From Cyanobacteria bacterium FACHB-63 (GTDB taxonomy: Bacteria; Cyanobacteriota; Cyanobacteriia; Leptolyngbyales; Leptolyngbyaceae), in assembly GCA_014695255.1 (NCBI GenBank), contig JACJNX010000047.1:1-56117 (forward strand): a stretch of DNA of 56,117 nucleotides, given 5' to 3'. Under the pieces are notes generated by a model. It saw only the letters and a list, made by a program, of their open reading frames with translations. It was not told the origin of the DNA and searched no databases. How positions within the stretch are numbered: the stretch's first letter is position 1; each line of letters starts with the position of its first letter. The position numbers and the translations under genes were made by a program. Below, piece by piece: positions 1 to 56,117 of the stretch.

Positions 1-115
1 GGTGGTGATGGCGGTGTGGACCCACGCTCATCCATCCCGAACTGAGTGGTGAAACGCATTTGCGGCGACGATAGTGAGAGGGTAGCCTCTTGTCAAAATA
101 GCTAGCTGCCAGGGT
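1..115 (+). rRNA. rrf: 5S ribosomal RNA (5' end cut by window edge)
   Basis: The stretch carries hallmark 5S elements: CATCCCGAACTGAG near 33-46, GTGAAACGCATTTGCGGCGA near 49-68, and the 3' strand of the closing helix (GCTAGCTGCCAGGG) near 101-114. The first few bases of the 5' strand lie outside the window. A strong terminator follows, so this is the end of an rRNA operon. The exact 3' end is estimated. Confidence 0.93.
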
Positions 116-121
116 ATCAAT

Positions 122-170
122 AACAAAAAGCCTTTCTGCAATTAATGTGTGGGAAGGCTTTTTGTTGTAG
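122..170 (+). terminator. rho-independent terminator of the rRNA operon
   Basis: An inverted repeat pairs AACAAAAAGCCTTTC (122-136) with GAAGGCTTTTTGTT (153-166), with one extra T on the left arm. The right arm ends in a T run. It sits directly after the 5S gene. Confidence 0.85.
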
Positions 171-412
171 ATTGAGTTCTTGGGGCTATTGATGGGCTTT
201 ATATGAGTCATTATTCGGTTTAGCGAGAGCGACAAATCAGGGACAACTATGAGACACAGCATTGTCTTTTGAAAGTATCCCTCGAATTTGTACTTGAACA
301 TTTTTAGACACGATCGCATTTTTCTCCTCTGTGGATCAATCCGCTTTCCCGAAGTTAGGCGAGTTCGTGTCAAATTCTTTAAACTAGAATAAGTGACTTT
401 GTTGGAGATGCT

Positions 413-1054
413 ATGACCACTACTGTGCAAACCGATGCGCGTGCCTTGTTCCAGGCTGCTTACGAGAATCGGTACACCTGGGACGAAAACTTCCCTGGTT
501 ATACGGCAGATGTGACTTACCGCGAAGACGACAAGACTTACCAGGCAAAATGTCGCATCAATGCGGATTTCACTTTTGATGTGACCGACATCGAAGAGGG
601 AGAAGGCAAGAAAGCAATTCATGGTCAGGTTTGGGAAATTGCCGTTCACCGGGTTCGTCGGGCGTTTGAAGAAGCTCACGGGAAGAATATTTTTACTTTA
701 GGTGCAACTGATCCCGACGGAGGCGTTGAGATCTTAGTCAGTGGTAAGTCGGAAGGCGATCGCTACAAAGTTCGCAACAATGAAGTGAGTCTTGTTCATC
801 GCCACATTCATGGAGTGGTTGTGACGATTAATACTTTTAGTAGTCATTACACTGGAAACGGCTATTTGTCGCATCGCTATGATTCGATCTACAGCGATCC
901 GAAAACCGGAGCCGTCAAAGGTGCGAGAAGTGAGTTTGAAGACCTTTACGAAGAAATTAGTGGATACTACATTCTGACGAGCCGCACGATTACAACTGAG
1001 CAGCACAAGAGCGAATTTCTGTTCACGAATGTGCTGCTATTAGAGCGGGCATAA
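413..1054 (+). CDS. DUF3386 family protein
   Basis: A 213-residue soluble protein recognised as the DUF3386 family, which is found in cyanobacteria and plants and has no established function. No signal peptide or membrane segment is visible. The N-terminal region is rich in acidic and aromatic residues, and a beta-rich middle follows (about residues 85-170). The ATG start has a GGAG sequence five bases upstream, which supports it. The gene stands alone about 240 bases after the rRNA terminator and 90 bases before nfu, on the same strand. The family call is from memory of its sequence pattern; the role is unknown. Confidence 0.75.
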   Translation: MTTTVQTDARALFQAAYENRYTWDENFPGYTADVTYREDDKTYQAKCRINADFTFDVTDIEEGEGKKAIHGQVWEIAVHRVRRAFEEAHGKNIFTLGATDPDGGVEILVSGKSEGDRYKVRNNEVSLVHRHIHGVVVTINTFSSHYTGNGYLSHRYDSIYSDPKTGAVKGARSEFEDLYEEISGYYILTSRTITTEQHKSEFLFTNVLLLERA

Positions 1055-1143
1055 GCCGTACTGGATCAAGTGCAGGATCCCGCGCTCTCTGAGCGATCAT
1101 TCAGAGTTAGGATAAAGGTTGTCAAGCTGTTAGAAGGTGAATT

Positions 1144-1380
1144 ATGTCTTTGACACTAACGCCCGAAAATGTGGAAACCGTTCTCGATGAACTGCGTCCG
1201 TATTTGATTTCGGACGGTGGTAACGTGGAATTGGTGGAATTGGACGGCCCGATCGTGAAACTGCGCTTACAAGGTGCGTGTGGAAGCTGTCCGAGTTCGA
1301 CCATGACCCTGAGAATGGGGATCGAACGCCGCTTGCGCGAGATGATTCCAGAAATTGCTGAAGTCGAACAAGTTTTGTAG
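1144..1380 (+). CDS. nfu: NifU C-terminal-domain iron-sulfur scaffold (Nfu type)
   Basis: A 78-residue protein made only of the NifU C-terminal domain. It has the CxxC pair (CGSC, about residues 46-49) that binds a bridging Fe-S cluster between two subunits. Small stand-alone Nfu proteins of this size are the normal cyanobacterial and plastid form and pass clusters to targets such as photosystem I. The ATG is preceded by GAAGGTGAATT, a usable ribosome binding site. The cysteine desulfurase that could feed it is at 19.8-21.0 kb and not in the same operon. The family call is firm; the recipient proteins are inferred. Confidence 0.92.
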
Positions 1381-1452
1381 GCAAATCCTCATATCGAAAG
1401 GGGAGGCAAGGGATAGACTATTAAAGGTCTAAACCTTTTGCCTCCATTTTTT

Positions 1453-3687
1453 ATGCCGTATCCGCTCCACGTTGCATTTATCTGGCATCAACATCAACCT
1501 CTATACAAAAGCCGAGGGGATGCCAACTATTACGCTCCGTCTGAAGGGCAGTATCGCTTGCCCTGGGTACGTCTTCATGGCACAAAAGATTATCTCGATT
1601 TAGTGTTGCTTCTAGAGCGCTATCCGAAATTGCATCAGACGGTAAATTTGGTACCGTCGCTGATGATGCAGATTGAAGATTATGTGGCAGGAACGGCACT
1701 CGATCCGTATTTGACGGCAACGGTTATGCCTGTGGAGCAGATCGATCGCGCGCTCAAAGAATTCGTAATTGAGCATTTCTTTGATGCGAATCGCCATACC
1801 TTGATTGCGCCGCATTCACGTTATGTGGAGCTTTACGAACAGCGACAAGATCGTGGACGGGGTTGGTGTTTAGAAAATTGGGATGCTCAAGATTTTAGTG
1901 ATTTACTCGCGTGGCATAACTTAGCGTGGATTGATCCCCTGTTTTGGGATGATCCGGAGATTGCGGCTTGGTTAGAGCAGGGGAAAGGCTTTACGCTGAG
2001 CGATCGACAGCGTATCATCGCGAAACACCGTGAAATCATGAGCCGCATTATTCCGCAGCATCGCAAAATGCAGGAATCGGGGCAGCTTGAGGTGACGACG
2101 ACTCCTTACACGCATCCGATTTTGCCTTTGTTGGCAGATACAAATTCGGGGCGAATCGCGGTTCCAAATATGACGCTACCGCAATCGCAGTTTCAGTATC
2201 CGGCAGACATTGAGCGGCATTTGAGAAAGGCATGGCTGATGTATGAGGATCGCTTTGGTCGATCGCCGCGGGGATTGTGGCCCTCGGAACAGTCGGTCAG
2301 TCCTGAGATGCTGCCGTATGTGGCGAAGCAGGGCTTCAATTGGCTGTGTTCGGATGAAGCCGTATTGGGCTGGTCGCTGAAATACTTCTTCCATCGAGAC
2401 GAAACTGGAAATGTTTATGATCCTGAGAAGTTGTATCGTCCGTACCGACTGGAAACCCCTGCGGGAGATTTAGCGATCGTGTTCCGCGATCACCGTCTGT
2501 CGGATTTGATTGGCTTTACATATAGTGCAATGGAGCCAAAACGAGCGGTTAGTGATTTGGTGGGGCATTTGGAGGCGATCGCACGATCGTTGAAACCGAA
2601 CAATGATCAGCCTTGGTTAGTGACGATCGCATTAGACGGTGAAAACTGTTGGGAATTCTATCCGCAGGACGGTAAACCGTTCCTGGAAATGCTTTATCAA
2701 ACGCTGAGTGATCACACTGATATCAAATTAGTGACTGTTTCGGAGTTTATTGAGCAATTCCCGCCAACCGAGACAATTCCAGCCAATCAGCTTCATAGTG
2801 GATCATGGGTGGATGGAAGTTTCACTACTTGGATCGGAGATCCAGCCAAAAATCGAGCTTGGGACTTACTGACCGCCGCAAGACAAACATTAGTGAATCA
2901 TCCTGAAGCAACCGAGGAGAACAATCCTGAAGCTTGGGAAGCACTCTACGCAGCAGAAGGATCAGATTGGTTTTGGTGGTTTGGAGAAGGACATTCCTCA
3001 AATCAGGATGCAATGTTTGACCAACTGTTTCGAGAGCATTTAGCGGCGTTGTACCGATCGCTCAATGAACCTGTTCCCGAAAATGTGCGTCGTCCGGTCG
3101 AAGTGCATGAAGCACGGGGCGATAGTGCGCCACAAGGATTTATTCATCCTATGATCAACGGTCGCGGAGATGAGCAGGATTGGGACAAAGCAGGACGAAT
3201 TGAAGTTGGCGGTGCACGGGGAACAATGCACCAAAGTAGTGCAATTCAGCGACTCTGGTATGGTGTCGATCACTTGAATTTCTATCTGCGCTTGGACTTG
3301 CAGACCGGAGTACAAATCGGCAAGGATGTTCCAACAGAGCTAAATCTCTTTTGGTATTACGCCAATCAACCCATGCACAATAGTCCAATTCCATTGGTTG
3401 ATGTTCCGAATCAAGCGCCTTTGAACTATCACTTCCATCATCATCTGGGTGTGAACCTGCTGACTCAAACAATTTGGTTGCAGGAAGCAGGTGAATTTTT
3501 CCGATGGCAGTCGAGAGCTAGCCGCGCTCAAGTGGGAGTCGATCTCTGTGTTGAACTTGCGATTCCGTGGGCGGATCTGCAAGTTCAACCCGACTATTCG
3601 CTGCAACTGATTGCGGTGTTTTCAGAAGGCGGACGGTATCGGCAAGTGCTGCCGGAAGATGGAGTGGTTGCGATCGTGGTTCCGTAA
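1453..3687 (+). CDS. GH57 family glycoside hydrolase
   Basis: Glycoside hydrolase family 57 protein (alpha-amylase/branching-enzyme class) of 744 residues. It opens with HVAFIWHQHQP, the family's first conserved region. WPSE places the expected nucleophile at Glu279, and LDGENCW places the expected acid Asp at about 395. After the catalytic barrel, a C-terminal region of about 180 residues is probably a beta-sandwich domain. The open frame extends 15 bases upstream to a TTG, but the ATG at 1453 directly precedes the conserved N-terminus and is preferred. The substrate is probably an alpha-glucan such as glycogen, but the exact activity (hydrolase, branching enzyme or transferase) cannot be read from the sequence. 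Confidence 0.9.
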   Translation: MPYPLHVAFIWHQHQPLYKSRGDANYYAPSEGQYRLPWVRLHGTKDYLDLVLLLERYPKLHQTVNLVPSLMMQIEDYVAGTALDPYLTATVMPVEQIDRALKEFVIEHFFDANRHTLIAPHSRYVELYEQRQDRGRGWCLENWDAQDFSDLLAWHNLAWIDPLFWDDPEIAAWLEQGKGFTLSDRQRIIAKHREIMSRIIPQHRKMQESGQLEVTTTPYTHPILPLLADTNSGRIAVPNMTLPQSQFQYPADIERHLRKAWLMYEDRFGRSPRGLWPSEQSVSPEMLPYVAKQGFNWLCSDEAVLGWSLKYFFHRDETGNVYDPEKLYRPYRLETPAGDLAIVFRDHRLSDLIGFTYSAMEPKRAVSDLVGHLEAIARSLKPNNDQPWLVTIALDGENCWEFYPQDGKPFLEMLYQTLSDHTDIKLVTVSEFIEQFPPTETIPANQLHSGSWVDGSFTTWIGDPAKNRAWDLLTAARQTLVNHPEATEENNPEAWEALYAAEGSDWFWWFGEGHSSNQDAMFDQLFREHLAALYRSLNEPVPENVRRPVEVHEARGDSAPQGFIHPMINGRGDEQDWDKAGRIEVGGARGTMHQSSAIQRLWYGVDHLNFYLRLDLQTGVQIGKDVPTELNLFWYYANQPMHNSPIPLVDVPNQAPLNYHFHHHLGVNLLTQTIWLQEAGEFFRWQSRASRAQVGVDLCVELAIPWADLQVQPDYSLQLIAVFSEGGRYRQVLPEDGVVAIVVP

Positions 3688-3763
3688 AAATAGGCGATCG
3701 TCTGATTGGTTGGGCGATCGCTCCTTGTTAAACTAAGAACACTCACTTGTAGGATCAGCATCG

Positions 3764-4390
3764 ATGCCTGCCATTTCCCCGTCAGCTTCAATCCAGCCGC
3801 GTCTCTATACGCCAGAAGAATACCTTGCTTTGGAAGATCAAGCAGAATTCCGAAGCGAATACCGACAAGGAGAAATTGTGCCGATGGCAGGAGGGACGAC
3901 CAATCACAACAGAATTTCTCTCAATGTGGCAGGCAAGCTAAACTCTGTGTTTGTTGAGCAGGATTACGATGTCTTCATCGCAGATGTAAAACTGTGGATT
4001 CCTCAAGAGCAGTTGTATACCTATCCGGATGTGATGGTTGTGGTCGGTGAGGTAGAGTATCACAACCATCGTCAAGATATTATTTTGAATCCTCAAGCGA
4101 TCATTGAGGTGTTATCGAAATCAACAGAAGATTACGACCGATTAGGAAAATTTGCCATTTACCGCACGATTCCTAGCTTTATTGAATACGTTCCAATTAA
4201 CCAGAATCGAATTCAGATTGAGCATTTCACAAAACAAGCCGCGAAACGTTGGTCACTTCAGGATATAGACGCACAGGATCAAGAGCTTCAACTCGAAAGC
4301 TTTCCATTTGCGATGAGTTTAGATGCAATTTATCGAAAAGTGAATTTTGCAGAAGCTGAAACCAGTCAGAAAAATGATTTAGATAAATGA
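3764..4390 (+). CDS. Uma2 family (DUF820) putative endonuclease
   Basis: A 208-residue member of the Uma2/DUF820 family, a PD-(D/E)XK-like nuclease fold greatly expanded in cyanobacteria with no firmly known role. Visible landmarks are YTPEEYLALE near the N-terminus, YPDVMVVVGE (catalytic Asp region) and AIIEVLSKST with the YDRLGKFAIY segment. The following segment normally reads 'EYW'; here it is FIEYV. The C-terminal ~50 residues are charged and variable. The gene converges on enolase, with a hairpin between them. A second, diverged Uma2 gene lies at 39.2-39.8 kb. Confidence 0.85.
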   Translation: MPAISPSASIQPRLYTPEEYLALEDQAEFRSEYRQGEIVPMAGGTTNHNRISLNVAGKLNSVFVEQDYDVFIADVKLWIPQEQLYTYPDVMVVVGEVEYHNHRQDIILNPQAIIEVLSKSTEDYDRLGKFAIYRTIPSFIEYVPINQNRIQIEHFTKQAAKRWSLQDIDAQDQELQLESFPFAMSLDAIYRKVNFAEAETSQKNDLDK

Positions 4391-4418
4391 GGAGCGATGT
4401 CCGCGATCGCATCGCTCC
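4391..4418. terminator. hairpin shared by convergent Uma2 and eno genes
   Basis: Perfect 9-bp arms GGAGCGATG (4391-4399) and CATCGCTCC (4410-4418) enclose a loop holding a HIP1-type GCGATCG. It lies one base after the Uma2 stop and ten bases before the eno stop, so it can serve both strands. There is no long T run, so termination strength is uncertain. Confidence 0.55.
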
Positions 4419-4427
4419 CGTATTCAC

Positions 4428-5852
<1,425 letters not shown>

Positions 5853-5911
5853 TCAGGATTAAATTCAATCTGGACAGTACACTCGATTAGGTTCTGTAAG
5901 GAGTGAAAGCG

Positions 5912-7048
5912 GTGGGACTGGGTAAATGGATTGGGTTTCTAGCGTTTGCGATCGCGCTCTACATTTTGTGGGAGCTTCGCCAGGTGTTGCTGCTGGTGTT
6001 TGCTGCCGTGGTGTTTGCGACGGCGCTGAGTAGCTTGGCGAAGTCTTTGCAGCGATTCGGACTCAAGCGTGGAGGAGCGGTGCTGATTTCGATCGTGACG
6101 CTGTTGGTGTTAATGGCTTTGTTCATCGGGCTGATTGTGCCACCGTTTATCACTCAGTTTCAGCAGTTAGTCGAACTGGTGCCGCGAGGACTCGATCGAG
6201 TGCAAAGCTGGTTTGATCAGATGCAGCAGATGGTTCCAGGATATTCGCAGTATATGCCTGGTGTGGATGACTTAGTGCGGCAGATTCAACCGTTGGCGAC
6301 TAGGGTTGTGGGAAATTTCTTCGCGCTGTTCTCGAATGCATTAACGGTGCTATTGAATATTCTATTGGTATTAATTTTGACGATTATGTTGTTGATTAAT
6401 CCTCAACCGTATCGCCAGGGATTCATTGCACTATTTCCTTCGTTTTACCGGAGGCGAGCCGATCGCATTCTCTCACTGTGCGAAGTGTCGCTGGTGAACT
6501 GGATCATCGGGATTTTGATCAATATGGTTGTGATCGGGTTAGTGAGCGGGATCGCGCTGCTGATCTTGGGTGTGCCGCTGGTGTTGGCGAATGCGCTTCT
6601 AGCGGGATTGTTAGAGGCAATTCCGAATGTAGGTCCAGTGTTGAGTGTGATTCCCCCGATCGCAGTCGCACTTCTCGATGCACCGTGGAAAGCGGTTGCC
6701 GTTTTGATTGTCTACATTTTGATTCAGCAGCTTGAACAGTATCTACTGGTTCCGTTTGTGATGTCGCGGCAGGTGGCACTTTTGCCCGCAGTCACGTTAA
6801 TTTCGCAGGTCGTATTTGCCATTTCCTTTGGGTTTCTCGGTCTGTTTTTAGCGATTCCACTGGTGATTGTGGGACAGATTTGGATACGAGAAGCATTGGT
6901 ACACGACGTTCTCGATCGCTGGCGCAAAGATGAACTTGAGGCAGAGTTAATTGATTATGCAGAGCCAGACTTGCAGCAGCTTCCAGAAGCGAAAGCCGGG
7001 ATTGATTCACCCGAAGAAACTCACAGCGACGAGGAAGGTTCGCGGTAA
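5912..7048 (+). CDS. AI-2E family transporter (PerM/YdiK-like)
   Basis: A polytopic membrane protein of about 378 residues in the AI-2E exporter/PerM family. Hydrophobic segments lie at the N-terminus (two), at about 55-80 and 140-165, and in a group of four or five across 195-330. The family motif is visible around EAIPNVGPVLSVIPP. The C-terminal 50 residues are acidic and cytoplasmic. An earlier GTG (5903) overlaps the Shine-Dalgarno AAGGAG, while the in-frame GTG at 5912 sits 8 bases downstream of it and is the better start. The family name comes from one member; the substrate here is unknown. Confidence 0.88.
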   Translation: MGLGKWIGFLAFAIALYILWELRQVLLLVFAAVVFATALSSLAKSLQRFGLKRGGAVLISIVTLLVLMALFIGLIVPPFITQFQQLVELVPRGLDRVQSWFDQMQQMVPGYSQYMPGVDDLVRQIQPLATRVVGNFFALFSNALTVLLNILLVLILTIMLLINPQPYRQGFIALFPSFYRRRADRILSLCEVSLVNWIIGILINMVVIGLVSGIALLILGVPLVLANALLAGLLEAIPNVGPVLSVIPPIAVALLDAPWKAVAVLIVYILIQQLEQYLLVPFVMSRQVALLPAVTLISQVVFAISFGFLGLFLAIPLVIVGQIWIREALVHDVLDRWRKDELEAELIDYAEPDLQQLPEAKAGIDSPEETHSDEEGSR

Positions 7049-7084
7049 ACTGATTCCTGTGTCACATCTGGGATGTTCTGAATT

Positions 7085-7504
7085 ATGAGAGCGTGGATTG
7101 CGGTTGCACTGTCGGCAGTCATTTGGTTAACGGGCATCTCGGACGCGTGGGCGTTGGTTCAAATCAAGCTATCGAACTTGTCGTATCGAGAATGTTCGGC
7201 GGAGATGTCGAAAGGCGCAGTCACAGCAGGCGGTGTACCGCAATCAGCGCGGTGTTTTATTGTGTTTGGCAAGGCAACCAATCCCACGAATAAAACGATC
7301 GTCAATGCCGATATTTTCGGACGGATTTATGATGCGAATGACGATCCGATCATCGAGAACCGTACTCGACTAGGCGCGATCGAGGAAGTTCCGCCGGGTG
7401 TGAGTGAGTTTGAGTTTCAGGTGAATGTGCCTGAAAACCAACCGTTACCGTTGAAGTTGTTGCAGTTTAAAGCAGCAGGATTTACTGGGACTGTGAGACG
7501 TTAG
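7085..7504 (+). CDS. small exported protein, unknown function
   Basis: A 139-residue protein with a clear signal peptide (about residues 1-23, ending in DAWA). The mature part is a small predicted beta domain resembling FxLYD-type folds: residues 55-110 include VFGKATNPTNKTIVNADIFG and a PPGVSEFEF segment. Two cysteines (in REC and ARCF) could form a disulfide after export. It starts 36 bases after the permease gene on the same strand, so co-transcription is possible. I do not recognise a named family with confidence. Confidence 0.7.
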   Translation: MRAWIAVALSAVIWLTGISDAWALVQIKLSNLSYRECSAEMSKGAVTAGGVPQSARCFIVFGKATNPTNKTIVNADIFGRIYDANDDPIIENRTRLGAIEEVPPGVSEFEFQVNVPENQPLPLKLLQFKAAGFTGTVRR

Positions 7505-7591
7505 GCGTGGATTGCCCATCGGCAAAAGTTTAGCCGTTTTAAGCGCTAAACGTGATACAAGGGTTAAGCGCTCTTGTTGCACTGTGGATTC

Positions 7592-8614
7592 ATGCAAACG
7601 CCTTCATCTTTTCAGGTTATCTTCACAGCATCGCCCGAATTTGCTCAAGCTGCATTGAACGAAATTCAGCAAATCGATCGAGGCTCAAAATTGCTGCAAT
7701 GGCTTGATCAAGGAGTTGGTTTAATTCAATTAGACACTCTAGATTTTCGCGATTTAGTGCCTCGAATTCTAAAGACAAAGGCTGCATTCGTCAGACATCT
7801 TTGCCCGGTGAATGACAGAATTCCGCTTGAAATTACACCGTTAAGAGCGACGATCGCGGCTCAGATTTCTTTGTTTGATCGAGCTGAAACGCTTTCAATT
7901 CAAATTCGTTCTTCTACTAAAAACATCAATCGCTCCGAACTTAGAAATGCTCTTGTCGAGGATCTAATCGATGCAGGCTTCAAGGTGGAGGCAAAAAATC
8001 CAACTCAAATTATCTCCATTTTTTGTGATAGCACGACTGCTTATCTAGGATTTTCTAACGCTTCAGAGAATCTCAGTAATTGGGCAGGCGGAATGCACCG
8101 ATTTGCACACGAAGACGATCAGATCTCTAGAGCCGAATTTAAATTGCTCGAAGCGATCGACGTTTTCAATCTCAATCTACCGATCTCAGGATTGGCGCTC
8201 GATCTCGGTGCAAGTCCGGGTGGTTGGACAAGAATTCTGAGAAAGCTCGGTTTATCAGTGGTTGCCGTCGATCCGGGTGATTTAGCCGAATCGCTACAGA
8301 CTGATCTAAACATCACACATCATCGACAACTTGTACAACAGTATTTACCAAACTGCCGCGATCGCTTTGATCTCATCGTCAATGATATGAGAATGGATGC
8401 CGTTGACTCTGCAAGAAACATGATTGCAGCGAGTAAAACGCTTAAGGAAAATGGAATGGCGATCATGACTCTGAAATTACCCAGTAAAGGAGTAAAGAGC
8501 GTGATTGGGAACGCGATCTCGCTGCTCGAAAACAATTACGAAGTGATTGGAATTAGAAATCTATTTCACAATCGCCAAGAAGTGACCGTTGCGATGCGAG
8601 CAGCGCCAGAATAA
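7592..8614 (+). CDS. FtsJ/RlmM-like SAM-dependent RNA methyltransferase
   Basis: A 340-residue protein with a C-terminal Rossmann methyltransferase domain (about residues 200-335). The SAM-binding motif is LDLGASPGGWT, followed by VVAVDPGD, a catalytic-type FDLIVNDMRMD and a late lysine in MTLKLPSKG; this resembles the K-D-K-E set of FtsJ/RlmM 2'-O-methyltransferases. The N-terminal ~180 residues look like a THUMP-like RNA-binding region. By analogy with RlmM it may methylate 23S rRNA, but the target is inferred. The ATG at 7592 is preferred over a TTG 18 bases upstream. Confidence 0.8.
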   Translation: MQTPSSFQVIFTASPEFAQAALNEIQQIDRGSKLLQWLDQGVGLIQLDTLDFRDLVPRILKTKAAFVRHLCPVNDRIPLEITPLRATIAAQISLFDRAETLSIQIRSSTKNINRSELRNALVEDLIDAGFKVEAKNPTQIISIFCDSTTAYLGFSNASENLSNWAGGMHRFAHEDDQISRAEFKLLEAIDVFNLNLPISGLALDLGASPGGWTRILRKLGLSVVAVDPGDLAESLQTDLNITHHRQLVQQYLPNCRDRFDLIVNDMRMDAVDSARNMIAASKTLKENGMAIMTLKLPSKGVKSVIGNAISLLENNYEVIGIRNLFHNRQEVTVAMRAAPE

Positions 8615-8631
8615 CCCCCAATACGACGAAA

Positions 8632-8659
8632 CCTCCCAACGCTGACGGGGCGCGGGAGG
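8632..8659. terminator. GC-rich hairpin between convergent genes
   Basis: CCTCCC (8632-8637) pairs with GGGAGG (8654-8659), and an inner CGC/GCG helix extends the stem. It lies between the convergent methyltransferase and rpsD genes. No T run follows on either strand, so the terminator call is tentative. Confidence 0.45.
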
Positions 8660-8709
8660 CTGTCAAAGATATTCAATTGCCGCGGAGAATATCAATTTCG
8701 GAAAAAATC

Positions 8710-9318
8710 TTACGCCTGACGTGAGTAATACTCAACGACCAGCAGTTCATTAATTTGCAGGGCCACCCATTCGCGATCGATGACACTGTTCACTTTCCCA
8801 GTCATCTTGTTCTTGTCGAACTCCAAATGACTTGGCAAGTTAGACAAACCCGGATACTGCAGGTTTGCTTCGACCAATTTGCGAGAGCGATCGCGATCGC
8901 GCACCGCAACCACATCTCCCGGACGGCAGTTATAGCTCGCAATGTCTACAACTTTGCCGTTGACCGTAACGTGACCGTGATTCACCAGTTGACGTGCGCC
9001 GGGAATCGTCGGAGCCATTCCTAAACGGAACACTGTGTTATCTAACCGCATTTCCAGCAGTTGCAAGAGTACCTGTCCGGTCGAACCTGCTGCACGGCGG
9101 GCTTTGCGCACGTAGCGAAGCAGTTGTTTTTCGCTGACTCCATAGTTGAAGCGAAGCTTTTGCTTTTCTTCTAGACGAACTGCATATTCTGAGCGCTTCT
9201 TACGCGCTTGTCCGTGTTGTCCGGGTGGATAGGCGCGGCGTGCAGATTTACGGGTGAGTCCGGGAAGATCTCCCAGACGACGGGTGATTCTAAGGCGAGG
9301 GCCTCGATATCGCGACAT
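8710..9318 (-). CDS. rpsD: 30S ribosomal protein S4
   Basis: Ribosomal protein S4, 202 residues, which binds 16S rRNA early in 30S assembly. It begins [21 protein letters not shown] and has the S4 RNA-binding domain at about residues 90-150 ([27 protein letters not shown]). Length and sequence are typical of the cyanobacterial and plastid protein. In cyanobacteria rpsD commonly stands alone, as here. moaB lies 71 bases upstream on the same strand. Confidence 0.97.
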
Positions 9319-9389
9319 TGAACGTTCCTCGTTTGACTCGGAGATTTAAACAACTTTTCTAGTATACGACGCAGAATTCGCGGCTTCAA

Positions 9390-9884
9390 TTATTTTTTCA
9401 ATTGAGTGACCAGATGCACTAATTCCGGCAAAATTAATTGCTCTACTGCCAGTTTTACTGCATTCGATGAGCCGGGAAGCGAAAAAATCAGCTTGTTTGA
9501 ATATACTCCGGCGATCGCTCTCGATGCGATCGCTCTTGATCCGATTTCAGCATAGCTCAGCGATCGAAAGATTTCCCCAAATCCGGGCAGCGTTTTTTCG
9601 AGGAGTTGTTCGATCGCGTCGTAGGTGGTGTCTCTTGGGGCGATGCCTGTTCCACCACTGAGAATCACCGCATCAACCTCGGATAGAGTTGCGAATTGAG
9701 CACGGATTTGATCGGGTTCATCGGGTACGATCGCATAACGCGCGATCGTGTGACCGGATTGTTTGAGCAGCGCTTGGATTAGTTGACCACTGCGATCGGT
9801 TTCGATCGTGCGGGTGTCGCTGACGGTAATCACGGCACAGGAAACGACGATCGCAGCTTTATCCGGGTGGGGTTGATGCGCCAT
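9390..9884 (-). CDS. moaB: molybdenum cofactor biosynthesis protein B
   Basis: A 164-residue MoaB/MogA-fold protein of molybdopterin biosynthesis. The molybdopterin-binding signature is SGGTGIAPRDTT, followed by the LPGFGEIFRSLSY and ASRAIAG segments and a closing LPGSSNAVKLAVEQLI. The length fits MoaB rather than the longer MoeA or CinA proteins. Its ATG overlaps the psb28 stop by one base (TAATG on the minus strand), which suggests translational coupling. The overlap is direct; a functional link between a photosystem gene and Moco synthesis is not implied. Confidence 0.9.
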   Translation of the reverse strand: MAHQPHPDKAAIVVSCAVITVSDTRTIETDRSGQLIQALLKQSGHTIARYAIVPDEPDQIRAQFATLSEVDAVILSGGTGIAPRDTTYDAIEQLLEKTLPGFGEIFRSLSYAEIGSRAIASRAIAGVYSNKLIFSLPGSSNAVKLAVEQLILPELVHLVTQLKK

Positions 9885-10219
9885 TACGACTTGGTAAAGC
9901 CGAGATCGTTGGATTCAGCATAGCGATTCATAAACCGCATAAAGCGATCCCAGTCTTCAGCAGATCTAATGATATAGGTAGCTTCGAGTGCCGCAGGTTG
10001 ACCGTTGATGAATTTGGCTTTGACTTCGCGAGTGAGCAGTTCGCCTTCTTCGTCGATCATGTACATTCCGGTAATGCTATCGGTCTTTTCGGCTTCCAGT
10101 GCTTTTGGCTTCTCAAAGATGAAGGTGGCGGCTCCGTTGGTTCCATCTTTTGAGCGGGTTAAACGAACATCTGGAATGACTTCTTCGGTAATGCCTCTTG
10201 AAAATTGGATTTCTGCCAT
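9884..10219 (-). CDS. psb28: photosystem II protein Psb28
   Basis: Psb28, 111 residues, a cytoplasmic-side accessory protein that associates with photosystem II assembly intermediates (CP47-containing complexes). The N-terminus [20 protein letters not shown] and the FIFEKP and YMIDEEGEL segments are typical, and no membrane span is present. It is first of a two-gene unit with moaB, overlapping by one base. Confidence 0.95.
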
Positions 10220-10287
10220 GATGCGAATCGATGAGTTTTTTGGATTTGCTCTATTCTCCCACCTTTGCGGAACTTAACAAAGGCTTC

Positions 10288-11616
10288 TCATTTTTCTTTG
10301 AATTTCAGCCACGATCGAATCTCTTTCAGTACCCAAGCCTGCTCGAAATCGGTGAGTTCTTCGCCAAACTGGTGCAATCGATATCCGGTACGATAAGGCC
10401 CTGATGTGATTGTGATTAACCCATTTGAGTCGCGCCGCACTTCTCGAATGTCGCGGGTAATGCCTGTCATCCGATTGCTGGCGGTTTTGAAGCGCTGAGT
10501 TTCCACCACAAATTCTCGGCGATCGAACTTTATATAAGTCCGTTGAAACGTCGGACTCATAAATAGCAAAAAGATCAGCACTCCCAAAATGAGAATCCAG
10601 GTTGCAGAGCTAAGTACGCCGAAAAACAAGACCAGGAAAATCATCGGCACGATAAACGTTAATCCCAGTGATGCAACGCCTAGCTTGATCAAGCCTGGAA
10701 GATTTAAGCCCTTCTCTTCGGGATGCTTGGGAATAACGATTTCTAACCGTTTTTTCGATCGAATCAGTTGGACTCGCGTATTTTTTGGACGTTCAACCGG
10801 CGGAAAGGAAAACACGGTTTCAGAACGATTCAAGGCATCGATCGCTTCATTTGCTGTCTGGAATCGCTGCTCTAGATCAGGATGGGTGAGCTGATCGATC
10901 CAATCTGCTAACGCAGGCGATAAGGTGACACGATCGCGCCATTGAATCCGAAGTTGTCGCTGCGGTAAATCGGCGGGGGAGGCTCCGGTGAGTAAATGAA
11001 TCAACGTTGCACCCAACGCATAGAGATCAGAACCGGGAACAGCACGACCGCCGAACTGCTCGATCGGCGTGTATCCGTAAGTTCCAACGATCGTGAAGGT
11101 TGCACCTTCGACATTAGCGCGATCCTGTACGGCTCCAAAATCGACCAGATACACTTGCTGATCCGTCCCCAAGACTAGATTACTAGGCTTGATATCGCGA
11201 TGCAGAACAGCGGGATTCAGACCATGCAAATCGCGCAGAATTGTTAAAACTTCCAGCGCAATTTGTCGCACTTCCGCTTCGGAAAATCGCTTGCCTTCCT
11301 GAATTAATTGTTTCAGCGAAGTTCCCGGAATGTAGTCCTGCACTAAACCGAACCAGAGAATGCGATCGTCAATCGAAAAAGAATCCCGACACTTAGGAAT
11401 GCGCGGGTGATCCAACTGCCGCAAAATCTGAGATTCACGCTCAAACAGCTTGAGGTCATCCCACTGCGATTGCTCCCCAAACGCCAACAGTTTCACAATC
11501 ACAGATTGCGACTGGGCAGTTGAATCCATCGCCAGCCAAGTTTGCCGCCCTGCACCGTGACCTAATTTTTCTTGAAGTTGATAGCGATCGTACAGCGTTT
11601 GTCCTGCACTCAGCAT
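10288..11616 (-). CDS. membrane-anchored serine/threonine protein kinase
   Basis: Hanks-type kinase with all core motifs: glycine loop LGHGAGRQTW, catalytic loop LHRDIKPSNLVL, DFGAV, and a GTYGYTPIEQ activation segment typical of cyanobacterial kinases. After the domain (about residues 1-265) come a linker, two adjacent hydrophobic segments (about 320-370) and a C-terminal ~90-residue cytoplasmic-type domain. The open frame reaches 11661, but the ATG at 11616 has GGGAG nine bases upstream and gives the usual MLSAGQTLYDRYQL start. It follows a histidine kinase gene closely on the same strand, so the two may act in one pathway. Confidence 0.9.
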   Translation of the reverse strand: MLSAGQTLYDRYQLQEKLGHGAGRQTWLAMDSTAQSQSVIVKLLAFGEQSQWDDLKLFERESQILRQLDHPRIPKCRDSFSIDDRILWFGLVQDYIPGTSLKQLIQEGKRFSEAEVRQIALEVLTILRDLHGLNPAVLHRDIKPSNLVLGTDQQVYLVDFGAVQDRANVEGATFTIVGTYGYTPIEQFGGRAVPGSDLYALGATLIHLLTGASPADLPQRQLRIQWRDRVTLSPALADWIDQLTHPDLEQRFQTANEAIDALNRSETVFSFPPVERPKNTRVQLIRSKKRLEIVIPKHPEEKGLNLPGLIKLGVASLGLTFIVPMIFLVLFFGVLSSATWILILGVLIFLLFMSPTFQRTYIKFDRREFVVETQRFKTASNRMTGITRDIREVRRDSNGLITITSGPYRTGYRLHQFGEELTDFEQAWVLKEIRSWLKFKEK

Positions 11617-11679
11617 TGATCGAGGCTCCCTACCGTCTTTACCGACTTCGCTCTCGATCATAGCGATTCCGTCTTTTCT

Positions 11680-13440
11680 TTAGCTGAAGCTGGGAAGTTT
11701 GACGATAAATTCTGTCCCTTGCGGCAGGACGGGCAAGCACTCGATCGAACCGCGATGTTGCTCGACGATCGTTTGATACGAGAGCGCGAGTCCCATCCCG
11801 GTTCCTTTGCCGACTGGTTTTGTTGTGAAAAATGGATCAAAAATGCGGGGTCGAATTTCTGCTGGAATGCCGATGCCTGTATCTCGGATTCGGACTTCGA
11901 CAGTTTGGTCAGAGTGTTGATCTGTCCAAATTTCGATCGTGCGATTTTCTACAATTTCGATCGCATCGATCGCGTTGTTAATCAAGTTCATCCACACCTG
12001 ATTGAGTTGTCCGGCATAACATTCAATCGGCGCAATGGTTCCGTAGTGCTTGACGATTGTAATGTGCTGCGCCTTAAATCGGTGCTGCAACAGCGTTAAG
12101 GTTTGCTCGATCGCAGCGTTAACATCAATGGTTTTGAGTGCTGCTTCGTCAAGACGGGAGAACGATCGCAGTGATTTGACAATTTCTTGAATGCGAGTTG
12201 TACCTGTTCGCATTGAAGCAAACACCCTAGCAACATCATCGAGCAAAAAGCTGAGATCAATTTCATCAATGGTGTTTTGAATTTCTGCGATCGTTTCAGG
12301 ATAGTGTTTTTGATAAAGCTGAATGACTCGAATTAAATCGTGAGTGTACGCATCTGCATAACGCAAATTTCCGTGGATAAAATTAACAGGATTATTCACT
12401 TCATGAGCAATTCCCGCAACTAATTGACCCAGACTCGACATCCTTTCACTTTGAATTAATTGTGTTTGGGTTTGATTTAAGCTGAATAGCGTGGCTTCGA
12501 GTTCTGCGTTTCTTTGAGACAGTTCGGTGGTTCGCTCTGCAACCCGACTTTCTAGAGCTTCGTTTGCTTGTTCCAAGGCTTGTTTGGCACGTTTGAGGTC
12601 AGTGATATCTGTTGCAATTCCACCGATCGCAAAGGCTTGTCCTGCTTCATCAAATAAGGGAAATTTGACGACGATCGCAGTATGTAATCCGTCTTCATGT
12701 GGCTCAATTTCCTCAAGCTGAATCGAAGTTCCAGACGCGAGTGCAGCACGATCGGCGGTCTGGAATGCTGCTGCAATCTCAGGTGGGAAAAAGTCGTAGT
12801 CGGTCTTTCCTAAATCGCGTTCTTGATCGCAGTTAAATCGATAGGCGAACTCTCGATTCATTAATATATATGTTCCGCTTGTATTGCGATATTCTTTGGC
12901 AAAAATACTAGCTCTTGTGTTGTTGATAACACATTTAAGCAAATTCTGGCTTTGCTGCAATTTCGCAACTTGATCTGATAATTCTGTAATTAATTTACTG
13001 TGTGATTTCTGTGGTCTAATCTCAGACTCTTTATATTTTGTTATTTCGGTAATCATTCCACAAAAGATGGTTTTGCTCTGATTGATCTCAGTGAGCGCTG
13101 CGGCAATTTGAATCCATCTCTGCTTGATTCGTCCTTCAAAACTCCAGGGAATTCTGTGATCGATTGCCTTTCTTAAAGATTCTCGAAAGCGATCTCGATC
13201 GCTTGGATCAAGTTGGTTTTCTAACGCTGCAAAATCCTTTGTGATTACAGCAGCAGAAACGCCAACGAGATCATCAATGCGCTCGCTGATGTAATCAATT
13301 CTGTACTCGTTCCCGATCGCGCTTAGCTGAAAGAGTGCACCTGGGACTTTAGCGACGATCGTCTGCACATCAATTTCTATAGCCGAATTAGAACTCATAC
13401 AGGCACAACTGAGCAATCTGGAGAAAAGTTTCCTTATCAT
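11680..13440 (-). CDS. PAS-domain sensor histidine kinase
   Basis: A 586-residue kinase without visible membrane spans. Two PAS-like regions (about residues 30-130 and 165-285) are followed by a coiled coil, a dimerisation/phosphoacceptor domain with His in [12 protein letters not shown], and a C-terminal ATPase domain with N box [12 protein letters not shown]1 DTGIGIP and G2 [11 protein letters not shown]. No response regulator gene is adjacent. The Ser/Thr kinase gene starts close downstream. An internal ATG at 13398 is an alternative start that would drop a short hydrophobic leader ([13 protein letters not shown]). Confidence 0.9.
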
Positions 13441-13526
13441 TCCCTCAATTCTCTGGTGCTACCACTATTTGCAAGAGTGATTCAGCGATCGAGCCTCCAG
13501 CCAATCTGTTGATCGAACAGCTATGT

Positions 13527-13670
13527 TTACCGTTTACCCGCCCTATCATCCAGCAATTCTTCACAAACTGCCTCCAGAATTAAAATCGTGCCGTATAGCT
13601 GCCGGAGTAAATCTAAATGTCCAACTTGTGCCAAATTAGAAATCAGTGAAGTATTGCTTACGATCGTCAC
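13527..13670 (-). pseudogene. remnant of a DUF3368 PIN-domain toxin gene
   Basis: The 47 codons from the GTG at 13670 read like the first third of a DUF3368 PIN nuclease: IVSNTSLISNLAQVGHLDLL followed by LYGTILILEAVCEELLD. That family normally runs about 150-160 residues; here the frame stops soon after and the remaining catalytic acidic residues are absent. No antitoxin gene is recognisable beside it. It lies in a 370-base gap between the histidine kinase and the first binding-protein gene. The fragment resemblance is clear; whether anything is expressed is unknown. Confidence 0.55.
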
Positions 13671-13812
13671 TGTTTTTCTACAAATGATTCCAATCTTGAA
13701 AATCAGCGACATCGGAATGAACGTTGAATCGTAACAGTCGCAACGCAATCTTACAGAAATCCCCCAGAAATCGCGCAAAAGGTGTAGAAAGGATAGAATC
13801 ACTTTCTGAAAG

Positions 13813-15612
13813 ATGCGCGATCGACGTATGAAATTTTCCGCTCCGACAGGTTTTTGGCGATTCTGGGCATTTGCAATGGCGGCGTTCTGCCTTGCGTTAA
13901 CTGTCACGGCTTGCAGTCCTCAAGGATATAAGACACAGGCAGCGCGAGTTCCACAAATGGTCGATAGCATTCTCAGCGATCCAAAGTCGTTCAACTATGC
14001 GCTGATTAACGAAGACCCAAACGTTGCGGGTTTGATGTATGTCGGATTAGTGACTGAAAATGCTTTAACCGACAAGTTAGAGCCAGAATTAGCCGAGAAA
14101 TGGGAGCTTTCTCCGGATAAAAAGAAAGTGACCTTTACGCTGCGAGAGGGCTTGAAATGGTCAGATGGCGCACCTTTAACGGCGGATGATGTTGTGTTTA
14201 CGTTTCGCGATATTTTCCTGAATCCCAAAGTCCCGACTGATATTCAGGATGTGTTACGGATTGGTAAAGAGCGGCAATTACCCACGGTGCGGAAGATCGA
14301 CGATCGCAGAGTCGAATTCACAACGCCAGAGCCGTTTGCCCCATTTCTACGGGTAACGGGTGGACTCGGAATTTTACCAAAACACATCTTGGCGGAAACG
14401 ATCGCGAAAACGGGTAGAGACGGCAATCCGTTGTTTCTCTCGACTTGGGGAACGGATACCGACCCGAAAAAGATCGTCACAAACGGTCAATATACGATCG
14501 ACCAATATGCTGCAACTCAGCGAATTATCTTTAAGCGCAATCCTTACTACTGGCGCAAAGATGCTCAAGGTGATCAACAACCCTATATCGAGCGGATTGT
14601 TTGGAGCGTAGTCGAAAACCAGAATACAGAGCTTTTACAGTTTCGATCGGGTGGATTAGATATCTCTGAACCGATTCGAGCAGAAGATTTTCCAATTCTG
14701 AAAAAAGAGGAAAAGCGCGGTAACTTTACGGCTTACATCGGGGGCACTCGACCGATTACCACCTTTATGGCGTTTAACCTGAATCAAGGACGGAGAAATG
14801 GTCGTCCCGTGGTTGATCCGGTGAAGTCGAAATGGTTTAACAATCCGAAGTTTCGACAAGCGATCGCGTATGGTATCGATCGTGAGCGAATGAACACCAA
14901 CATCTATCGCGGTTTGGGTGTGTTAATCAATTCTCAAATTTTAGAAACGAGTCCGTACTATCTCAAACCCGAAGAAGGATTAAAATCTTACAACTTTGAT
15001 CAAACAAAATCGAGGCAACTGCTAAAAGAAGCCGGATTCAAGCTTAATTCTCGCGGTCAATTGACTGATGCAGAAGGAAATGCGGTGCGATTTACCTTGA
15101 TCACGAATGCTGGAAATACCGTTCGAGAAGCAATGGTGGCTCAGATTAAGCAGGATTTGAGCCAATTAGGAATTCAGGTTGATATCAATCCGATTAACTT
15201 TGGAGTGTTAATCGATAAGTTAGATAACACTCAAGACTGGGAAGCGTATTTGCTAGCAATGGGTGGCAGTAAAGAGCCGAACAGTGGAGCGAATGTGTGG
15301 TTGCCAGATAGTCGATCGCATAGTTTTAATCAGTCTGCAGGTCCTGGAAAACCACCGCTTGAAGGTCGAGTTGTGGCAGATTGGGAAGCAGAAATCGGGC
15401 GACTCTACATTGAAGGTGCAAGAGAGTTAGACGAAGCTAAGCGCAAACAGATTTACGGTCAGATCCAGAAGATTTCTCAGGAGTATTTGCCTTGGATTCC
15501 GTTAGTGAATGCAAGAGTAATGGCAGTGGTTCGCAATCGAGTTGAGGGTGTACAGTATCCTGAAAGCGGCGGCGCACTGTGGAACCTCCAAGAGCTTAGA
15601 GTTGAAGATTAG
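13813..15612 (+). CDS. family-5 ABC solute-binding lipoprotein (peptide/nickel class), copy 1
   Basis: A 599-residue extracytoplasmic substrate-binding protein of the OppA/DppA/NikA class. The signal sequence ends in a lipobox (TVTAC, Cys about residue 34), so it should be membrane-anchored. Family features include PELAEKWELS, the WSDGAPLTADDVVFTFRDI signature, and the FRQAIAYGIDRERM helix. It is the first of two tandem homologues that share long identical stretches such as STWGTDTDPKKI and RNPYYWRKD. No permease or ATPase genes are adjacent, so its transporter partner must be elsewhere. The ligand (oligopeptide, opine or metal chelate) cannot be read from the sequence. Confidence 0.9.
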   Translation: MRDRRMKFSAPTGFWRFWAFAMAAFCLALTVTACSPQGYKTQAARVPQMVDSILSDPKSFNYALINEDPNVAGLMYVGLVTENALTDKLEPELAEKWELSPDKKKVTFTLREGLKWSDGAPLTADDVVFTFRDIFLNPKVPTDIQDVLRIGKERQLPTVRKIDDRRVEFTTPEPFAPFLRVTGGLGILPKHILAETIAKTGRDGNPLFLSTWGTDTDPKKIVTNGQYTIDQYAATQRIIFKRNPYYWRKDAQGDQQPYIERIVWSVVENQNTELLQFRSGGLDISEPIRAEDFPILKKEEKRGNFTAYIGGTRPITTFMAFNLNQGRRNGRPVVDPVKSKWFNNPKFRQAIAYGIDRERMNTNIYRGLGVLINSQILETSPYYLKPEEGLKSYNFDQTKSRQLLKEAGFKLNSRGQLTDAEGNAVRFTLITNAGNTVREAMVAQIKQDLSQLGIQVDINPINFGVLIDKLDNTQDWEAYLLAMGGSKEPNSGANVWLPDSRSHSFNQSAGPGKPPLEGRVVADWEAEIGRLYIEGARELDEAKRKQIYGQIQKISQEYLPWIPLVNARVMAVVRNRVEGVQYPESGGALWNLQELRVED

Positions 15613-15641
15613 TAGTCAGGATGAATTGAGTGAAGCGAAGA

Positions 15642-17432
15642 ATGAAAGTAAGGAGATTCCAAGCGGTGCGTTTTGTTTTGATTCTCGCGATCGCTTCACT
15701 CTTTCTAACGGGTTGTCATCCACGCGATTACAGAACGGAAGCTGCACAAGTTCCACAATTAGTATTAGTCAGCCCGACTGATCCTAAAACGTTTAACTAC
15801 GCGAATAATCAAACATTTCCGAGTGTCTTTCCGTTTATTTACGAAGGATTAACGAGAGAGAATGGTGTGACCGGAAACTATGAGCCTGCATTAGCAGAAT
15901 CGTGGAAGTTCTCCACGGATAATAAGCGAGCCGTTTTTACGCTTCGACCGAATTTGAGATGGTCGGATGGAACACCTTTGACCGCAGATGACGTTGTTTT
16001 TACTTATGAAGATATTATTTTCAATCCGAAGATTCCAACCGATCAAAAGGAAAGTATTCAGATTGGAACGCAGAAGGTTTTTCCAAAAATTCGGAAGATC
16101 AACGATCGACAAGTCGAATTCATTTTACCTGAGCCATTCGCTCCGCTGCTCGCTGCAACTGCTGCTCCAGATGGCGTGATGATTCTGCCAAAACATGCAC
16201 TTGCTGAAGCTGTTGAGAATAAGTTACCCGATGGCAATCCAGCCTTCATCTCAACCTGGGGAACGGACACTGATCCAAAGAAAATTATTACGAATGGCGC
16301 TTATGTGATTGATAGCTATAGTGCAGGACAAAGATTAGTTTTAAAGCGAAATCCGTATTATTGGCGCAAAGATCAGAGCGGGAAGCAATTGCCTTATATC
16401 GATCGCATCATTTGGCAGTTTATTGAAAATCAAGACACCCAATTGCTGAGATTTCGCTCTAGTGATCTCGATGTGATGGGAGATACTAGACCGCTTCGAC
16501 CGGAGTATTTTTCACTGCTGAAACGAGAAGAGAAGCGCGGAAATTTTCAAGTTTTAAATGGTGGTCCTTGGTCGGGAGTCCTATATCTTACGTTCAATCT
16601 TAGTAAAGCAGCAGATCAAAATGGAAAGCCGTTTGTTGATCCGATTAAATCGAAGTGGTTTAACACGCTGGAATTTCGGCAAGCGGTCGCTTATGCGATC
16701 GACAGAGACCGGATCAATACCAACCTATTTCGAGGACTAGGAGTTGTACAAAACTCTCCGATTTCTGTGCAAAGCCCCTTCTCGCTCAAAGAAGGCTTAA
16801 GGGTTTATGACTATAATCTACAAAAATCAAGAGATCTACTGAAAAAGGCGGGATTTAAGTACAACGATCGTGGACAGTTATTTGACTCCCAAGGAAATCG
16901 AGTTCGTTTTACTTTGATGACCAATGCAAATAATTTAACGCGGGTTGCGATCGGCGCTCAAGTTCGACAAGACCTATCAAAAATTGGAATTGAAGTTGAT
17001 TACAATCCGATCAATTTCAATGTGTTAATCGATCGGATCAATGGCTCAAGAGAGTGGGATGCTCACATGATTGGATTCACTGGAGGCATCGAACCCCAAG
17101 GACTCGCTAACCTTTGGATGACAACGGGTGGATCGCATTCGTTTAATCTCAGCCAACAGCCAGGGCGACCCAAGATGCAAGGGTATGTGGCGAATGACTG
17201 GGAAAAAGAGATCGATCGCTTATTCATCGAAGGAGCGCGAGAAATCGATCCAGAAAAACGTAAAAAAATCTATGGTGAATTCCAGAAATTAGTGCAGGAG
17301 CAACTTCCAGTGATTCATTTGGTGAATGATTCTGCACTGATGGCAGTCCGCAATCGAGTGCAAGGATTGAAATACTCTGGTTTACCCAGTTGGGGACTGT
17401 GGAATATTCAAGAACTTAGAATTAAAGAGTAA
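15642..17432 (+). CDS. family-5 ABC solute-binding lipoprotein, copy 2
   Basis: Tandem paralogue of the preceding gene: about 596 residues, lipobox FLTGC near residue 28 and the same WSDGTPLTADDVVFTYEDI signature. It begins about 30 bases after copy 1 (or 17 bases if the in-frame GTG at 15630 is used) and is followed after 17 bases by larB, so the three genes look like one transcript. The two copies differ mainly in the pocket-lining middle region (about residues 260-330), consistent with different ligand preferences after duplication. That interpretation is inferred. Confidence 0.9.
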   Translation: MKVRRFQAVRFVLILAIASLFLTGCHPRDYRTEAAQVPQLVLVSPTDPKTFNYANNQTFPSVFPFIYEGLTRENGVTGNYEPALAESWKFSTDNKRAVFTLRPNLRWSDGTPLTADDVVFTYEDIIFNPKIPTDQKESIQIGTQKVFPKIRKINDRQVEFILPEPFAPLLAATAAPDGVMILPKHALAEAVENKLPDGNPAFISTWGTDTDPKKIITNGAYVIDSYSAGQRLVLKRNPYYWRKDQSGKQLPYIDRIIWQFIENQDTQLLRFRSSDLDVMGDTRPLRPEYFSLLKREEKRGNFQVLNGGPWSGVLYLTFNLSKAADQNGKPFVDPIKSKWFNTLEFRQAVAYAIDRDRINTNLFRGLGVVQNSPISVQSPFSLKEGLRVYDYNLQKSRDLLKKAGFKYNDRGQLFDSQGNRVRFTLMTNANNLTRVAIGAQVRQDLSKIGIEVDYNPINFNVLIDRINGSREWDAHMIGFTGGIEPQGLANLWMTTGGSHSFNLSQQPGRPKMQGYVANDWEKEIDRLFIEGAREIDPEKRKKIYGEFQKLVQEQLPVIHLVNDSALMAVRNRVQGLKYSGLPSWGLWNIQELRIKE

Positions 17433-17449
17433 ACTGTGTTTCCTGAACA

Positions 17450-18223
17450 ATGAGTCAACCCGAAGCGCTCAAAGCATTACTCGATGAAGTTTCTCAAGGC
17501 AAAATTAGTTCAGCCGATGCGCTCGACAAACTAAAGTACCTTTCGTATGAGCCTGTTGGTGGATTTGCCAATATTGATCACCATCGATCGCTCAGAACCG
17601 GATTTCCCGAAGTCATTTGGAGCCCTGGAAAAACGCCCGAACAGATTGCCCAAATCATGGAAGCCTTGCGTAATAAAGCTTCAGTTGTGATGGCAACCCG
17701 GATGGAAGCGGAAGTTTATGCTTGGGTGAAAGAGATGGTTCCAGATGCAATTTACTATCCGACGGCTCGAATCTGCGCGTTGAATCTAGTTCAAGCCCCA
17801 ACGCACCTGGGTACGATCGGGATTCTTTCGGCAGGTACGGCTGATTTACCTGTTGCTGAAGAGGCAGCGATTACGGCTGAATTGTGCGGTTTTCGAGTAC
17901 AGCGCCTTTGGGATGTGGGAGTTGCGGGTATTCACCGTTTACTCAGCAATGTTCAGGTATTGTCTGAGGCGGATGTGTTGATTGTTGTTGCCGGAATGGA
18001 AGGGGCATTGCCGAGTGTGGTTGCCGGATTGTCGAATTGTGCGATCGTTGCGGTTCCAACCAGCATCGGTTACGGTGCAAGCTTTAATGGATTGTCGGCA
18101 CTGTTAACAATGCTAAATTCTTGTGCAACTGGAATTGGAGTCGTCAACATTGACAATGGTTTTGGTGCGGCAATGTTAGCAGGTCAGATATTGAGAACGG
18201 CGGCGAAGCTGAAATCAAGATGA
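17450..18223 (+). CDS. larB: nickel-pincer cofactor biosynthesis protein LarB
   Basis: A 257-residue LarB: N-terminal helical segment, then a PurE/AIR-carboxylase-like domain (about residues 110-250) with SAGTADLPVAEEAA, AGIHRLL, VVAGMEGALPSVVAGL and PTSIGYG. LarB carboxylates and hydrolyses nicotinic acid adenine dinucleotide to begin the nickel-pincer nucleotide used by lactate racemase-type enzymes. larC and larE are not in the window. It lies directly behind the two binding-protein genes, and its last 9 bases overlap the convergent Rpn-type gene. Confidence 0.9.
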   Translation: MSQPEALKALLDEVSQGKISSADALDKLKYLSYEPVGGFANIDHHRSLRTGFPEVIWSPGKTPEQIAQIMEALRNKASVVMATRMEAEVYAWVKEMVPDAIYYPTARICALNLVQAPTHLGTIGILSAGTADLPVAEEAAITAELCGFRVQRLWDVGVAGIHRLLSNVQVLSEADVLIVVAGMEGALPSVVAGLSNCAIVAVPTSIGYGASFNGLSALLTMLNSCATGIGVVNIDNGFGAAMLAGQILRTAAKLKSR

Positions 18224-18982
18224 AGCGGACTCGTTGAGTTGCTGTTGAAGTTGTTGAACTTGTTCGATCGTCAGTCCTGTAGCACGAGCGATCGTGACAA
18301 TTGAAAGCCCCTCTCTCAGCAAATTGAGTGCGATTTCTCGCTGTTTTTTCTCCTCCCCCTCCGCAAAAATTGAACGGTATACAGATGATTCCTGCATGAC
18401 ATCCCTCCGCAAAATTCGATAAATAATCTCATCCTCTAATCTTATCCCAGCCAAAATCGCTGAAGCTGCTGATAAGTTTGCTCGAATTGTTGAATCTGTG
18501 ATTCCGTCAATTACCTCAGAGGCTTGGCGCAGTGCTATTTCTGAATCTGATCGACCCAGAGCCGCGAATGGAATGAGTCCGGGATATTGCAGGAACAGTT
18601 CAGTGGGTTGCTCCCACAAACAAATCACATCAAATTCATGTTGAGTCCGTTGCATGACAAAGCGAGTTTGCCGAACAAGCCCTGATCCACTGGGTTGAAG
18701 ATAAATCACGACTTGCTGCATCGCTTTGTCCGGATACTTCCGATAAACTCGCACTCGATAATCCAACATTCGGAAAGGAATGTCTTTATCAGGGCGAGTC
18801 TGAAATTCTAGATGCAGAACGGTGTTATCGGACTGAAGCAGAATTAGCGCATCAGCCCGAATCGGGTCAAGTGAAAGTTCCGAGGGTTTGAGTTCGGTCA
18901 GCGCGATTGATTCTCCCAACAGCCAACTGGCAAAATCGGCGGAAAAGTTTTCAGCGAGAAAGCGGCAGGTGTCATCGTACAT
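18215..18982 (-). CDS. Rpn/YhgA-like family putative nuclease
   Basis: A 255-residue protein of the Rpn (recombination-promoting nuclease)/putative transposase type common in cyanobacteria. The PD-(D/E)XK-like core is visible as DPIRADALILLQSDNTVLH then LEFQTRPDK (D, ExQ) in the first 75 residues, followed by YRVRVYRKY. The C-terminal part is helical, with a GLSIVTIARATGLTIEQVQQL segment resembling the end region of many family members. It converges on larB with a 9-base overlap. Biological role is uncertain. Confidence 0.8.
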   Translation of the reverse strand: MYDDTCRFLAENFSADFASWLLGESIALTELKPSELSLDPIRADALILLQSDNTVLHLEFQTRPDKDIPFRMLDYRVRVYRKYPDKAMQQVVIYLQPSGSGLVRQTRFVMQRTQHEFDVICLWEQPTELFLQYPGLIPFAALGRSDSEIALRQASEVIDGITDSTIRANLSAASAILAGIRLEDEIIYRILRRDVMQESSVYRSIFAEGEEKKQREIALNLLREGLSIVTIARATGLTIEQVQQLQQQLNESASS

Positions 18983-19066
18983 GAAGGAATTGTACGACTC
19001 GCTGCGCTAATTTGTGCGTGTAAGTAGTGCTAGTCCCATGCTCCTGTCAGTACCACTCAAGCTGTT

Positions 19067-19714
19067 CTATTCCCCATATCCGTAATTCCTATAAGACCAT
19101 TCATCTCTATACGCATAACAGACTCTAATGGCTACACCAATAATTTTTTCCAGTACCAAGTCGTTTGCGTATTCCATTGTCATACAGGGTATTGGGTCAT
19201 CGTCTCTTTCATCGAAACGGCTTGGAAACCAAATTGCGTCTGGCTCGTACAGATTGATGTGCTCCTGCGTGATGGCTTGCACTGGTGCCTCACTATCGCC
19301 TGTACTTAGGATGTTTGCAATCAGGGCTTCTGTGTTGCGCTCCCAAACGGCTCCCCACATCCCATCATTGCAGTCACCATCGCCCTCATTGACAACCATT
19401 CGTAATTGCAATGGCTGTGTGTTTGGGTAAGCTACATCGAAATCAAACCAAGAATACTTTCCAACTCTTCTTAAATACTGGGCTGGAGGATCATACCACT
19501 GAGAATTCTCAACATGATGCTCTGGAATATTAGGACAGTCCACATAGAGATCGGTGCTACATTCGCCTAGAAGCGCAACTGGACGAATGGGCATGAACAT
19601 CTCATTCTCACTGAAAACTCCAGCATCGTTGAAGCCTTTTTTCAGAAACTTCGGCATTTCTGCTTTTAATTCGTATGGAAACGGAGAAAGCTGATTGATA
19701 CAGGCTGCCCACAT
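19067..19714 (-). CDS. hypothetical protein, unrecognised family
   Basis: A 215-residue protein rich in Trp, Tyr, Asp and Pro, without signal peptide or membrane spans. It contains several Cys and long acidic patches (DERDDDPIPC). I do not recognise the family. It sits between an Rpn-type nuclease and a cysteine desulfurase on the same strand, with about 85-110 base gaps on either side, and its base composition appears less GC-rich than the flanking housekeeping genes. It starts with ATG and has no overlapping alternative, so it is likely real. Confidence 0.65.
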   Translation of the reverse strand: MWAACINQLSPFPYELKAEMPKFLKKGFNDAGVFSENEMFMPIRPVALLGECSTDLYVDCPNIPEHHVENSQWYDPPAQYLRRVGKYSWFDFDVAYPNTQPLQLRMVVNEGDGDCNDGMWGAVWERNTEALIANILSTGDSEAPVQAITQEHINLYEPDAIWFPSRFDERDDDPIPCMTMEYANDLVLEKIIGVAIRVCYAYRDEWSYRNYGYGE

Positions 19715-19821
19715 CGTTTTGCTCCAAAAAAAGCCGCTTCTATGTTACCCAAAACTTCAGCATTCTTTAGCTGCCTTGAATTTAAGCTGTAAACGGGCAA
19801 TTTAGTTATGGGCTTTTAGGT

Positions 19822-20991
19822 TCAAACACATTCACAGGGCTGTTTTTGCGGTTGCAGTCGCGCCAGAATTTGCTTCAGCACGATCGCGCTCCAATCAATA
19901 TCTTCCTCAGTTGTATAGCGTCCCAACGTCAAGCGAATTCCCGATTTTGCGGCACGATCGCTGTATCCCATTGCTAACAAAATTGGACTTGGTTTCAAAG
20001 TACCACTACTACAAGCAGCCCCCGCACTAATTCCAATGCCTGCCAAATTCATCTGACGCACTAGAACTTTCCCGTTCAGTGTTTCGCCATCGGCATCAGG
20101 CAAACAAAAACTGACATGATGCGGCAAGCGATGAATTCGATCGCCCGTCGTCACCAATTCGGGAACATCAGAAAGCTGATCAAACAGTCGATCTCGCAAT
20201 CGAATCAATCGTGGCGTTTCAGTCGGCAATTCTTGAGCGCTTAACTCGGCAGCAGTTCCAAAACTCGCGATCGCGGGTAAGGCTTGAGTGCCTGATCGTA
20301 GCTTTCCTTCTTGTCCACCGCCACCAAGGATCGGAACCAATTCCACACCCGGACGAACATACAGCGCTCCGGCTCCTTGAGAACCGTAAAGCTTATGGCT
20401 TGAAAGCGATAACAAATCGATCGGTAACTGCTGGACATCGAGCGGTACTCTCCCCGCAACTTGAACCGCATCGGTATGAAAAATTGCACCATGATTTCGC
20501 ACAATTTGACCCAACTGCGCGATCGGCTGAACGGTTCCGACCTCGCTTTGACCGTAAATGATCGAGACTAATACCGTATTCGATCGCAATGCTGCCTGCA
20601 AATCCGCCGGATTCACCTGTCCCAACACATTCACAGGCAAGCGCGTAATTTCCCAGCCCCACTGCTCCAGAAGTCGAGCGGGTTCGGAGATTGCCGAATG
20701 TTCTACGCTCGAAATAATCATGTGTTGAGGGGTGCTGTACTGATGCGCAATTCCCATCACAGCAAGATTATTCGATTCCGTACCGCCAGAAGTAAAGACG
20801 ATCGATTCAGCAGAAGCATTAATCAACATCGCCACCTGCATCCGCGATCGCTCCAGAATTGTGGCGGCGCGGTTTCCCCAGGTGTGCAAACTCGACGGAT
20901 TGCCCCATTGTTCCGCTAAGACTTGCTGCATTTGCGCGATCGCTTCCGGTCGCGTGGGAGTGGTTGCACTGTAATCGAGGTAGATTTGCAT
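19822..20991 (-). CDS. cysteine desulfurase (NifS/IscS family)
   Basis: PLP-dependent cysteine desulfurase, 389 residues, supplying sulfur for Fe-S clusters and thiolation. It starts MQIYLDYSATTPTRPEA. It has the FTSGGTESNNLA motif, the PLP lysine in SSHKLYG, the RSGTQ segment and the active-site cysteine in GAACSSGT, which with its long flexible loop marks class I (IscS/NifS). The C-terminus ends in CECV, a feature worth noting but of unknown meaning. It is divergent from the phospholipase D-type gene, with a gap of about 90 bases. Confidence 0.93.
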   Translation of the reverse strand: MQIYLDYSATTPTRPEAIAQMQQVLAEQWGNPSSLHTWGNRAATILERSRMQVAMLINASAESIVFTSGGTESNNLAVMGIAHQYSTPQHMIISSVEHSAISEPARLLEQWGWEITRLPVNVLGQVNPADLQAALRSNTVLVSIIYGQSEVGTVQPIAQLGQIVRNHGAIFHTDAVQVAGRVPLDVQQLPIDLLSLSSHKLYGSQGAGALYVRPGVELVPILGGGGQEGKLRSGTQALPAIASFGTAAELSAQELPTETPRLIRLRDRLFDQLSDVPELVTTGDRIHRLPHHVSFCLPDADGETLNGKVLVRQMNLAGIGISAGAACSSGTLKPSPILLAMGYSDRAAKSGIRLTLGRYTTEEDIDWSAIVLKQILARLQPQKQPCECV

Positions 20992-21084
20992 GAGCAGTGT
21001 TGACGAGAAAAATGGGTACGCTACGGATGCTGTAGAACTGCTGCTTTGACAGTAGCAAGCTCATCGCGTGGGGCAATCTAGCTT

Positions 21085-22659
21085 ATGGGTAGACTCAATC
21101 ACCTTCTTCAGTTTAGTCTCTGTGTGGCACTGTTTACGGGCTGTCAGACGGCATCTTCAGTCAGCGATCGCCCCAAACCGCTCCTGCAAGACCCCAATAT
21201 TCAAGTTTTTACCAATCACGATCCGTCTTCTGAATACACCGAACCGTACCGGAAGATTACGCGATCGGGCAACAATTTAGAGCAAGTTTTGATTGAAGCG
21301 ATCGCGGCTGCAACCTCAAGCATTGATATTGCGGTACAAGAATTTCGATTGCCAAATGTGGCGAAAGCATTACGCGATCGTGCCGCAGCAGGTGTAAAAG
21401 TTCGAGTCATTTTGGAAGATGAGTATGCTCGTCCTTACAGTGCGTACTCGACTGCGGAAGTTGAGAAGCTACCAGAACGCGAGAAAGCAAGATATCAAGA
21501 ATCGCGATCGCTGATTGACGAAAACAACGATGGACAATTGAGTGAAGCTGAAATTCGAGAGCGGGATGCTTTAGTAGTTCTAGACACGGCGAAGATTGCT
21601 CGAATTGACGATCGTGCTGATGGTAGTCGCGGGAGTGACTTGATGCACCATAAATTTATGGTTGTAGATGGTAAGACGACGATCGCCACTTCAGCGAATT
21701 GGACAATGTCCGATGTTCATGGCGATCTAGCTCGTCCAAGCAGTCGCAGTAATGCAAATACACTTCTGAGAATTAACAGCCCTGAACTTGCACAGGCATT
21801 TACTCAGGAATTTGAATTGATGTGGCGCGATCGTAAGTTCGGGGTGAAAAAGCCTGTTCGACCCGTGCAACAGTTCAAGATTGGTGAAACGCAGATTGAT
21901 TTGCACTTTTCACCGCATTCCAATAAAGTTCCTTGGGAACAGACCTCGAATGGCTTAATTGCAAAGACGCTGGAACAATCAATCCAGTCGATCGATCTCG
22001 CTTTATTTGTGTTCTCGGATCAAGATTTGGTCAATGCGATCGAACCTCGTCATAGTCAAGGCGTATCTATTCGGGCATTGATTGATCCTGGATTCATTTA
22101 TCGATCGTACAGTGAAGGCTTAGATATGTTGGGCGTTGCTTTAAGTGAGGATTGCAAGTGGGAAGTGAACAATCGCCCTTGGCAAAATCCGCTTAAAACC
22201 GTAGGTGTACCACAACTACCACCCGGTGATTTACTACATCATAAGTTTGGCATTGTCGATCGATACACAGTGATTACAGGTTCACACAACTGGACAATTG
22301 CTGCCAATCGCAACAATGATGAAACCTTACTGATCATCCGTAGTCCAATTGTTGCAGCCCACTTCCAGCGAGAGTTCGATCGACTTTATGCAAACCCAAT
22401 TTTGGGAGTTCCGCCTGCAATCCAGAGCAAAGCTGAGGCTCAACAAAAACAATGCCCTCCTCCGACTGCTAGAAGTGACGGCAAAGTGAATCTAAATACT
22501 GCCACACAAGCTGAACTAGAAGCTTTACCAGGTGTGGGTTCTACATTAGCAAAACGGATCATTCAAGCTAGACCGCTTCACTCAATCGAAGACCTCGATC
22601 GAGTTCCCGGTGTTGGCAAGAAGTTACTGGAGCGACTGCGCGATCATGTTGTGTTGTAA
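21085..22659 (+). CDS. lipoprotein with phospholipase D nuclease domains, EF-hand loop and C-terminal HhH
   Basis: A 524-residue predicted lipoprotein (lipobox ALFTGC, Cys20). Two HKD motifs mark a complete phospholipase D-superfamily unit: HHKFMVVD at about residues 188-195 and HHKFGIVD at about 388-395, each followed by an NWT segment. Between the N-terminal strand region and the first HKD lies a perfect 12-residue EF-hand loop, DENNDGQLSEAE (145-156). The C-terminal ~60 residues are a ComEA-like pair of helix-hairpin-helix motifs (VNLNTATQAELEALPGVG, VPGVGKKLLERL). PLD-type nucleases and HhH domains both act on DNA, so an extracytoplasmic, perhaps calcium-tuned nuclease is inferred. Confidence 0.88.
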   Translation: MGRLNHLLQFSLCVALFTGCQTASSVSDRPKPLLQDPNIQVFTNHDPSSEYTEPYRKITRSGNNLEQVLIEAIAAATSSIDIAVQEFRLPNVAKALRDRAAAGVKVRVILEDEYARPYSAYSTAEVEKLPEREKARYQESRSLIDENNDGQLSEAEIRERDALVVLDTAKIARIDDRADGSRGSDLMHHKFMVVDGKTTIATSANWTMSDVHGDLARPSSRSNANTLLRINSPELAQAFTQEFELMWRDRKFGVKKPVRPVQQFKIGETQIDLHFSPHSNKVPWEQTSNGLIAKTLEQSIQSIDLALFVFSDQDLVNAIEPRHSQGVSIRALIDPGFIYRSYSEGLDMLGVALSEDCKWEVNNRPWQNPLKTVGVPQLPPGDLLHHKFGIVDRYTVITGSHNWTIAANRNNDETLLIIRSPIVAAHFQREFDRLYANPILGVPPAIQSKAEAQQKQCPPPTARSDGKVNLNTATQAELEALPGVGSTLAKRIIQARPLHSIEDLDRVPGVGKKLLERLRDHVVL

Positions 22660-22682
22660 ACGCGGTTTTGGATAGTTAAGCA

Positions 22683-23228
22683 TTAACCCTTTTCTCGATC
22701 TGCGCTCCCTTGAACGCTGATACCTTTAAGAATTAAATTTTCCATCATTGCTTCTCCTACTTTTGAAATTTCCTGGTCTTTTCTCTGCAAAAGCTCATAG
22801 AGAGATTTATTTTTTTGAGCTTCATCTAGTTCAGATTCAATGTAGCCCCAATTAACGATTAGGTCTGTTTTCCAATCGCTTAAAATGATTAGCGCATCTG
22901 CCGCAGAGATACATCTTTCATAGGGTTTGAGAATGGATGTAACAATTGTTAGAATTGTCAAAAGCAACCCTAGAGCGCCTAAAATCATCTTTGAATTGAT
23001 GAAATCATTGCTGATAATGTACGTCAAAAATGCAGAGTAAGTAGGAACTAAAAAAGAGAAAAAGTAGTTTGCGTTTCTAAAAAACTTATGATTCTTCTTT
23101 GCAATTTCTACGTGATAGTTGTATCGTCCAAAGATTTCGATTAGGAGTTGGCTGAGATATTTATCCGAGATGTTCTCTGTTATATCAAATATCAATTCTT
23201 TTAAGTTTCTGTCAAAACTCTTAGTCAT
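22683..23228 (-). CDS. two-TM SLATT-like membrane protein
   Basis: A 181-residue protein with an N-terminal amphipathic stretch, two closely spaced hydrophobic helices (about residues 53-72 and 80-97) and a long C-terminal helical/coiled-coil tail. This architecture, with aromatic residues entering helix 1 and a KPYERCISAADAL segment after helix 2, resembles SLATT/DUF4231-type two-TM effector domains found in nucleotide-signalling defence systems. No nucleotidyltransferase or SLOG partner is adjacent. The gene is clearly more AT-rich than its neighbours, suggesting acquisition by transfer. The family assignment is by pattern only. Confidence 0.5.
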   Translation of the reverse strand: MTKSFDRNLKELIFDITENISDKYLSQLLIEIFGRYNYHVEIAKKNHKFFRNANYFFSFLVPTYSAFLTYIISNDFINSKMILGALGLLLTILTIVTSILKPYERCISAADALIILSDWKTDLIVNWGYIESELDEAQKNKSLYELLQRKDQEISKVGEAMMENLILKGISVQGSADREKG

Positions 23229-23498
23229 CTAGCCTGCTCCAAACAATCCTGACACCAACCTTTAGACGATCAACGCATTGACCCAAATCTCACGACTTAT
23301 GCAGACCTGCGCCAAGCATAATAATTCAATCTGAAGAATATATTTCTATTTATTTAGAGCTTAATCTCTAGCGTTGCTGTTGAAGGGTGTAATTAAGGTT
23401 GCTATCTAATTGCTGCCCCAACGATCGTCCCATGCCTCCCCTTCTCTACAAAAAAATCTTCCCAAAAATCACCTTTGCCGCATTAGCATAGAAGGGTG

Positions 23499-24614
23499 AT
23501 GGATTTTTATTTGCCCCAACGATCGCTACAACAAGGTCACTGGTTCAAACTCATCTGCGGAGCCAGTTTCCAACATCTCCCCGCCATTCGCACCCTCGCA
23601 CTGGTGTATGCGCTTGCCGGGGCAGACTGCATTGATGTCGCCGCAGATCCCGCGATCGTTTCCACCGCACGAGAAGCTTTAGCCGTTGCCAACCAATTTG
23701 CAGAGGAAGCCCGCGATCGTGGGTATCGTCCCTCGATTCCTTGGTTAATGGTGAGTCTGAACGATGGCGAAGACCCGCACTTTCGCAAAGCAGAATTTGA
23801 TCCAGCCGTTTGTCCGCCTGATTGCTCAAGACCCTGTGAATCGATTTGTCCCGCTCAAGCGATCGTCCATTCTGGTGTGATCGACGATCGCTGTTACGGT
23901 TGCGGTCGCTGCCTTCCGATTTGCCCGATCGGACAAATTACCACGCGATCGTATGTCTATACGCCGGAAGTGATTTCGCTGATGCTGCTCGATGCCGGAA
24001 TTGACGCGATCGAGATTCATACGCAAGTCGGACGATTCGAGGACTTTCAGAGACTTTGGAGCGCGATCGTACCCTGGGTCGATCGGCTCAAACTCATCGC
24101 GATTAGCTGCCCGGACGGAGACGGCTTCATCGAATATCTTTGGTCAATTTACAAATTGATCAGTCCGCTCCCTAGCGAATTGCTCTGGCAAACCGACGGC
24201 AGACCGATGAGTGGAGATATTGGCGATGGAGCAACTCGCGCTTGTGTGAAACTGGGTGAAAAAGTTCTCACCGCAGGTATACCCGGTCATATACAGCTAG
24301 CAGGAGGAACAAACCGATACACTGTCCCTAAGTTAGAAGCATTGGGAATGTTGCACAATAGAGATAGAACATCCGTTTCGAGGTGGGTTTCTGGAATTGC
24401 TTATGGTAGTTACGCTCGGAGCTTACTTTTACCTGTCCTTAATCAGTTAGAAGCAATGGAGATGATACCCTTGAGCCGTCAATCGATCGTGTCGCAGAAT
24501 GCAAATCATTGTGCGATCGAAACTGTTCCTGAACTTCTCTGGCAAGCCGTTGATCTTGCCGCCTCGCTGGTGACTCAAATCAAATCCCCCGCTCGTACCC
24601 GACAAGTGATTTGA
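23499..24614 (+). CDS. ldpA: circadian light-input Fe-S protein LdpA
   Basis: A 371-residue protein matching LdpA (light-dependent period), which senses redox/light and modulates period of the Kai clock in Synechococcus. A cysteine-rich ferredoxin-like region carries two 4Fe-4S motifs (CPPDCSRPCESICP and CYGCGRCLPICP, about residues 105-147). The LdpA-specific C-terminal domain follows, with YVYTPEVISLML, AIEIHTQVGR and DGRPMSGDIGDGATRACV. An in-frame GTG immediately precedes the ATG chosen here. A hairpin separates it from ycf45. Confidence 0.88.
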   Translation: MDFYLPQRSLQQGHWFKLICGASFQHLPAIRTLALVYALAGADCIDVAADPAIVSTAREALAVANQFAEEARDRGYRPSIPWLMVSLNDGEDPHFRKAEFDPAVCPPDCSRPCESICPAQAIVHSGVIDDRCYGCGRCLPICPIGQITTRSYVYTPEVISLMLLDAGIDAIEIHTQVGRFEDFQRLWSAIVPWVDRLKLIAISCPDGDGFIEYLWSIYKLISPLPSELLWQTDGRPMSGDIGDGATRACVKLGEKVLTAGIPGHIQLAGGTNRYTVPKLEALGMLHNRDRTSVSRWVSGIAYGSYARSLLLPVLNQLEAMEMIPLSRQSIVSQNANHCAIETVPELLWQAVDLAASLVTQIKSPARTRQVI

Positions 24615-24653
24615 CAGACATCAGCAGGAACCAAAACCCCATACCCTAATCAC

Positions 24654-24677
24654 AAGACAGTTTTTCCTGTCTTTTCC
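24654..24677 (+). terminator. hairpin after ldpA
   Basis: AAGACAG (24654-24660) pairs with CTGTCTT (24667-24673), followed by TTCC. The short T run makes this a moderate terminator candidate between two genes on the same strand. Confidence 0.5.
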
Positions 24678-24694
24678 TCCCAGACTCAGAACAC

Positions 24695-26521
24695 ATGGCA
24701 GAATACAGTTCAGTTCCTTCCGCTCAACCCGCCGATTCCCAGTCTTCCTCTGACCGTGAACTGACCGCTACAGACAAAAACCGGATGCAAATTACTGACG
24801 ATTTAACCAAACTTCTAGATATCCTGCCGACGCATTTACGCGATCGCTTAATGCAGCACCCCGACCGCGATCGATTAGTCGAAGTCGTGATGGACTTAGG
24901 ACGCTTCCCCGAAGCTCGTTTCCCTGGCAGGGCTGAATATTTGTCCGATACGCCAATCACAAAAGCAGATTTGGCAGAGAGCACGAAAAAAGTTGGAGAT
25001 TTTGGGGGTGATAACCGTGCTGGGATTGAGAAAACGCTGCACCGCATTAGCGCGATTCGCAACCGTCGCGGTGAAGTGATTGGGTTAACTTGCCGGGTGG
25101 GTCGAGCGATTTTTGGCACGATCGGGATGATTCGCGATTTGGTCGAAAGTGGTCGATCGATTCTGATGCTCGGTCGTCCGGGTGTGGGTAAAACTACGGC
25201 ACTACGGGAAATTGCGCGGGTGCTGGCAGACGAACTTGATAAGCGCGTGGTCATCATCGATACGTCGAACGAAATTGCTGGAGATGGCGATGTCCCACAT
25301 CCGGCGATCGGTCGCGCTCGTCGAATGCAAGTGGCTCGTCCGGAACTGCAACATCAGGTGATGATCGAAGCGGTGGAAAACCACATGCCCGAAGTCATCG
25401 TGATCGATGAAATCGGCACTGAACTGGAAGCACTGGCAGCCCGAACGATCGCGGAACGCGGCGTGCAACTTGTGGGAACGGCTCACGGTAATAAGCTGGA
25501 AAACCTGATTAAAAACCCCACGCTGTCGGATCTTGTTGGGGGGATTCAATCGGTAACGCTGGGTGATGAAGAAGCCCGCAGACGCGGCACCCAGAAGAGT
25601 GTGCTTGAACGTAAAGCCCCGCCGACATTTGATATCGCTGTCGAAATGATGGAGCGGCAAAAGTGGGTGGTGCATGAGGAAGTGTCGGATACGATCGACA
25701 TTCTTCTGCGCGGCAGACAACCGAATCCGCAAACTCGTACCACCGACGAAGACGGCAACGTGACGATTACGCACGAAACGCCGTCTGCCCCCGAACCTCG
25801 AAGCCGTCCACAAGCGGTTCCCGAAATCGGCAACTACTTTTCGGGGCAAGCGCGGGGCTGGCGATCGTCGGGACGAATGAAAGCGGTGGCAAGTCCGACG
25901 AATGTGCGATCGTTAACTCCAGAGCAGCAATCGTTTGAGCGGATGTTGGATGAGTCGTTAGGTCGGAGTTTTGATCCGGTTGAGTCTACATCGTTTCCAG
26001 GTCCAAACGGTGAAGAATTGCCGTTGCACATCTATCCGTATGGTGTAAGTCGTCAGCAACTCGATCAGGTAATTCAAACGCTGAATTTACCTGTGCTGTT
26101 GACAAAAGACATGGACGGAGCCGATGCGGTGTTGGCATTGCGATCGCACGTCAAAAACCACGCGAAGCTGCGCCATCTTGCTAAAACGCGCCAGATTCCG
26201 ATTCACACCGTCAAATCGAACAGTGTGCCGCAGATTGCGATCGCGCTGAGACGATTGCTGAATATGGATGATTCGGGTGTACCCGGCGAAGCAGAGTTGA
26301 GTTTGATTGTGCGGGGCGATAACGAGGATGAAATCGAAGCGCTCGAAGAAGCAAGGCTCGCCGTCGAGCAGATTGTCATTCCAAAGGGTCAGCCTGTGGA
26401 ATTGCTGCCACGATCGGCGACCGTGCGAAAGATGCAGCATGAATTAGTCGAGCATTACCGCTTGAAGTCTCGGAGTTTTGGTGAGGAACCGAATCGCCGC
26501 TTGCGGATTTATCCCGCTTAG
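24695..26521 (+). CDS. ycf45: Ycf45/SpoIIIAA-like AAA ATPase with R3H domain
   Basis: A 608-residue cytosolic ATPase of the Ycf45 family, encoded in some algal plastids. The AAA core (about residues 95-300) has Walker [10 protein letters not shown] and Walker [12 protein letters not shown], resembling SpoIIIAA and R3H-type ATPases. A proline-rich linker follows. The C-terminus holds an R3H single-stranded nucleic-acid-binding domain ([18 protein letters not shown] with the characteristic R-x3-H). The protein probably binds nucleic acid; its role is unsettled. A good hairpin terminator follows before hisC. Confidence 0.85.
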
Positions 26522-26528
26522 AACTGGG

Positions 26529-26570
26529 AGTTTGGTAGACTCAATATCTGCCAAACTTCTAGTTTTCTTG
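26529..26570 (+). terminator. terminator between ycf45 and hisC
   Basis: Eleven-base-pair stem: AGTTTGGTAGA (26529-26539) with TCTGCCAAACT (26547-26557), one G-T pair, loop CTCAATA, then a T-rich tail. It starts 8 bases after the ycf45 stop and ends just before the hisC ATG, so hisC must have its promoter inside or be expressed by readthrough. Confidence 0.65.
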
Positions 26571-26573
26571 ATC

Positions 26574-27659
26574 ATGCTTGAGTTCATTCGCTCGGATCTG
26601 GCTCAATTTGCGGCATACAACACGCAGCACACGGATAATTCACATCTTGATCACCCCGATCGCTTAGACGTGAATGAAAATCCGTATGACTTGCCCGAAG
26701 AACTCAAGCAAAAACTGGCTTGGAGTTGGCAAACTGCGATCGAATCAAATCGATATCCCGATGGCGGATATCTAGATCTGAAAGACGCGATCGCGGAGTA
26801 TGTCAACGAAACGGCGCATTCAGAATTCACAAATGCGAACATCTCTGTCGGAAACGGCTCGGATGAATTAATTCGATCGCTGCTCATGGCAACCTGTCTC
26901 AATGGCGAAGGCTCGATTCTGGTTGCGAATCCCACCTTCTCGATGTACGGAATCTTGGCAAGAACGTTAGGAATTCCAGTGATTAGCGTCGATCGTTCTG
27001 AGCAGAGTTTTGAAATTGATTTAACTGTGGCACAGACTGCGATCGAATCTCATCCGATTCGCGTTGTGTTTGTTGTGCATCCAAACTCACCGACTGGAAA
27101 TGCACTCACAGAGGCAGAAATTCAATGGTTGCGAAGCTTGCCGCAGAACATTTTGGTTGTGATTGATGAAGCGTATTTCGAGTTTAGCCAGAGCACTTTA
27201 GCCGGAGAATTACTGCAGCATCCGAATTGGGTGATTTTGCGAACCTTTTCTAAAGCGTTTCGGTTAGCAGCGCATCGAGTTGGATGTGCGATCGCACATC
27301 CTGAACTAATCGAAGCGCTGGAAAAAATGCGGCTCCCGTTCAACCTACCAAGTTTTTCGATCGCAGCCGCTCGTCTTGCCCTCTCCGAACGTCATTCCCT
27401 TTTAGCAGTTGTCACCGAATTGTTAAACGAACGATCGCAGCTACAACAGCAATTAAAACAGCTTCCGAATCTGCAAACCTGGGACAGTGCGGCGAATTTC
27501 ATTTATGCACGATCGCCCAAAGATCTAGCCGAACTGTGTGATCGTCTCAGGCAGCAAGGCACAATTATTCGGCACACAGGCGGCGGCTTGCGAATCACGA
27601 TCGGCACTCCTGGCGAAAATCAGCGAACGCTCGATCGATTGGCTGCGCTTCTGGGGTAA
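26574..27659 (+). CDS. hisC: histidinol-phosphate aminotransferase
   Basis: PLP-dependent class I/II aminotransferase of 361 residues, matching HisC of histidine biosynthesis. Visible features: [10 protein letters not shown] near the N-terminus, [27 protein letters not shown], and the PLP lysine in [15 protein letters not shown]. The open frame extends 32 codons upstream into ycf45 and its terminator; the ATG at 26574 gives the natural start MLEFIRSDL. HisC-like transaminases can also act on aromatic substrates, so the specificity is inferred. Confidence 0.88.
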
Positions 27660-27660
27660 A

Positions 27661-27697
27661 CGCGCTAAAAAAGAGCCTACAAGCTGTAAGGCTCTCT
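27661..27697 (-). terminator. rho-independent terminator for the 46-residue membrane protein gene
   Basis: Read on the minus strand, AGAGCC pairs with GGCTCT, and TACA with TGTA above a one-base bulge; a run of six T follows (the A run at 27667-27672 on the plus strand). It lies between the convergent hisC and the small gene and may serve both. Confidence 0.75.
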
Positions 27698-27720
27698 AAT
27701 CTTTGAGTAAACCAATCACT

Positions 27721-27861
27721 TTAACCCAGTAAATATGCAGATTTAAGTGCCCACAGAATCAGCACTGCAATGCTTCCCAAAAGCAAAGTTGCAGAAACGC
27801 CAACCACGAGCGGACTATCTGCACCGTCAAACTTCATAATGCCGCGATTCAGATCTGACAT
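27721..27861 (-). CDS. small single-span membrane protein (46 aa)
   Basis: An ATG at 27861 opens a 46-codon frame ending at TAA (27723-27721). The product has a short polar N-terminus (MSDLNRGIMKFDGADSP), one strong hydrophobic helix at about residues 18-40, and ends SAYLLG. The frame has a proper terminator behind it and about 180 bases of upstream space, both supporting a real gene. Size and topology resemble the many small thylakoid subunits (photosystem II, NDH-1 or cytochrome b6f low-mass proteins), but I do not recognise it as a specific one. Subcellular placement is inferred. Confidence 0.75.
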   Translation of the reverse strand: MSDLNRGIMKFDGADSPLVVGVSATLLLGSIAVLILWALKSAYLLG

Positions 27862-28045
27862 AGCTCAACACTCCAACATGACAACTCGGTGATTAACTTA
27901 AGGCTATTCAAGAAATTCCGATGTTCCTTCTTTCTCAAGCATTATTTTATCTTCTCACTCCTATAAGTCCAAATAATAAGCAGGATTTCTGCATCAATCT
28001 CTCTAAGAGCAGCCAAGATAGTAAGGCAAATTACACAGACCCCGG

Positions 28046-28960
28046 ATGAATTGGATCGTCCTAGCGATCGCTCTGATGACGATCGCGCTCATTCTTCTTG
28101 AACTCGCCCTGAGAATTTTATTTGGCTTCGGTGAGCCACCGCTTTACATTCCAGATGCGGAAATCGGCTATCTGCTTGCGCCCAATCAATCGGTGCGGCG
28201 ATTTGGCAACCGGATTGAAATCAATTCATATTCAATGCGATCGCGCCCCTTTGCCCCAAAACCTGCCATTGGTACAAAGCGCGTTTTGATGCTGGGAGAT
28301 TCGATCATTAACGGGGGATGGTGGACAGATCAAAACGATCTGATTTCAGAATTGATGATGCGATCGTCAGATCACTTGGTCGAAGTCCTCAACGCCTCAG
28401 CAAACTCCTGGTCGCCTCGAAATGAACTCGCCTATCTCAAACGCTTCGGAACGTTTAACGCTGATGTAATGGTGTTAGTGATTAACACCGACGACTTATT
28501 TGGAACACCACCAAGCCCTCTTGGAGTTGGGCGCGATCGCAATTACCCGGATCGAAAACCAATGAGCGCGATCGTTGAGGTGATCGATCGCTATCTTCTA
28601 CCCGCACCGAAATTACCGGACGAATTGAAAAAAATTCAAGCTGAACCGGGCGATCGTGTCGGCACTAATCTAAATGCGATTCGACAAATTCGAGACCTTG
28701 CGAGCCAAAACAAAGCGAAATTTGTTTTAGTCATGACCCCACTATTACGAGAGCTAACGCCACCCGGATCACGCGATTACGAAATTACCGCACGTCAACG
28801 ATTAACAGAAATGACGCAATCAGAGCAAATTCAGTACCTTGATTTTCTCACTATTTTTCAACGTGAATCGACCCGCCCACAAGAACTCTACCGGGATTCC
28901 ATTCACCTCAGCCTGCCTGGGAATCAATTGCTAAGCCATTGGATTTGTAAATCAATTTAA
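28046..28960 (+). CDS. membrane-anchored SGNH/GDSL-type hydrolase
   Basis: A 304-residue protein with an N-terminal membrane helix (about residues 3-24) and a periplasmic-type SGNH hydrolase domain. The nucleophile block is VLMLGDSIINGG (Ser in GDS). An Asn-containing ASANSWSPRNE block follows, and the C-terminal catalytic pair is seen as DSIHLSLPGN. Such enzymes are esterases or act on acylated or glycosylated envelope polymers; the substrate cannot be told. It stands alone between the small membrane protein gene (divergent) and the lysozyme. Confidence 0.78.
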   Translation: MNWIVLAIALMTIALILLELALRILFGFGEPPLYIPDAEIGYLLAPNQSVRRFGNRIEINSYSMRSRPFAPKPAIGTKRVLMLGDSIINGGWWTDQNDLISELMMRSSDHLVEVLNASANSWSPRNELAYLKRFGTFNADVMVLVINTDDLFGTPPSPLGVGRDRNYPDRKPMSAIVEVIDRYLLPAPKLPDELKKIQAEPGDRVGTNLNAIRQIRDLASQNKAKFVLVMTPLLRELTPPGSRDYEITARQRLTEMTQSEQIQYLDFLTIFQRESTRPQELYRDSIHLSLPGNQLLSHWICKSI

Positions 28961-29049
28961 TCGTATCTTCAAACAATCTCAGGCAAACTTGGGGAATCAA
29001 ATCCTTCAATGGTGAATGTACCCAGTAGCAAGGTTTAGAGGTTTGAATT

Positions 29050-30045
29050 ATGGCTTTATTAGGGATAGATGTCTCGGCTTACCAGGAAGATGTCGATTGG
29101 GCAACCGTCGCCAGCCAGGGTGTGTTTTATGGATTTGCCAAAGCGACCGAAGGCGCAACCAGTCGAGACGATAAATTTACGCGCAACTGGGCAGGAATGC
29201 GATCGGTCGGCATTGTCCGAGGTGCGTACCATTTCTTCCGTCCCGGTCGAGATCCTGCTACTCAAGCGAATAATTTTCTGCAAACTGTGCAATCGATCGA
29301 AGCATTCGATTTGCCTGCCGTGCTTGATTTAGAAATCGACGACGGATTGAGCGCAGCAACGGTGATCGATCGAGCGTTGCAATGGCTTGACATTATCGAA
29401 ACCAAAACCGGACGCAAACCGATTCTCTATACCTTTCCAAGTTATTGGGAAGAAAAACTTAAAAATCCTAAACAGTTTGCAGCCTACCCGCTTTGGATCG
29501 CAAACTTCGGCACTCGATCGCCCTTTGTTCCTCCCACCTGGAGCCGCTGGACATTCCATCAATACTCTGAATCTGGAACACTGCGCGGAATTGCAGGCAA
29601 TGTCGATCTAAACCAATTCAATGGCAATTTAGATGGACTACAAAAGCTGTTAAAAGGTCGCATTCCCCTCAGACAAGGCTCAGAAGGAGATGTTGTGCAA
29701 GACATGCAGAATTTACTGGAAGCACAGGGATTCGATGTCGGAACGCCCGATGGGGATTTTGGACCAAAAACGAAGGCGCAAGTCACTGCGTTTCAAAGAG
29801 CAAAAAATTTAGTGGCAGATGGCATTGTGGGAGCGGCAACTTGGACAGCGCTACTAGCGGGTAAAACCCCAGTACCGTCTCCCACCCCGACTCCAACTCC
29901 CGTCTCTCTGCCACCGATCAACCTCATCAACGTCGCGAAGTCCTACCGGAGCGCAGCTCATCAAGATGCTGCCCTGAAATGGTTGCAAAGCCAGATTCCT
30001 CAATCAGTTTTGAATGACTTCGCGAAGCGCTGGAGACAGCCGTAG
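29050..30045 (+). CDS. GH25 lysozyme with peptidoglycan-binding domain
   Basis: Muramidase of glycoside hydrolase family 25 (about residues 1-200). It shows GIDVSAYQEDVDW at the N-terminus, FAKATEG, RGAYHFFRP and the catalytic block LDLEIDD. Next is a PG_binding_1 domain (about 205-275, GSEGDVVQDMQNLLEAQGF and DGDFGPKTKAQVTAFQ), then a Pro/Thr/Ser linker and a ~40-residue helical tail of unknown role. No signal peptide is visible, so export may be non-classical or the enzyme may be released by lysis, as with phage-like lysozymes. A hairpin terminator follows. Confidence 0.9.
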   Translation: MALLGIDVSAYQEDVDWATVASQGVFYGFAKATEGATSRDDKFTRNWAGMRSVGIVRGAYHFFRPGRDPATQANNFLQTVQSIEAFDLPAVLDLEIDDGLSAATVIDRALQWLDIIETKTGRKPILYTFPSYWEEKLKNPKQFAAYPLWIANFGTRSPFVPPTWSRWTFHQYSESGTLRGIAGNVDLNQFNGNLDGLQKLLKGRIPLRQGSEGDVVQDMQNLLEAQGFDVGTPDGDFGPKTKAQVTAFQRAKNLVADGIVGAATWTALLAGKTPVPSPTPTPTPVSLPPINLINVAKSYRSAAHQDAALKWLQSQIPQSVLNDFAKRWRQP

Positions 30046-30052
30046 ACACAAA

Positions 30053-30085
30053 AGAAGTCCGATTTCGTTAAAGAACCGGACTTCT
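30053..30085. terminator. terminator after the GH25 gene
   Basis: Nine-base-pair perfect arms AGAAGTCCG (30053-30061) and CGGACTTCT (30077-30085). A short A run on the left gives a T run on the minus strand, so it may also end the small minus-strand frame at 30108-30308. Confidence 0.65.
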
Positions 30086-30107
30086 GATACAAACTGAGAA
30101 CTATCAA

Positions 30108-30308
30108 TTAAGTGTTTTTTTCGTCGGTTTCCTGTCGCCAGCAATGCTCCAGAAGGTAAACTTCCGATCGCTCCCAACAGCGCTCTAGCTTCTGAACGCG
30201 ATGGATATGCCAAAACTTCTCTAATTTCCAAACGAACGGACGCTCACGGTCAAACAGGTCTTGATTTAGATAGTCCCACCACGGGAAACGATCGGAGGAA
30301 TAATTCAT
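30108..30308 (-). CDS. small hypothetical protein, Trp-rich (66 aa)
   Basis: An ATG-initiated frame of 66 codons whose product is rich in Trp, Glu and Arg (FPWWDYLNQDLFDRERPF, KLEKFWHIHRVQKLERCW), with no membrane span. The helical, charged composition looks protein-like and no competing gene covers it. A terminator-like hairpin lies just downstream. There is no clear ribosome binding site. I do not recognise the family, and the call is tentative. Confidence 0.4.
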   Translation of the reverse strand: MNYSSDRFPWWDYLNQDLFDRERPFVWKLEKFWHIHRVQKLERCWERSEVYLLEHCWRQETDEKNT

Positions 30309-30512
30309 GCAAGGGGTCGAGTAATCTGTGCTAGGAGTAGAACAAGTTCGGATGCACCTATCTAAAGAGTGATTTTTTGCATCACAAAGCTGTCCAATTA
30401 GTATGGCATTGAATTATTAAAATCGATCACAAAAAACCGTGAATCTGTCAGGGTTTTCTAGTTTCTTTAAGAAATGTCTAGGCTGTGTGAACTTTCTGCA
30501 AGTCTGGAAACG

Positions 30513-32771
30513 CTAATTGTCATCAACTTGGCTGACTCGTCGCATATTCAGCACATCTGTCATCTTTTTAATCTGAGCAAAGGTACGTTCTAGCTGAGCG
30601 TGGTCGCAAATATCAATGCCCAGGTCAATCACCGCCGTTTGATCCGGAAAGGTTTTGACTTGGGCATTGCGGACATTGATATTGTTGTCGGTGAGGCGAG
30701 AAAGAATGTCTTTGAGCACTCCCACGCGATCAATGACTTCGATTTGAATGTCGATCGGATAAGTTTGAGCGCGTCCCGTGGTCGGTTGGGTAGGATTCCA
30801 GCTTAGGGGTACTAAGCGATCGCCCGGAACAGAATCGACGTTGGGACAGCCTTGGCGATGAATCGAAATGCCGCGATTGCTGCGGGTGATGACTCCAATA
30901 ATCGATTCTCCGGGCAAGGGATGACAACAGCCTGCCATATAGTGCAGCAAGCCCTCGACTCCCGCGATCGGGCATTTCGTCGTGGGTGCAGATACGGCTC
31001 TCGGTGCAGCGGGAAGCAAGGGAATCAGAGCCGCATCGTTTGCCAAACTCGACGGGGGTTGGGGGTGAGACAGCGATTGCTGTGCTTTGACGGCATCTCG
31101 AATGCGATTGAGTGCCAGATTCAAAGTAATTTCGCCGTATCCAACCGCTGCAACGAAATCTTCAACGCTGTGATAGTTACATCGTTCAGCCGCCGTTAGC
31201 ATCGGAGCGGATTTCATCAACGCTTCAAAGCCGTTTTTGCCGAGTTCTTTCTCCAGCATTTCACGACCGCGCAGCACGTTCTCGTCATGGTGCGATCGCT
31301 TGTACGCTTGTCGAATCCGGTTTCTCGCGCCTGTGGTGACGACAAAATTCAGCCAGTCTAAACTGGGACGGGCGTTCTTTTGAGTAATGATTTCGACGAT
31401 ATCGCCCATTCTCAATTGCGTATCGAGTTGAACCATGCGACCGTTCACTTTTGCGCCTGCACAGTGGTTGCCAACTTCGGTATGAATCCGGTACGCAAAA
31501 TCTACTGGAGTCGATCGTGGGCTGAGGGCAACGACTTCTCCTTTCGGCGTGAACACATAGACATCGCCATCGAAGAGATTGTCTTTAATGCTCTCAAGGT
31601 ATTCTTGCGCGTCTTTCAGATCGCTTTGCCAGTCAAGCAGTTGACGCAACCAGGTAAATTTCTCGTCGTCGCTGGTGAGCTTCGAGGTTGAACCGCCGGA
31701 TTCTTTGTATTTCCAGTGCGCTGCAATCCCGTATTCTGCGACATGGTGCATTTCGAGCGTCCGGATCTGGACTTCTAAGGGACGACCAGAATCTCCGATC
31801 ACAACCGTATGCAGCGATTGATAACGGTTGGGTTTGGGTAAGCCGATGTAGTCTTTGAAGCGTCCAGGAATCGGGCGGAATGTGTCATGAACGATCGCGA
31901 GCGCGCGGTAACATTCGTCGTTGTTTTCTACAATAATTCGGACAGCCGCGACATCGTAGATTTGCTCATAGTCTTTTTGCTGACGCTGCATCTTTTGGTA
32001 AATCCCGTAAAGATGCTTGGGTCTACCGCTGACTTCGACGCAATGAACTCCGACTTGATCCAGACGGCGTTTGAATGTCGCTGCAACTTCGCTGAGTCTG
32101 GCTTCGCGATCGCCCCGTTTTTCCGAAACTAATTTCTGAATTTCTCGATAGGCTTCGGTTTCGAGATACTTAAATGAGAGGTCTTCGAGTTCCCACTTGA
32201 CATTACCAATCCCCAAGCGGTTTGCCAGCGGCGCAAAAATTTCGCGGGTTTCGAGCGAGATCCGCTGTTGTTTTTCGGGTGGCAGATGCTCCAGTGTTCG
32301 CATATTGTGGAGTCGATCGGCAAGTTTCACCACAATCACGCGAATGTCCTGCGCCATTGCAAGGAACATTCGGCGGAAGTTTTCTGCCTGTCGCTCGGTC
32401 TTGCTGGAGAAATTAAATTTAGAAAGCTTGGTCACGCCATCGACCAAACATCGAACTTCAGACCCAAAGCGCTCTTCAATTTCTTCGGGTGTGACATCAG
32501 TATCTTCGACGACATCATGCAGGAATCCGGCAGCAATCATGACACCGCTCCCACCGAGATCTCTCAAAATGCCTGCTACCGCGACAGGATGAGCGATGTA
32601 CGGTTCGCCAGAAGCGCGCTTCTGCCCTGCGTGCAGTTGATAAGCAAATTCAAACGCACGGCAGATCAAATCTTGATCGCGTTGGTTTTCGTCGGAGGGT
32701 TTGAGGAAACACTCACGCAACCAATCGGGTAAAGCAAAGTCAATGGTGGGGATGGATGCCGCTACATTCAT
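30513..32771 (-). CDS. rsh: bifunctional (p)ppGpp synthetase/hydrolase (RelA/SpoT homologue)
   Basis: A 752-residue RSH enzyme controlling the stringent response. Domains in order: HD hydrolase (about residues 45-165, with HDVVEDTD intact, so hydrolase activity is expected), RelA/SpoT synthetase (about 235-350, RFKDYIGLPKPNRYQSLH), TGS (about 405-470, DVYVFTPKGEV), a helical and conserved-cysteine region (MAGCCHPLPGE), and a C-terminal ACT domain (about 670-745). This is the single long RSH typical of cyanobacteria. A 520-base gene-free stretch lies upstream. Confidence 0.95.
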   Translation of the reverse strand: MNVAASIPTIDFALPDWLRECFLKPSDENQRDQDLICRAFEFAYQLHAGQKRASGEPYIAHPVAVAGILRDLGGSGVMIAAGFLHDVVEDTDVTPEEIEERFGSEVRCLVDGVTKLSKFNFSSKTERQAENFRRMFLAMAQDIRVIVVKLADRLHNMRTLEHLPPEKQQRISLETREIFAPLANRLGIGNVKWELEDLSFKYLETEAYREIQKLVSEKRGDREARLSEVAATFKRRLDQVGVHCVEVSGRPKHLYGIYQKMQRQQKDYEQIYDVAAVRIIVENNDECYRALAIVHDTFRPIPGRFKDYIGLPKPNRYQSLHTVVIGDSGRPLEVQIRTLEMHHVAEYGIAAHWKYKESGGSTSKLTSDDEKFTWLRQLLDWQSDLKDAQEYLESIKDNLFDGDVYVFTPKGEVVALSPRSTPVDFAYRIHTEVGNHCAGAKVNGRMVQLDTQLRMGDIVEIITQKNARPSLDWLNFVVTTGARNRIRQAYKRSHHDENVLRGREMLEKELGKNGFEALMKSAPMLTAAERCNYHSVEDFVAAVGYGEITLNLALNRIRDAVKAQQSLSHPQPPSSLANDAALIPLLPAAPRAVSAPTTKCPIAGVEGLLHYMAGCCHPLPGESIIGVITRSNRGISIHRQGCPNVDSVPGDRLVPLSWNPTQPTTGRAQTYPIDIQIEVIDRVGVLKDILSRLTDNNINVRNAQVKTFPDQTAVIDLGIDICDHAQLERTFAQIKKMTDVLNMRRVSQVDDN

Positions 32772-33294
32772 GCTGATTTGCGTGACTAGAGTGCAGGTTC
32801 AGACAGTCAGATCTAGACAATAAAGAAATCGCGAAAGAAATTCAAACCCTAGATTAATGTATAGCGATATACAAAACAGTCAACGAATAGAAAATGAGTC
32901 TAGCACGAGGAGCTTCCCTAACGGCTAGACACTAAGATTTGAACTTCAGAATCGACAAACAGCGAGACAAAAATTTCACAAAGACAGAGACTTTGAAATC
33001 GTCTCGCACTCAAGCCAATCCAAGTGAAAATAAAGGGTATGTCTTAATCTTGTTAAGACAATCGTAACGCTCATTCTATCGAATGGTGATCCGTTTCTTA
33101 GCGGAGATTTTGAATTATTGAGAAATTTTGCGATCGCCCTCAACTCAAGCAAACTTCGAGTTTTACATCCGTACTCTCCACGACGCGAACAATTTTGAGC
33201 GAATTTATACCGAGAGCTTCAACAATTTACTGAAACGCTGTTCTACATAAATTACGCTCTTCAGCGATCCCCGCTTTTTAACTAAAGTTCAGGT
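32772..33294. other. gene-free stretch upstream of rsh and the PatD-like gene
   Basis: About 520 bases between divergent rsh and the PatD-like gene hold no convincing frame. An inverted repeat TGTATAGCGATATACA (32858-32873, 6-bp arms) lies about 87 bases upstream of rsh and could be an operator. The rest is AT-rich with no clear hairpin, repeat or RNA gene. Confidence 0.5.
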
Positions 33295-33645
33295 ATGTTA
33301 ACAGAGAACCAAGTTCACGCTTTTCACCGATTTCAAAACGCGATCGTTGCACTCGATCAAACCCTCAACTCGGTCGAACTGGATCGAACTGCGCTTCATC
33401 AAAAGATACGATCGCTCCAGCAGATTTTCCAGGAGGAGATTCAGCCGATTCAATCCGAACACTATCAAACGCACTCTGTTTTAGTGGAAATCAATAAACA
33501 AATGCGATTGCTTGGGATGGATGGAATGTTTTTGCAGACTGCGCGGCAGGCTGGAACCATCGAAACTCGACTTGGACAGGTTCGCGATCGCATCAAATTC
33601 TTGACGAACTATTGCAGTGCAATTCTAGGGACTGAGCCTGATTAA
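33295..33645 (+). CDS. PatD-like heterocyst frequency control family protein
   Basis: A 116-residue all-helical protein whose second half, NKQMRLLGMDGMFLQTARQ and RLGQVRDRIKFLTNYCSAIL, matches my memory of the PatD family. PatD influences heterocyst frequency in Anabaena, but relatives occur in non-heterocystous cyanobacteria, where the role is unknown. No signal peptide or membrane span. It is followed by a zinc-ribbon gene 29 bases downstream on the same strand. The family call is from pattern memory and should be checked by profile search. Confidence 0.6.
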   Translation: MLTENQVHAFHRFQNAIVALDQTLNSVELDRTALHQKIRSLQQIFQEEIQPIQSEHYQTHSVLVEINKQMRLLGMDGMFLQTARQAGTIETRLGQVRDRIKFLTNYCSAILGTEPD

Positions 33646-33674
33646 ATAAGAAGCGTTGGATTGAGGAGCGCGCT

Positions 33675-34271
33675 ATGCAGTGCCCAAAAGAGAGAAAAAT
33701 TACGCTAACCGATGGCACATTAACTGAAGCATTAGCGGTGAAACAGTGTCCTGACTGTAAAGGAACCTGGATTCCATCTGAGAATTACAAGGCATGGCAG
33801 GCAGAAAGACCTCATCCTAAAACGGTTGCAGATCTAATTCCCAAAACGTTAGATGTGGAGTTCGTGCAGTCGCCGCTTGATGCCAAGGCGGCACTGTGCC
33901 CTGAGTGCGGGAGCTATCTGGCGCGGGTCAAAGTCGGCATGAGAACACCCTTTTATGTAGAACGCTGTTTAAGCTGTGGGGGAATTTGGTGCGATCGTGG
34001 CGAATGGGAGGCACTCGAAACAATGGGATTGCACCTTGCGATCGAGCAGTTGTTCTCAAGCGAGTGGCAAACTTTATCGAGAGCGCGCGAACATCTAGCC
34101 ATTGAGAAGCAGGCGACGATCGATCGATTAGGAGTCGAGTTAGCAAATCAAGTGTTTGAGTTAGCGGAAGTGCTGAAGAACCATCCAAACGGGGATTTTG
34201 GCGTGGCTTATTTGATGCGGCGATTTGAGAATTTTGCTCAGGAAGTGAAGCCGCAAAATGTTGAACAGTAG
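33675..34271 (+). CDS. TFIIB-type zinc-ribbon (zf-TFIIB) protein
   Basis: A 198-residue protein with two zf-TFIIB-like ribbons. The second (about residues 75-115) is complete: CPECGSYL, then CLSCGGIWCDRGE. The first is degenerate: its leading knuckle is CPKE rather than CPxC, though CPDCKGTW is intact. A helical C-terminal region follows. Proteins of this type are common in cyanobacteria and have no firm function. It lies 29 bases after the PatD-like gene and probably shares its transcript. Confidence 0.78.
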   Translation: MQCPKERKITLTDGTLTEALAVKQCPDCKGTWIPSENYKAWQAERPHPKTVADLIPKTLDVEFVQSPLDAKAALCPECGSYLARVKVGMRTPFYVERCLSCGGIWCDRGEWEALETMGLHLAIEQLFSSEWQTLSRAREHLAIEKQATIDRLGVELANQVFELAEVLKNHPNGDFGVAYLMRRFENFAQEVKPQNVEQ

Positions 34272-34287
34272 CGGTTTTGGGGTGATA

Positions 34288-34316
34288 CGCGGGGATGTCA
34301 AAATGACTATCCCGCG
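34288..34316. terminator. hairpin between convergent zinc-ribbon and methyltransferase genes
   Basis: CGCGGG (34288-34293) pairs with CCCGCG (34311-34316), and inner GTCA/TGAC continues the stem with small bulges. It lies between two convergent genes. There is no strong T run. Confidence 0.5.
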
Positions 34317-34347
34317 ATTCATTTAGTTTAGCGATCGCACCTTCTTC

Positions 34348-35274
34348 TCACTTTCTCACAGCGCGAAACATCCCAAAGCGACACAATCCCGCCCCAAACG
34401 CTAATCGCATCAACAACAATGTGGGCACTTCTCGCAGGGACTTGATTAAGCCAGATATTCCAAAACGCACTAATCCTTGAGGACGCGCCACTCCTTGCCA
34501 AATCGAATCTAGCCAAGACGGTAGCGTTTCCCTTGTCCAATCTGCCGTCTGAACTGCTCCATCCGTTAAATGTGTCGCCTCTAATTGTTCTGCGAATCCC
34601 TCAATACTGGCAAACTCTGGATGTGCCCACTGATCCAGCAGTTGGCGCATCACCCAACGCTCCCACAAAACGAGAGGCTGCTTTCTCGCGTCTCGCTGAT
34701 TCCAGTCTGCAACTACTAGAATTCCACCGGGTTTAAGCACTCTGATAAGTTCCTTAGCAAACACCGCTTTATCTGGCATATGTGGTCCTGCCTCAATGCA
34801 CCACACCACTTCAAAGCTGCCATCCGGGAACGACAAATTCATTGCATCATCCTGCTGGAATCTTGCCGAGAGTCCTGATGGTGTAAGTTCCTGTGCTCGT
34901 TTGACTTGTCCAGGACTAATCGTAATTCCCGTGACATCAAAGGCATAGTCTCTTGCCAAAATGCGACTACTTCCTCCGATGCCGCAGCCTACATCTAAAA
35001 CGGTTGTCCCAACGGGAAGCTTGTCTAATCCACCCCAGCGCACCATTTCATGCACAAAGTCTGATTTTGCTGTGAGAAAGTTTTTAGACCGAGGCGGAGA
35101 GCCGTAATGACCGAGGTGGATATGTTCTCCCCAGTAGAACTCTAGAATGCCGTCTTGAGTCCATTCATCATAAGCGGTTGCAACCGAATCACCCGATTGA
35201 TACCGACGCGGATTCAGTAGATAGATTAGTGCCAGCGCGATCGACACGATCAACAAAAGCCAGACGATATTCAT
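34348..35274 (-). CDS. MPBQ/MSBQ methyltransferase (plastoquinone/tocopherol pathway)
   Basis: SAM-dependent methyltransferase of 308 residues with an N-terminal membrane helix (about residues 4-20). The sequence closely follows my memory of the Synechocystis sll0418 enzyme, which methylates 2-methyl-6-phytyl/solanesyl-benzoquinol: EFYWGEHIHLGHYG, VLDVGCGIGGSSR (motif I), TGITISPGQVKRA, WCIEAGPHMPDK, and a C-terminal hydrophobic segment ending near GLCRFGMFRAVRK. The related gamma-tocopherol methyltransferase lacks the N-terminal anchor. It probably acts at the envelope or thylakoid membrane. Confidence 0.88.
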   Translation of the reverse strand: MNIVWLLLIVSIALALIYLLNPRRYQSGDSVATAYDEWTQDGILEFYWGEHIHLGHYGSPPRSKNFLTAKSDFVHEMVRWGGLDKLPVGTTVLDVGCGIGGSSRILARDYAFDVTGITISPGQVKRAQELTPSGLSARFQQDDAMNLSFPDGSFEVVWCIEAGPHMPDKAVFAKELIRVLKPGGILVVADWNQRDARKQPLVLWERWVMRQLLDQWAHPEFASIEGFAEQLEATHLTDGAVQTADWTRETLPSWLDSIWQGVARPQGLVRFGISGLIKSLREVPTLLLMRLAFGAGLCRFGMFRAVRK

Positions 35275-35418
35275 AAAACCCTTAAGCAGACCTTTCTTAT
35301 GATAAAAGCTTCTCTGCTCAAGATGAAGAAATGCTAATCTAGCGGAATCAGCCGGAAGCTTCAGCTATGACGCAATCGGACACACCTAGCGATCGCGACC
35401 GAGAAATCGATCGACAAT

Positions 35419-35446
35419 TTAGAGATTTAAACTTAGAGATTTAAAC
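35419..35446. repeat. 14-bp perfect tandem duplication causing a frameshift
   Basis: TTAGAGATTTAAAC occurs twice in a row (35419-35432 and 35433-35446). Because 14 is not a multiple of three, the duplication puts the upstream ATG at 35367 out of frame with the gene at 35462. Removing one copy joins them into a single 102-codon frame. Confidence 0.9.
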
Positions 35447-35461
35447 CGCCGAGTTGAGCGC

Positions 35462-35689
35462 ATGGAGTATGCACAGATTACGCCTCAAGAATTAGCGAGA
35501 GGATTCGATCGCGTGTACGACGAAATTCATGACCTTGAGGATCATATGAACTCAAGGTTCGATCGGGTCAATGAGCGGCTTGATCGAATTGAAGGAGAAG
35601 TCCGAGAGTTGAATCGCAAGTTTGACGAACTAGAGCGCAAATTTGATATTGTGATGCAGTACATTACCGGACAAGGCGGAGCAAGCTAG
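35462..35689 (+). CDS. small coiled-coil protein, 5' end split off by a frameshift
   Basis: A 75-residue frame whose product is almost entirely a heptad-repeat coiled coil (FDRVNERLDRIEGEVREL, then KFDELERKFDIVMQYI). The codons just before this ATG still read as protein in frame (D-L-N-R-R-V-E-R), and an ATG at 35367 with an acidic, charged start (MTQSDTPSDRDREIDRQ) would join them if one copy of the 14-bp repeat were removed. The ancestral protein was therefore probably 102 residues. Translation may now begin at 35462 or the gene may be inactive. It overlaps the gmhB stop by four bases. No known family is recognised. Confidence 0.65.
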   Translation: MEYAQITPQELARGFDRVYDEIHDLEDHMNSRFDRVNERLDRIEGEVRELNRKFDELERKFDIVMQYITGQGGAS

Positions 35690-36237
35690 ATTGATTGAAC
35701 AATCACTTCTGCGGCTTCGGCTAAATTGGCAACTTTGAAATGAGGGGTTCGTGCTTCATTCAGAATCCACTCTGTCTCATTGCCGTTCTCGATCAAAACT
35801 GTTCGACATCCCGCACTCCGACCCGCCTCCACATCATTCAAAATATCGCCAATCATCCACGATCGCGCTAAATCAATCTGGTGTTCCTGTGCAGCTTTAA
35901 GCAACATTCCAGCATGGGGTTTGCGACACTCACACTCAAGGCGGTATTGCGTGATCGTTCCCTGTGGATGATGCGGACAGTAATAAAATCCATCTAATTC
36001 GATCGGCTTCAGTAATTCCTGTAATCGCTGCTCAACGCCGATCAACGCAGACTCAGGAAAATAACCCCGCGCCACTCCCGACTGATTCGAGACGACAATC
36101 AATTTGAATCCGCGATCGCGCAAAATCCTCAACGCCGATCGTGCAAACTCAGCCAACTGAATCTTACTTGGCTCCACGTTGTAAGGAATATCCGGAATCA
36201 GCGTTCCGTCCTTGTCAAGAAAAATAGCGGGAAACAT
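35686..36237 (-). CDS. gmhB: D-glycero-manno-heptose-1,7-bisphosphate 7-phosphatase
   Basis: HAD-superfamily (IIIA) phosphatase of 183 residues. Motif I is FLDKDGTLIPD, motif II VVSNQSG, and motif III/IV the lysine in CRKPHAG with the later MIGDILNDVEAG. The cysteine/histidine loop CPHHPQGTITQYRLECECRKP is the GmhB-type zinc site and distinguishes it from histidinol-phosphatases. It makes heptose 1-phosphate for lipopolysaccharide core or related polymers. The other heptose genes are not in the window. Confidence 0.85.
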   Translation of the reverse strand: MFPAIFLDKDGTLIPDIPYNVEPSKIQLAEFARSALRILRDRGFKLIVVSNQSGVARGYFPESALIGVEQRLQELLKPIELDGFYYCPHHPQGTITQYRLECECRKPHAGMLLKAAQEHQIDLARSWMIGDILNDVEAGRSAGCRTVLIENGNETEWILNEARTPHFKVANLAEAAEVIVQSI

Positions 36238-36457
36238 ACGATCGACGACTCCAAAAAAATTCTGCGAAATCTACCGATTTTCGCCTGAAGTTTTTAAACT
36301 AAAGGAGGCTGTCCGATTTGCATATCTGACGAGGCTCCGACCCTACTTTACGGGAAAGTGAGCTAAACCCTACGCAAGTGCTGCAACATCAGCGGTGTGA
36401 GCTAACGTATAAAGCAACGGCAACTTCAACTCTAAGAAACGCCAGAAGGAAAGAACT

Positions 36458-37234
36458 ATGGGATTATTTGACCGCATCAGCCGCGTTGTCCGCTCCAACG
36501 TGAATGACATGGTGAGCAAGGCAGAAGATCCAGAGAAGATTCTGGAGCAAGCTGTCCAAGATATGCAGGAAGATTTGGTGCAGCTTCGTCAAGCCGTGGC
36601 GCAGGCGATCGCCTCGCAAAAACGCACTCAGCAACAATATAATCAAGCTCAAACCGAATCGAACAATTGGCAACAACGGGCACAACTCGCGCTGCAAAAA
36701 GGCGACGAAAATCTTGCCCGCGAAGCCCTCACCCGCAAAAAAACTCATACTGAAACGGCAACCGCGCTCAAAACTCAGCTCGATACCCAATCTACCCAGG
36801 TTGACACCCTCAAGCGCAGCCTCATCGCCCTTGAAGGCAAGATCTCAGAAGCCAAGACCAAAAAAGATATGCTCAAAGCCCGCGCTAGCGCAGCCAAGGC
36901 TCAAGAGCAACTGCAAGGCATGGTTAACAACATGGGAACCAGCACTGCGATGGCGGCATTTGAGCGGATGGAAGACAAGGTGCTGCAACTCGAAGCTCGA
37001 TCGCAAGCCGCAGGCGAACTGGCTGGAGCTGATCTCGAATCGCAATTCCGGGCGCTTGAGTCTGGTGATGTTGACCTCGAACTCGAAGCGATGAAACAGC
37101 AAATGCTGGCAGGCTCGCCGCAAGCGCAGCAGTCGCTACCCGGAACGGCAGCTCCTCAGACTACGCAAGCCCCGAAAGATGCGGTAATCGATTCTGAGTT
37201 GGAAGATCTCAAAAAGCAGTTAGATAACCTCTAG
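36458..37234 (+). CDS. vipp1: membrane-shaping ESCRT-III-like protein Vipp1 (IM30)
   Basis: A 258-residue PspA/IM30-family protein, essential for thylakoid biogenesis and membrane repair in cyanobacteria. It starts MGLFDRISRVVRSNVNDMV (amphipathic lipid-binding helix 0), and long coiled-coil helices fill residues 25-220. The C-terminal extension of about 35 residues (SLPGTAAPQTTQAP then ELEDLKKQL) is the feature separating Vipp1 from bacterial PspA. The upstream ~150 bases may form a structured leader. A GC-rich hairpin follows the stop. Confidence 0.92.
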   Translation: MGLFDRISRVVRSNVNDMVSKAEDPEKILEQAVQDMQEDLVQLRQAVAQAIASQKRTQQQYNQAQTESNNWQQRAQLALQKGDENLAREALTRKKTHTETATALKTQLDTQSTQVDTLKRSLIALEGKISEAKTKKDMLKARASAAKAQEQLQGMVNNMGTSTAMAAFERMEDKVLQLEARSQAAGELAGADLESQFRALESGDVDLELEAMKQQMLAGSPQAQQSLPGTAAPQTTQAPKDAVIDSELEDLKKQLDNL

Positions 37235-37268
37235 GTGGGGAGTGGGGAGTGTTCCTTTCCTCCCCACC
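37235..37268 (+). terminator. hairpin after vipp1
   Basis: GTGGGGAG (from 37235) pairs with CTCCCCAC (37260-37267). The stem is GC-rich; the tail GTTATTAAT has only scattered T residues. A second TGGGGAG copy just inside the left arm allows an alternative pairing. Confidence 0.5.
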
Positions 37269-37332
37269 CCGTTATTAATAAGAAATCGTTACAATCAAAG
37301 AGAGTCTCTAGATTGAAACGAAAAGGTTTTTC

Positions 37333-38229
37333 ATGGCTGACCAGTTAATTCGAGCAACTGCCGCAGAGGGTGGAATCCGGGCAGTCGGCGTGATTACCAC
37401 CCGCCTCAGCGAAGAAGCAAGACAGCGCCACAAATTATCCTATGTTGCGACCGCTGCACTCGGCAGAGCAATGTCCGCAGGATTGTTGCTGGCATCGAGC
37501 ATGAAGCGATCGGAGTCGCGAGTGAATATCCGCATTCGGGGCAATGGCCCGATGGGCGGGTTGATGGTTGATGCAGGCACAGACGGAACAGTTCGCGGAT
37601 ATGTAGACAATCCAGAGGTCGAGTTGCCAGCCAATGCCAAGGGAAAATTAGATGTCGGTGGCGCAGTGGGTAACGATGGATATGTGTATGTTGTACGAGA
37701 TGTGGGCTATGGTTATCCCTACTCCAGCACCGTAGAACTCGTTTCAGGCGAGATTGGCGACGATATTACTCACTATCTGGCATCCTCAGAGCAAACGCCT
37801 TCTGCCTTGTTTCTGGGGGTTTTCGTCGCTCCGAGTGGCGTACAGGCGGCAGGGGGGTTATTAATTCAAATTCTCCCGAAAGCCGCAGAAAACCCTGAAC
37901 TTGTCGCACTGCTAGAGTCGAGATTGTCCACGCTGCAAGGATTTACGCCTTTGCTGCAAGCGGGTAAAACTCTGCCGACGATATTCGAGGAATTGCTAGG
38001 GGATATGGGCTTACAACTCTTTTCCGACACGCAGTTGGTACGATTTCATTGCGGCTGTTCGGTCGATCGCGTCATGGGAGCGCTCAAACTGCTGGGCGAA
38101 GCCGAACTACGTGACATGATTGAAACCGATCAAGGTGCAGAAGCAACTTGTCATTTCTGCGGCGAAGTATATAAAGCAAACATCGACCAACTAGAACAGT
38201 TGATCGATGAGTTAAAAGAAGCAAACTAA
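37333..38229 (+). CDS. hslO: redox-regulated chaperone Hsp33
   Basis: Hsp33, 298 residues, a holdase activated by oxidative unfolding. The N-terminal domain contains the conserved MADQLIRATAAEG start, and a C-terminal zinc switch has Cys240-x-Cys242 (HCGCS) and Cys273-x2-Cys276 (CHFC). All four zinc cysteines are present, so normal redox switching is expected. It lies about 100 bases after vipp1 on the same strand with a hairpin between them. Confidence 0.94.
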   Translation: MADQLIRATAAEGGIRAVGVITTRLSEEARQRHKLSYVATAALGRAMSAGLLLASSMKRSESRVNIRIRGNGPMGGLMVDAGTDGTVRGYVDNPEVELPANAKGKLDVGGAVGNDGYVYVVRDVGYGYPYSSTVELVSGEIGDDITHYLASSEQTPSALFLGVFVAPSGVQAAGGLLIQILPKAAENPELVALLESRLSTLQGFTPLLQAGKTLPTIFEELLGDMGLQLFSDTQLVRFHCGCSVDRVMGALKLLGEAELRDMIETDQGAEATCHFCGEVYKANIDQLEQLIDELKEAN

Positions 38230-38259
38230 ATTCAGCGAAAAAATCAACTACAGAATTAA

Positions 38260-38907
38260 CTACTCTGGGCGGCTCGATACGGGCTGTCCAGTTCTTTGTT
38301 CGGCATACATTGCCCGGAGAACAAGTGCGGGATCAACCCATTGGCTTGAGTATTTCAGTCCCCAGTGCAAGTGTGGACCTGTCGTGCGTCCGGTCATGCC
38401 GATTCGTCCAATACGCTGTCCTGCTGTCACTGTCTGACCTTCATAGATTTGGACATCGCCCGATCGAATAAACTTGCCTTGACCATTCCGCCCTGCTGAT
38501 CCTTGCATATGGCAGTAAATATGCTCCCAGTCACCTGATCGAATGACAACTGATGTACCGCAGGCACTCCCGTCTGAAACTTCAACGACTCTTCCTGTCC
38601 ACCAGTTGCGAATGTAGCTGCCTTCTGGGGCTGCCATGTCTAAACCGCGATGAAATTCTCGGCTGTAGGAGCCGTCCGGTGATAGGCGATAGCCAAAAGG
38701 TGAGGTGTAGCCTTGAAAGTTCTCTACAGGGAAAGATGCGCCCTGCCAGCTACTTCCGGTTGCGATTAGATTTGTCTCGAAGGCTAAAAGTCCTTGTTGA
38801 CCCCAAGATAGAGCGATCGCTGCTAAAAATCCGAGGCTGATGACGATGCAAAACCGTTTCAGCGTGAACCGCGACCGAGTGAGTAATGACCTCCATACTT
38901 GCCTCAT
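38260..38907 (-). CDS. M23 family metallopeptidase (LytM-type)
   Basis: A 215-residue exported peptidase: N-terminal signal/anchor helix at about residues 20-40, then an M23 domain. Zinc-site landmarks are FHRGLDMAAPEG (H and D), HIYCHMQG, and GPHLHWGLK near the end, so the active site looks complete. Such enzymes cleave peptide cross-links in peptidoglycan. The final ~25 residues are polar and variable. An intergenic stretch of about 320 bases with inverted repeats lies upstream. Confidence 0.88.
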   Translation of the reverse strand: MRQVWRSLLTRSRFTLKRFCIVISLGFLAAIALSWGQQGLLAFETNLIATGSSWQGASFPVENFQGYTSPFGYRLSPDGSYSREFHRGLDMAAPEGSYIRNWWTGRVVEVSDGSACGTSVVIRSGDWEHIYCHMQGSAGRNGQGKFIRSGDVQIYEGQTVTAGQRIGRIGMTGRTTGPHLHWGLKYSSQWVDPALVLRAMYAEQRTGQPVSSRPE

Positions 38908-39232
38908 TCATTTCTCCTTGTGTGTGAAGACGCGGGCAGATGCAAACCAGCCGACATCACACCGCGTCGCGTTGCGCTTTAGCGGCGGAGCCAGTCAAGG
39001 GTAATTTAATCACAAAAAATCTTCATTACCCCCGTAATTTCCTGTAAACCTGTTTGAAACTTTTCCGTTTTATTACGGTTGCTTTACAAAAACTTCATCT
39101 TTCTCTGCATTGCTGCATAGAAAATAGCTCAATAGAGTCTATCTACCGCCAATTATTTGAATAATTCTGTAAGCTGCAAAACTAAACTGCATTGTTCACG
39201 GGCTGATTTTCTCGGCTGCGATCGCGCTGCTT
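38908..39232. other. gene-free stretch upstream of the M23 peptidase
   Basis: About 325 bases with no convincing frame. It holds an inverted repeat GGGTAAT (38999-39005)/ATTACCC (39025-39031), and the right arm overlaps a second short palindrome, ATTAC-CCCC-GTAAT (39025-39038). Next to this is a GC-rich hairpin-like segment (about 38962-38992). Either could belong to the 5' leader or operator of the M23 gene. No known riboswitch was recognised. Confidence 0.4.
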
Positions 39233-39784
39233 TTACCGGATCAGGCGTTCTACCTGAATTTCAATCTCTGGAAAGGACAGGGGACACATCACACCGTTTG
39301 TGAGACTGACTTGTGAGCGATACTGTCGGTCGATCGAATCGCGAAATACGATTAGTTCTCGCGTCTTCAAGTTGACTACCCAATACTCAGCAAGGTTTGC
39401 TTCTGCGTAGATTCTGGATTTGATTTCGAGGTCTTTTTGCAAGCTTGAATTTGAGAACTCGATCACCCAGAAAATGTTCTCCGGATAGGGATGATGTTCA
39501 GTTTTGTACAGGTCTTCGAGCGGTTCAACGATCGCTAAATCGGGTTCTGGCTCAGAATTGTTTGCCAATGTGATTGGGTGACCAACCCGAACGATCGCCC
39601 TGTCACCGAGGAGTCGCTGTAGATATCTAGATGCACTGTCGCTCAAGCCAGCATGGGGGACTCCTTCAGGAGACATCTCGATCAGATCTCCATTCAATAA
39701 TTCAACGCGCACTTTCTCGAATACACCTGCTGCTACTGCTTGGTGATAGAGGTCAAGTGTCCACTTCAATGTACTGATGGTCAT
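39233..39784 (-). CDS. Uma2 family (DUF820) putative endonuclease, second copy
   Basis: A 183-residue Uma2 protein. Landmarks are VRVELLNGDLIEMSPEGVPH near the N-terminus, SEPEPDLAIVEP (catalytic Asp), IFWVIEFSNSSLQKDLEIK and the YAEANLAEYWVVNL segment, which is better conserved than in the copy at 3.8-4.4 kb. Role is unknown; the family is broadly expanded in cyanobacteria. It lies downstream of pdhC on the same strand but behind a strong terminator, so it should have its own promoter. Confidence 0.86.
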   Translation of the reverse strand: MTISTLKWTLDLYHQAVAAGVFEKVRVELLNGDLIEMSPEGVPHAGLSDSASRYLQRLLGDRAIVRVGHPITLANNSEPEPDLAIVEPLEDLYKTEHHPYPENIFWVIEFSNSSLQKDLEIKSRIYAEANLAEYWVVNLKTRELIVFRDSIDRQYRSQVSLTNGVMCPLSFPEIEIQVERLIR

Positions 39785-39852
39785 TGCTTTAAATCAACGC
39801 GCTTGCTTTTCTTGCTTTTATTGTCTGCGATCGTCCCGGACTTGTCCCAAGC

Positions 39853-39887
39853 AAAAACCTCCAAGCTCTTTGAAAACTTGGAGGTTT
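39853..39887 (-). terminator. rho-independent terminator after pdhC
   Basis: On the minus strand, AAACCTCCAAG pairs with CTTGGAGGTTT over 11 perfect base pairs (39855-39887), followed by a run of T (A run at 39853-39857 on the plus strand). It lies 18 bases after the pdhC stop. Confidence 0.85.
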
Positions 39888-39905
39888 GACCAACGATCAG
39901 GTGTT

Positions 39906-41201
39906 TTACAGCGTCAAGGATTGAGCGTCGGTTTCAATCAGTTTTGCCAAATCGCGCAGGAATGCAGCCCCATCAGCACCGTAAATAATCCGGTGATCGC
40001 AAGTAATGTTGACTTGCATTTGCCGACGAACGCCCAGCATTCCGTCATCGGTGGCGACGACATTGGCGCGGGAAGCTCCGATCGCCAAAATCGATCCCTG
40101 TCCCGGCGGCAAAATCGCATCGAACGTATCCACTCCGAACATCCCTAAGTTTGAGATGGTGAAGGTTCCAGAGCTATATTCGTCGGGCTGGAGTTGTTTA
40201 GTGCGGGCACGATCGACCAAATCTTTCCAACTGCGAGAGAGCGAGTAGAGATCTTGCTGATTTGCATTCTTCAATACAGGTGTGATTAATCCGCCATCTT
40301 CCATTGCAACAGCAACAGCGATGTTAATCGAACCATTAAAGTGAATGCCATTTTCAACGTAGCTTGCATAGAGCAGTGGATGTTTTTGCAGCGTTACCGC
40401 AACCGCTTTTGCCAATAGAGCGGTCATCGTTACGCCTTTCGATTTCACCTGCTTGTAAAGCTTGTCAAGCGCATCTGTCGTAATAGTATAGCCGACGCGG
40501 AAAACTGGAACGTCCAAGCTTGCCATCATACTTCGCACAACGGCACCTTGCAGCGTCGTCATCGGCTGGACGTGTCCAGGTTGTGCAGGCGTTGGAGTGG
40601 GTGCGGGACGAGGTGCAGGAGCGACTGCGGCAACCGGAGCAGGGGCAGAAACCGTAGGAACTGGAGCGGCAGGTTTTGCAACGGTTGGCGCAGTCGCTGG
40701 GGCTTTTCCAGCCGCCGCTTCGACATCTTCTGCCACAATGCGACCGTGAGGTCCAGAACCCGCGATCGCAGCCAAGTCAACTTTGAGATCTTTGGCAAGT
40801 TTGCGGGCGCGGGGAGAGGCGATCGTTCTGCCGTTTTTGGCGGCGGTGCTGCTGCCATTGGTTGAAGCGGCAACAGCAACAGGTTCGGGGGCGGGTGCCG
40901 CTTGCTCAGCAGCAGGAGCGGAGACTGAGGCGGCTTGCTGTTTGGCAAGTTCGATTTCGGCTTCGGTTTCAGCAAGCAGCGCGATCGCGCTGCCAACGGG
41001 CGCAGATTCACCTGCTTGGGTGACGATCGTCGCAAGATAGCCTTCGTAAAACGACTCGACATCCATGTCGGCTTTATCCGATTCCACTACCACGACGGTT
41101 TCGCCTTTTTCAACTTTGTCGCCCGGAGACTTGACCCAGGACACGATTTTTCCTTCGGTCATCGTGGAACTGAGAGCGGGCATGAAAATTTCGTGGATCA
41201 T
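39906..41201 (-). CDS. pdhC: dihydrolipoyl acetyltransferase E2 of pyruvate dehydrogenase
   Basis: E2 subunit, 431 residues. Domains in order: lipoyl domain with the lipoylated lysine in ESDKADMD (Lys43), an Ala/Pro-rich linker, a peripheral subunit-binding domain (about residues 125-160, SPRARKLAKDLKVDL), a second Ala/Pro linker, and the catalytic acyltransferase domain. The catalytic motif reads DHRIIYGADGAAFL, with Tyr where many bacterial E2 proteins have Asp. I recall this Tyr form from the cyanobacterial and plastid type, so it is not a defect. It forms the core of the complex making acetyl-CoA. A strong terminator follows. Confidence 0.94.
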   Translation of the reverse strand: MIHEIFMPALSSTMTEGKIVSWVKSPGDKVEKGETVVVVESDKADMDVESFYEGYLATIVTQAGESAPVGSAIALLAETEAEIELAKQQAASVSAPAAEQAAPAPEPVAVAASTNGSSTAAKNGRTIASPRARKLAKDLKVDLAAIAGSGPHGRIVAEDVEAAAGKAPATAPTVAKPAAPVPTVSAPAPVAAVAPAPRPAPTPTPAQPGHVQPMTTLQGAVVRSMMASLDVPVFRVGYTITTDALDKLYKQVKSKGVTMTALLAKAVAVTLQKHPLLYASYVENGIHFNGSINIAVAVAMEDGGLITPVLKNANQQDLYSLSRSWKDLVDRARTKQLQPDEYSSGTFTISNLGMFGVDTFDAILPPGQGSILAIGASRANVVATDDGMLGVRRQMQVNITCDHRIIYGADGAAFLRDLAKLIETDAQSLTL

Positions 41202-41274
41202 GGCGGTTAATCAGGGATAGGTCTAATCACAAGCAGTGCAGATCAGATTGTACCGAATATTGGTCGGGACACCG

Positions 41275-43344
41275 CTATTTCTGCACGGCTGCCCGGATTG
41301 CTTTGAACAGTTCCGCAGGTTCGATCGGCTTAGTGACGTGCGCCTGAAATCCAGCCGCAAGAGCCGCTTGACGGTCTTCTTCTCGCGCATAGGCAGTCAC
41401 GGCGATCGCTCGAATCGATCGACCTTCTGCCCGGAGTTGACGAATCAGTTGAAACCCATCAACATCGGGCATTCCCAGGTCGCTAATTAACAGATCAGGC
41501 TGAAACTCTGCTAGCTTCGCTCGTGCTTCTTGGGCAGAACTGGTAGCCGTCACGATCGCGCCTTGTTGCTCCAGCAAAAAGGCAAGTAGTTCGCGAGCAT
41601 CGGCTTCATCATCGACAATCAGCAGCGATAGTCCGGTTAACTGCTCATCGTGAGTCTGATCTAGTGGGGCGATCGTAGGGTTTACAGGAGTATTTAGTAG
41701 CGGTAGCTCCACAATGAAGGTTGCGCCTTGATTTTCGCCCCTACTTTCGACGCAGATTTGACCCTGATGACGCTCGACAATGTGACGCACGATCGCAAGC
41801 CCCAATCCTAAGCCGCCAAACTGCCGAGTGATGCTGCTATCGGCTTGGCGAAACTGCTCGAAGACGTGCGGTAAAAATTCGGGTGCGATGCCTTTTCCGG
41901 TGTCCTGAACTCTAATTTTGATTGCAGAGTCGGTGGCGCATAGCTCGATCGTAATAGTGCCGTGATCGGGCGTGAATTTTACAGCGTTCGAGAGCAGGTT
42001 CCAGACGACTTGCTGAAGTCGATTGAAGTCACCGGAAACATAGGTCAGGTTGGCGTTTACGCGGGTTTGAATCTGAACATTTTTGGCTTGAGCAGAAAGG
42101 CGAACGGTTTCGATCGCCGATTCGATCACCGTGATTAAATTAACAGGCGTGATTTTCAGCGACAATTTCCCACGCAGAATTCTGGACACATCAAGCAAAT
42201 CTTCGATCAGTTGGGATTGCAGCTTGGCGTTGCGCTCGATCGTTTCCAGGGCTTGCTGAGTTTGAGCTTCTCCCATTTTTCGGGTTCGGAGCAGTCTGAT
42301 CCAGCCCAAGATCGGATTGAGGGGCGATCGCAGTTCGTGTGAGACGACGGCGAGAAATTCGTCTTTGATGCGGTTGGCTTTTTCTTGTTCAAGTCGGGCG
42401 GCGCGTTCTCGTTCTAAGGCGTTGTCTCGCTCTTCAATGAGTAATTTCTGATCGTGAATGTCGGTGCAAGACCCAAACCATCTGACGATATCGCCGTCTG
42501 CATCGCGCAAGGGAAGCGCTTGTCCAAGATGCCAGCGATATTCTCCAGTTTTGGCGTATCGGAGGCGATATTCGACGTTATAAGGCTGTCCCGTTTTGAG
42601 ACATTCTTGCCAAATTACAGCCGCTTTCTTAGCATCTTCCGGGTGAAAGCAGGATTGCCAACCTTCGCCGTTAGTTTCTCCGGGTTTTGTTCCGGTGTAA
42701 TCATACCAGCGTTGGTTAAAGTAATCGTGATAGCCATTGGCTTGTGTGATCCAAAACATTTGCGGCATTGTGTCCGCTAGTGTTTTATAGATCAATTGAC
42801 TTTCTTCTAGCGCTTCTTCTGTGCGTTTTAGTTTTGTGATATCCGTTTGTGATCCGGTGACTCGAATTGCACGTCTAGTTTCATCCCAAATCGCCTGACC
42901 TCGATCGAGTACCCAAACGATCGTTCCGTCCGGCTGTACGATCCGATATTCTTCGATATACTGTCCTGATCCTTGAGCCACATAGTGCCGAAATCCGGCT
43001 AAAACGCGCTCGCGCTCGTCTGGATGTGTAGATTCGTACCAAGCAGTAACGGTATCTGCGATGATTGCATCGGGTGCAATTCCGCGCAGTTGTTTCCAGC
43101 GATCAGAGACGTACCAGCGATCGTGGACAACATCCCAATCCCAAAATCCGTCCTGACTGCCTTGAACAAATCGCTTAAATCGCGCTTCACTTTCTTGTAG
43201 GGCAGCTTCTGCTTGTTGAAGGCGATCCAAGATTTGGGAGTCAGTTAGCTCTGCCTCAAAAGTTTCTGCGCGGCTCTCACCCTCGGAATCAGGGCGCCCA
43301 TCAGTGTCATAGGAATCATTGGTTTGAGAGCAAGAATCGTCCAT
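41275..43344 (-). CDS. hybrid histidine kinase (PAS-PAS-HisKA-HATPase-REC)
   Basis: A 689-residue soluble hybrid kinase. Two PAS/PAC units (about residues 48-172 and 178-300), a short coiled coil, HisKA with the phosphoacceptor in AVVSHELRSPLNP, HATPase_c with N box VWNLLSNAVKFTP and G2 GGLGLGLAIV, and a C-terminal receiver domain (about 565-689, Asp in LLISDLGMPDVDG, Lys in HVTKPIE). No signal peptide or TM segment, so it should sense a cytoplasmic cue. It lies 73 bases upstream of pdhC on the same strand. Partners are unknown. Confidence 0.93.
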   Translation of the reverse strand: MDDSCSQTNDSYDTDGRPDSEGESRAETFEAELTDSQILDRLQQAEAALQESEARFKRFVQGSQDGFWDWDVVHDRWYVSDRWKQLRGIAPDAIIADTVTAWYESTHPDERERVLAGFRHYVAQGSGQYIEEYRIVQPDGTIVWVLDRGQAIWDETRRAIRVTGSQTDITKLKRTEEALEESQLIYKTLADTMPQMFWITQANGYHDYFNQRWYDYTGTKPGETNGEGWQSCFHPEDAKKAAVIWQECLKTGQPYNVEYRLRYAKTGEYRWHLGQALPLRDADGDIVRWFGSCTDIHDQKLLIEERDNALERERAARLEQEKANRIKDEFLAVVSHELRSPLNPILGWIRLLRTRKMGEAQTQQALETIERNAKLQSQLIEDLLDVSRILRGKLSLKITPVNLITVIESAIETVRLSAQAKNVQIQTRVNANLTYVSGDFNRLQQVVWNLLSNAVKFTPDHGTITIELCATDSAIKIRVQDTGKGIAPEFLPHVFEQFRQADSSITRQFGGLGLGLAIVRHIVERHQGQICVESRGENQGATFIVELPLLNTPVNPTIAPLDQTHDEQLTGLSLLIVDDEADARELLAFLLEQQGAIVTATSSAQEARAKLAEFQPDLLISDLGMPDVDGFQLIRQLRAEGRSIRAIAVTAYAREEDRQAALAAGFQAHVTKPIEPAELFKAIRAAVQK

Positions 43345-43423
43345 CAGCAGCAGACCAGGAATGGAGAAAATACCCGCATGGGGGCATTTTGATTAACCTA
43401 ACACTCCGGATCTCCAGAAACTT

Positions 43424-44698
43424 CTATCCAAAGATAGACGCAGCATTTCTTTGCTGTTTGAAAAAGTCACCAATTAAGTAGAGTGAGCCACAGAATACAA
43501 CTAGCTCAGAGGGGACGATCGCGTTTTCCAATGCGCTAGTGACATTTGGGTAAATTTGACAATGCTTTAAGTCGGGGCAAATTTCTTGGGCAAGATTGGC
43601 AAGCTCAGTAGGATCAGCCGAACTATGACCCGGAACGGGAACTAGATACAGGGAGTCTTGCGATCGCAAGAGTGCTCTAAAGATATCAGCATGATCTTTT
43701 GTTGACAACATTCCCATTACCCAGTGAGTAGGGCTTTGTTTAAGTTGATCAATGTATTGTCTCAATGCTTTGGCACTCGCTGGATTGTGTGCGCCGTCAA
43801 TTAGAACCTTATGCCCTTTCCACTCGTACCACTGTAATCGTCCTGCCCATTTTGTGTTTTTAATTCCATTGACGATCGCACGATCAGAAATAGTCCAGTT
43901 TTGCTGCCGGAGCAATTGAATTACAGCGATCGCTAAGGCTGAATTGTGTAATTGAATGTCACCTTGGAGCGGCAATTGATATTTGAGTGCGCCTTGATGT
44001 GCCCAACCGTCGATCAGCTTTGAGGGTTCGGGGTAAACTGCGGGACACTTGAGATCAGCAATTCGACGATCGATCACCGATGCTGCTTCATCGGGTAGCT
44101 GTCCGATCACAGCGGGACATTCAGGTTTAAGAATTCCAGCTTTTTCACCTGCAATGCTCGATAGCGTAGATCCCAAGCGCTGCCAATGTTCTCGACTAAT
44201 CGAAACAATCACGCTAACTAAAGGATGCTCGATTACATTGGTGGCATCTAATCGTCCGCCTAAGCCAACTTCGATGATCGCAATGTCTACCTTTTGTTCC
44301 GCAAAATAGAGCCACATTGCAGCCGTGATCACTTCAAACTGAGTCGGAGAACAAGCCGGATCAACCTTCGACTGTACCTTCAGCAAAGTTTGATAGAGTG
44401 CTTCGGGTTCGATCGGTTGATTGTTAATACAAATTCGCTCTGTCCAATCAATTAAATGCGGCGAAGTGTAGCGACCCGTTTTATAGCCTGCCTCGGTCAG
44501 AATGGTTGAGAGATAAGCACAGACCGAACCTTTTCCATTGCTGCCTGCCACATGAACGACAGAAACTTGCGCTTGAGGGTTTCCCAAGTCTGTTAACAGC
44601 CTTATACTCGCCTCTAAGCCAAGATGTACCCCGAAACGCTCGTAGGATTGCAGCAAGGCTTCTATTTTGTCGATCGTTTCCGAGTGGGTCATAGCCAA
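43424..44698 (-). CDS. folC: bifunctional folylpolyglutamate/dihydrofolate synthase
   Basis: FolC of 424 residues, an ATP-dependent ligase of the Mur ligase fold that adds glutamate to folates. P-loop VAGSNGKGSVCAYL near the N-terminus, the IIEVGLGGRLDATNVI segment, and VLIDGAHNPASAKAL in the C-terminal domain are all present. It is divergent from thrB with about 80 bases between the ATGs. Confidence 0.93.
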   Translation of the reverse strand: MAMTHSETIDKIEALLQSYERFGVHLGLEASIRLLTDLGNPQAQVSVVHVAGSNGKGSVCAYLSTILTEAGYKTGRYTSPHLIDWTERICINNQPIEPEALYQTLLKVQSKVDPACSPTQFEVITAAMWLYFAEQKVDIAIIEVGLGGRLDATNVIEHPLVSVIVSISREHWQRLGSTLSSIAGEKAGILKPECPAVIGQLPDEAASVIDRRIADLKCPAVYPEPSKLIDGWAHQGALKYQLPLQGDIQLHNSALAIAVIQLLRQQNWTISDRAIVNGIKNTKWAGRLQWYEWKGHKVLIDGAHNPASAKALRQYIDQLKQSPTHWVMGMLSTKDHADIFRALLRSQDSLYLVPVPGHSSADPTELANLAQEICPDLKHCQIYPNVTSALENAIVPSELVVFCGSLYLIGDFFKQQRNAASIFG

Positions 44699-44780
44699 GA
44701 ATCAAAATGCTTTTCTATTAAATCATTGCGATCGTCTACCCCTACAATAAAGGACTGAATTCTTAGTGCGATCGCTGCTC

Positions 44781-45722
44781 ATGTCTAATGTTACTGTCCG
44801 TGTTCCTGCGACTACTGCCAATCTCGGTGCTGGGTTCGATTGTCTTGGGGCAGCGTTAACGCTCTACAACGAATTCCAATTTTCCCGCATCAAGTCTGGA
44901 TTGAGAATTACCGCAACAGGAGCAGAAGCGAAGCGGGTTTCGCTGGGTTCGAGTAATTTGGTGTATCAGGCATTTGCAAAGCTTTACGATCGCATCAATC
45001 AACCCGTTCCAGCCGTTCAACTCGATATCAAAATGGCGGTGCCGTTAGCGCGGGGATTGGGCAGTTCGGCAACTGCGATCGTCGGCGGATTAGTCGGAGC
45101 AAACGAACTTGCCGGATTACCGTTATCGCAGCTTGAACTTGCAGAATTCGCGACCGAGATCGAGGGACATCCAGATAATGTGGTACCTGCGTTGATTGGG
45201 GGTTGTCGATTAGCGGCATCGGGAATCGATCGCGCTTGGGAAATTTGCGACTTAGTTTGGCATTCGAGCATTGTGCCGATCGTAGCCATTCCCGATTTTG
45301 AACTATCAACTGCCGAAGCTCGCAGTGTTTTACCTGCAACTTATAGCCGCGCTGATGCAATTTTCAATGCGTCTCACTTGGGGCTATTGATTCGGGGCTT
45401 AGAAACCGGAAACGCAGATTGGTTAAAAGCAGCCTTGCAGGATAAGATTCACCAACCTTACCGGGAAAAACTGATTAAAGGATACGACGCAGTCAAAACA
45501 GCTGCGATCGATGCTGGTGCCTATGGCATGGTGATTAGTGGAGCCGGATCGACAGTGTTGGCGCTGGCGCATCAGGAAAAAGCTGGAGCGGTCAATGCAG
45601 CGATGGAGAAGGCTTGGATGGGATTAGGAGTTGGAGTGCAAGTGAAAAGTTTAGCGATCGATGCTCAAGGTACGAGTGTTAACTATGGCGATCGATCCGT
45701 TGATCTCGATGCCATTAATTAG
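44781..45722 (+). CDS. thrB: homoserine kinase
   Basis: GHMP-family kinase of 313 residues catalysing the phosphorylation of homoserine in threonine biosynthesis. The N-terminus [18 protein letters not shown], the ATP loop [16 protein letters not shown] and the C-terminal [11 protein letters not shown] segment are typical. The open frame extends to a GTG at 44766, but the ATG at 44781 gives the standard start. Confidence 0.94.
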
Positions 45723-45815
45723 AGAGATTCAAAGAGCGGTCACGTCCTACTTTAGTTGACTTGTAACTTACAGATTAAAACTCTACCGTTAAATAAACCT
45801 CCTGGTGATTCCTCT

Positions 45816-47699
45816 ATGGCAATTAAAGAAACCTCAACACCGCCTCGATCGCGCTTAATCTCAAATATTCTATTAGCTGTATCGGGCGCGTTCCTGCTTG
45901 TGAATCTGTTTCTGCCGAATTTGTTTGGCGCTCAGGTTCCGGCTGTTCCTTACAGCTTGTTTATTCATCAAGTGCAAGAAGGAGAGGTGAGTCAAGTTTC
46001 GATCGGTCAAAATCAGATCCGATATCAAGTGAAAACAGAAGCCGGCACTCCAGAGCAAGTGTTTTCTACAACTCCGATCTTTGACTTAGAGTTACCTAAG
46101 CTTTTAGAAGCAAAAGGGGTCGAGTTTGCCGCAACGCCACCCTCAAGAAACGGTTGGTTTACTAGCCTACTCGGTTGGGTGATTCCGCCGCTGATTTTTG
46201 TGGCGATTTGGCAGTTCTTTCTGGCACGAGGCGCAAATGGCCCGCAAGGAGCATTGTCGATTGGGAAAAGTAAAGCAAAGGTCTATGTCGAAGGTGAGTC
46301 TGAAAGAATTACGTTTGCCGATGTTGCCGGAGTCGAAGAAGCAAAAACTGAGTTAGTCGAGATTGTAGATTTTCTCAAGACTCCAGCCCGTTATACCGCA
46401 ATTGGCGCAAAGATTCCGAAAGGCGTATTGTTAGTCGGCCCACCTGGAACTGGAAAGACATTATTAGCGAAAGCGGTCGCGGGAGAAGCGGGAGTTCCAT
46501 TCTTCAGTATTTCGGGATCTGAATTTGTCGAACTATTTGTCGGGGTCGGTTCTTCGCGAGTCCGGGATTTGTTTGATCAAGCGAAAAAGCAGGCTCCTTG
46601 TATTGTGTTTATTGATGAGCTTGACGCGATCGGCAGATCTCGCAGCAGCAACGGAATGTATGGCGGCAACGATGAGCGAGAACAAACGCTGAATCAATTG
46701 CTCACCGAAATGGATGGATTTGCGGCAACCGATGCAACCGTGATTGTATTAGCTGCAACGAACCGCCCCGAAGTTTTAGACCAAGCGCTATTGCGTCCGG
46801 GTCGGTTTGATCGGCAAGTTTTAGTCGATCGTCCCGATCTTTCCGGTCGCGATGCGATTTTGAGAATTCACGCTCAGAAAGTAAAACTCGGGCCGGATGT
46901 CGATTTGAAGGCGATCGCAACCCGCACTCCTGGATTTGCCGGAGCCGATCTTGCCAACTTGGTCAACGAAGCCGCGCTGTTAGCCGCTCGAAATCAGCGC
47001 TTAACTGTAGCTCAAGAGGACTTTGCAGAAGCGATCGAGCGTGTTGTTGCTGGACTTGAGAAAAAGAGTCGCGTTCTCAACGAAACAGAGAAGAAGATTG
47101 TGGCATATCACGAAGTTGGTCATGCTTTAGTCGGAGCCTTAACGACGGGAAATGGACGAGTTGAAAAAATCTCGATCGTGCCTCGCGGAATGGCGGCTTT
47201 AGGCTATACGTTGCAGCTTCCGACGGAAGATCGCTTTTTGCTGAATGAAACTGAACTGCGCGGTCAAATCGCGACATTGTTAGGTGGACGATCGGCAGAA
47301 GAAGTGATTTTCGGCAGCATTACTACAGGCGCGTCGAACGATTTGCAGCGTGCAACTGATCTTGCCGAACGCATGGTGACGACTTACGGCATGAGTAAGG
47401 TCTTGGGGCCGTTGGCGTATCAACAAGGACAGCAAGCCATGTTCTTGGGTGACTCGTCCAATCCTCGGCGGATGGTGAGTGAGGATACAGCGAAAGCGAT
47501 CGATATCGAAGTTAAGGAAATCGTAGAAACGGCACATGAAAGCGCGCTGGCAATTCTGCGGTTGAATCAAGACTTGCTGGAAACGATCGCGACTCAACTG
47601 CTTGAAACCGAAGTGATTGAAGGCGAAACGTTGCAGACCTTGTTGGGCAAAGTTCAATCCCCGAATCAAACTCCAGTGTCTCATGAGGTTACTGTGTAA
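45816..47699 (+). CDS. ftsH: ATP-dependent zinc metalloprotease FtsH (FtsH4-like)
   Basis: Thylakoid/plasma-membrane AAA protease of 627 residues. Two N-terminal TM helices (about 15-33 and 120-138) flank a luminal/periplasmic segment. Walker A GPPGTGKT is at 208-215, Walker B reads [11 protein letters not shown], and the zinc site HEVGH starts at His432. The N-terminus ([31 protein letters not shown]) most resembles the Synechocystis FtsH4 type (sll1463) in my memory; FtsH hexamers handle photosystem II repair and assembly, and the FtsH4 role is less settled. An upstream ATG would add 20 residues, but 45816 is the standard start. A perfect 25-bp inverted repeat follows the gene. Confidence 0.93.
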
Positions 47700-47719
47700 C
47701 GGTGAGGCTGATCGATTCT

Positions 47720-47779
47720 CTTGCTACATTGCTCACTCGCCCCGGAATGGAATTCGGGGCGAGTGAGCAATGTAGCAAG
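47720..47779. repeat. perfect 25-bp inverted repeat downstream of ftsH
   Basis: Arms at 47720-47744 and 47755-47779 are exact reverse complements around a 10-base loop; the inner part is GC-rich (CGCCCCG/CGGGGCG). It could form a very stable hairpin that ends or protects the ftsH transcript, but no T run follows on either strand and the arms are longer than in usual terminators. Confidence 0.9.
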
Positions 47780-47935
47780 TCGATTCGTCGAACTTAAGAG
47801 CAACCTAAAGATTCACGATCGTCATTACGATCGCTGAATCCCCTACACATAAACTGGACACTTCCTGCATTGGGTAGAGGAGCCAGCACAGAGAATAAAC
47901 TAATTTAATCAGGCTGTAGCACCTTAACTTTTCTC

Positions 47936-48607
47936 ATGCTGGTCGTTCATCACTTAAATAATTCTCGCTCTCAGCGCGTGTTGTGGCTGCTAGAGGAACT
48001 CGGATTAGAGTATGACATCAAGCACTACCAACGCGACCCAGAAACTCTGTTAGCACCAGCCTCTCTACGCCAGGTACATCCTCTAGGAAAATCTCCTGTG
48101 ATTACTGACGGAGACCAAACTTTAGCAGAATCGGGTGCGATCGTTGAATACTTGATTGATCGTTATGGTGAAGGCCGATTGATTCCTCCATCCAATACAG
48201 CCGATCGCTTGCGCTATACCTACTGGCTGCATTATGCCGAAGGGTCAGCCATGCCACTACTATTGCTGAAGCTGGTTTTCGATCGCATTGAGCAGCAATC
48301 GATGCCGTTTTTTATCAAACCCGTTGCTCGTTTGATTACAAGTCGCGTTAAGCAGGCATTCATCCAACCTCAACTAACGCAGCACCTTGACTACTTAGAA
48401 GCAGAACTTGAAAAAAGCTTATGGTTTGCCGGGAATGACTTTACGGGGGCAGATATTCAGATGAGTTTTCCGATCGAGGCAGCAGTAGCAAGAGCAGGTT
48501 TGGACAGCCGCCGCCCGAAGTTGATCGAGTTTTGCGATCGCATTCACAGTCGTCCAGCTTATCAGCGGGCATTAAAACGCGGGGGTGCATACGAGTTTGC
48601 AAGCTGA
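47936..48607 (+). CDS. glutathione S-transferase family protein
   Basis: A 223-residue GST. The thioredoxin-like N-terminal domain has HHLNNSRSQRVLWLLEELGL with an Asn-Ser-Arg-Ser site (Ser-type catalytic residue), cis-Pro in HPLGKSPVI, and ESGAI as the glutathione-binding block. The all-helical C-terminal domain ends with the GNDFTGADIQMSFP segment. Substrate is unknown; such enzymes in cyanobacteria are linked to detoxification or oxidative stress. It stands alone on its strand. Confidence 0.88.
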   Translation: MLVVHHLNNSRSQRVLWLLEELGLEYDIKHYQRDPETLLAPASLRQVHPLGKSPVITDGDQTLAESGAIVEYLIDRYGEGRLIPPSNTADRLRYTYWLHYAEGSAMPLLLLKLVFDRIEQQSMPFFIKPVARLITSRVKQAFIQPQLTQHLDYLEAELEKSLWFAGNDFTGADIQMSFPIEAAVARAGLDSRRPKLIEFCDRIHSRPAYQRALKRGGAYEFAS

Positions 48608-48812
48608 TAAGCTCACAGGCGCAGATTTTAACTCACCAAGGCAATGCTCTACACCAAGAAACTCTACACCCAGAAAGAGTAACAGTAGTCAATCAGTGAC
48701 ACAAGTATTCCTTTTAATGCAACACTCCCTTTCATTTGGAAGATGAAGCAACCTTGAGTGAACCCTATTCTAAAGTAGAAACATACTTTTTACTTTACAT
48801 AGGTATCTCAAT

Positions 48813-49637
48813 ATGACTCTTCATAAGATTAAAGACTTTGATCCAAACTACCGTGACTACTCAGGTGACAGTGATATTGTTGGGTTTGACCTCTACTCTG
48901 GTAATGACAAAATTGGCTCAGTCGATGATGTATTAGTCGATGACGAAGGCGAATTTCGCTATCTCGTTGTCCACACCGGATTGTGGATTCTTGGTAAGAA
49001 AGTATTGCTCCCGATCGGCAGTGCGCGAGTTGAATTCAAAGACCACCGCGTTTACGCAAAGAATTTGACTAAAGCCCAGGTTGAGAGCTTACCTCAGTAC
49101 GACGAAAACAATGTCGTAGACTATGACCACGAAGAGCAAGTCCGCAAGGTCTATCGTCCTGCTGCAACAACCGCAGCTTATGATCGCAGTTCTTACGGCT
49201 ACGATCGCGATCCTGATCTGTACAATCTAAATGAAGCTGATCACCAAAGCTTGAAACTGTATCAAGAGCGGTTAGTGACCAGCAAGACTCGTCGCAAATC
49301 AGGCGAAGTGACGATCGGTAAGCACATCGAAACTGAGACTGCACGAGTTTCTGTGCCGATCGAGAAAGAACGCGTTGTGATCGAGCGGACATCTGGAACA
49401 GGTCAAGCTGTTGTTCCGAGTGCCACAGACTTTGTAGAAGGCGAGATCGCTCGTGTGGAAGTCTACGAAGAAGTGCCCGATGTCCGCAAAGAGGCTTTTG
49501 TCCGGGAAGAAATTCGTGTGCAAAAAGTGGTCGATCACGATACCGTCACCTCAGAAGAGCAAGTTCGCCGTGAAGAACTCGATCTGAATGTCGATGGCAA
49601 TCCGACTGTGGATAAAGGCGTAAATACAAAACGCTAA
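48813..49637 (+). CDS. PRC-barrel and DUF2382 stress-type protein
   Basis: A 274-residue soluble protein: N-terminal PRC-barrel domain (about residues 20-90, IGSVDDVLVDDEGEFRYLVV) and a C-terminal DUF2382 domain (about 145-260), very acidic and basic in alternation (RVSVPIEKERVVIERT, VEVYEEVPDVRKEAFVREE). DUF2382 proteins, including YsnF types, are associated with general and desiccation stress; that link is family knowledge only. A clear terminator follows. Confidence 0.88.
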   Translation: MTLHKIKDFDPNYRDYSGDSDIVGFDLYSGNDKIGSVDDVLVDDEGEFRYLVVHTGLWILGKKVLLPIGSARVEFKDHRVYAKNLTKAQVESLPQYDENNVVDYDHEEQVRKVYRPAATTAAYDRSSYGYDRDPDLYNLNEADHQSLKLYQERLVTSKTRRKSGEVTIGKHIETETARVSVPIEKERVVIERTSGTGQAVVPSATDFVEGEIARVEVYEEVPDVRKEAFVREEIRVQKVVDHDTVTSEEQVRREELDLNVDGNPTVDKGVNTKR

Positions 49638-49659
49638 TTCTCGAAAACTCAAGCCTGTG

Positions 49660-49687
49660 AAGCCTCTTGTAAGAGAGGCTTTTTTCT
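49660..49687 (+). terminator. rho-independent terminator after the DUF2382 gene
   Basis: AAGCCTCT pairs with AGAGGCTT around a short TGTAAG loop, followed by TTTTTTC. It lies 22 bases after the stop codon and is a textbook intrinsic terminator. Confidence 0.9.
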
Positions 49688-49766
49688 ATCTATTTCACTC
49701 TGCAGAGGGTTGTAAATGAAGTGAACCGCTCTTTACACTCTGCTGAACTCTTATCTCTTCAATTGA

Positions 49767-50552
49767 ATGACGACAGCATTGATCACGGGAGCGTCCGCAG
49801 GAATCGGAGCGGCTTTTGCCCAAGAGCTTGCCTCTCGCGGCACGAACTTAGTTTTAGTAGCTCGCTCTCAGAATAAGTTAGAAGATTTGGCTGAATTGCT
49901 GCGATCGCAATATCGCGTCAACGTTGATGTCATTGCTCAAGATCTAACGGCTCCTCATGCAGCTACGACGATTTTTGAAGCAACACAGGCAATGGACTGC
50001 ACGATTGATCTTTTAATCAACAACGCAGGAACCGGAGACTATGGCGATTTTGCGGAGCGCGATCGAGATCTTCAACTCCAAACGATTCAACTGAACGTCA
50101 CTGCATTAGTCGATTTAACCCATCATTTTCTACTCCCCATGCGGCAACGACGATCGGGAAGCATTATCAATCTTGCTTCAGTCGCAGCCTTTCAATCTAT
50201 GCCGTATTTTTCTATTTACGCTGCGACAAAAGCATTTATCCTAAGCTTTAGTGAAGCGTTATGGGCGGAAAATCGTAACTACGGGGTTCATGTTCTCGCA
50301 GTCTGCCCAGGACCTGCTGGAAAGCAATTCTTTCAGCAAGCTGGATTTCCACCCACGCTGGTCAATCTCTCTTCAGTTGTAGAAACACCTGCTAAAGTCG
50401 TTGTGCAGGATGCGTTAACCGCACTGGAAAAACGTCACTCGATCGTCATTCCTGGCAATCCCAGTAATCAAATTTTGGCAACGCTTCCAAGATTTATTCC
50501 CCGCGATTTGGTTGCATCTTTTTGGAAATTAGTACTTGGAGCGCAACGGTAA
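49767..50552 (+). CDS. short-chain dehydrogenase/reductase
   Basis: A 261-residue classical SDR. The nucleotide-binding motif is TGASAGIG near the N-terminus, NNAG is present at about 88-91, and the catalytic Ser (in LASVAAF), Tyr and Lys (YAATK) are all intact. The RSQNKLE segment after beta-2 (Arg after the LVLVA strand) suggests NADP preference. Substrate unknown. It converges on the nitrile hydratase operon, whose last gene ends 74 bases away. Confidence 0.9.
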   Translation: MTTALITGASAGIGAAFAQELASRGTNLVLVARSQNKLEDLAELLRSQYRVNVDVIAQDLTAPHAATTIFEATQAMDCTIDLLINNAGTGDYGDFAERDRDLQLQTIQLNVTALVDLTHHFLLPMRQRRSGSIINLASVAAFQSMPYFSIYAATKAFILSFSEALWAENRNYGVHVLAVCPGPAGKQFFQQAGFPPTLVNLSSVVETPAKVVVQDALTALEKRHSIVIPGNPSNQILATLPRFIPRDLVASFWKLVLGAQR

Positions 50553-50626
50553 TAGTCTATCCACAACTTTTATCCGGTGACAGAATCCTGCCTAGAAGCT
50601 TCAGCTCACTTTGACCCTATGTTAAA

Positions 50627-51364
50627 TTACCCTTTTAGGAATGAGACAGAGGCATCTACAATCTGAGAGAACAGAAGCGAGATTCCAATCCCACACATTA
50701 CGAATCCTGTTGATCGTAAGCTATCAAAAAATTGCGGTTGTCCAGAGCGTGTCAGCAACGTTTTGCTTAGTCTAGAGGCGATCGCTGCAATACCCAACTG
50801 AATGCTCGTGAAACCTAATAAATACGCGAATACGGCTGTCATCTGTGCCCCCACGATCGCTTCGCCGTAGGCATATCCATGACACACGCCAGCGATCGCA
50901 CTTAGGACAGTGATTGCTTTTAGATCATTCTTCTGAGTTAGCAGAAAGCCAAATAGCAGGATTGTTCCAGAGATCAATACTTCAATTCCTGGAAAATTGA
51001 AACCGAGAAGGTGTAACCCGGTTCCGCCCATTGCAGACACCATAAAAGCAATCAGGATTGCCGCTCCTTGTCGTTTTACGGCTGCTAATAGCCCGATTGT
51101 CACGATAAAAGCAAAGTGATCGACACCAATCAAGGGGTGCGCTAGTCCTGACAAAAATCCTTCCCAGAAGTTACTCGGCGTTTTTCCGTCCATTGGATGG
51201 TGCGCCATTGCTGGAGAAGTCATGAGTAGAACACTCATGGCGCTTAGAACAATGAACCCTTTTGTCTGAATGCTCTTTGTCTGAATGCTCTTTGTCTGAA
51301 TGCTCTTTGCCTGAATATTTGGTCGGAAAGCAGTAAATTGCGGAGCCTTGCCGTATTGAATCAT
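50627..51364 (-). CDS. HupE/UreJ family metal permease, last gene of the nitrile hydratase operon
   Basis: A 245-residue membrane protein of the HupE/UreJ nickel/cobalt uptake family. The mature N-terminus is HHPMDGKTP, and conserved histidines follow in GLAHPLIGVDHFAF in the first helix hairpin, with about six TM helices and GVCHGYAYGEA. The signal peptide (ending PAMA) is preceded by an odd n-region made of repeats, IQTKSIQTKSIQTK, encoded by a 15-bp tandem repeat. An internal ATG would bypass it. Next to a cobalt-type nitrile hydratase, cobalt is the more likely ion, but that is inferred. Confidence 0.88.
   Translation of the reverse strand: MIQYGKAPQFTAFRPNIQAKSIQTKSIQTKSIQTKGFIVLSAMSVLLMTSPAMAHHPMDGKTPSNFWEGFLSGLAHPLIGVDHFAFIVTIGLLAAVKRQGAAILIAFMVSAMGGTGLHLLGFNFPGIEVLISGTILLFGFLLTQKNDLKAITVLSAIAGVCHGYAYGEAIVGAQMTAVFAYLLGFTSIQLGIAAIASRLSKTLLTRSGQPQFFDSLRSTGFVMCGIGISLLFSQIVDASVSFLKG
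51261..51320 (-). repeat. 15-bp tandem repeat inside the HupE-type gene
   Basis: The unit TTTGTCTGAATGCTC (plus strand) occurs three times exactly (51261-51305), followed by a diverged fourth copy. Being 15 bases long it keeps frame and encodes repeated S-I-Q-T-K in the n-region of the signal peptide. The array looks recent because the copies are identical. Confidence 0.92.
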
Positions 51365-51399
51365 TCATCCCTCACAGATCATGTTGTTTAGTTGAAGAA

Positions 51400-51756
51400 C
51401 TAGAAGCAATCTTTTACTAATTCAGCCGTTCGCTGCTCTAGCTCTTCTGGTGAAATTAGATTCGTGTCTAATGCTAGTCGCTCTAGTGCCAACAACCAGC
51501 GCTGGTAATAATCCCAGTCTGGATCATCCTTACAATGCGTAGCTTCCCACTCTGCGATCGACGCGATCAATTGCTGGCGAAACTCTTCCCACTCGTAGTG
51601 ACCTTTTTTCGATAGCGCGATCGCCATGCCAAAAGCGCGTCCTTCCCAATGTCTTTCAAACAGCAGTTCTCCATTACTTCGAGGGGGCGCATTCGGATCA
51701 ACCAGCATACTGGCTGCCGCGAACTGTTCAAACTTGACGTGCATCTGATCCTCCAA
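51400..51756 (-). CDS. nitrile hydratase accessory/activator protein
   Basis: A 118-residue protein similar to nitrile hydratase accessory proteins, which are related to the N-terminal part of the beta subunit and help insert cobalt into the alpha subunit by subunit swapping in known systems. The ERHWEGRAFGMAIALSKKG block and WDYYQRWLLALERLAL near the end match that pattern. It begins 5 bases after the alpha gene stop, indicating tight co-translation. Metal-delivery function is family knowledge. Confidence 0.85.
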   Translation of the reverse strand: MEDQMHVKFEQFAAASMLVDPNAPPRSNGELLFERHWEGRAFGMAIALSKKGHYEWEEFRQQLIASIAEWEATHCKDDPDWDYYQRWLLALERLALDTNLISPEELEQRTAELVKDCF

Positions 51757-51761
51757 TGCTC

Positions 51762-52370
51762 TTAAGCGGGGACAATTACTTTCGCTGCACCTTGCATTGC
51801 TTCGGGAGTGACGATCGCAGCAAGCTGTTCTTCAGTCCAATCCTCGGTTCCTGTGGGGCGTTCTGGCAATACAAACCAGCGAATCTGAGCACTTGTATCC
51901 CAAACCCGAATTTCAGTGGATTCAGGAACGTCTAGACCAAACTCTTGCAATACTTTTCGAGGTTCGCGAATGGCCCTGGCTCGGAAGGTTGGATCTTTGA
52001 ACCAGTAGGGCGGCAATCCTAAAACGGGCCAAGGATAGCAAGAACACATCGTACAAACAATCAGATTATGAACTTCTGGTGTGTTCTCCACAGCTTTCAT
52101 GTGTTCGCCTTCTGCACCTGCCATACCCCGCGGGAAATTCATGGATGCGATCGCTGATGGCGTATCCTCTAATAGTTGCTGCTTAAACGCTGGATCAACC
52201 CAAGCTTTTGCCACAATTCTCGCGCCGTTAAAGGGTCCCATGTCCTTTTCAAAGAACTCAACAACCTTATCAACGGTTTCACTGGTGATGATTCCTTTTT
52301 CAATCAGGAGCGACTCCAATGCCCTCACACGAGCAGCACTATAAGTTTCGCGATCAATACTTTCAGTCAT
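51762..52370 (-). CDS. nthA: nitrile hydratase alpha subunit, cobalt type
   Basis: A 202-residue alpha subunit that binds the catalytic metal and hydrates nitriles to amides. The claw motif reads Cys106-Thr-Met-Cys109-Ser-Cys111 followed by YPWPVLGLPPYW. Thr at the second position marks the cobalt class (Ser would mark iron). The third position is Met, where most family members have Leu. The second and third cysteines are normally oxidised to sulfinate/sulfenate. The beta gene lies upstream by 30 bases, giving the beta-alpha order known from some cobalt enzymes. Confidence 0.95.
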   Translation of the reverse strand: MTESIDRETYSAARVRALESLLIEKGIITSETVDKVVEFFEKDMGPFNGARIVAKAWVDPAFKQQLLEDTPSAIASMNFPRGMAGAEGEHMKAVENTPEVHNLIVCTMCSCYPWPVLGLPPYWFKDPTFRARAIREPRKVLQEFGLDVPESTEIRVWDTSAQIRWFVLPERPTGTEDWTEEQLAAIVTPEAMQGAAKVIVPA

Positions 52371-52400
52371 GATTCCTGTCCTTTATCAGTTCCACAGAAG

Positions 52401-53120
52401 TTAAGCTGGATCTTCTAAATAAGCTTCAAAAATTTGCACATAGATCCACGTTTTCGGCTCAGTCAAATTGTCCCAAATCTCATGAGAGTCAAATTTGACG
52501 TTATAAATGGGCATCGGATCGCCCACGCCATCTCCCGTTGGAAAGTAATAGCTGTAGGCGCCTGGATAGACGACATCGACAACTCCTTTCTTGGTTCGTA
52601 AGTAGCCTGGGAGTTTGCAATGCTCCGTTGGCGGTGGGTTTCTGACAGTGATTACATCACCCAATTTGAACTTGGGCTGAATATCAACATCACACTTGGG
52701 CGAATCTCCAATCCGCAAATACTCGATCACTTGATCGTCGATCGCGGGTTCTCCCCCTTGCGGCAAGGGCGCGTCTGGCTTTTCTAGATAGGCGGTCGTT
52801 TTTGCATCAAGCTCCTCTTTGGAAACATAGCCTGATTCGACAAAAAAACCAGAAATGCCACCCAACCACTTTTCATAGTAGCGGTACTTGAAATAGTCAA
52901 AGGGATTCATCCCTTCAGCACCTTTACGCAGGTGTCCCCAAGTCCAAAAGCTCTTAAACCGAGTTGGGACAGCTTTAACTGCATCTAGATGGTTACTTAA
53001 TCCCATCATGGCAACGTGAATGCCAAAGATGCGTTTTTCCCAGGGTTGAACAAATACCCGTTTTTCAAAGCTAGAAGGGGCTAATCCTTCAATTCCACCA
53101 ATGTAGTGCTGTAGTTTCAT
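52401..53120 (-). CDS. nthB: nitrile hydratase beta subunit
   Basis: A 239-residue beta subunit. The N-terminus MKLQHYIGGIEGL, the KRIFGIHVAMMGL helix, YYEKWLGGIS, and the SH3-like C-terminal domain (LGDVITVRNPPPTEHCKLPGYLR) are typical. It forms the heterodimer and part of the active-site tunnel with alpha. It follows the DUF1097 gene by 36 bases. Confidence 0.95.
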   Translation of the reverse strand: MKLQHYIGGIEGLAPSSFEKRVFVQPWEKRIFGIHVAMMGLSNHLDAVKAVPTRFKSFWTWGHLRKGAEGMNPFDYFKYRYYEKWLGGISGFFVESGYVSKEELDAKTTAYLEKPDAPLPQGGEPAIDDQVIEYLRIGDSPKCDVDIQPKFKLGDVITVRNPPPTEHCKLPGYLRTKKGVVDVVYPGAYSYYFPTGDGVGDPMPIYNVKFDSHEIWDNLTEPKTWIYVQIFEAYLEDPA

Positions 53121-53156
53121 TTTGCTCCTGCTCTGTGTGAATAATTCACGGCTTGT

Positions 53157-53672
53157 CTAAACGCGAGTTTGCTCCCTTGTGGGAACGCCTTGTGTCGTCA
53201 TCGCCTCGCCCCACATTTCCGATAAATAACCAAACACTCCGCCTAAAATCATCGCTGCTGCTGCAACGAGTGCTGGATTCTCTAGCTCTGGGGTTGTAAT
53301 GGCTTTGCCTGTCGCGATCGTGGTTCCAACCGTGGAAGCAAACCCCCAAACGATCGCCGGAATTGCTCTCAGTAAGGGAACTTTAGAAGCTTGCACCATT
53401 GCCGCACTACCAAGTCCAACACAAATCGCAGCAATTAAAGAATTACTTCCCAAAGCTGCGATCGTTAGAAGCGTGAGAGATGCGATCGCGATTCCCGTTA
53501 GATTAGACGCAATGCTCTGTTTAAGCCCTGAAGACTTACCTCCCAGGATAAAGAACGATGCCCAAGCAATAAATGTTACCCACACGGGGACAAGAATAAG
53601 TGTCGCTGTGAGATAAGTATCGATCGCACCTAGCACCCCAATACTGACACTATACGCATCTAGCTTTTTCAT
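53157..53672 (-). CDS. DUF1097 family membrane protein
   Basis: A 171-residue integral membrane protein with about five or six hydrophobic helices, matching DUF1097 (YcdZ-like) by the small-residue-rich helices and FILGGKSSGLKQSIASNLTG and YLSEMWGEAM segments. Function is unknown. It lies 47 bases after cobW and 36 bases before nthB, so it is clearly inside the operon. Uptake or release of a nitrile, amide or ammonium would fit the context, but that is inference. Confidence 0.75.
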   Translation of the reverse strand: MKKLDAYSVSIGVLGAIDTYLTATLILVPVWVTFIAWASFFILGGKSSGLKQSIASNLTGIAIASLTLLTIAALGSNSLIAAICVGLGSAAMVQASKVPLLRAIPAIVWGFASTVGTTIATGKAITTPELENPALVAAAAMILGGVFGYLSEMWGEAMTTQGVPTREQTRV

Positions 53673-53719
53673 ATCATCAGATCCTACTGATAGATGAGGT
53701 TATGTTCTTGCTGCAAAAT

Positions 53720-54679
53720 CTAGACCAGACATGATTGAAAGCCGCTTTTGAGTTCTGCTTCTGGCAACTCTCGCCCGATAAACACCATCTCATTCCTCCG
53801 CAGTTCGTCAGACTTCCAGGGTCGCCCCGGTCTGCCGTCTAACAACATATGCACCCCCTGAAGTACAAACCGCCGATCCTCATCGTCCACATTCAAAATG
53901 CCTTTCATCCGAAAGATGTTTTGACCTTGAATCTGGACGAGTTGATTTAACCAGGTTGTGAGTTTGTCGCTGTTTACAACCCCAGGCTCAACGATCGAGA
54001 CTGAGAAAATAGTATCGTCATGCTCATGCGCTGATTCGTTGAGAAACTCTGGATCAATTGATAAAGCATTTTTGAGGTCAAATGCTTTCACTCCTAGAAT
54101 CGAACTGATCTCAAGATTGCAGTTGTGAGTCCGGTAGAGTTTAGCAAAGGCATTTACTGACCGAATTCGCTGTTCTAACGCTTCGAGCTGTTGAGCAGAA
54201 ACAAGATCAATTTTGTTAAGCAGAATGACATCCGCAAACGCAATTTGTTCTTGAGCTTCATTGCTATCCCAATGCTCCCAAATGTATTTCGCATCAACCA
54301 CTGTGACAACAGCATCTAACTGCGTTTTAGATCGCATTGTTTCATCAACAAAAAAGGATTGAATGACCGGAGCTGGATCAGCTAATCCAGTCGTTTCAAT
54401 CACAATGTGATCAAACTTCTCGCGCTTCTCCATTAAGTTACCAACAATCCGAATTAAATCCCCCCGAACCGTACAACAAATGCAGCCATTGTTCATTTCT
54501 AAAATTTCTTCATCAGCATCCACCACAAGCTGACTATCAATTCCCACGTCCCCAAATTCATTCACAATCACAGCAACTTTTTTGCCGTGTTCATGATGCA
54601 GAAGGTGATTCAGCAGTGTTGTTTTGCCTGACCCAAGATAACCAGTAATGACTGTAACAGGAATAGAGCGACTCAGCAT
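53720..54679 (-). CDS. CobW/P47K family metallochaperone GTPase
   Basis: A 319-residue GTPase of the COG0523 group. Walker A is GYLGSGKT (residues 13-20), the metal-binding CxCC is CICC (Cys66-69), NKID provides guanine specificity, and a C-terminal CobW_C domain follows. Relatives beside nitrile hydratase act as metal activators (P47K type); others handle zinc or cobalamin cobalt. The C-terminus lacks a long His-rich stretch. Context favours cobalt delivery to the alpha subunit. Confidence 0.92.
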   Translation of the reverse strand: MLSRSIPVTVITGYLGSGKTTLLNHLLHHEHGKKVAVIVNEFGDVGIDSQLVVDADEEILEMNNGCICCTVRGDLIRIVGNLMEKREKFDHIVIETTGLADPAPVIQSFFVDETMRSKTQLDAVVTVVDAKYIWEHWDSNEAQEQIAFADVILLNKIDLVSAQQLEALEQRIRSVNAFAKLYRTHNCNLEISSILGVKAFDLKNALSIDPEFLNESAHEHDDTIFSVSIVEPGVVNSDKLTTWLNQLVQIQGQNIFRMKGILNVDDEDRRFVLQGVHMLLDGRPGRPWKSDELRRNEMVFIGRELPEAELKSGFQSCLV

Positions 54680-54881
54680 AATTCACCGCGATTTCTACGA
54701 TTGATCTGTGTTGAGCAATGAGATTGCTTTAGAAAAATTCTGTCTATATCTTTGATTCGATCGAGCTTGAGTTTATTAGTCTCACTAATGCCCCTGAAGA
54801 AAAGTAGTCCTTGAGACAAATTGAAACTAACTTGCTTATAGTCTTGAGAAGCAAGCGAAATGATCGATCGAGGGAACTGCA

Positions 54882-55142
54882 TCAATGCCCGATCATCCAG
54901 GGTCGTCCTCCTGTGTGGCTTCTGTTTTTTGGAGCCGGAGGCTCTGTTTCGCGTTTAACCAGTTGTGGCTCTGGGTTTTCGCGCTTCAGCCGCAGCACAC
55001 CCGACAACACAGCCGGAGGAGAAAAAATTCGTTTGGCGGGAGCTTCGCAGGTCGGACAATCAGCCGAAGACGTGGATTCAGCAATCGATCGCCACACATC
55101 AAAAATGCCACAGCTCTCACAGCGAAATTCATATAAGGGCAT
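54882..55142 (-). CDS. FmdB-type zinc-ribbon protein
   Basis: An 86-residue protein with the FmdB zinc ribbon: MPLYEFRCESCG, then ADCPTCEAPAKRIFSPP (Cys8, 11, 29, 32). The C-terminal half is a basic, proline-rich tail. The frame opens three codons upstream, but the ATG at 55142 gives the conserved MPLYEF start. FmdB was named as a putative regulator beside formamidase (fmdA), and here it follows the fmdA-like gene by about 70 bases. Regulation of this operon is plausible but unproven. Confidence 0.85.
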   Translation of the reverse strand: MPLYEFRCESCGIFDVWRSIAESTSSADCPTCEAPAKRIFSPPAVLSGVLRLKRENPEPQLVKRETEPPAPKNRSHTGGRPWMIGH

Positions 55143-55210
55143 ACCGTTCATCTCTTGCTACATGAACAATTAGGGAATGAGAACCACCCCCGTTTAATCA
55201 AATCTGTTGG

Positions 55211-56026
55211 CTACACAGGTAAGATTGGCTGATCAAAAATCCCTGTTGGAATAGCAACCGTACAACAGGCATTTGGAATGTCTACAATGCCGCTCACTCT
55301 GCCTTCGACTGGAGCACAACTGAGCAATAGATAGGCTTGCTCTCCGGTGAAGCCAAATTTCTTCAGGTACTCGATCGCATTAAGACAAGCGCGACGATAT
55401 GCAATGTGAACATCCATAAAATACTGCTTGCCTGTAAATTCATCGACTGAAATCCCTTCAAATACAAGGTATTCAGAGTAATGTGGTTCAACGGGGCCTG
55501 GCTTAAAGATTGGATTGCTCATGCCGTACTTATCCATCCCGCCTTTAATAATGTCTACGTGCAGATCGATAAAGCCAGACATCTCGATCGCACCACAGAA
55601 CGAAATCTCTCCATCGCCTTGCGAGAAGTGAATATCGCCCATCGAAAGCTTTGCCCCTTCCACATAGACCGGGAAGTAAATGCGAGTGCCACGCGACAGA
55701 TTCTTGATATCACAATTGCCGCCATGCTCGCGAGGCGGAACGGTTCTAGCACCTTCTGCGGCGATGCGATCGAAGTCGGATGCTGCCACTTGCCCTAAGA
55801 TTGCATTCTTCGGATTCGGTAAAGCAGCTAACGTTGCCAAATCGCCTTTGATTTCTGCTCCGTAGGTGCGGCGATCGGGCTGCGACTGCATGAGTTCTGC
55901 TTCCCGCTTGTTCCACGTCGCCAACAGTTCATGCGATGGCGCACAGCCAATTAATCCAGGGTGAGTAATGCCTGCAAACCGCACACCCGGAATGTGCCGT
56001 GAACCTGAGTACAGGACAAAAACTTG
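55211..56026 (-). pseudogene. fmdA: formamidase/acetamidase, N-terminally truncated
   Basis: The frame encodes the C-terminal two-thirds of an FmdA/AmdA amidase: RHIPGVRFAGITHPG, PPREHGGNCDIKNLSRGTR, GDIHFSQGDGEISFCGAIE, and VSGIVDIPNACCTVAIP. Intact enzymes run about 400 residues; only about 257 remain from the GTG at 55984. Homology continues 14 codons upstream of that (to about 56026) and then hits an in-frame TAG at 56029-56027. No N-terminal formamidase sequence is visible in the last 90 bases of the window, which instead carry an inverted repeat. The conserved acidic and metal-site residues of the missing part are absent, so activity is doubtful. Confidence 0.7.
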
Positions 56027-56044
56027 CTAAGTAAGAGTAGGAAA

Positions 56045-56083
56045 GGGTTTCATGCAAATAGCAAATTTGACAGTATGAAACCC
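56045..56083. repeat. inverted repeat next to the formamidase break
   Basis: GGGTTTCAT (56045-56053) and ATGAAACCC (56075-56083) form 9-bp perfect arms around 21 bases. It lies 16 bases beyond the stop that truncates the formamidase frame, at the point where homology is lost, and might be the end of an inserted element or part of a regulatory hairpin. Confidence 0.6.
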
Positions 56084-56117
56084 AATGTCTCAAATTACTC
56101 AATTGCGGCGCACATTG

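Follow-up and report, generated by a model that had tools for sequence, protein, structure and literature searches.

The cobalt-type nitrile hydratase (NHase) clusters of the kind found in Rhodococcus rhodochrous J1 consist of the genes of the beta subunit, the alpha subunit, an NhlE-type activator and the permease NhlF. The order beta–alpha–activator, with an activator of the NhlE type, is described as typical of most cobalt-type clusters (PMC7193024), and NhlF is described as a cobalt permease (PMC7689651). In the iron-type systems the gene of a CXCC-bearing G3E GTPase (Nha3, P44K or P47K) lies by the NHase genes, and published accounts tie the COG0523 GTPase Nha3 to the iron-type enzyme (PMC2770081). 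The motif CTLCSCY in the alpha subunit is reported as the mark of cobalt and CSLCSCT as that of iron (PMC2667541; PMC2770081). A further relative is thiocyanate hydrolase, which has a homologous alpha/gamma subunit. The gene fmdA of methylotrophs is directly followed by fmdB, and fmdA and fmdB are found in the same direct succession in cyanobacteria. In other clusters the NHase genes lie beside that of an amide hydrolase, and a RAST subsystem "amidase clustered with urea and nitrile hydratase functions" has been quoted (PMC7142416). NHases have also been reported previously from cyanobacteria (PMC10098168; PMC4509649).

Here we analysed a stretch of 56,117 nucleotides from Cyanobacteria bacterium FACHB-63 (the window), which is the entire contig C122 of this genome. 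Positions 50627–56004 hold eight open reading frames, all on the minus strand and all with matches to named families among the Pfam and NCBIfam profiles (Table 1), as the first-pass annotation of this DNA had described them; its end coordinate 56026, on the other hand, falls within an insertion sequence. From upstream to downstream the intergenic gaps measure 59 bp (FmdA–FmdB), 202 bp (FmdB–CobW), 47 bp (CobW–DUF1097), 36 bp (DUF1097–NthB), 30 bp (NthB–NthA), 17 bp (NthA–accessory) and 35 bp (accessory–HupE), the accessory gene being taken to start at its ATG at 51744, just before which GGAGG is found.

Table 1. Features of the nitrile hydratase locus, in positions of the whole window.
Feature	Position	Strand	Evidence
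hupE, HupE/UreJ-family permease	50627–51364	−	Pfam PF04955, 117.9 bits; motif HPLIGVDH
NHase accessory protein of the P14K/NhlE type, a homologue of the beta N-terminus	51400–51744	−	TIGR03889, 76.3 (cut-off 46)
nthA, nitrile hydratase alpha, Co-type motif VCTMCSCY	51762–52370	−	TIGR01323, 302.6 (cut-off 249.85)
nthB, nitrile hydratase beta, unsplit	52401–53120	−	TIGR03888, 207.4 (cut-off 152.2); both Pfam beta domains
DUF1097 membrane protein, predicted to have six helices	53157–53672	−	PF06496, 120.8 bits
COG0523 (CobW/YjiA-type) GTPase, CICC motif	53720–54679	−	PF02492, 213.3 bits; PF07683, 84.4 bits
fmdB–GTPase gap, 202 bp, which may hold the promoter of the six-gene unit	54680–54881	−	alignment with L013/L014
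fmdB, FmdB-family zinc-ribbon	54882–55151	−	TIGR02605, 56.6 (cut-off 31.3)
fmdA (formamidase), 3′ part	55211–56004	−	5′ part at C93:115–535, same genome
Target-site duplication GTTCACGGC, 9 bp	55996–56004	−	found at each of the two IS junctions
End of IS4-like (ISSysp2-type) insertion sequence, contig break	56005–56117	−	identical to C107:1–113

The locus shares with the J1-like clusters the order beta–alpha–activator, the cobalt motif and, apparently, a cobalt transporter of its own, but it has a COG0523 GTPase and DUF1097 in addition, and HupE takes the place of NiCoT as the transporter. With the iron-type systems it shares the GTPase gene, whereas the alpha motif is of the cobalt type, an additional beta-like accessory gene is present, the order is beta–alpha and the GTPase gene lies upstream. 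In contrast to thiocyanate hydrolase its beta subunit is not split. As in the NHase–amidase clusters an amide hydrolase gene is a neighbour, but this one is an interrupted member of the FmdA family; as in other cyanobacteria fmdB directly follows fmdA, although the pair here lies beside an NHase cassette. The intact cassette on plasmid pAQ4 of Picosynechococcus PCC 7002 has six genes in an order identical to that of the window; no fmdAB is annotated in the 13.7 kb of pAQ4 examined, and a copy of ISSysp2 lies downstream of its HupE gene.

Judging from the sequence comparisons below, we consider it likely that the locus is a six-gene cobalt-type NHase cassette with its own cobalt supply, upstream of which fmdA and fmdB were added, fmdA being split by an insertion sequence. 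HupE would import cobalt, which would be loaded into the alpha subunit by the COG0523 GTPase together with the beta-like accessory protein; NthA and NthB would convert nitrile to amide, DUF1097 would probably move substrate or product, and an amide hydrolase would then free ammonia. In this lineage fmdA–fmdB would have arrived upstream of the cassette, and an IS4-like element has split fmdA.

The assignment of the core as a cobalt-type NHase, suggested from the sequence at first pass, is supported by comparison. The alpha, beta and accessory equivalogs all score above their cut-offs, and the best PDB matches of nthA are cobalt-type NHases. The alpha motif keeps the threonine and the tyrosine of the cobalt type with methionine in place of leucine, a variant common to 12 relatives; among 53 alpha reading frames, second copies included, CTLCSCY occurs 39 times, CTMCSCY 13 times and CSLCSCY once. 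Together with the gene order beta–alpha–activator and the TIGR03889 accessory protein this motif argues for cobalt as the metal. Thiocyanate hydrolase was rejected, as the gamma-subunit equivalog scores 186.1 against a cut-off of 291.45.

The conserved unit runs COG0523 GTPase–DUF1097–nthB–nthA–accessory–HupE (50627–54679) and is found again in cyanobacteria and on plasmids of proteobacteria. We compared the best 80 of 87 relatives in two groups that were drawn after a first look at the data, 45 close loci and 35 more distant ones; the groups are also set apart by the identity of their alpha subunits to that of the window, which is at least 63% in the close and at most 57% in the distant loci. 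The accessory gene is present in all 45 close loci, the GTPase in 43, HupE in 33 and DUF1097 in 23; both loci without the GTPase are cut by a contig end, and in 12 no HupE is found in the examined stretch. Among the distant loci HupE occurs once, and the GTPase and DUF1097 are absent (0/35 each, which applies to that list only because closer rhizobial NHases exist outside the list of relatives). A stricter GTPase pattern gives 42/45 and 0/35. In the alpha tree 44 of the 45 loci (L062 is too short) form one branch with the window, with a support of 100/100. Thus, the neighbourhood comparison proposed at first pass confirms the linkage of the CobW-type gene, nthBA and the accessory gene, often that of DUF1097 and HupE, and fails for fmdA and fmdB.

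In cyanobacteria the enzyme is indeed as sparse as had been supposed: an alpha subunit of NHase length is present in 6 of 386 sampled genomes, in one of them in two pieces, and 10 more have short leader-like alpha matches only. Among 14 plasmid NHase regions of our choice, the COG0523 pattern occurs in 12, and in 11 the accessory gene is immediately followed by a cobalt/nickel transporter (CbtBA in 6, CbiM-type in 2, HupE in 2, NiCoT in 1); 10 of the 12 regions with the GTPase have such a transporter.

This exchange is informative for the cobalt supply. The hupE product belongs to the HupE/UreJ family by its Pfam match and by its HPXXGXDH motif, and nothing else in the genome matches this family; by sequence it has no match in the PDB. 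In other bacteria its slot is occupied by the unrelated cobalt/nickel transporters CbtBA, CbiM or NiCoT, which is good indirect evidence that the slot serves to supply the NHase with cobalt, and for the same reason we take cobalt as the probable cargo of HupE. Proteins of the HupE family also carry nickel. The suggestion that the cluster has a metal supply of its own therefore gains from the comparison.

The role of the GTPase is more contentious. Its nearest solved homologue is YjiA of Escherichia coli, and YjiA of Salmonella is reported to prefer zinc (PMC7895991); Nha3 is described as serving an iron-type NHase (PMC2770081), and a GTP-independent activator as serving the cobalt-type enzymes studied (PMC9164220). 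On these grounds the GTPase might act for another metal or enzyme, in zinc homeostasis, Nha3-like iron loading or B12 synthesis, and be a mere neighbour of the NHase. We regard this as unlikely, since the GTPase accompanies nearly all close loci in cyanobacteria and proteobacteria alike and none of the distant loci listed, always together with the accessory gene and in many cases with a cobalt/nickel transporter. In addition, the cassette GTPases stand apart from four paralogues in a tree (98/79, with long outgroup branches). CobW of B12 synthesis was rejected, as the equivalog scores 229.1 against a cut-off of 332.1 and the longest histidine run in the translation is 2, compared with at least four reported for CobW (PMC2770081). 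As in the Nha3 systems a CXCC-bearing G3E GTPase (here CICC) is linked to an NHase, but its partner carries CTMCSCY and not the CSLCSCT of the iron type. We infer that the GTPase is a metallochaperone of the NHase. No report of a COG0523 GTPase with a cobalt-type NHase was found in the parts of the literature covered.

For DUF1097 the linkage to the NHase is the functional lead. Among the 60 plasmid records listed of 179 with an NHase, DUF1097 adjoins the alpha gene in all 48 that have it, 41 of these being Rhizobium, and 12 have no DUF1097 match; in cyanobacteria it is near the NHase in both of the genomes, of 386, that have it. We suggest from this linkage that DUF1097 probably moves substrate or product. 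A sequence comparison with the PDB gave nothing convincing. The predicted models have a pLDDT of 74.6 for the window protein and of 88.5 for the homologue from locus L036, of which three of five models are at 55 or below. For both proteins VIA-align ranks ALMT first (one alignment with AtALMT1 has Z 9.0, rmsd 3.8, 150 aligned), whereas Foldseek finds no significant match (E 0.99), so that a similarity to the ALMT anion channel fold is a weak lead. In the parts of the literature searched no report of DUF1097 with an NHase was found. An FGE-like gene was also considered as a cysteine-oxidising NHase maturase; this was not adopted because the protein has no cysteine in the columns that are at least 90% alike (16 rows) and carries an apparent Tat signal.

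At the upstream end the formamidase, first taken as intact, is a 3′ fragment cut by an insertion sequence. The reading frame covers positions 140–373 of the 373 of Pfam FmdA_AmdA, and neither part reaches the FmdA equivalog cut-off of 500 (418.7 or 437.2 for the fragment on C122 and 226.1 for that on C93). The N-terminal third missing from the window is found on another contig, C93, where it adjoins the other end of the element (C93:1–114), the first end being the final 113 bases of the window. The 9-bp target duplication GTTCACGGC flanks the element within fmdA. When the flanks are fused at the duplication, a frame of 401 amino acids results which can be aligned gap-free with the unbroken FmdA of locus L036, with identities of 89% and 91% for the two parts. 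The ends of the element resemble the termini of the ISSysp2 copy annotated on pAQ4, and C93 carries just the last transposase residues, whose end, LLSCT, is also that of ISSysp2; a tblastn search with the transposase of ISSysp2 matched a copy on C48 but not the short ends on C93 and the window. In the assembly fmdA is thus interrupted by an IS4-like element; the chromosome copies may be mixed at this junction.

FmdA and FmdB are a pair in their own right. Apart from that of the window, 26 of the 386 cyanobacterial genomes sampled have FmdA (counted at E 1e-60 or better, with weaker family members left out), and in all 26 FmdB is next to it; a search with FmdB found 31 of the 386 genomes, namely these 26, that of the window and four with weak matches and without FmdA. 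Judged from this neighbourhood FmdB is a partner of FmdA and stands outside the metal supply chain. Fourteen other genomes have both an NHase and FmdA, and in 2 of these the two lie within 20 kb of each other (~4 kb apart with FmdA on the opposite strand in L036, ~15 kb in G401), compared with 0.09 expected. An apparent enrichment of FmdA in NHase-bearing genomes (14/26 vs 25/380, p 2e-9; the 26 genomes derive from 28 of the 45 loci, two being in one genome and one left out) was set aside, since sampling differed between the two sets and no correction was made for relatedness; in a single sample the figures are 2/6 vs 25/380 (p 0.06).

An intact operon of all eight genes, by which this strain would convert nitriles to acid and ammonia, would agree with the common strand, with the closeness of FmdA and NHase here and in the two other genomes, and with an acetamidase/formamidase-family gene just upstream of the same cassette in Caballeronia zhejiangensis. 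The latter is, however, no FmdA equivalog (65.3 vs 500), fmdA is cut and fmdAB is elsewhere a pair of its own. Moreover, the 202-bp gap that separates fmdAB from the six-gene unit makes a single operon doubtful, and it is partly conserved in two relatives, L013 and L014, which have other genes upstream and no fmdAB. We therefore hold the intact operon to be improbable and retain a six-gene cassette to which fmdAB was added. Sites resembling promoters and terminators occur here at chance level (6 vs 8.3 and 6 vs 7.4 in shuffles) and are thus uninformative either way on the operon structure. At gathering score Rfam matches a single element of the window, a 5S rRNA at the far end; no cobalamin riboswitch or other structured RNA was found with Rfam at the cassette in the window or in 9 relatives. 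The exact NtcA pattern GTA-N8-TAC is absent from the 420 bases upstream of the GTPase gene in the window and present upstream of this gene in 4 of 13 relatives searched at differing positions, so that there is no conserved NtcA site.

Amide hydrolases of several unrelated families recur beside the cassette in different bacteria, and for this reason an amide hydrolase as partner of the NHase is plausible. The complete two-step pathway proposed at first pass, in contrast, is not supported for this strain: as fmdA is split, nitriles probably stop at the amide in this genome, unless another amidase takes over. In Arthrospira PCC 8005 nthA, nthB and fmdA are reported to be up on nitrogen depletion (PMC4509649), and by the gene numbers fmdA is not beside nthA there. 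By analogy this response may point to a role in nitrogen scavenging here as well. The cassette could instead detoxify nitriles derived from aldoximes, cyanogenic or man-made compounds, since an intact NHase core here stands next to a broken amide step, and many homologous cassettes are on plasmids of plant-associated bacteria. Given the recurrent amide hydrolases, the ABC transporters that adjoin the cassettes of several relatives and the Arthrospira response, we find detoxification the less probable purpose, with nitrogen scavenging as the role we would assign.

More generally, and only tentatively, we propose a widespread group of cobalt-type NHases in which a beta-like activator and a dedicated COG0523 GTPase would relay the cobalt of a co-encoded importer, and in which DUF1097, as a six-helix and possibly ALMT-like pore, would carry nitrile, amide or acid, with a Tat-exported FGE-like protein replacing it in other cassettes. 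Such a maturation by two chaperones, if true, contradicts the published division which gives the GTPase to iron-type enzymes only. If the GTPase helps to load cobalt, the rule that a GTPase serves the iron NHase and a small activator the cobalt NHase needs revision, and co-expression of the GTPase might improve industrial NHase biocatalysts. With the cassette, cobalt supply and the use of organic nitriles can be tested in PCC 7002, a cyanobacterium in standard laboratory use. This strain is reported to need external B12 (PMC4284471), and therefore the NHase may be among the few purposes for which it uses free cobalt.

The first-pass annotation had described one eight-gene nitrile-to-acid operon with its own metal supply. 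The eight open reading frames and their families are real (ORF, Pfam and NCBIfam evidence). As a neighborhood, the set from the GTPase gene to HupE recurs among 45 related loci, whereas fmdAB is an independent pair. These loci are one group within the best 80 of 87 close nitrile hydratase (NHase) relatives, and the alpha subunits of 44 of them form one branch with that of the window (support 100/100). The most frequent order, GTPase-DUF1097-nthB-nthA-Acc-HupE (Acc, accessory protein), is found in 14 loci and, preceded by a further NHase set, in two more. Other orders are seen, for example HupE first in two Granulosicoccus loci; thus, the association outlasts rearrangement. The order in Prochlorococcus sp. 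AG-355-N18 (L053, genome record ∼1.7 Mb) is DUF1097-nthB-nthA-Acc-GTPase, and the branch of its NHase is long. The ammonia oxidizer Nitrosomonas halophila Nm1 (L023) has an NHase alpha 84% identical to that of the window and within the cyanobacterial branch, which reflects either transfer or contamination.

In the GTPase tree the proteins of L013 and L014 adjoin that of the window. Upstream of these two cassettes lie an isochorismatase-like hydrolase gene and a second NHase with split beta. As the window and both loci share conserved portions of the 202-bp spacer ahead of the GTPase gene despite the different upstream genes, the sequence suggests a promoter within this spacer. A second alpha with the cobalt motif adjoins the first in L013 and L014 and is also present in L037, L038, L041, L043, L046, L047, and L049; nine such second alphas form a separate branch. 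The second beta of L013 is divided into N- and C-terminal genes, SCNase-like, and despite this split NCBIfam assigns the accompanying alpha to NHase.

The window alpha carries the motif VCTMCSCY, and its best PDB matches are cobalt-type enzymes. Among 53 alpha ORFs, second copies included, CTLCSCY occurs in 39, CTMCSCY in 13 and CSLCSCY in one. CTLCSCY has been called strictly conserved; CTMCSCY replaces it in the window and 12 relatives, and CSLCSCY in L045. In 11 of 14 NHase regions chosen by hand from named plasmids, a cobalt/nickel transporter is encoded directly 3′ of the accessory gene: CbtB-CbtA in six, a CbiM type in two, HupE in two, and NiCoT in one (one call per type confirmed with Pfam, the others from record annotation). 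None follows the accessory gene in Gloeocapsa PCC 7428, Bosea, and Methylocystis, the Methylocystis NHase being unannotated. Klebsiella, among the 11, has a different cluster type, as the GTPase is missing and the order is alpha-beta. Because unrelated transporters fill one slot, there is strong, indirect evidence that HupE of the window cassette carries cobalt. Passages of PMC4284471 and PMC7689651 report a cobalt-related role for the Synechocystis HupE. In the plasmid cassettes L206, L208, L210, L212, L214, and L215 a GlxA-type regulator gene follows the transporter gene(s); eight members of the 45-locus group instead have an Lrp-like gene, for example L041, where it lies upstream of the cassette.

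The window GTPase has a CICC motif and G3E domains. Its gene is present in 43 of the 45 loci, nearly all with cobalt-type alpha, the remaining two being cut by a contig end, and in 12 of the 14 plasmid regions (missing from Klebsiella and Methylocystis). A profile search for this GTPase found none in the 35 more distant NHase loci within the best 80 of 87 relatives. The 55 cassette GTPases split from four paralogues (support 98/79), with long outgroup branches. YjiA, a relative of the window GTPase, favors zinc in Salmonella according to passages of PMC7895991.

Of 386 cyanobacterial genomes, two encode DUF1097, in each case within the NHase locus; it is present in 23 of the 45 related loci versus 0 of 35 distant ones (best 80 of 87 relatives). 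Among the 60 of 179 plasmid NHase records listed, 48 have DUF1097, all with an NHase alpha match that begins at a distance of 1.2 to 1.5 kb; 41 of the 48 are from Rhizobium, many close kin. The Azospirillum and Bosea regions have the GTPase and lack DUF1097. The family also exists outside NHase organisms, the control E. coli having one member. AlphaFold models of DUF1097 have six helices, and the modeled fold would bear a weak likeness to plant ALMT channels. An FGE-sulfatase/PvdO-like gene with a Tat-like signal is found in 17 of the 45 loci, solely among the 22 without DUF1097; the two genes occur together in no locus (p 2e-8, kinship ignored). About five switches between them fall on the tree, only one forced by well-supported branches.

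The formamidase gene, taken as intact in the first-pass annotation, is interrupted by an insertion sequence (IS) in the FACHB-63 assembly (7.23 Mb, 179 contigs; the window is the entire contig C122). The ORF at 55211 lacks about the first 140 positions of the Pfam family, and the missing part was located on another contig, C93.

Coordinates of features in the window, on contig C93 and in related loci
Feature	Location	Remark
IS end	C93:1-114	adjoins fmdA 5′ part
IS end	window 56005-56117	adjoins fmdA 3′ part
fmdA 5′ part	C93:535 down to 115	by sequence
missing fmdA part	C93:116-517	search of same genome
NHase alpha	window 51762-52370	CTMCSCY
FGE-sulfatase/PvdO-like gene	L028:5104-6003	Tat-like signal
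second NHase alpha	L013:3628-5417	adjoins first
second NHase alpha	L014:3704-5388	adjoins first

The same 9 bases, GTTCACGGC, stand at both fmdA-IS junctions. When the flanks are joined, a single 401-aa reading frame results, which aligns gap-free and end to end with the uninterrupted FmdA of Leptolyngbya sp. Heron Island J (L036). For this IS copy the assembly holds the ends, the whole element being absent. Contigs C138 and C107 begin with copies of the C93 and window IS ends and have no flanks in common when compared with each other; C48 holds a diverged copy with both ends. The IS ends and transposase C-terminus are similar to those of ISSysp2, an element of PCC 7002 plasmid pAQ4 with an IS4-like annotation. 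On pAQ4 itself (L207) the cassette is intact and an ISSysp2 copy, the same IS kind as in fmdA, lies just 3′ of HupE.

Of the 386 cyanobacterial genomes sampled, 27 have FmdA (equivalog at E 1e-60 or better), including FACHB-63 with its two pieces. In all 26 others FmdB directly adjoins it; fmdAB forms a separate unit. FmdA exceeds the cut-off in 14 of the 26 NHase-bearing genomes searched, and in two of the 14 it lies within 20 kb of NHase on the same contig (∼4 kb in the Heron Island J genome, G403, and ∼15 kb in G401). As 0.09 linkages are expected by chance (p 0.004), FmdA-NHase linkage is rare, yet above chance expectation.

Several cassettes have other amide hydrolases nearby. In Caballeronia zhejiangensis the neighbor is an acetamidase/formamidase-family gene, with an amino-acid ABC transporter ahead of it; amidases flank the cassette of Gloeocapsa PCC 7428 on both sides, the Klebsiella cluster includes an amidase, and isochorismatase-like hydrolases occur in 12 of the 45 loci (one member confirmed with Pfam). 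Upstream of fmdA, C93 encodes an ABC transporter of the amino-acid type. The unrelated amide hydrolases beside cassettes and the ABC transporter near fmdA support conversion of nitrile to amide to acid as the putative purpose of the cassette. Passages of PMC4509649 report nthA, nthB, and fmdA up on nitrogen depletion in Arthrospira PCC 8005 and call the NHase cluster uncommon in cyanobacteria. The cassette is a conserved, cross-phylum unit for which we infer a cobalt supply, with an unexpected GTPase and with a DUF1097 protein that is linked to NHase.
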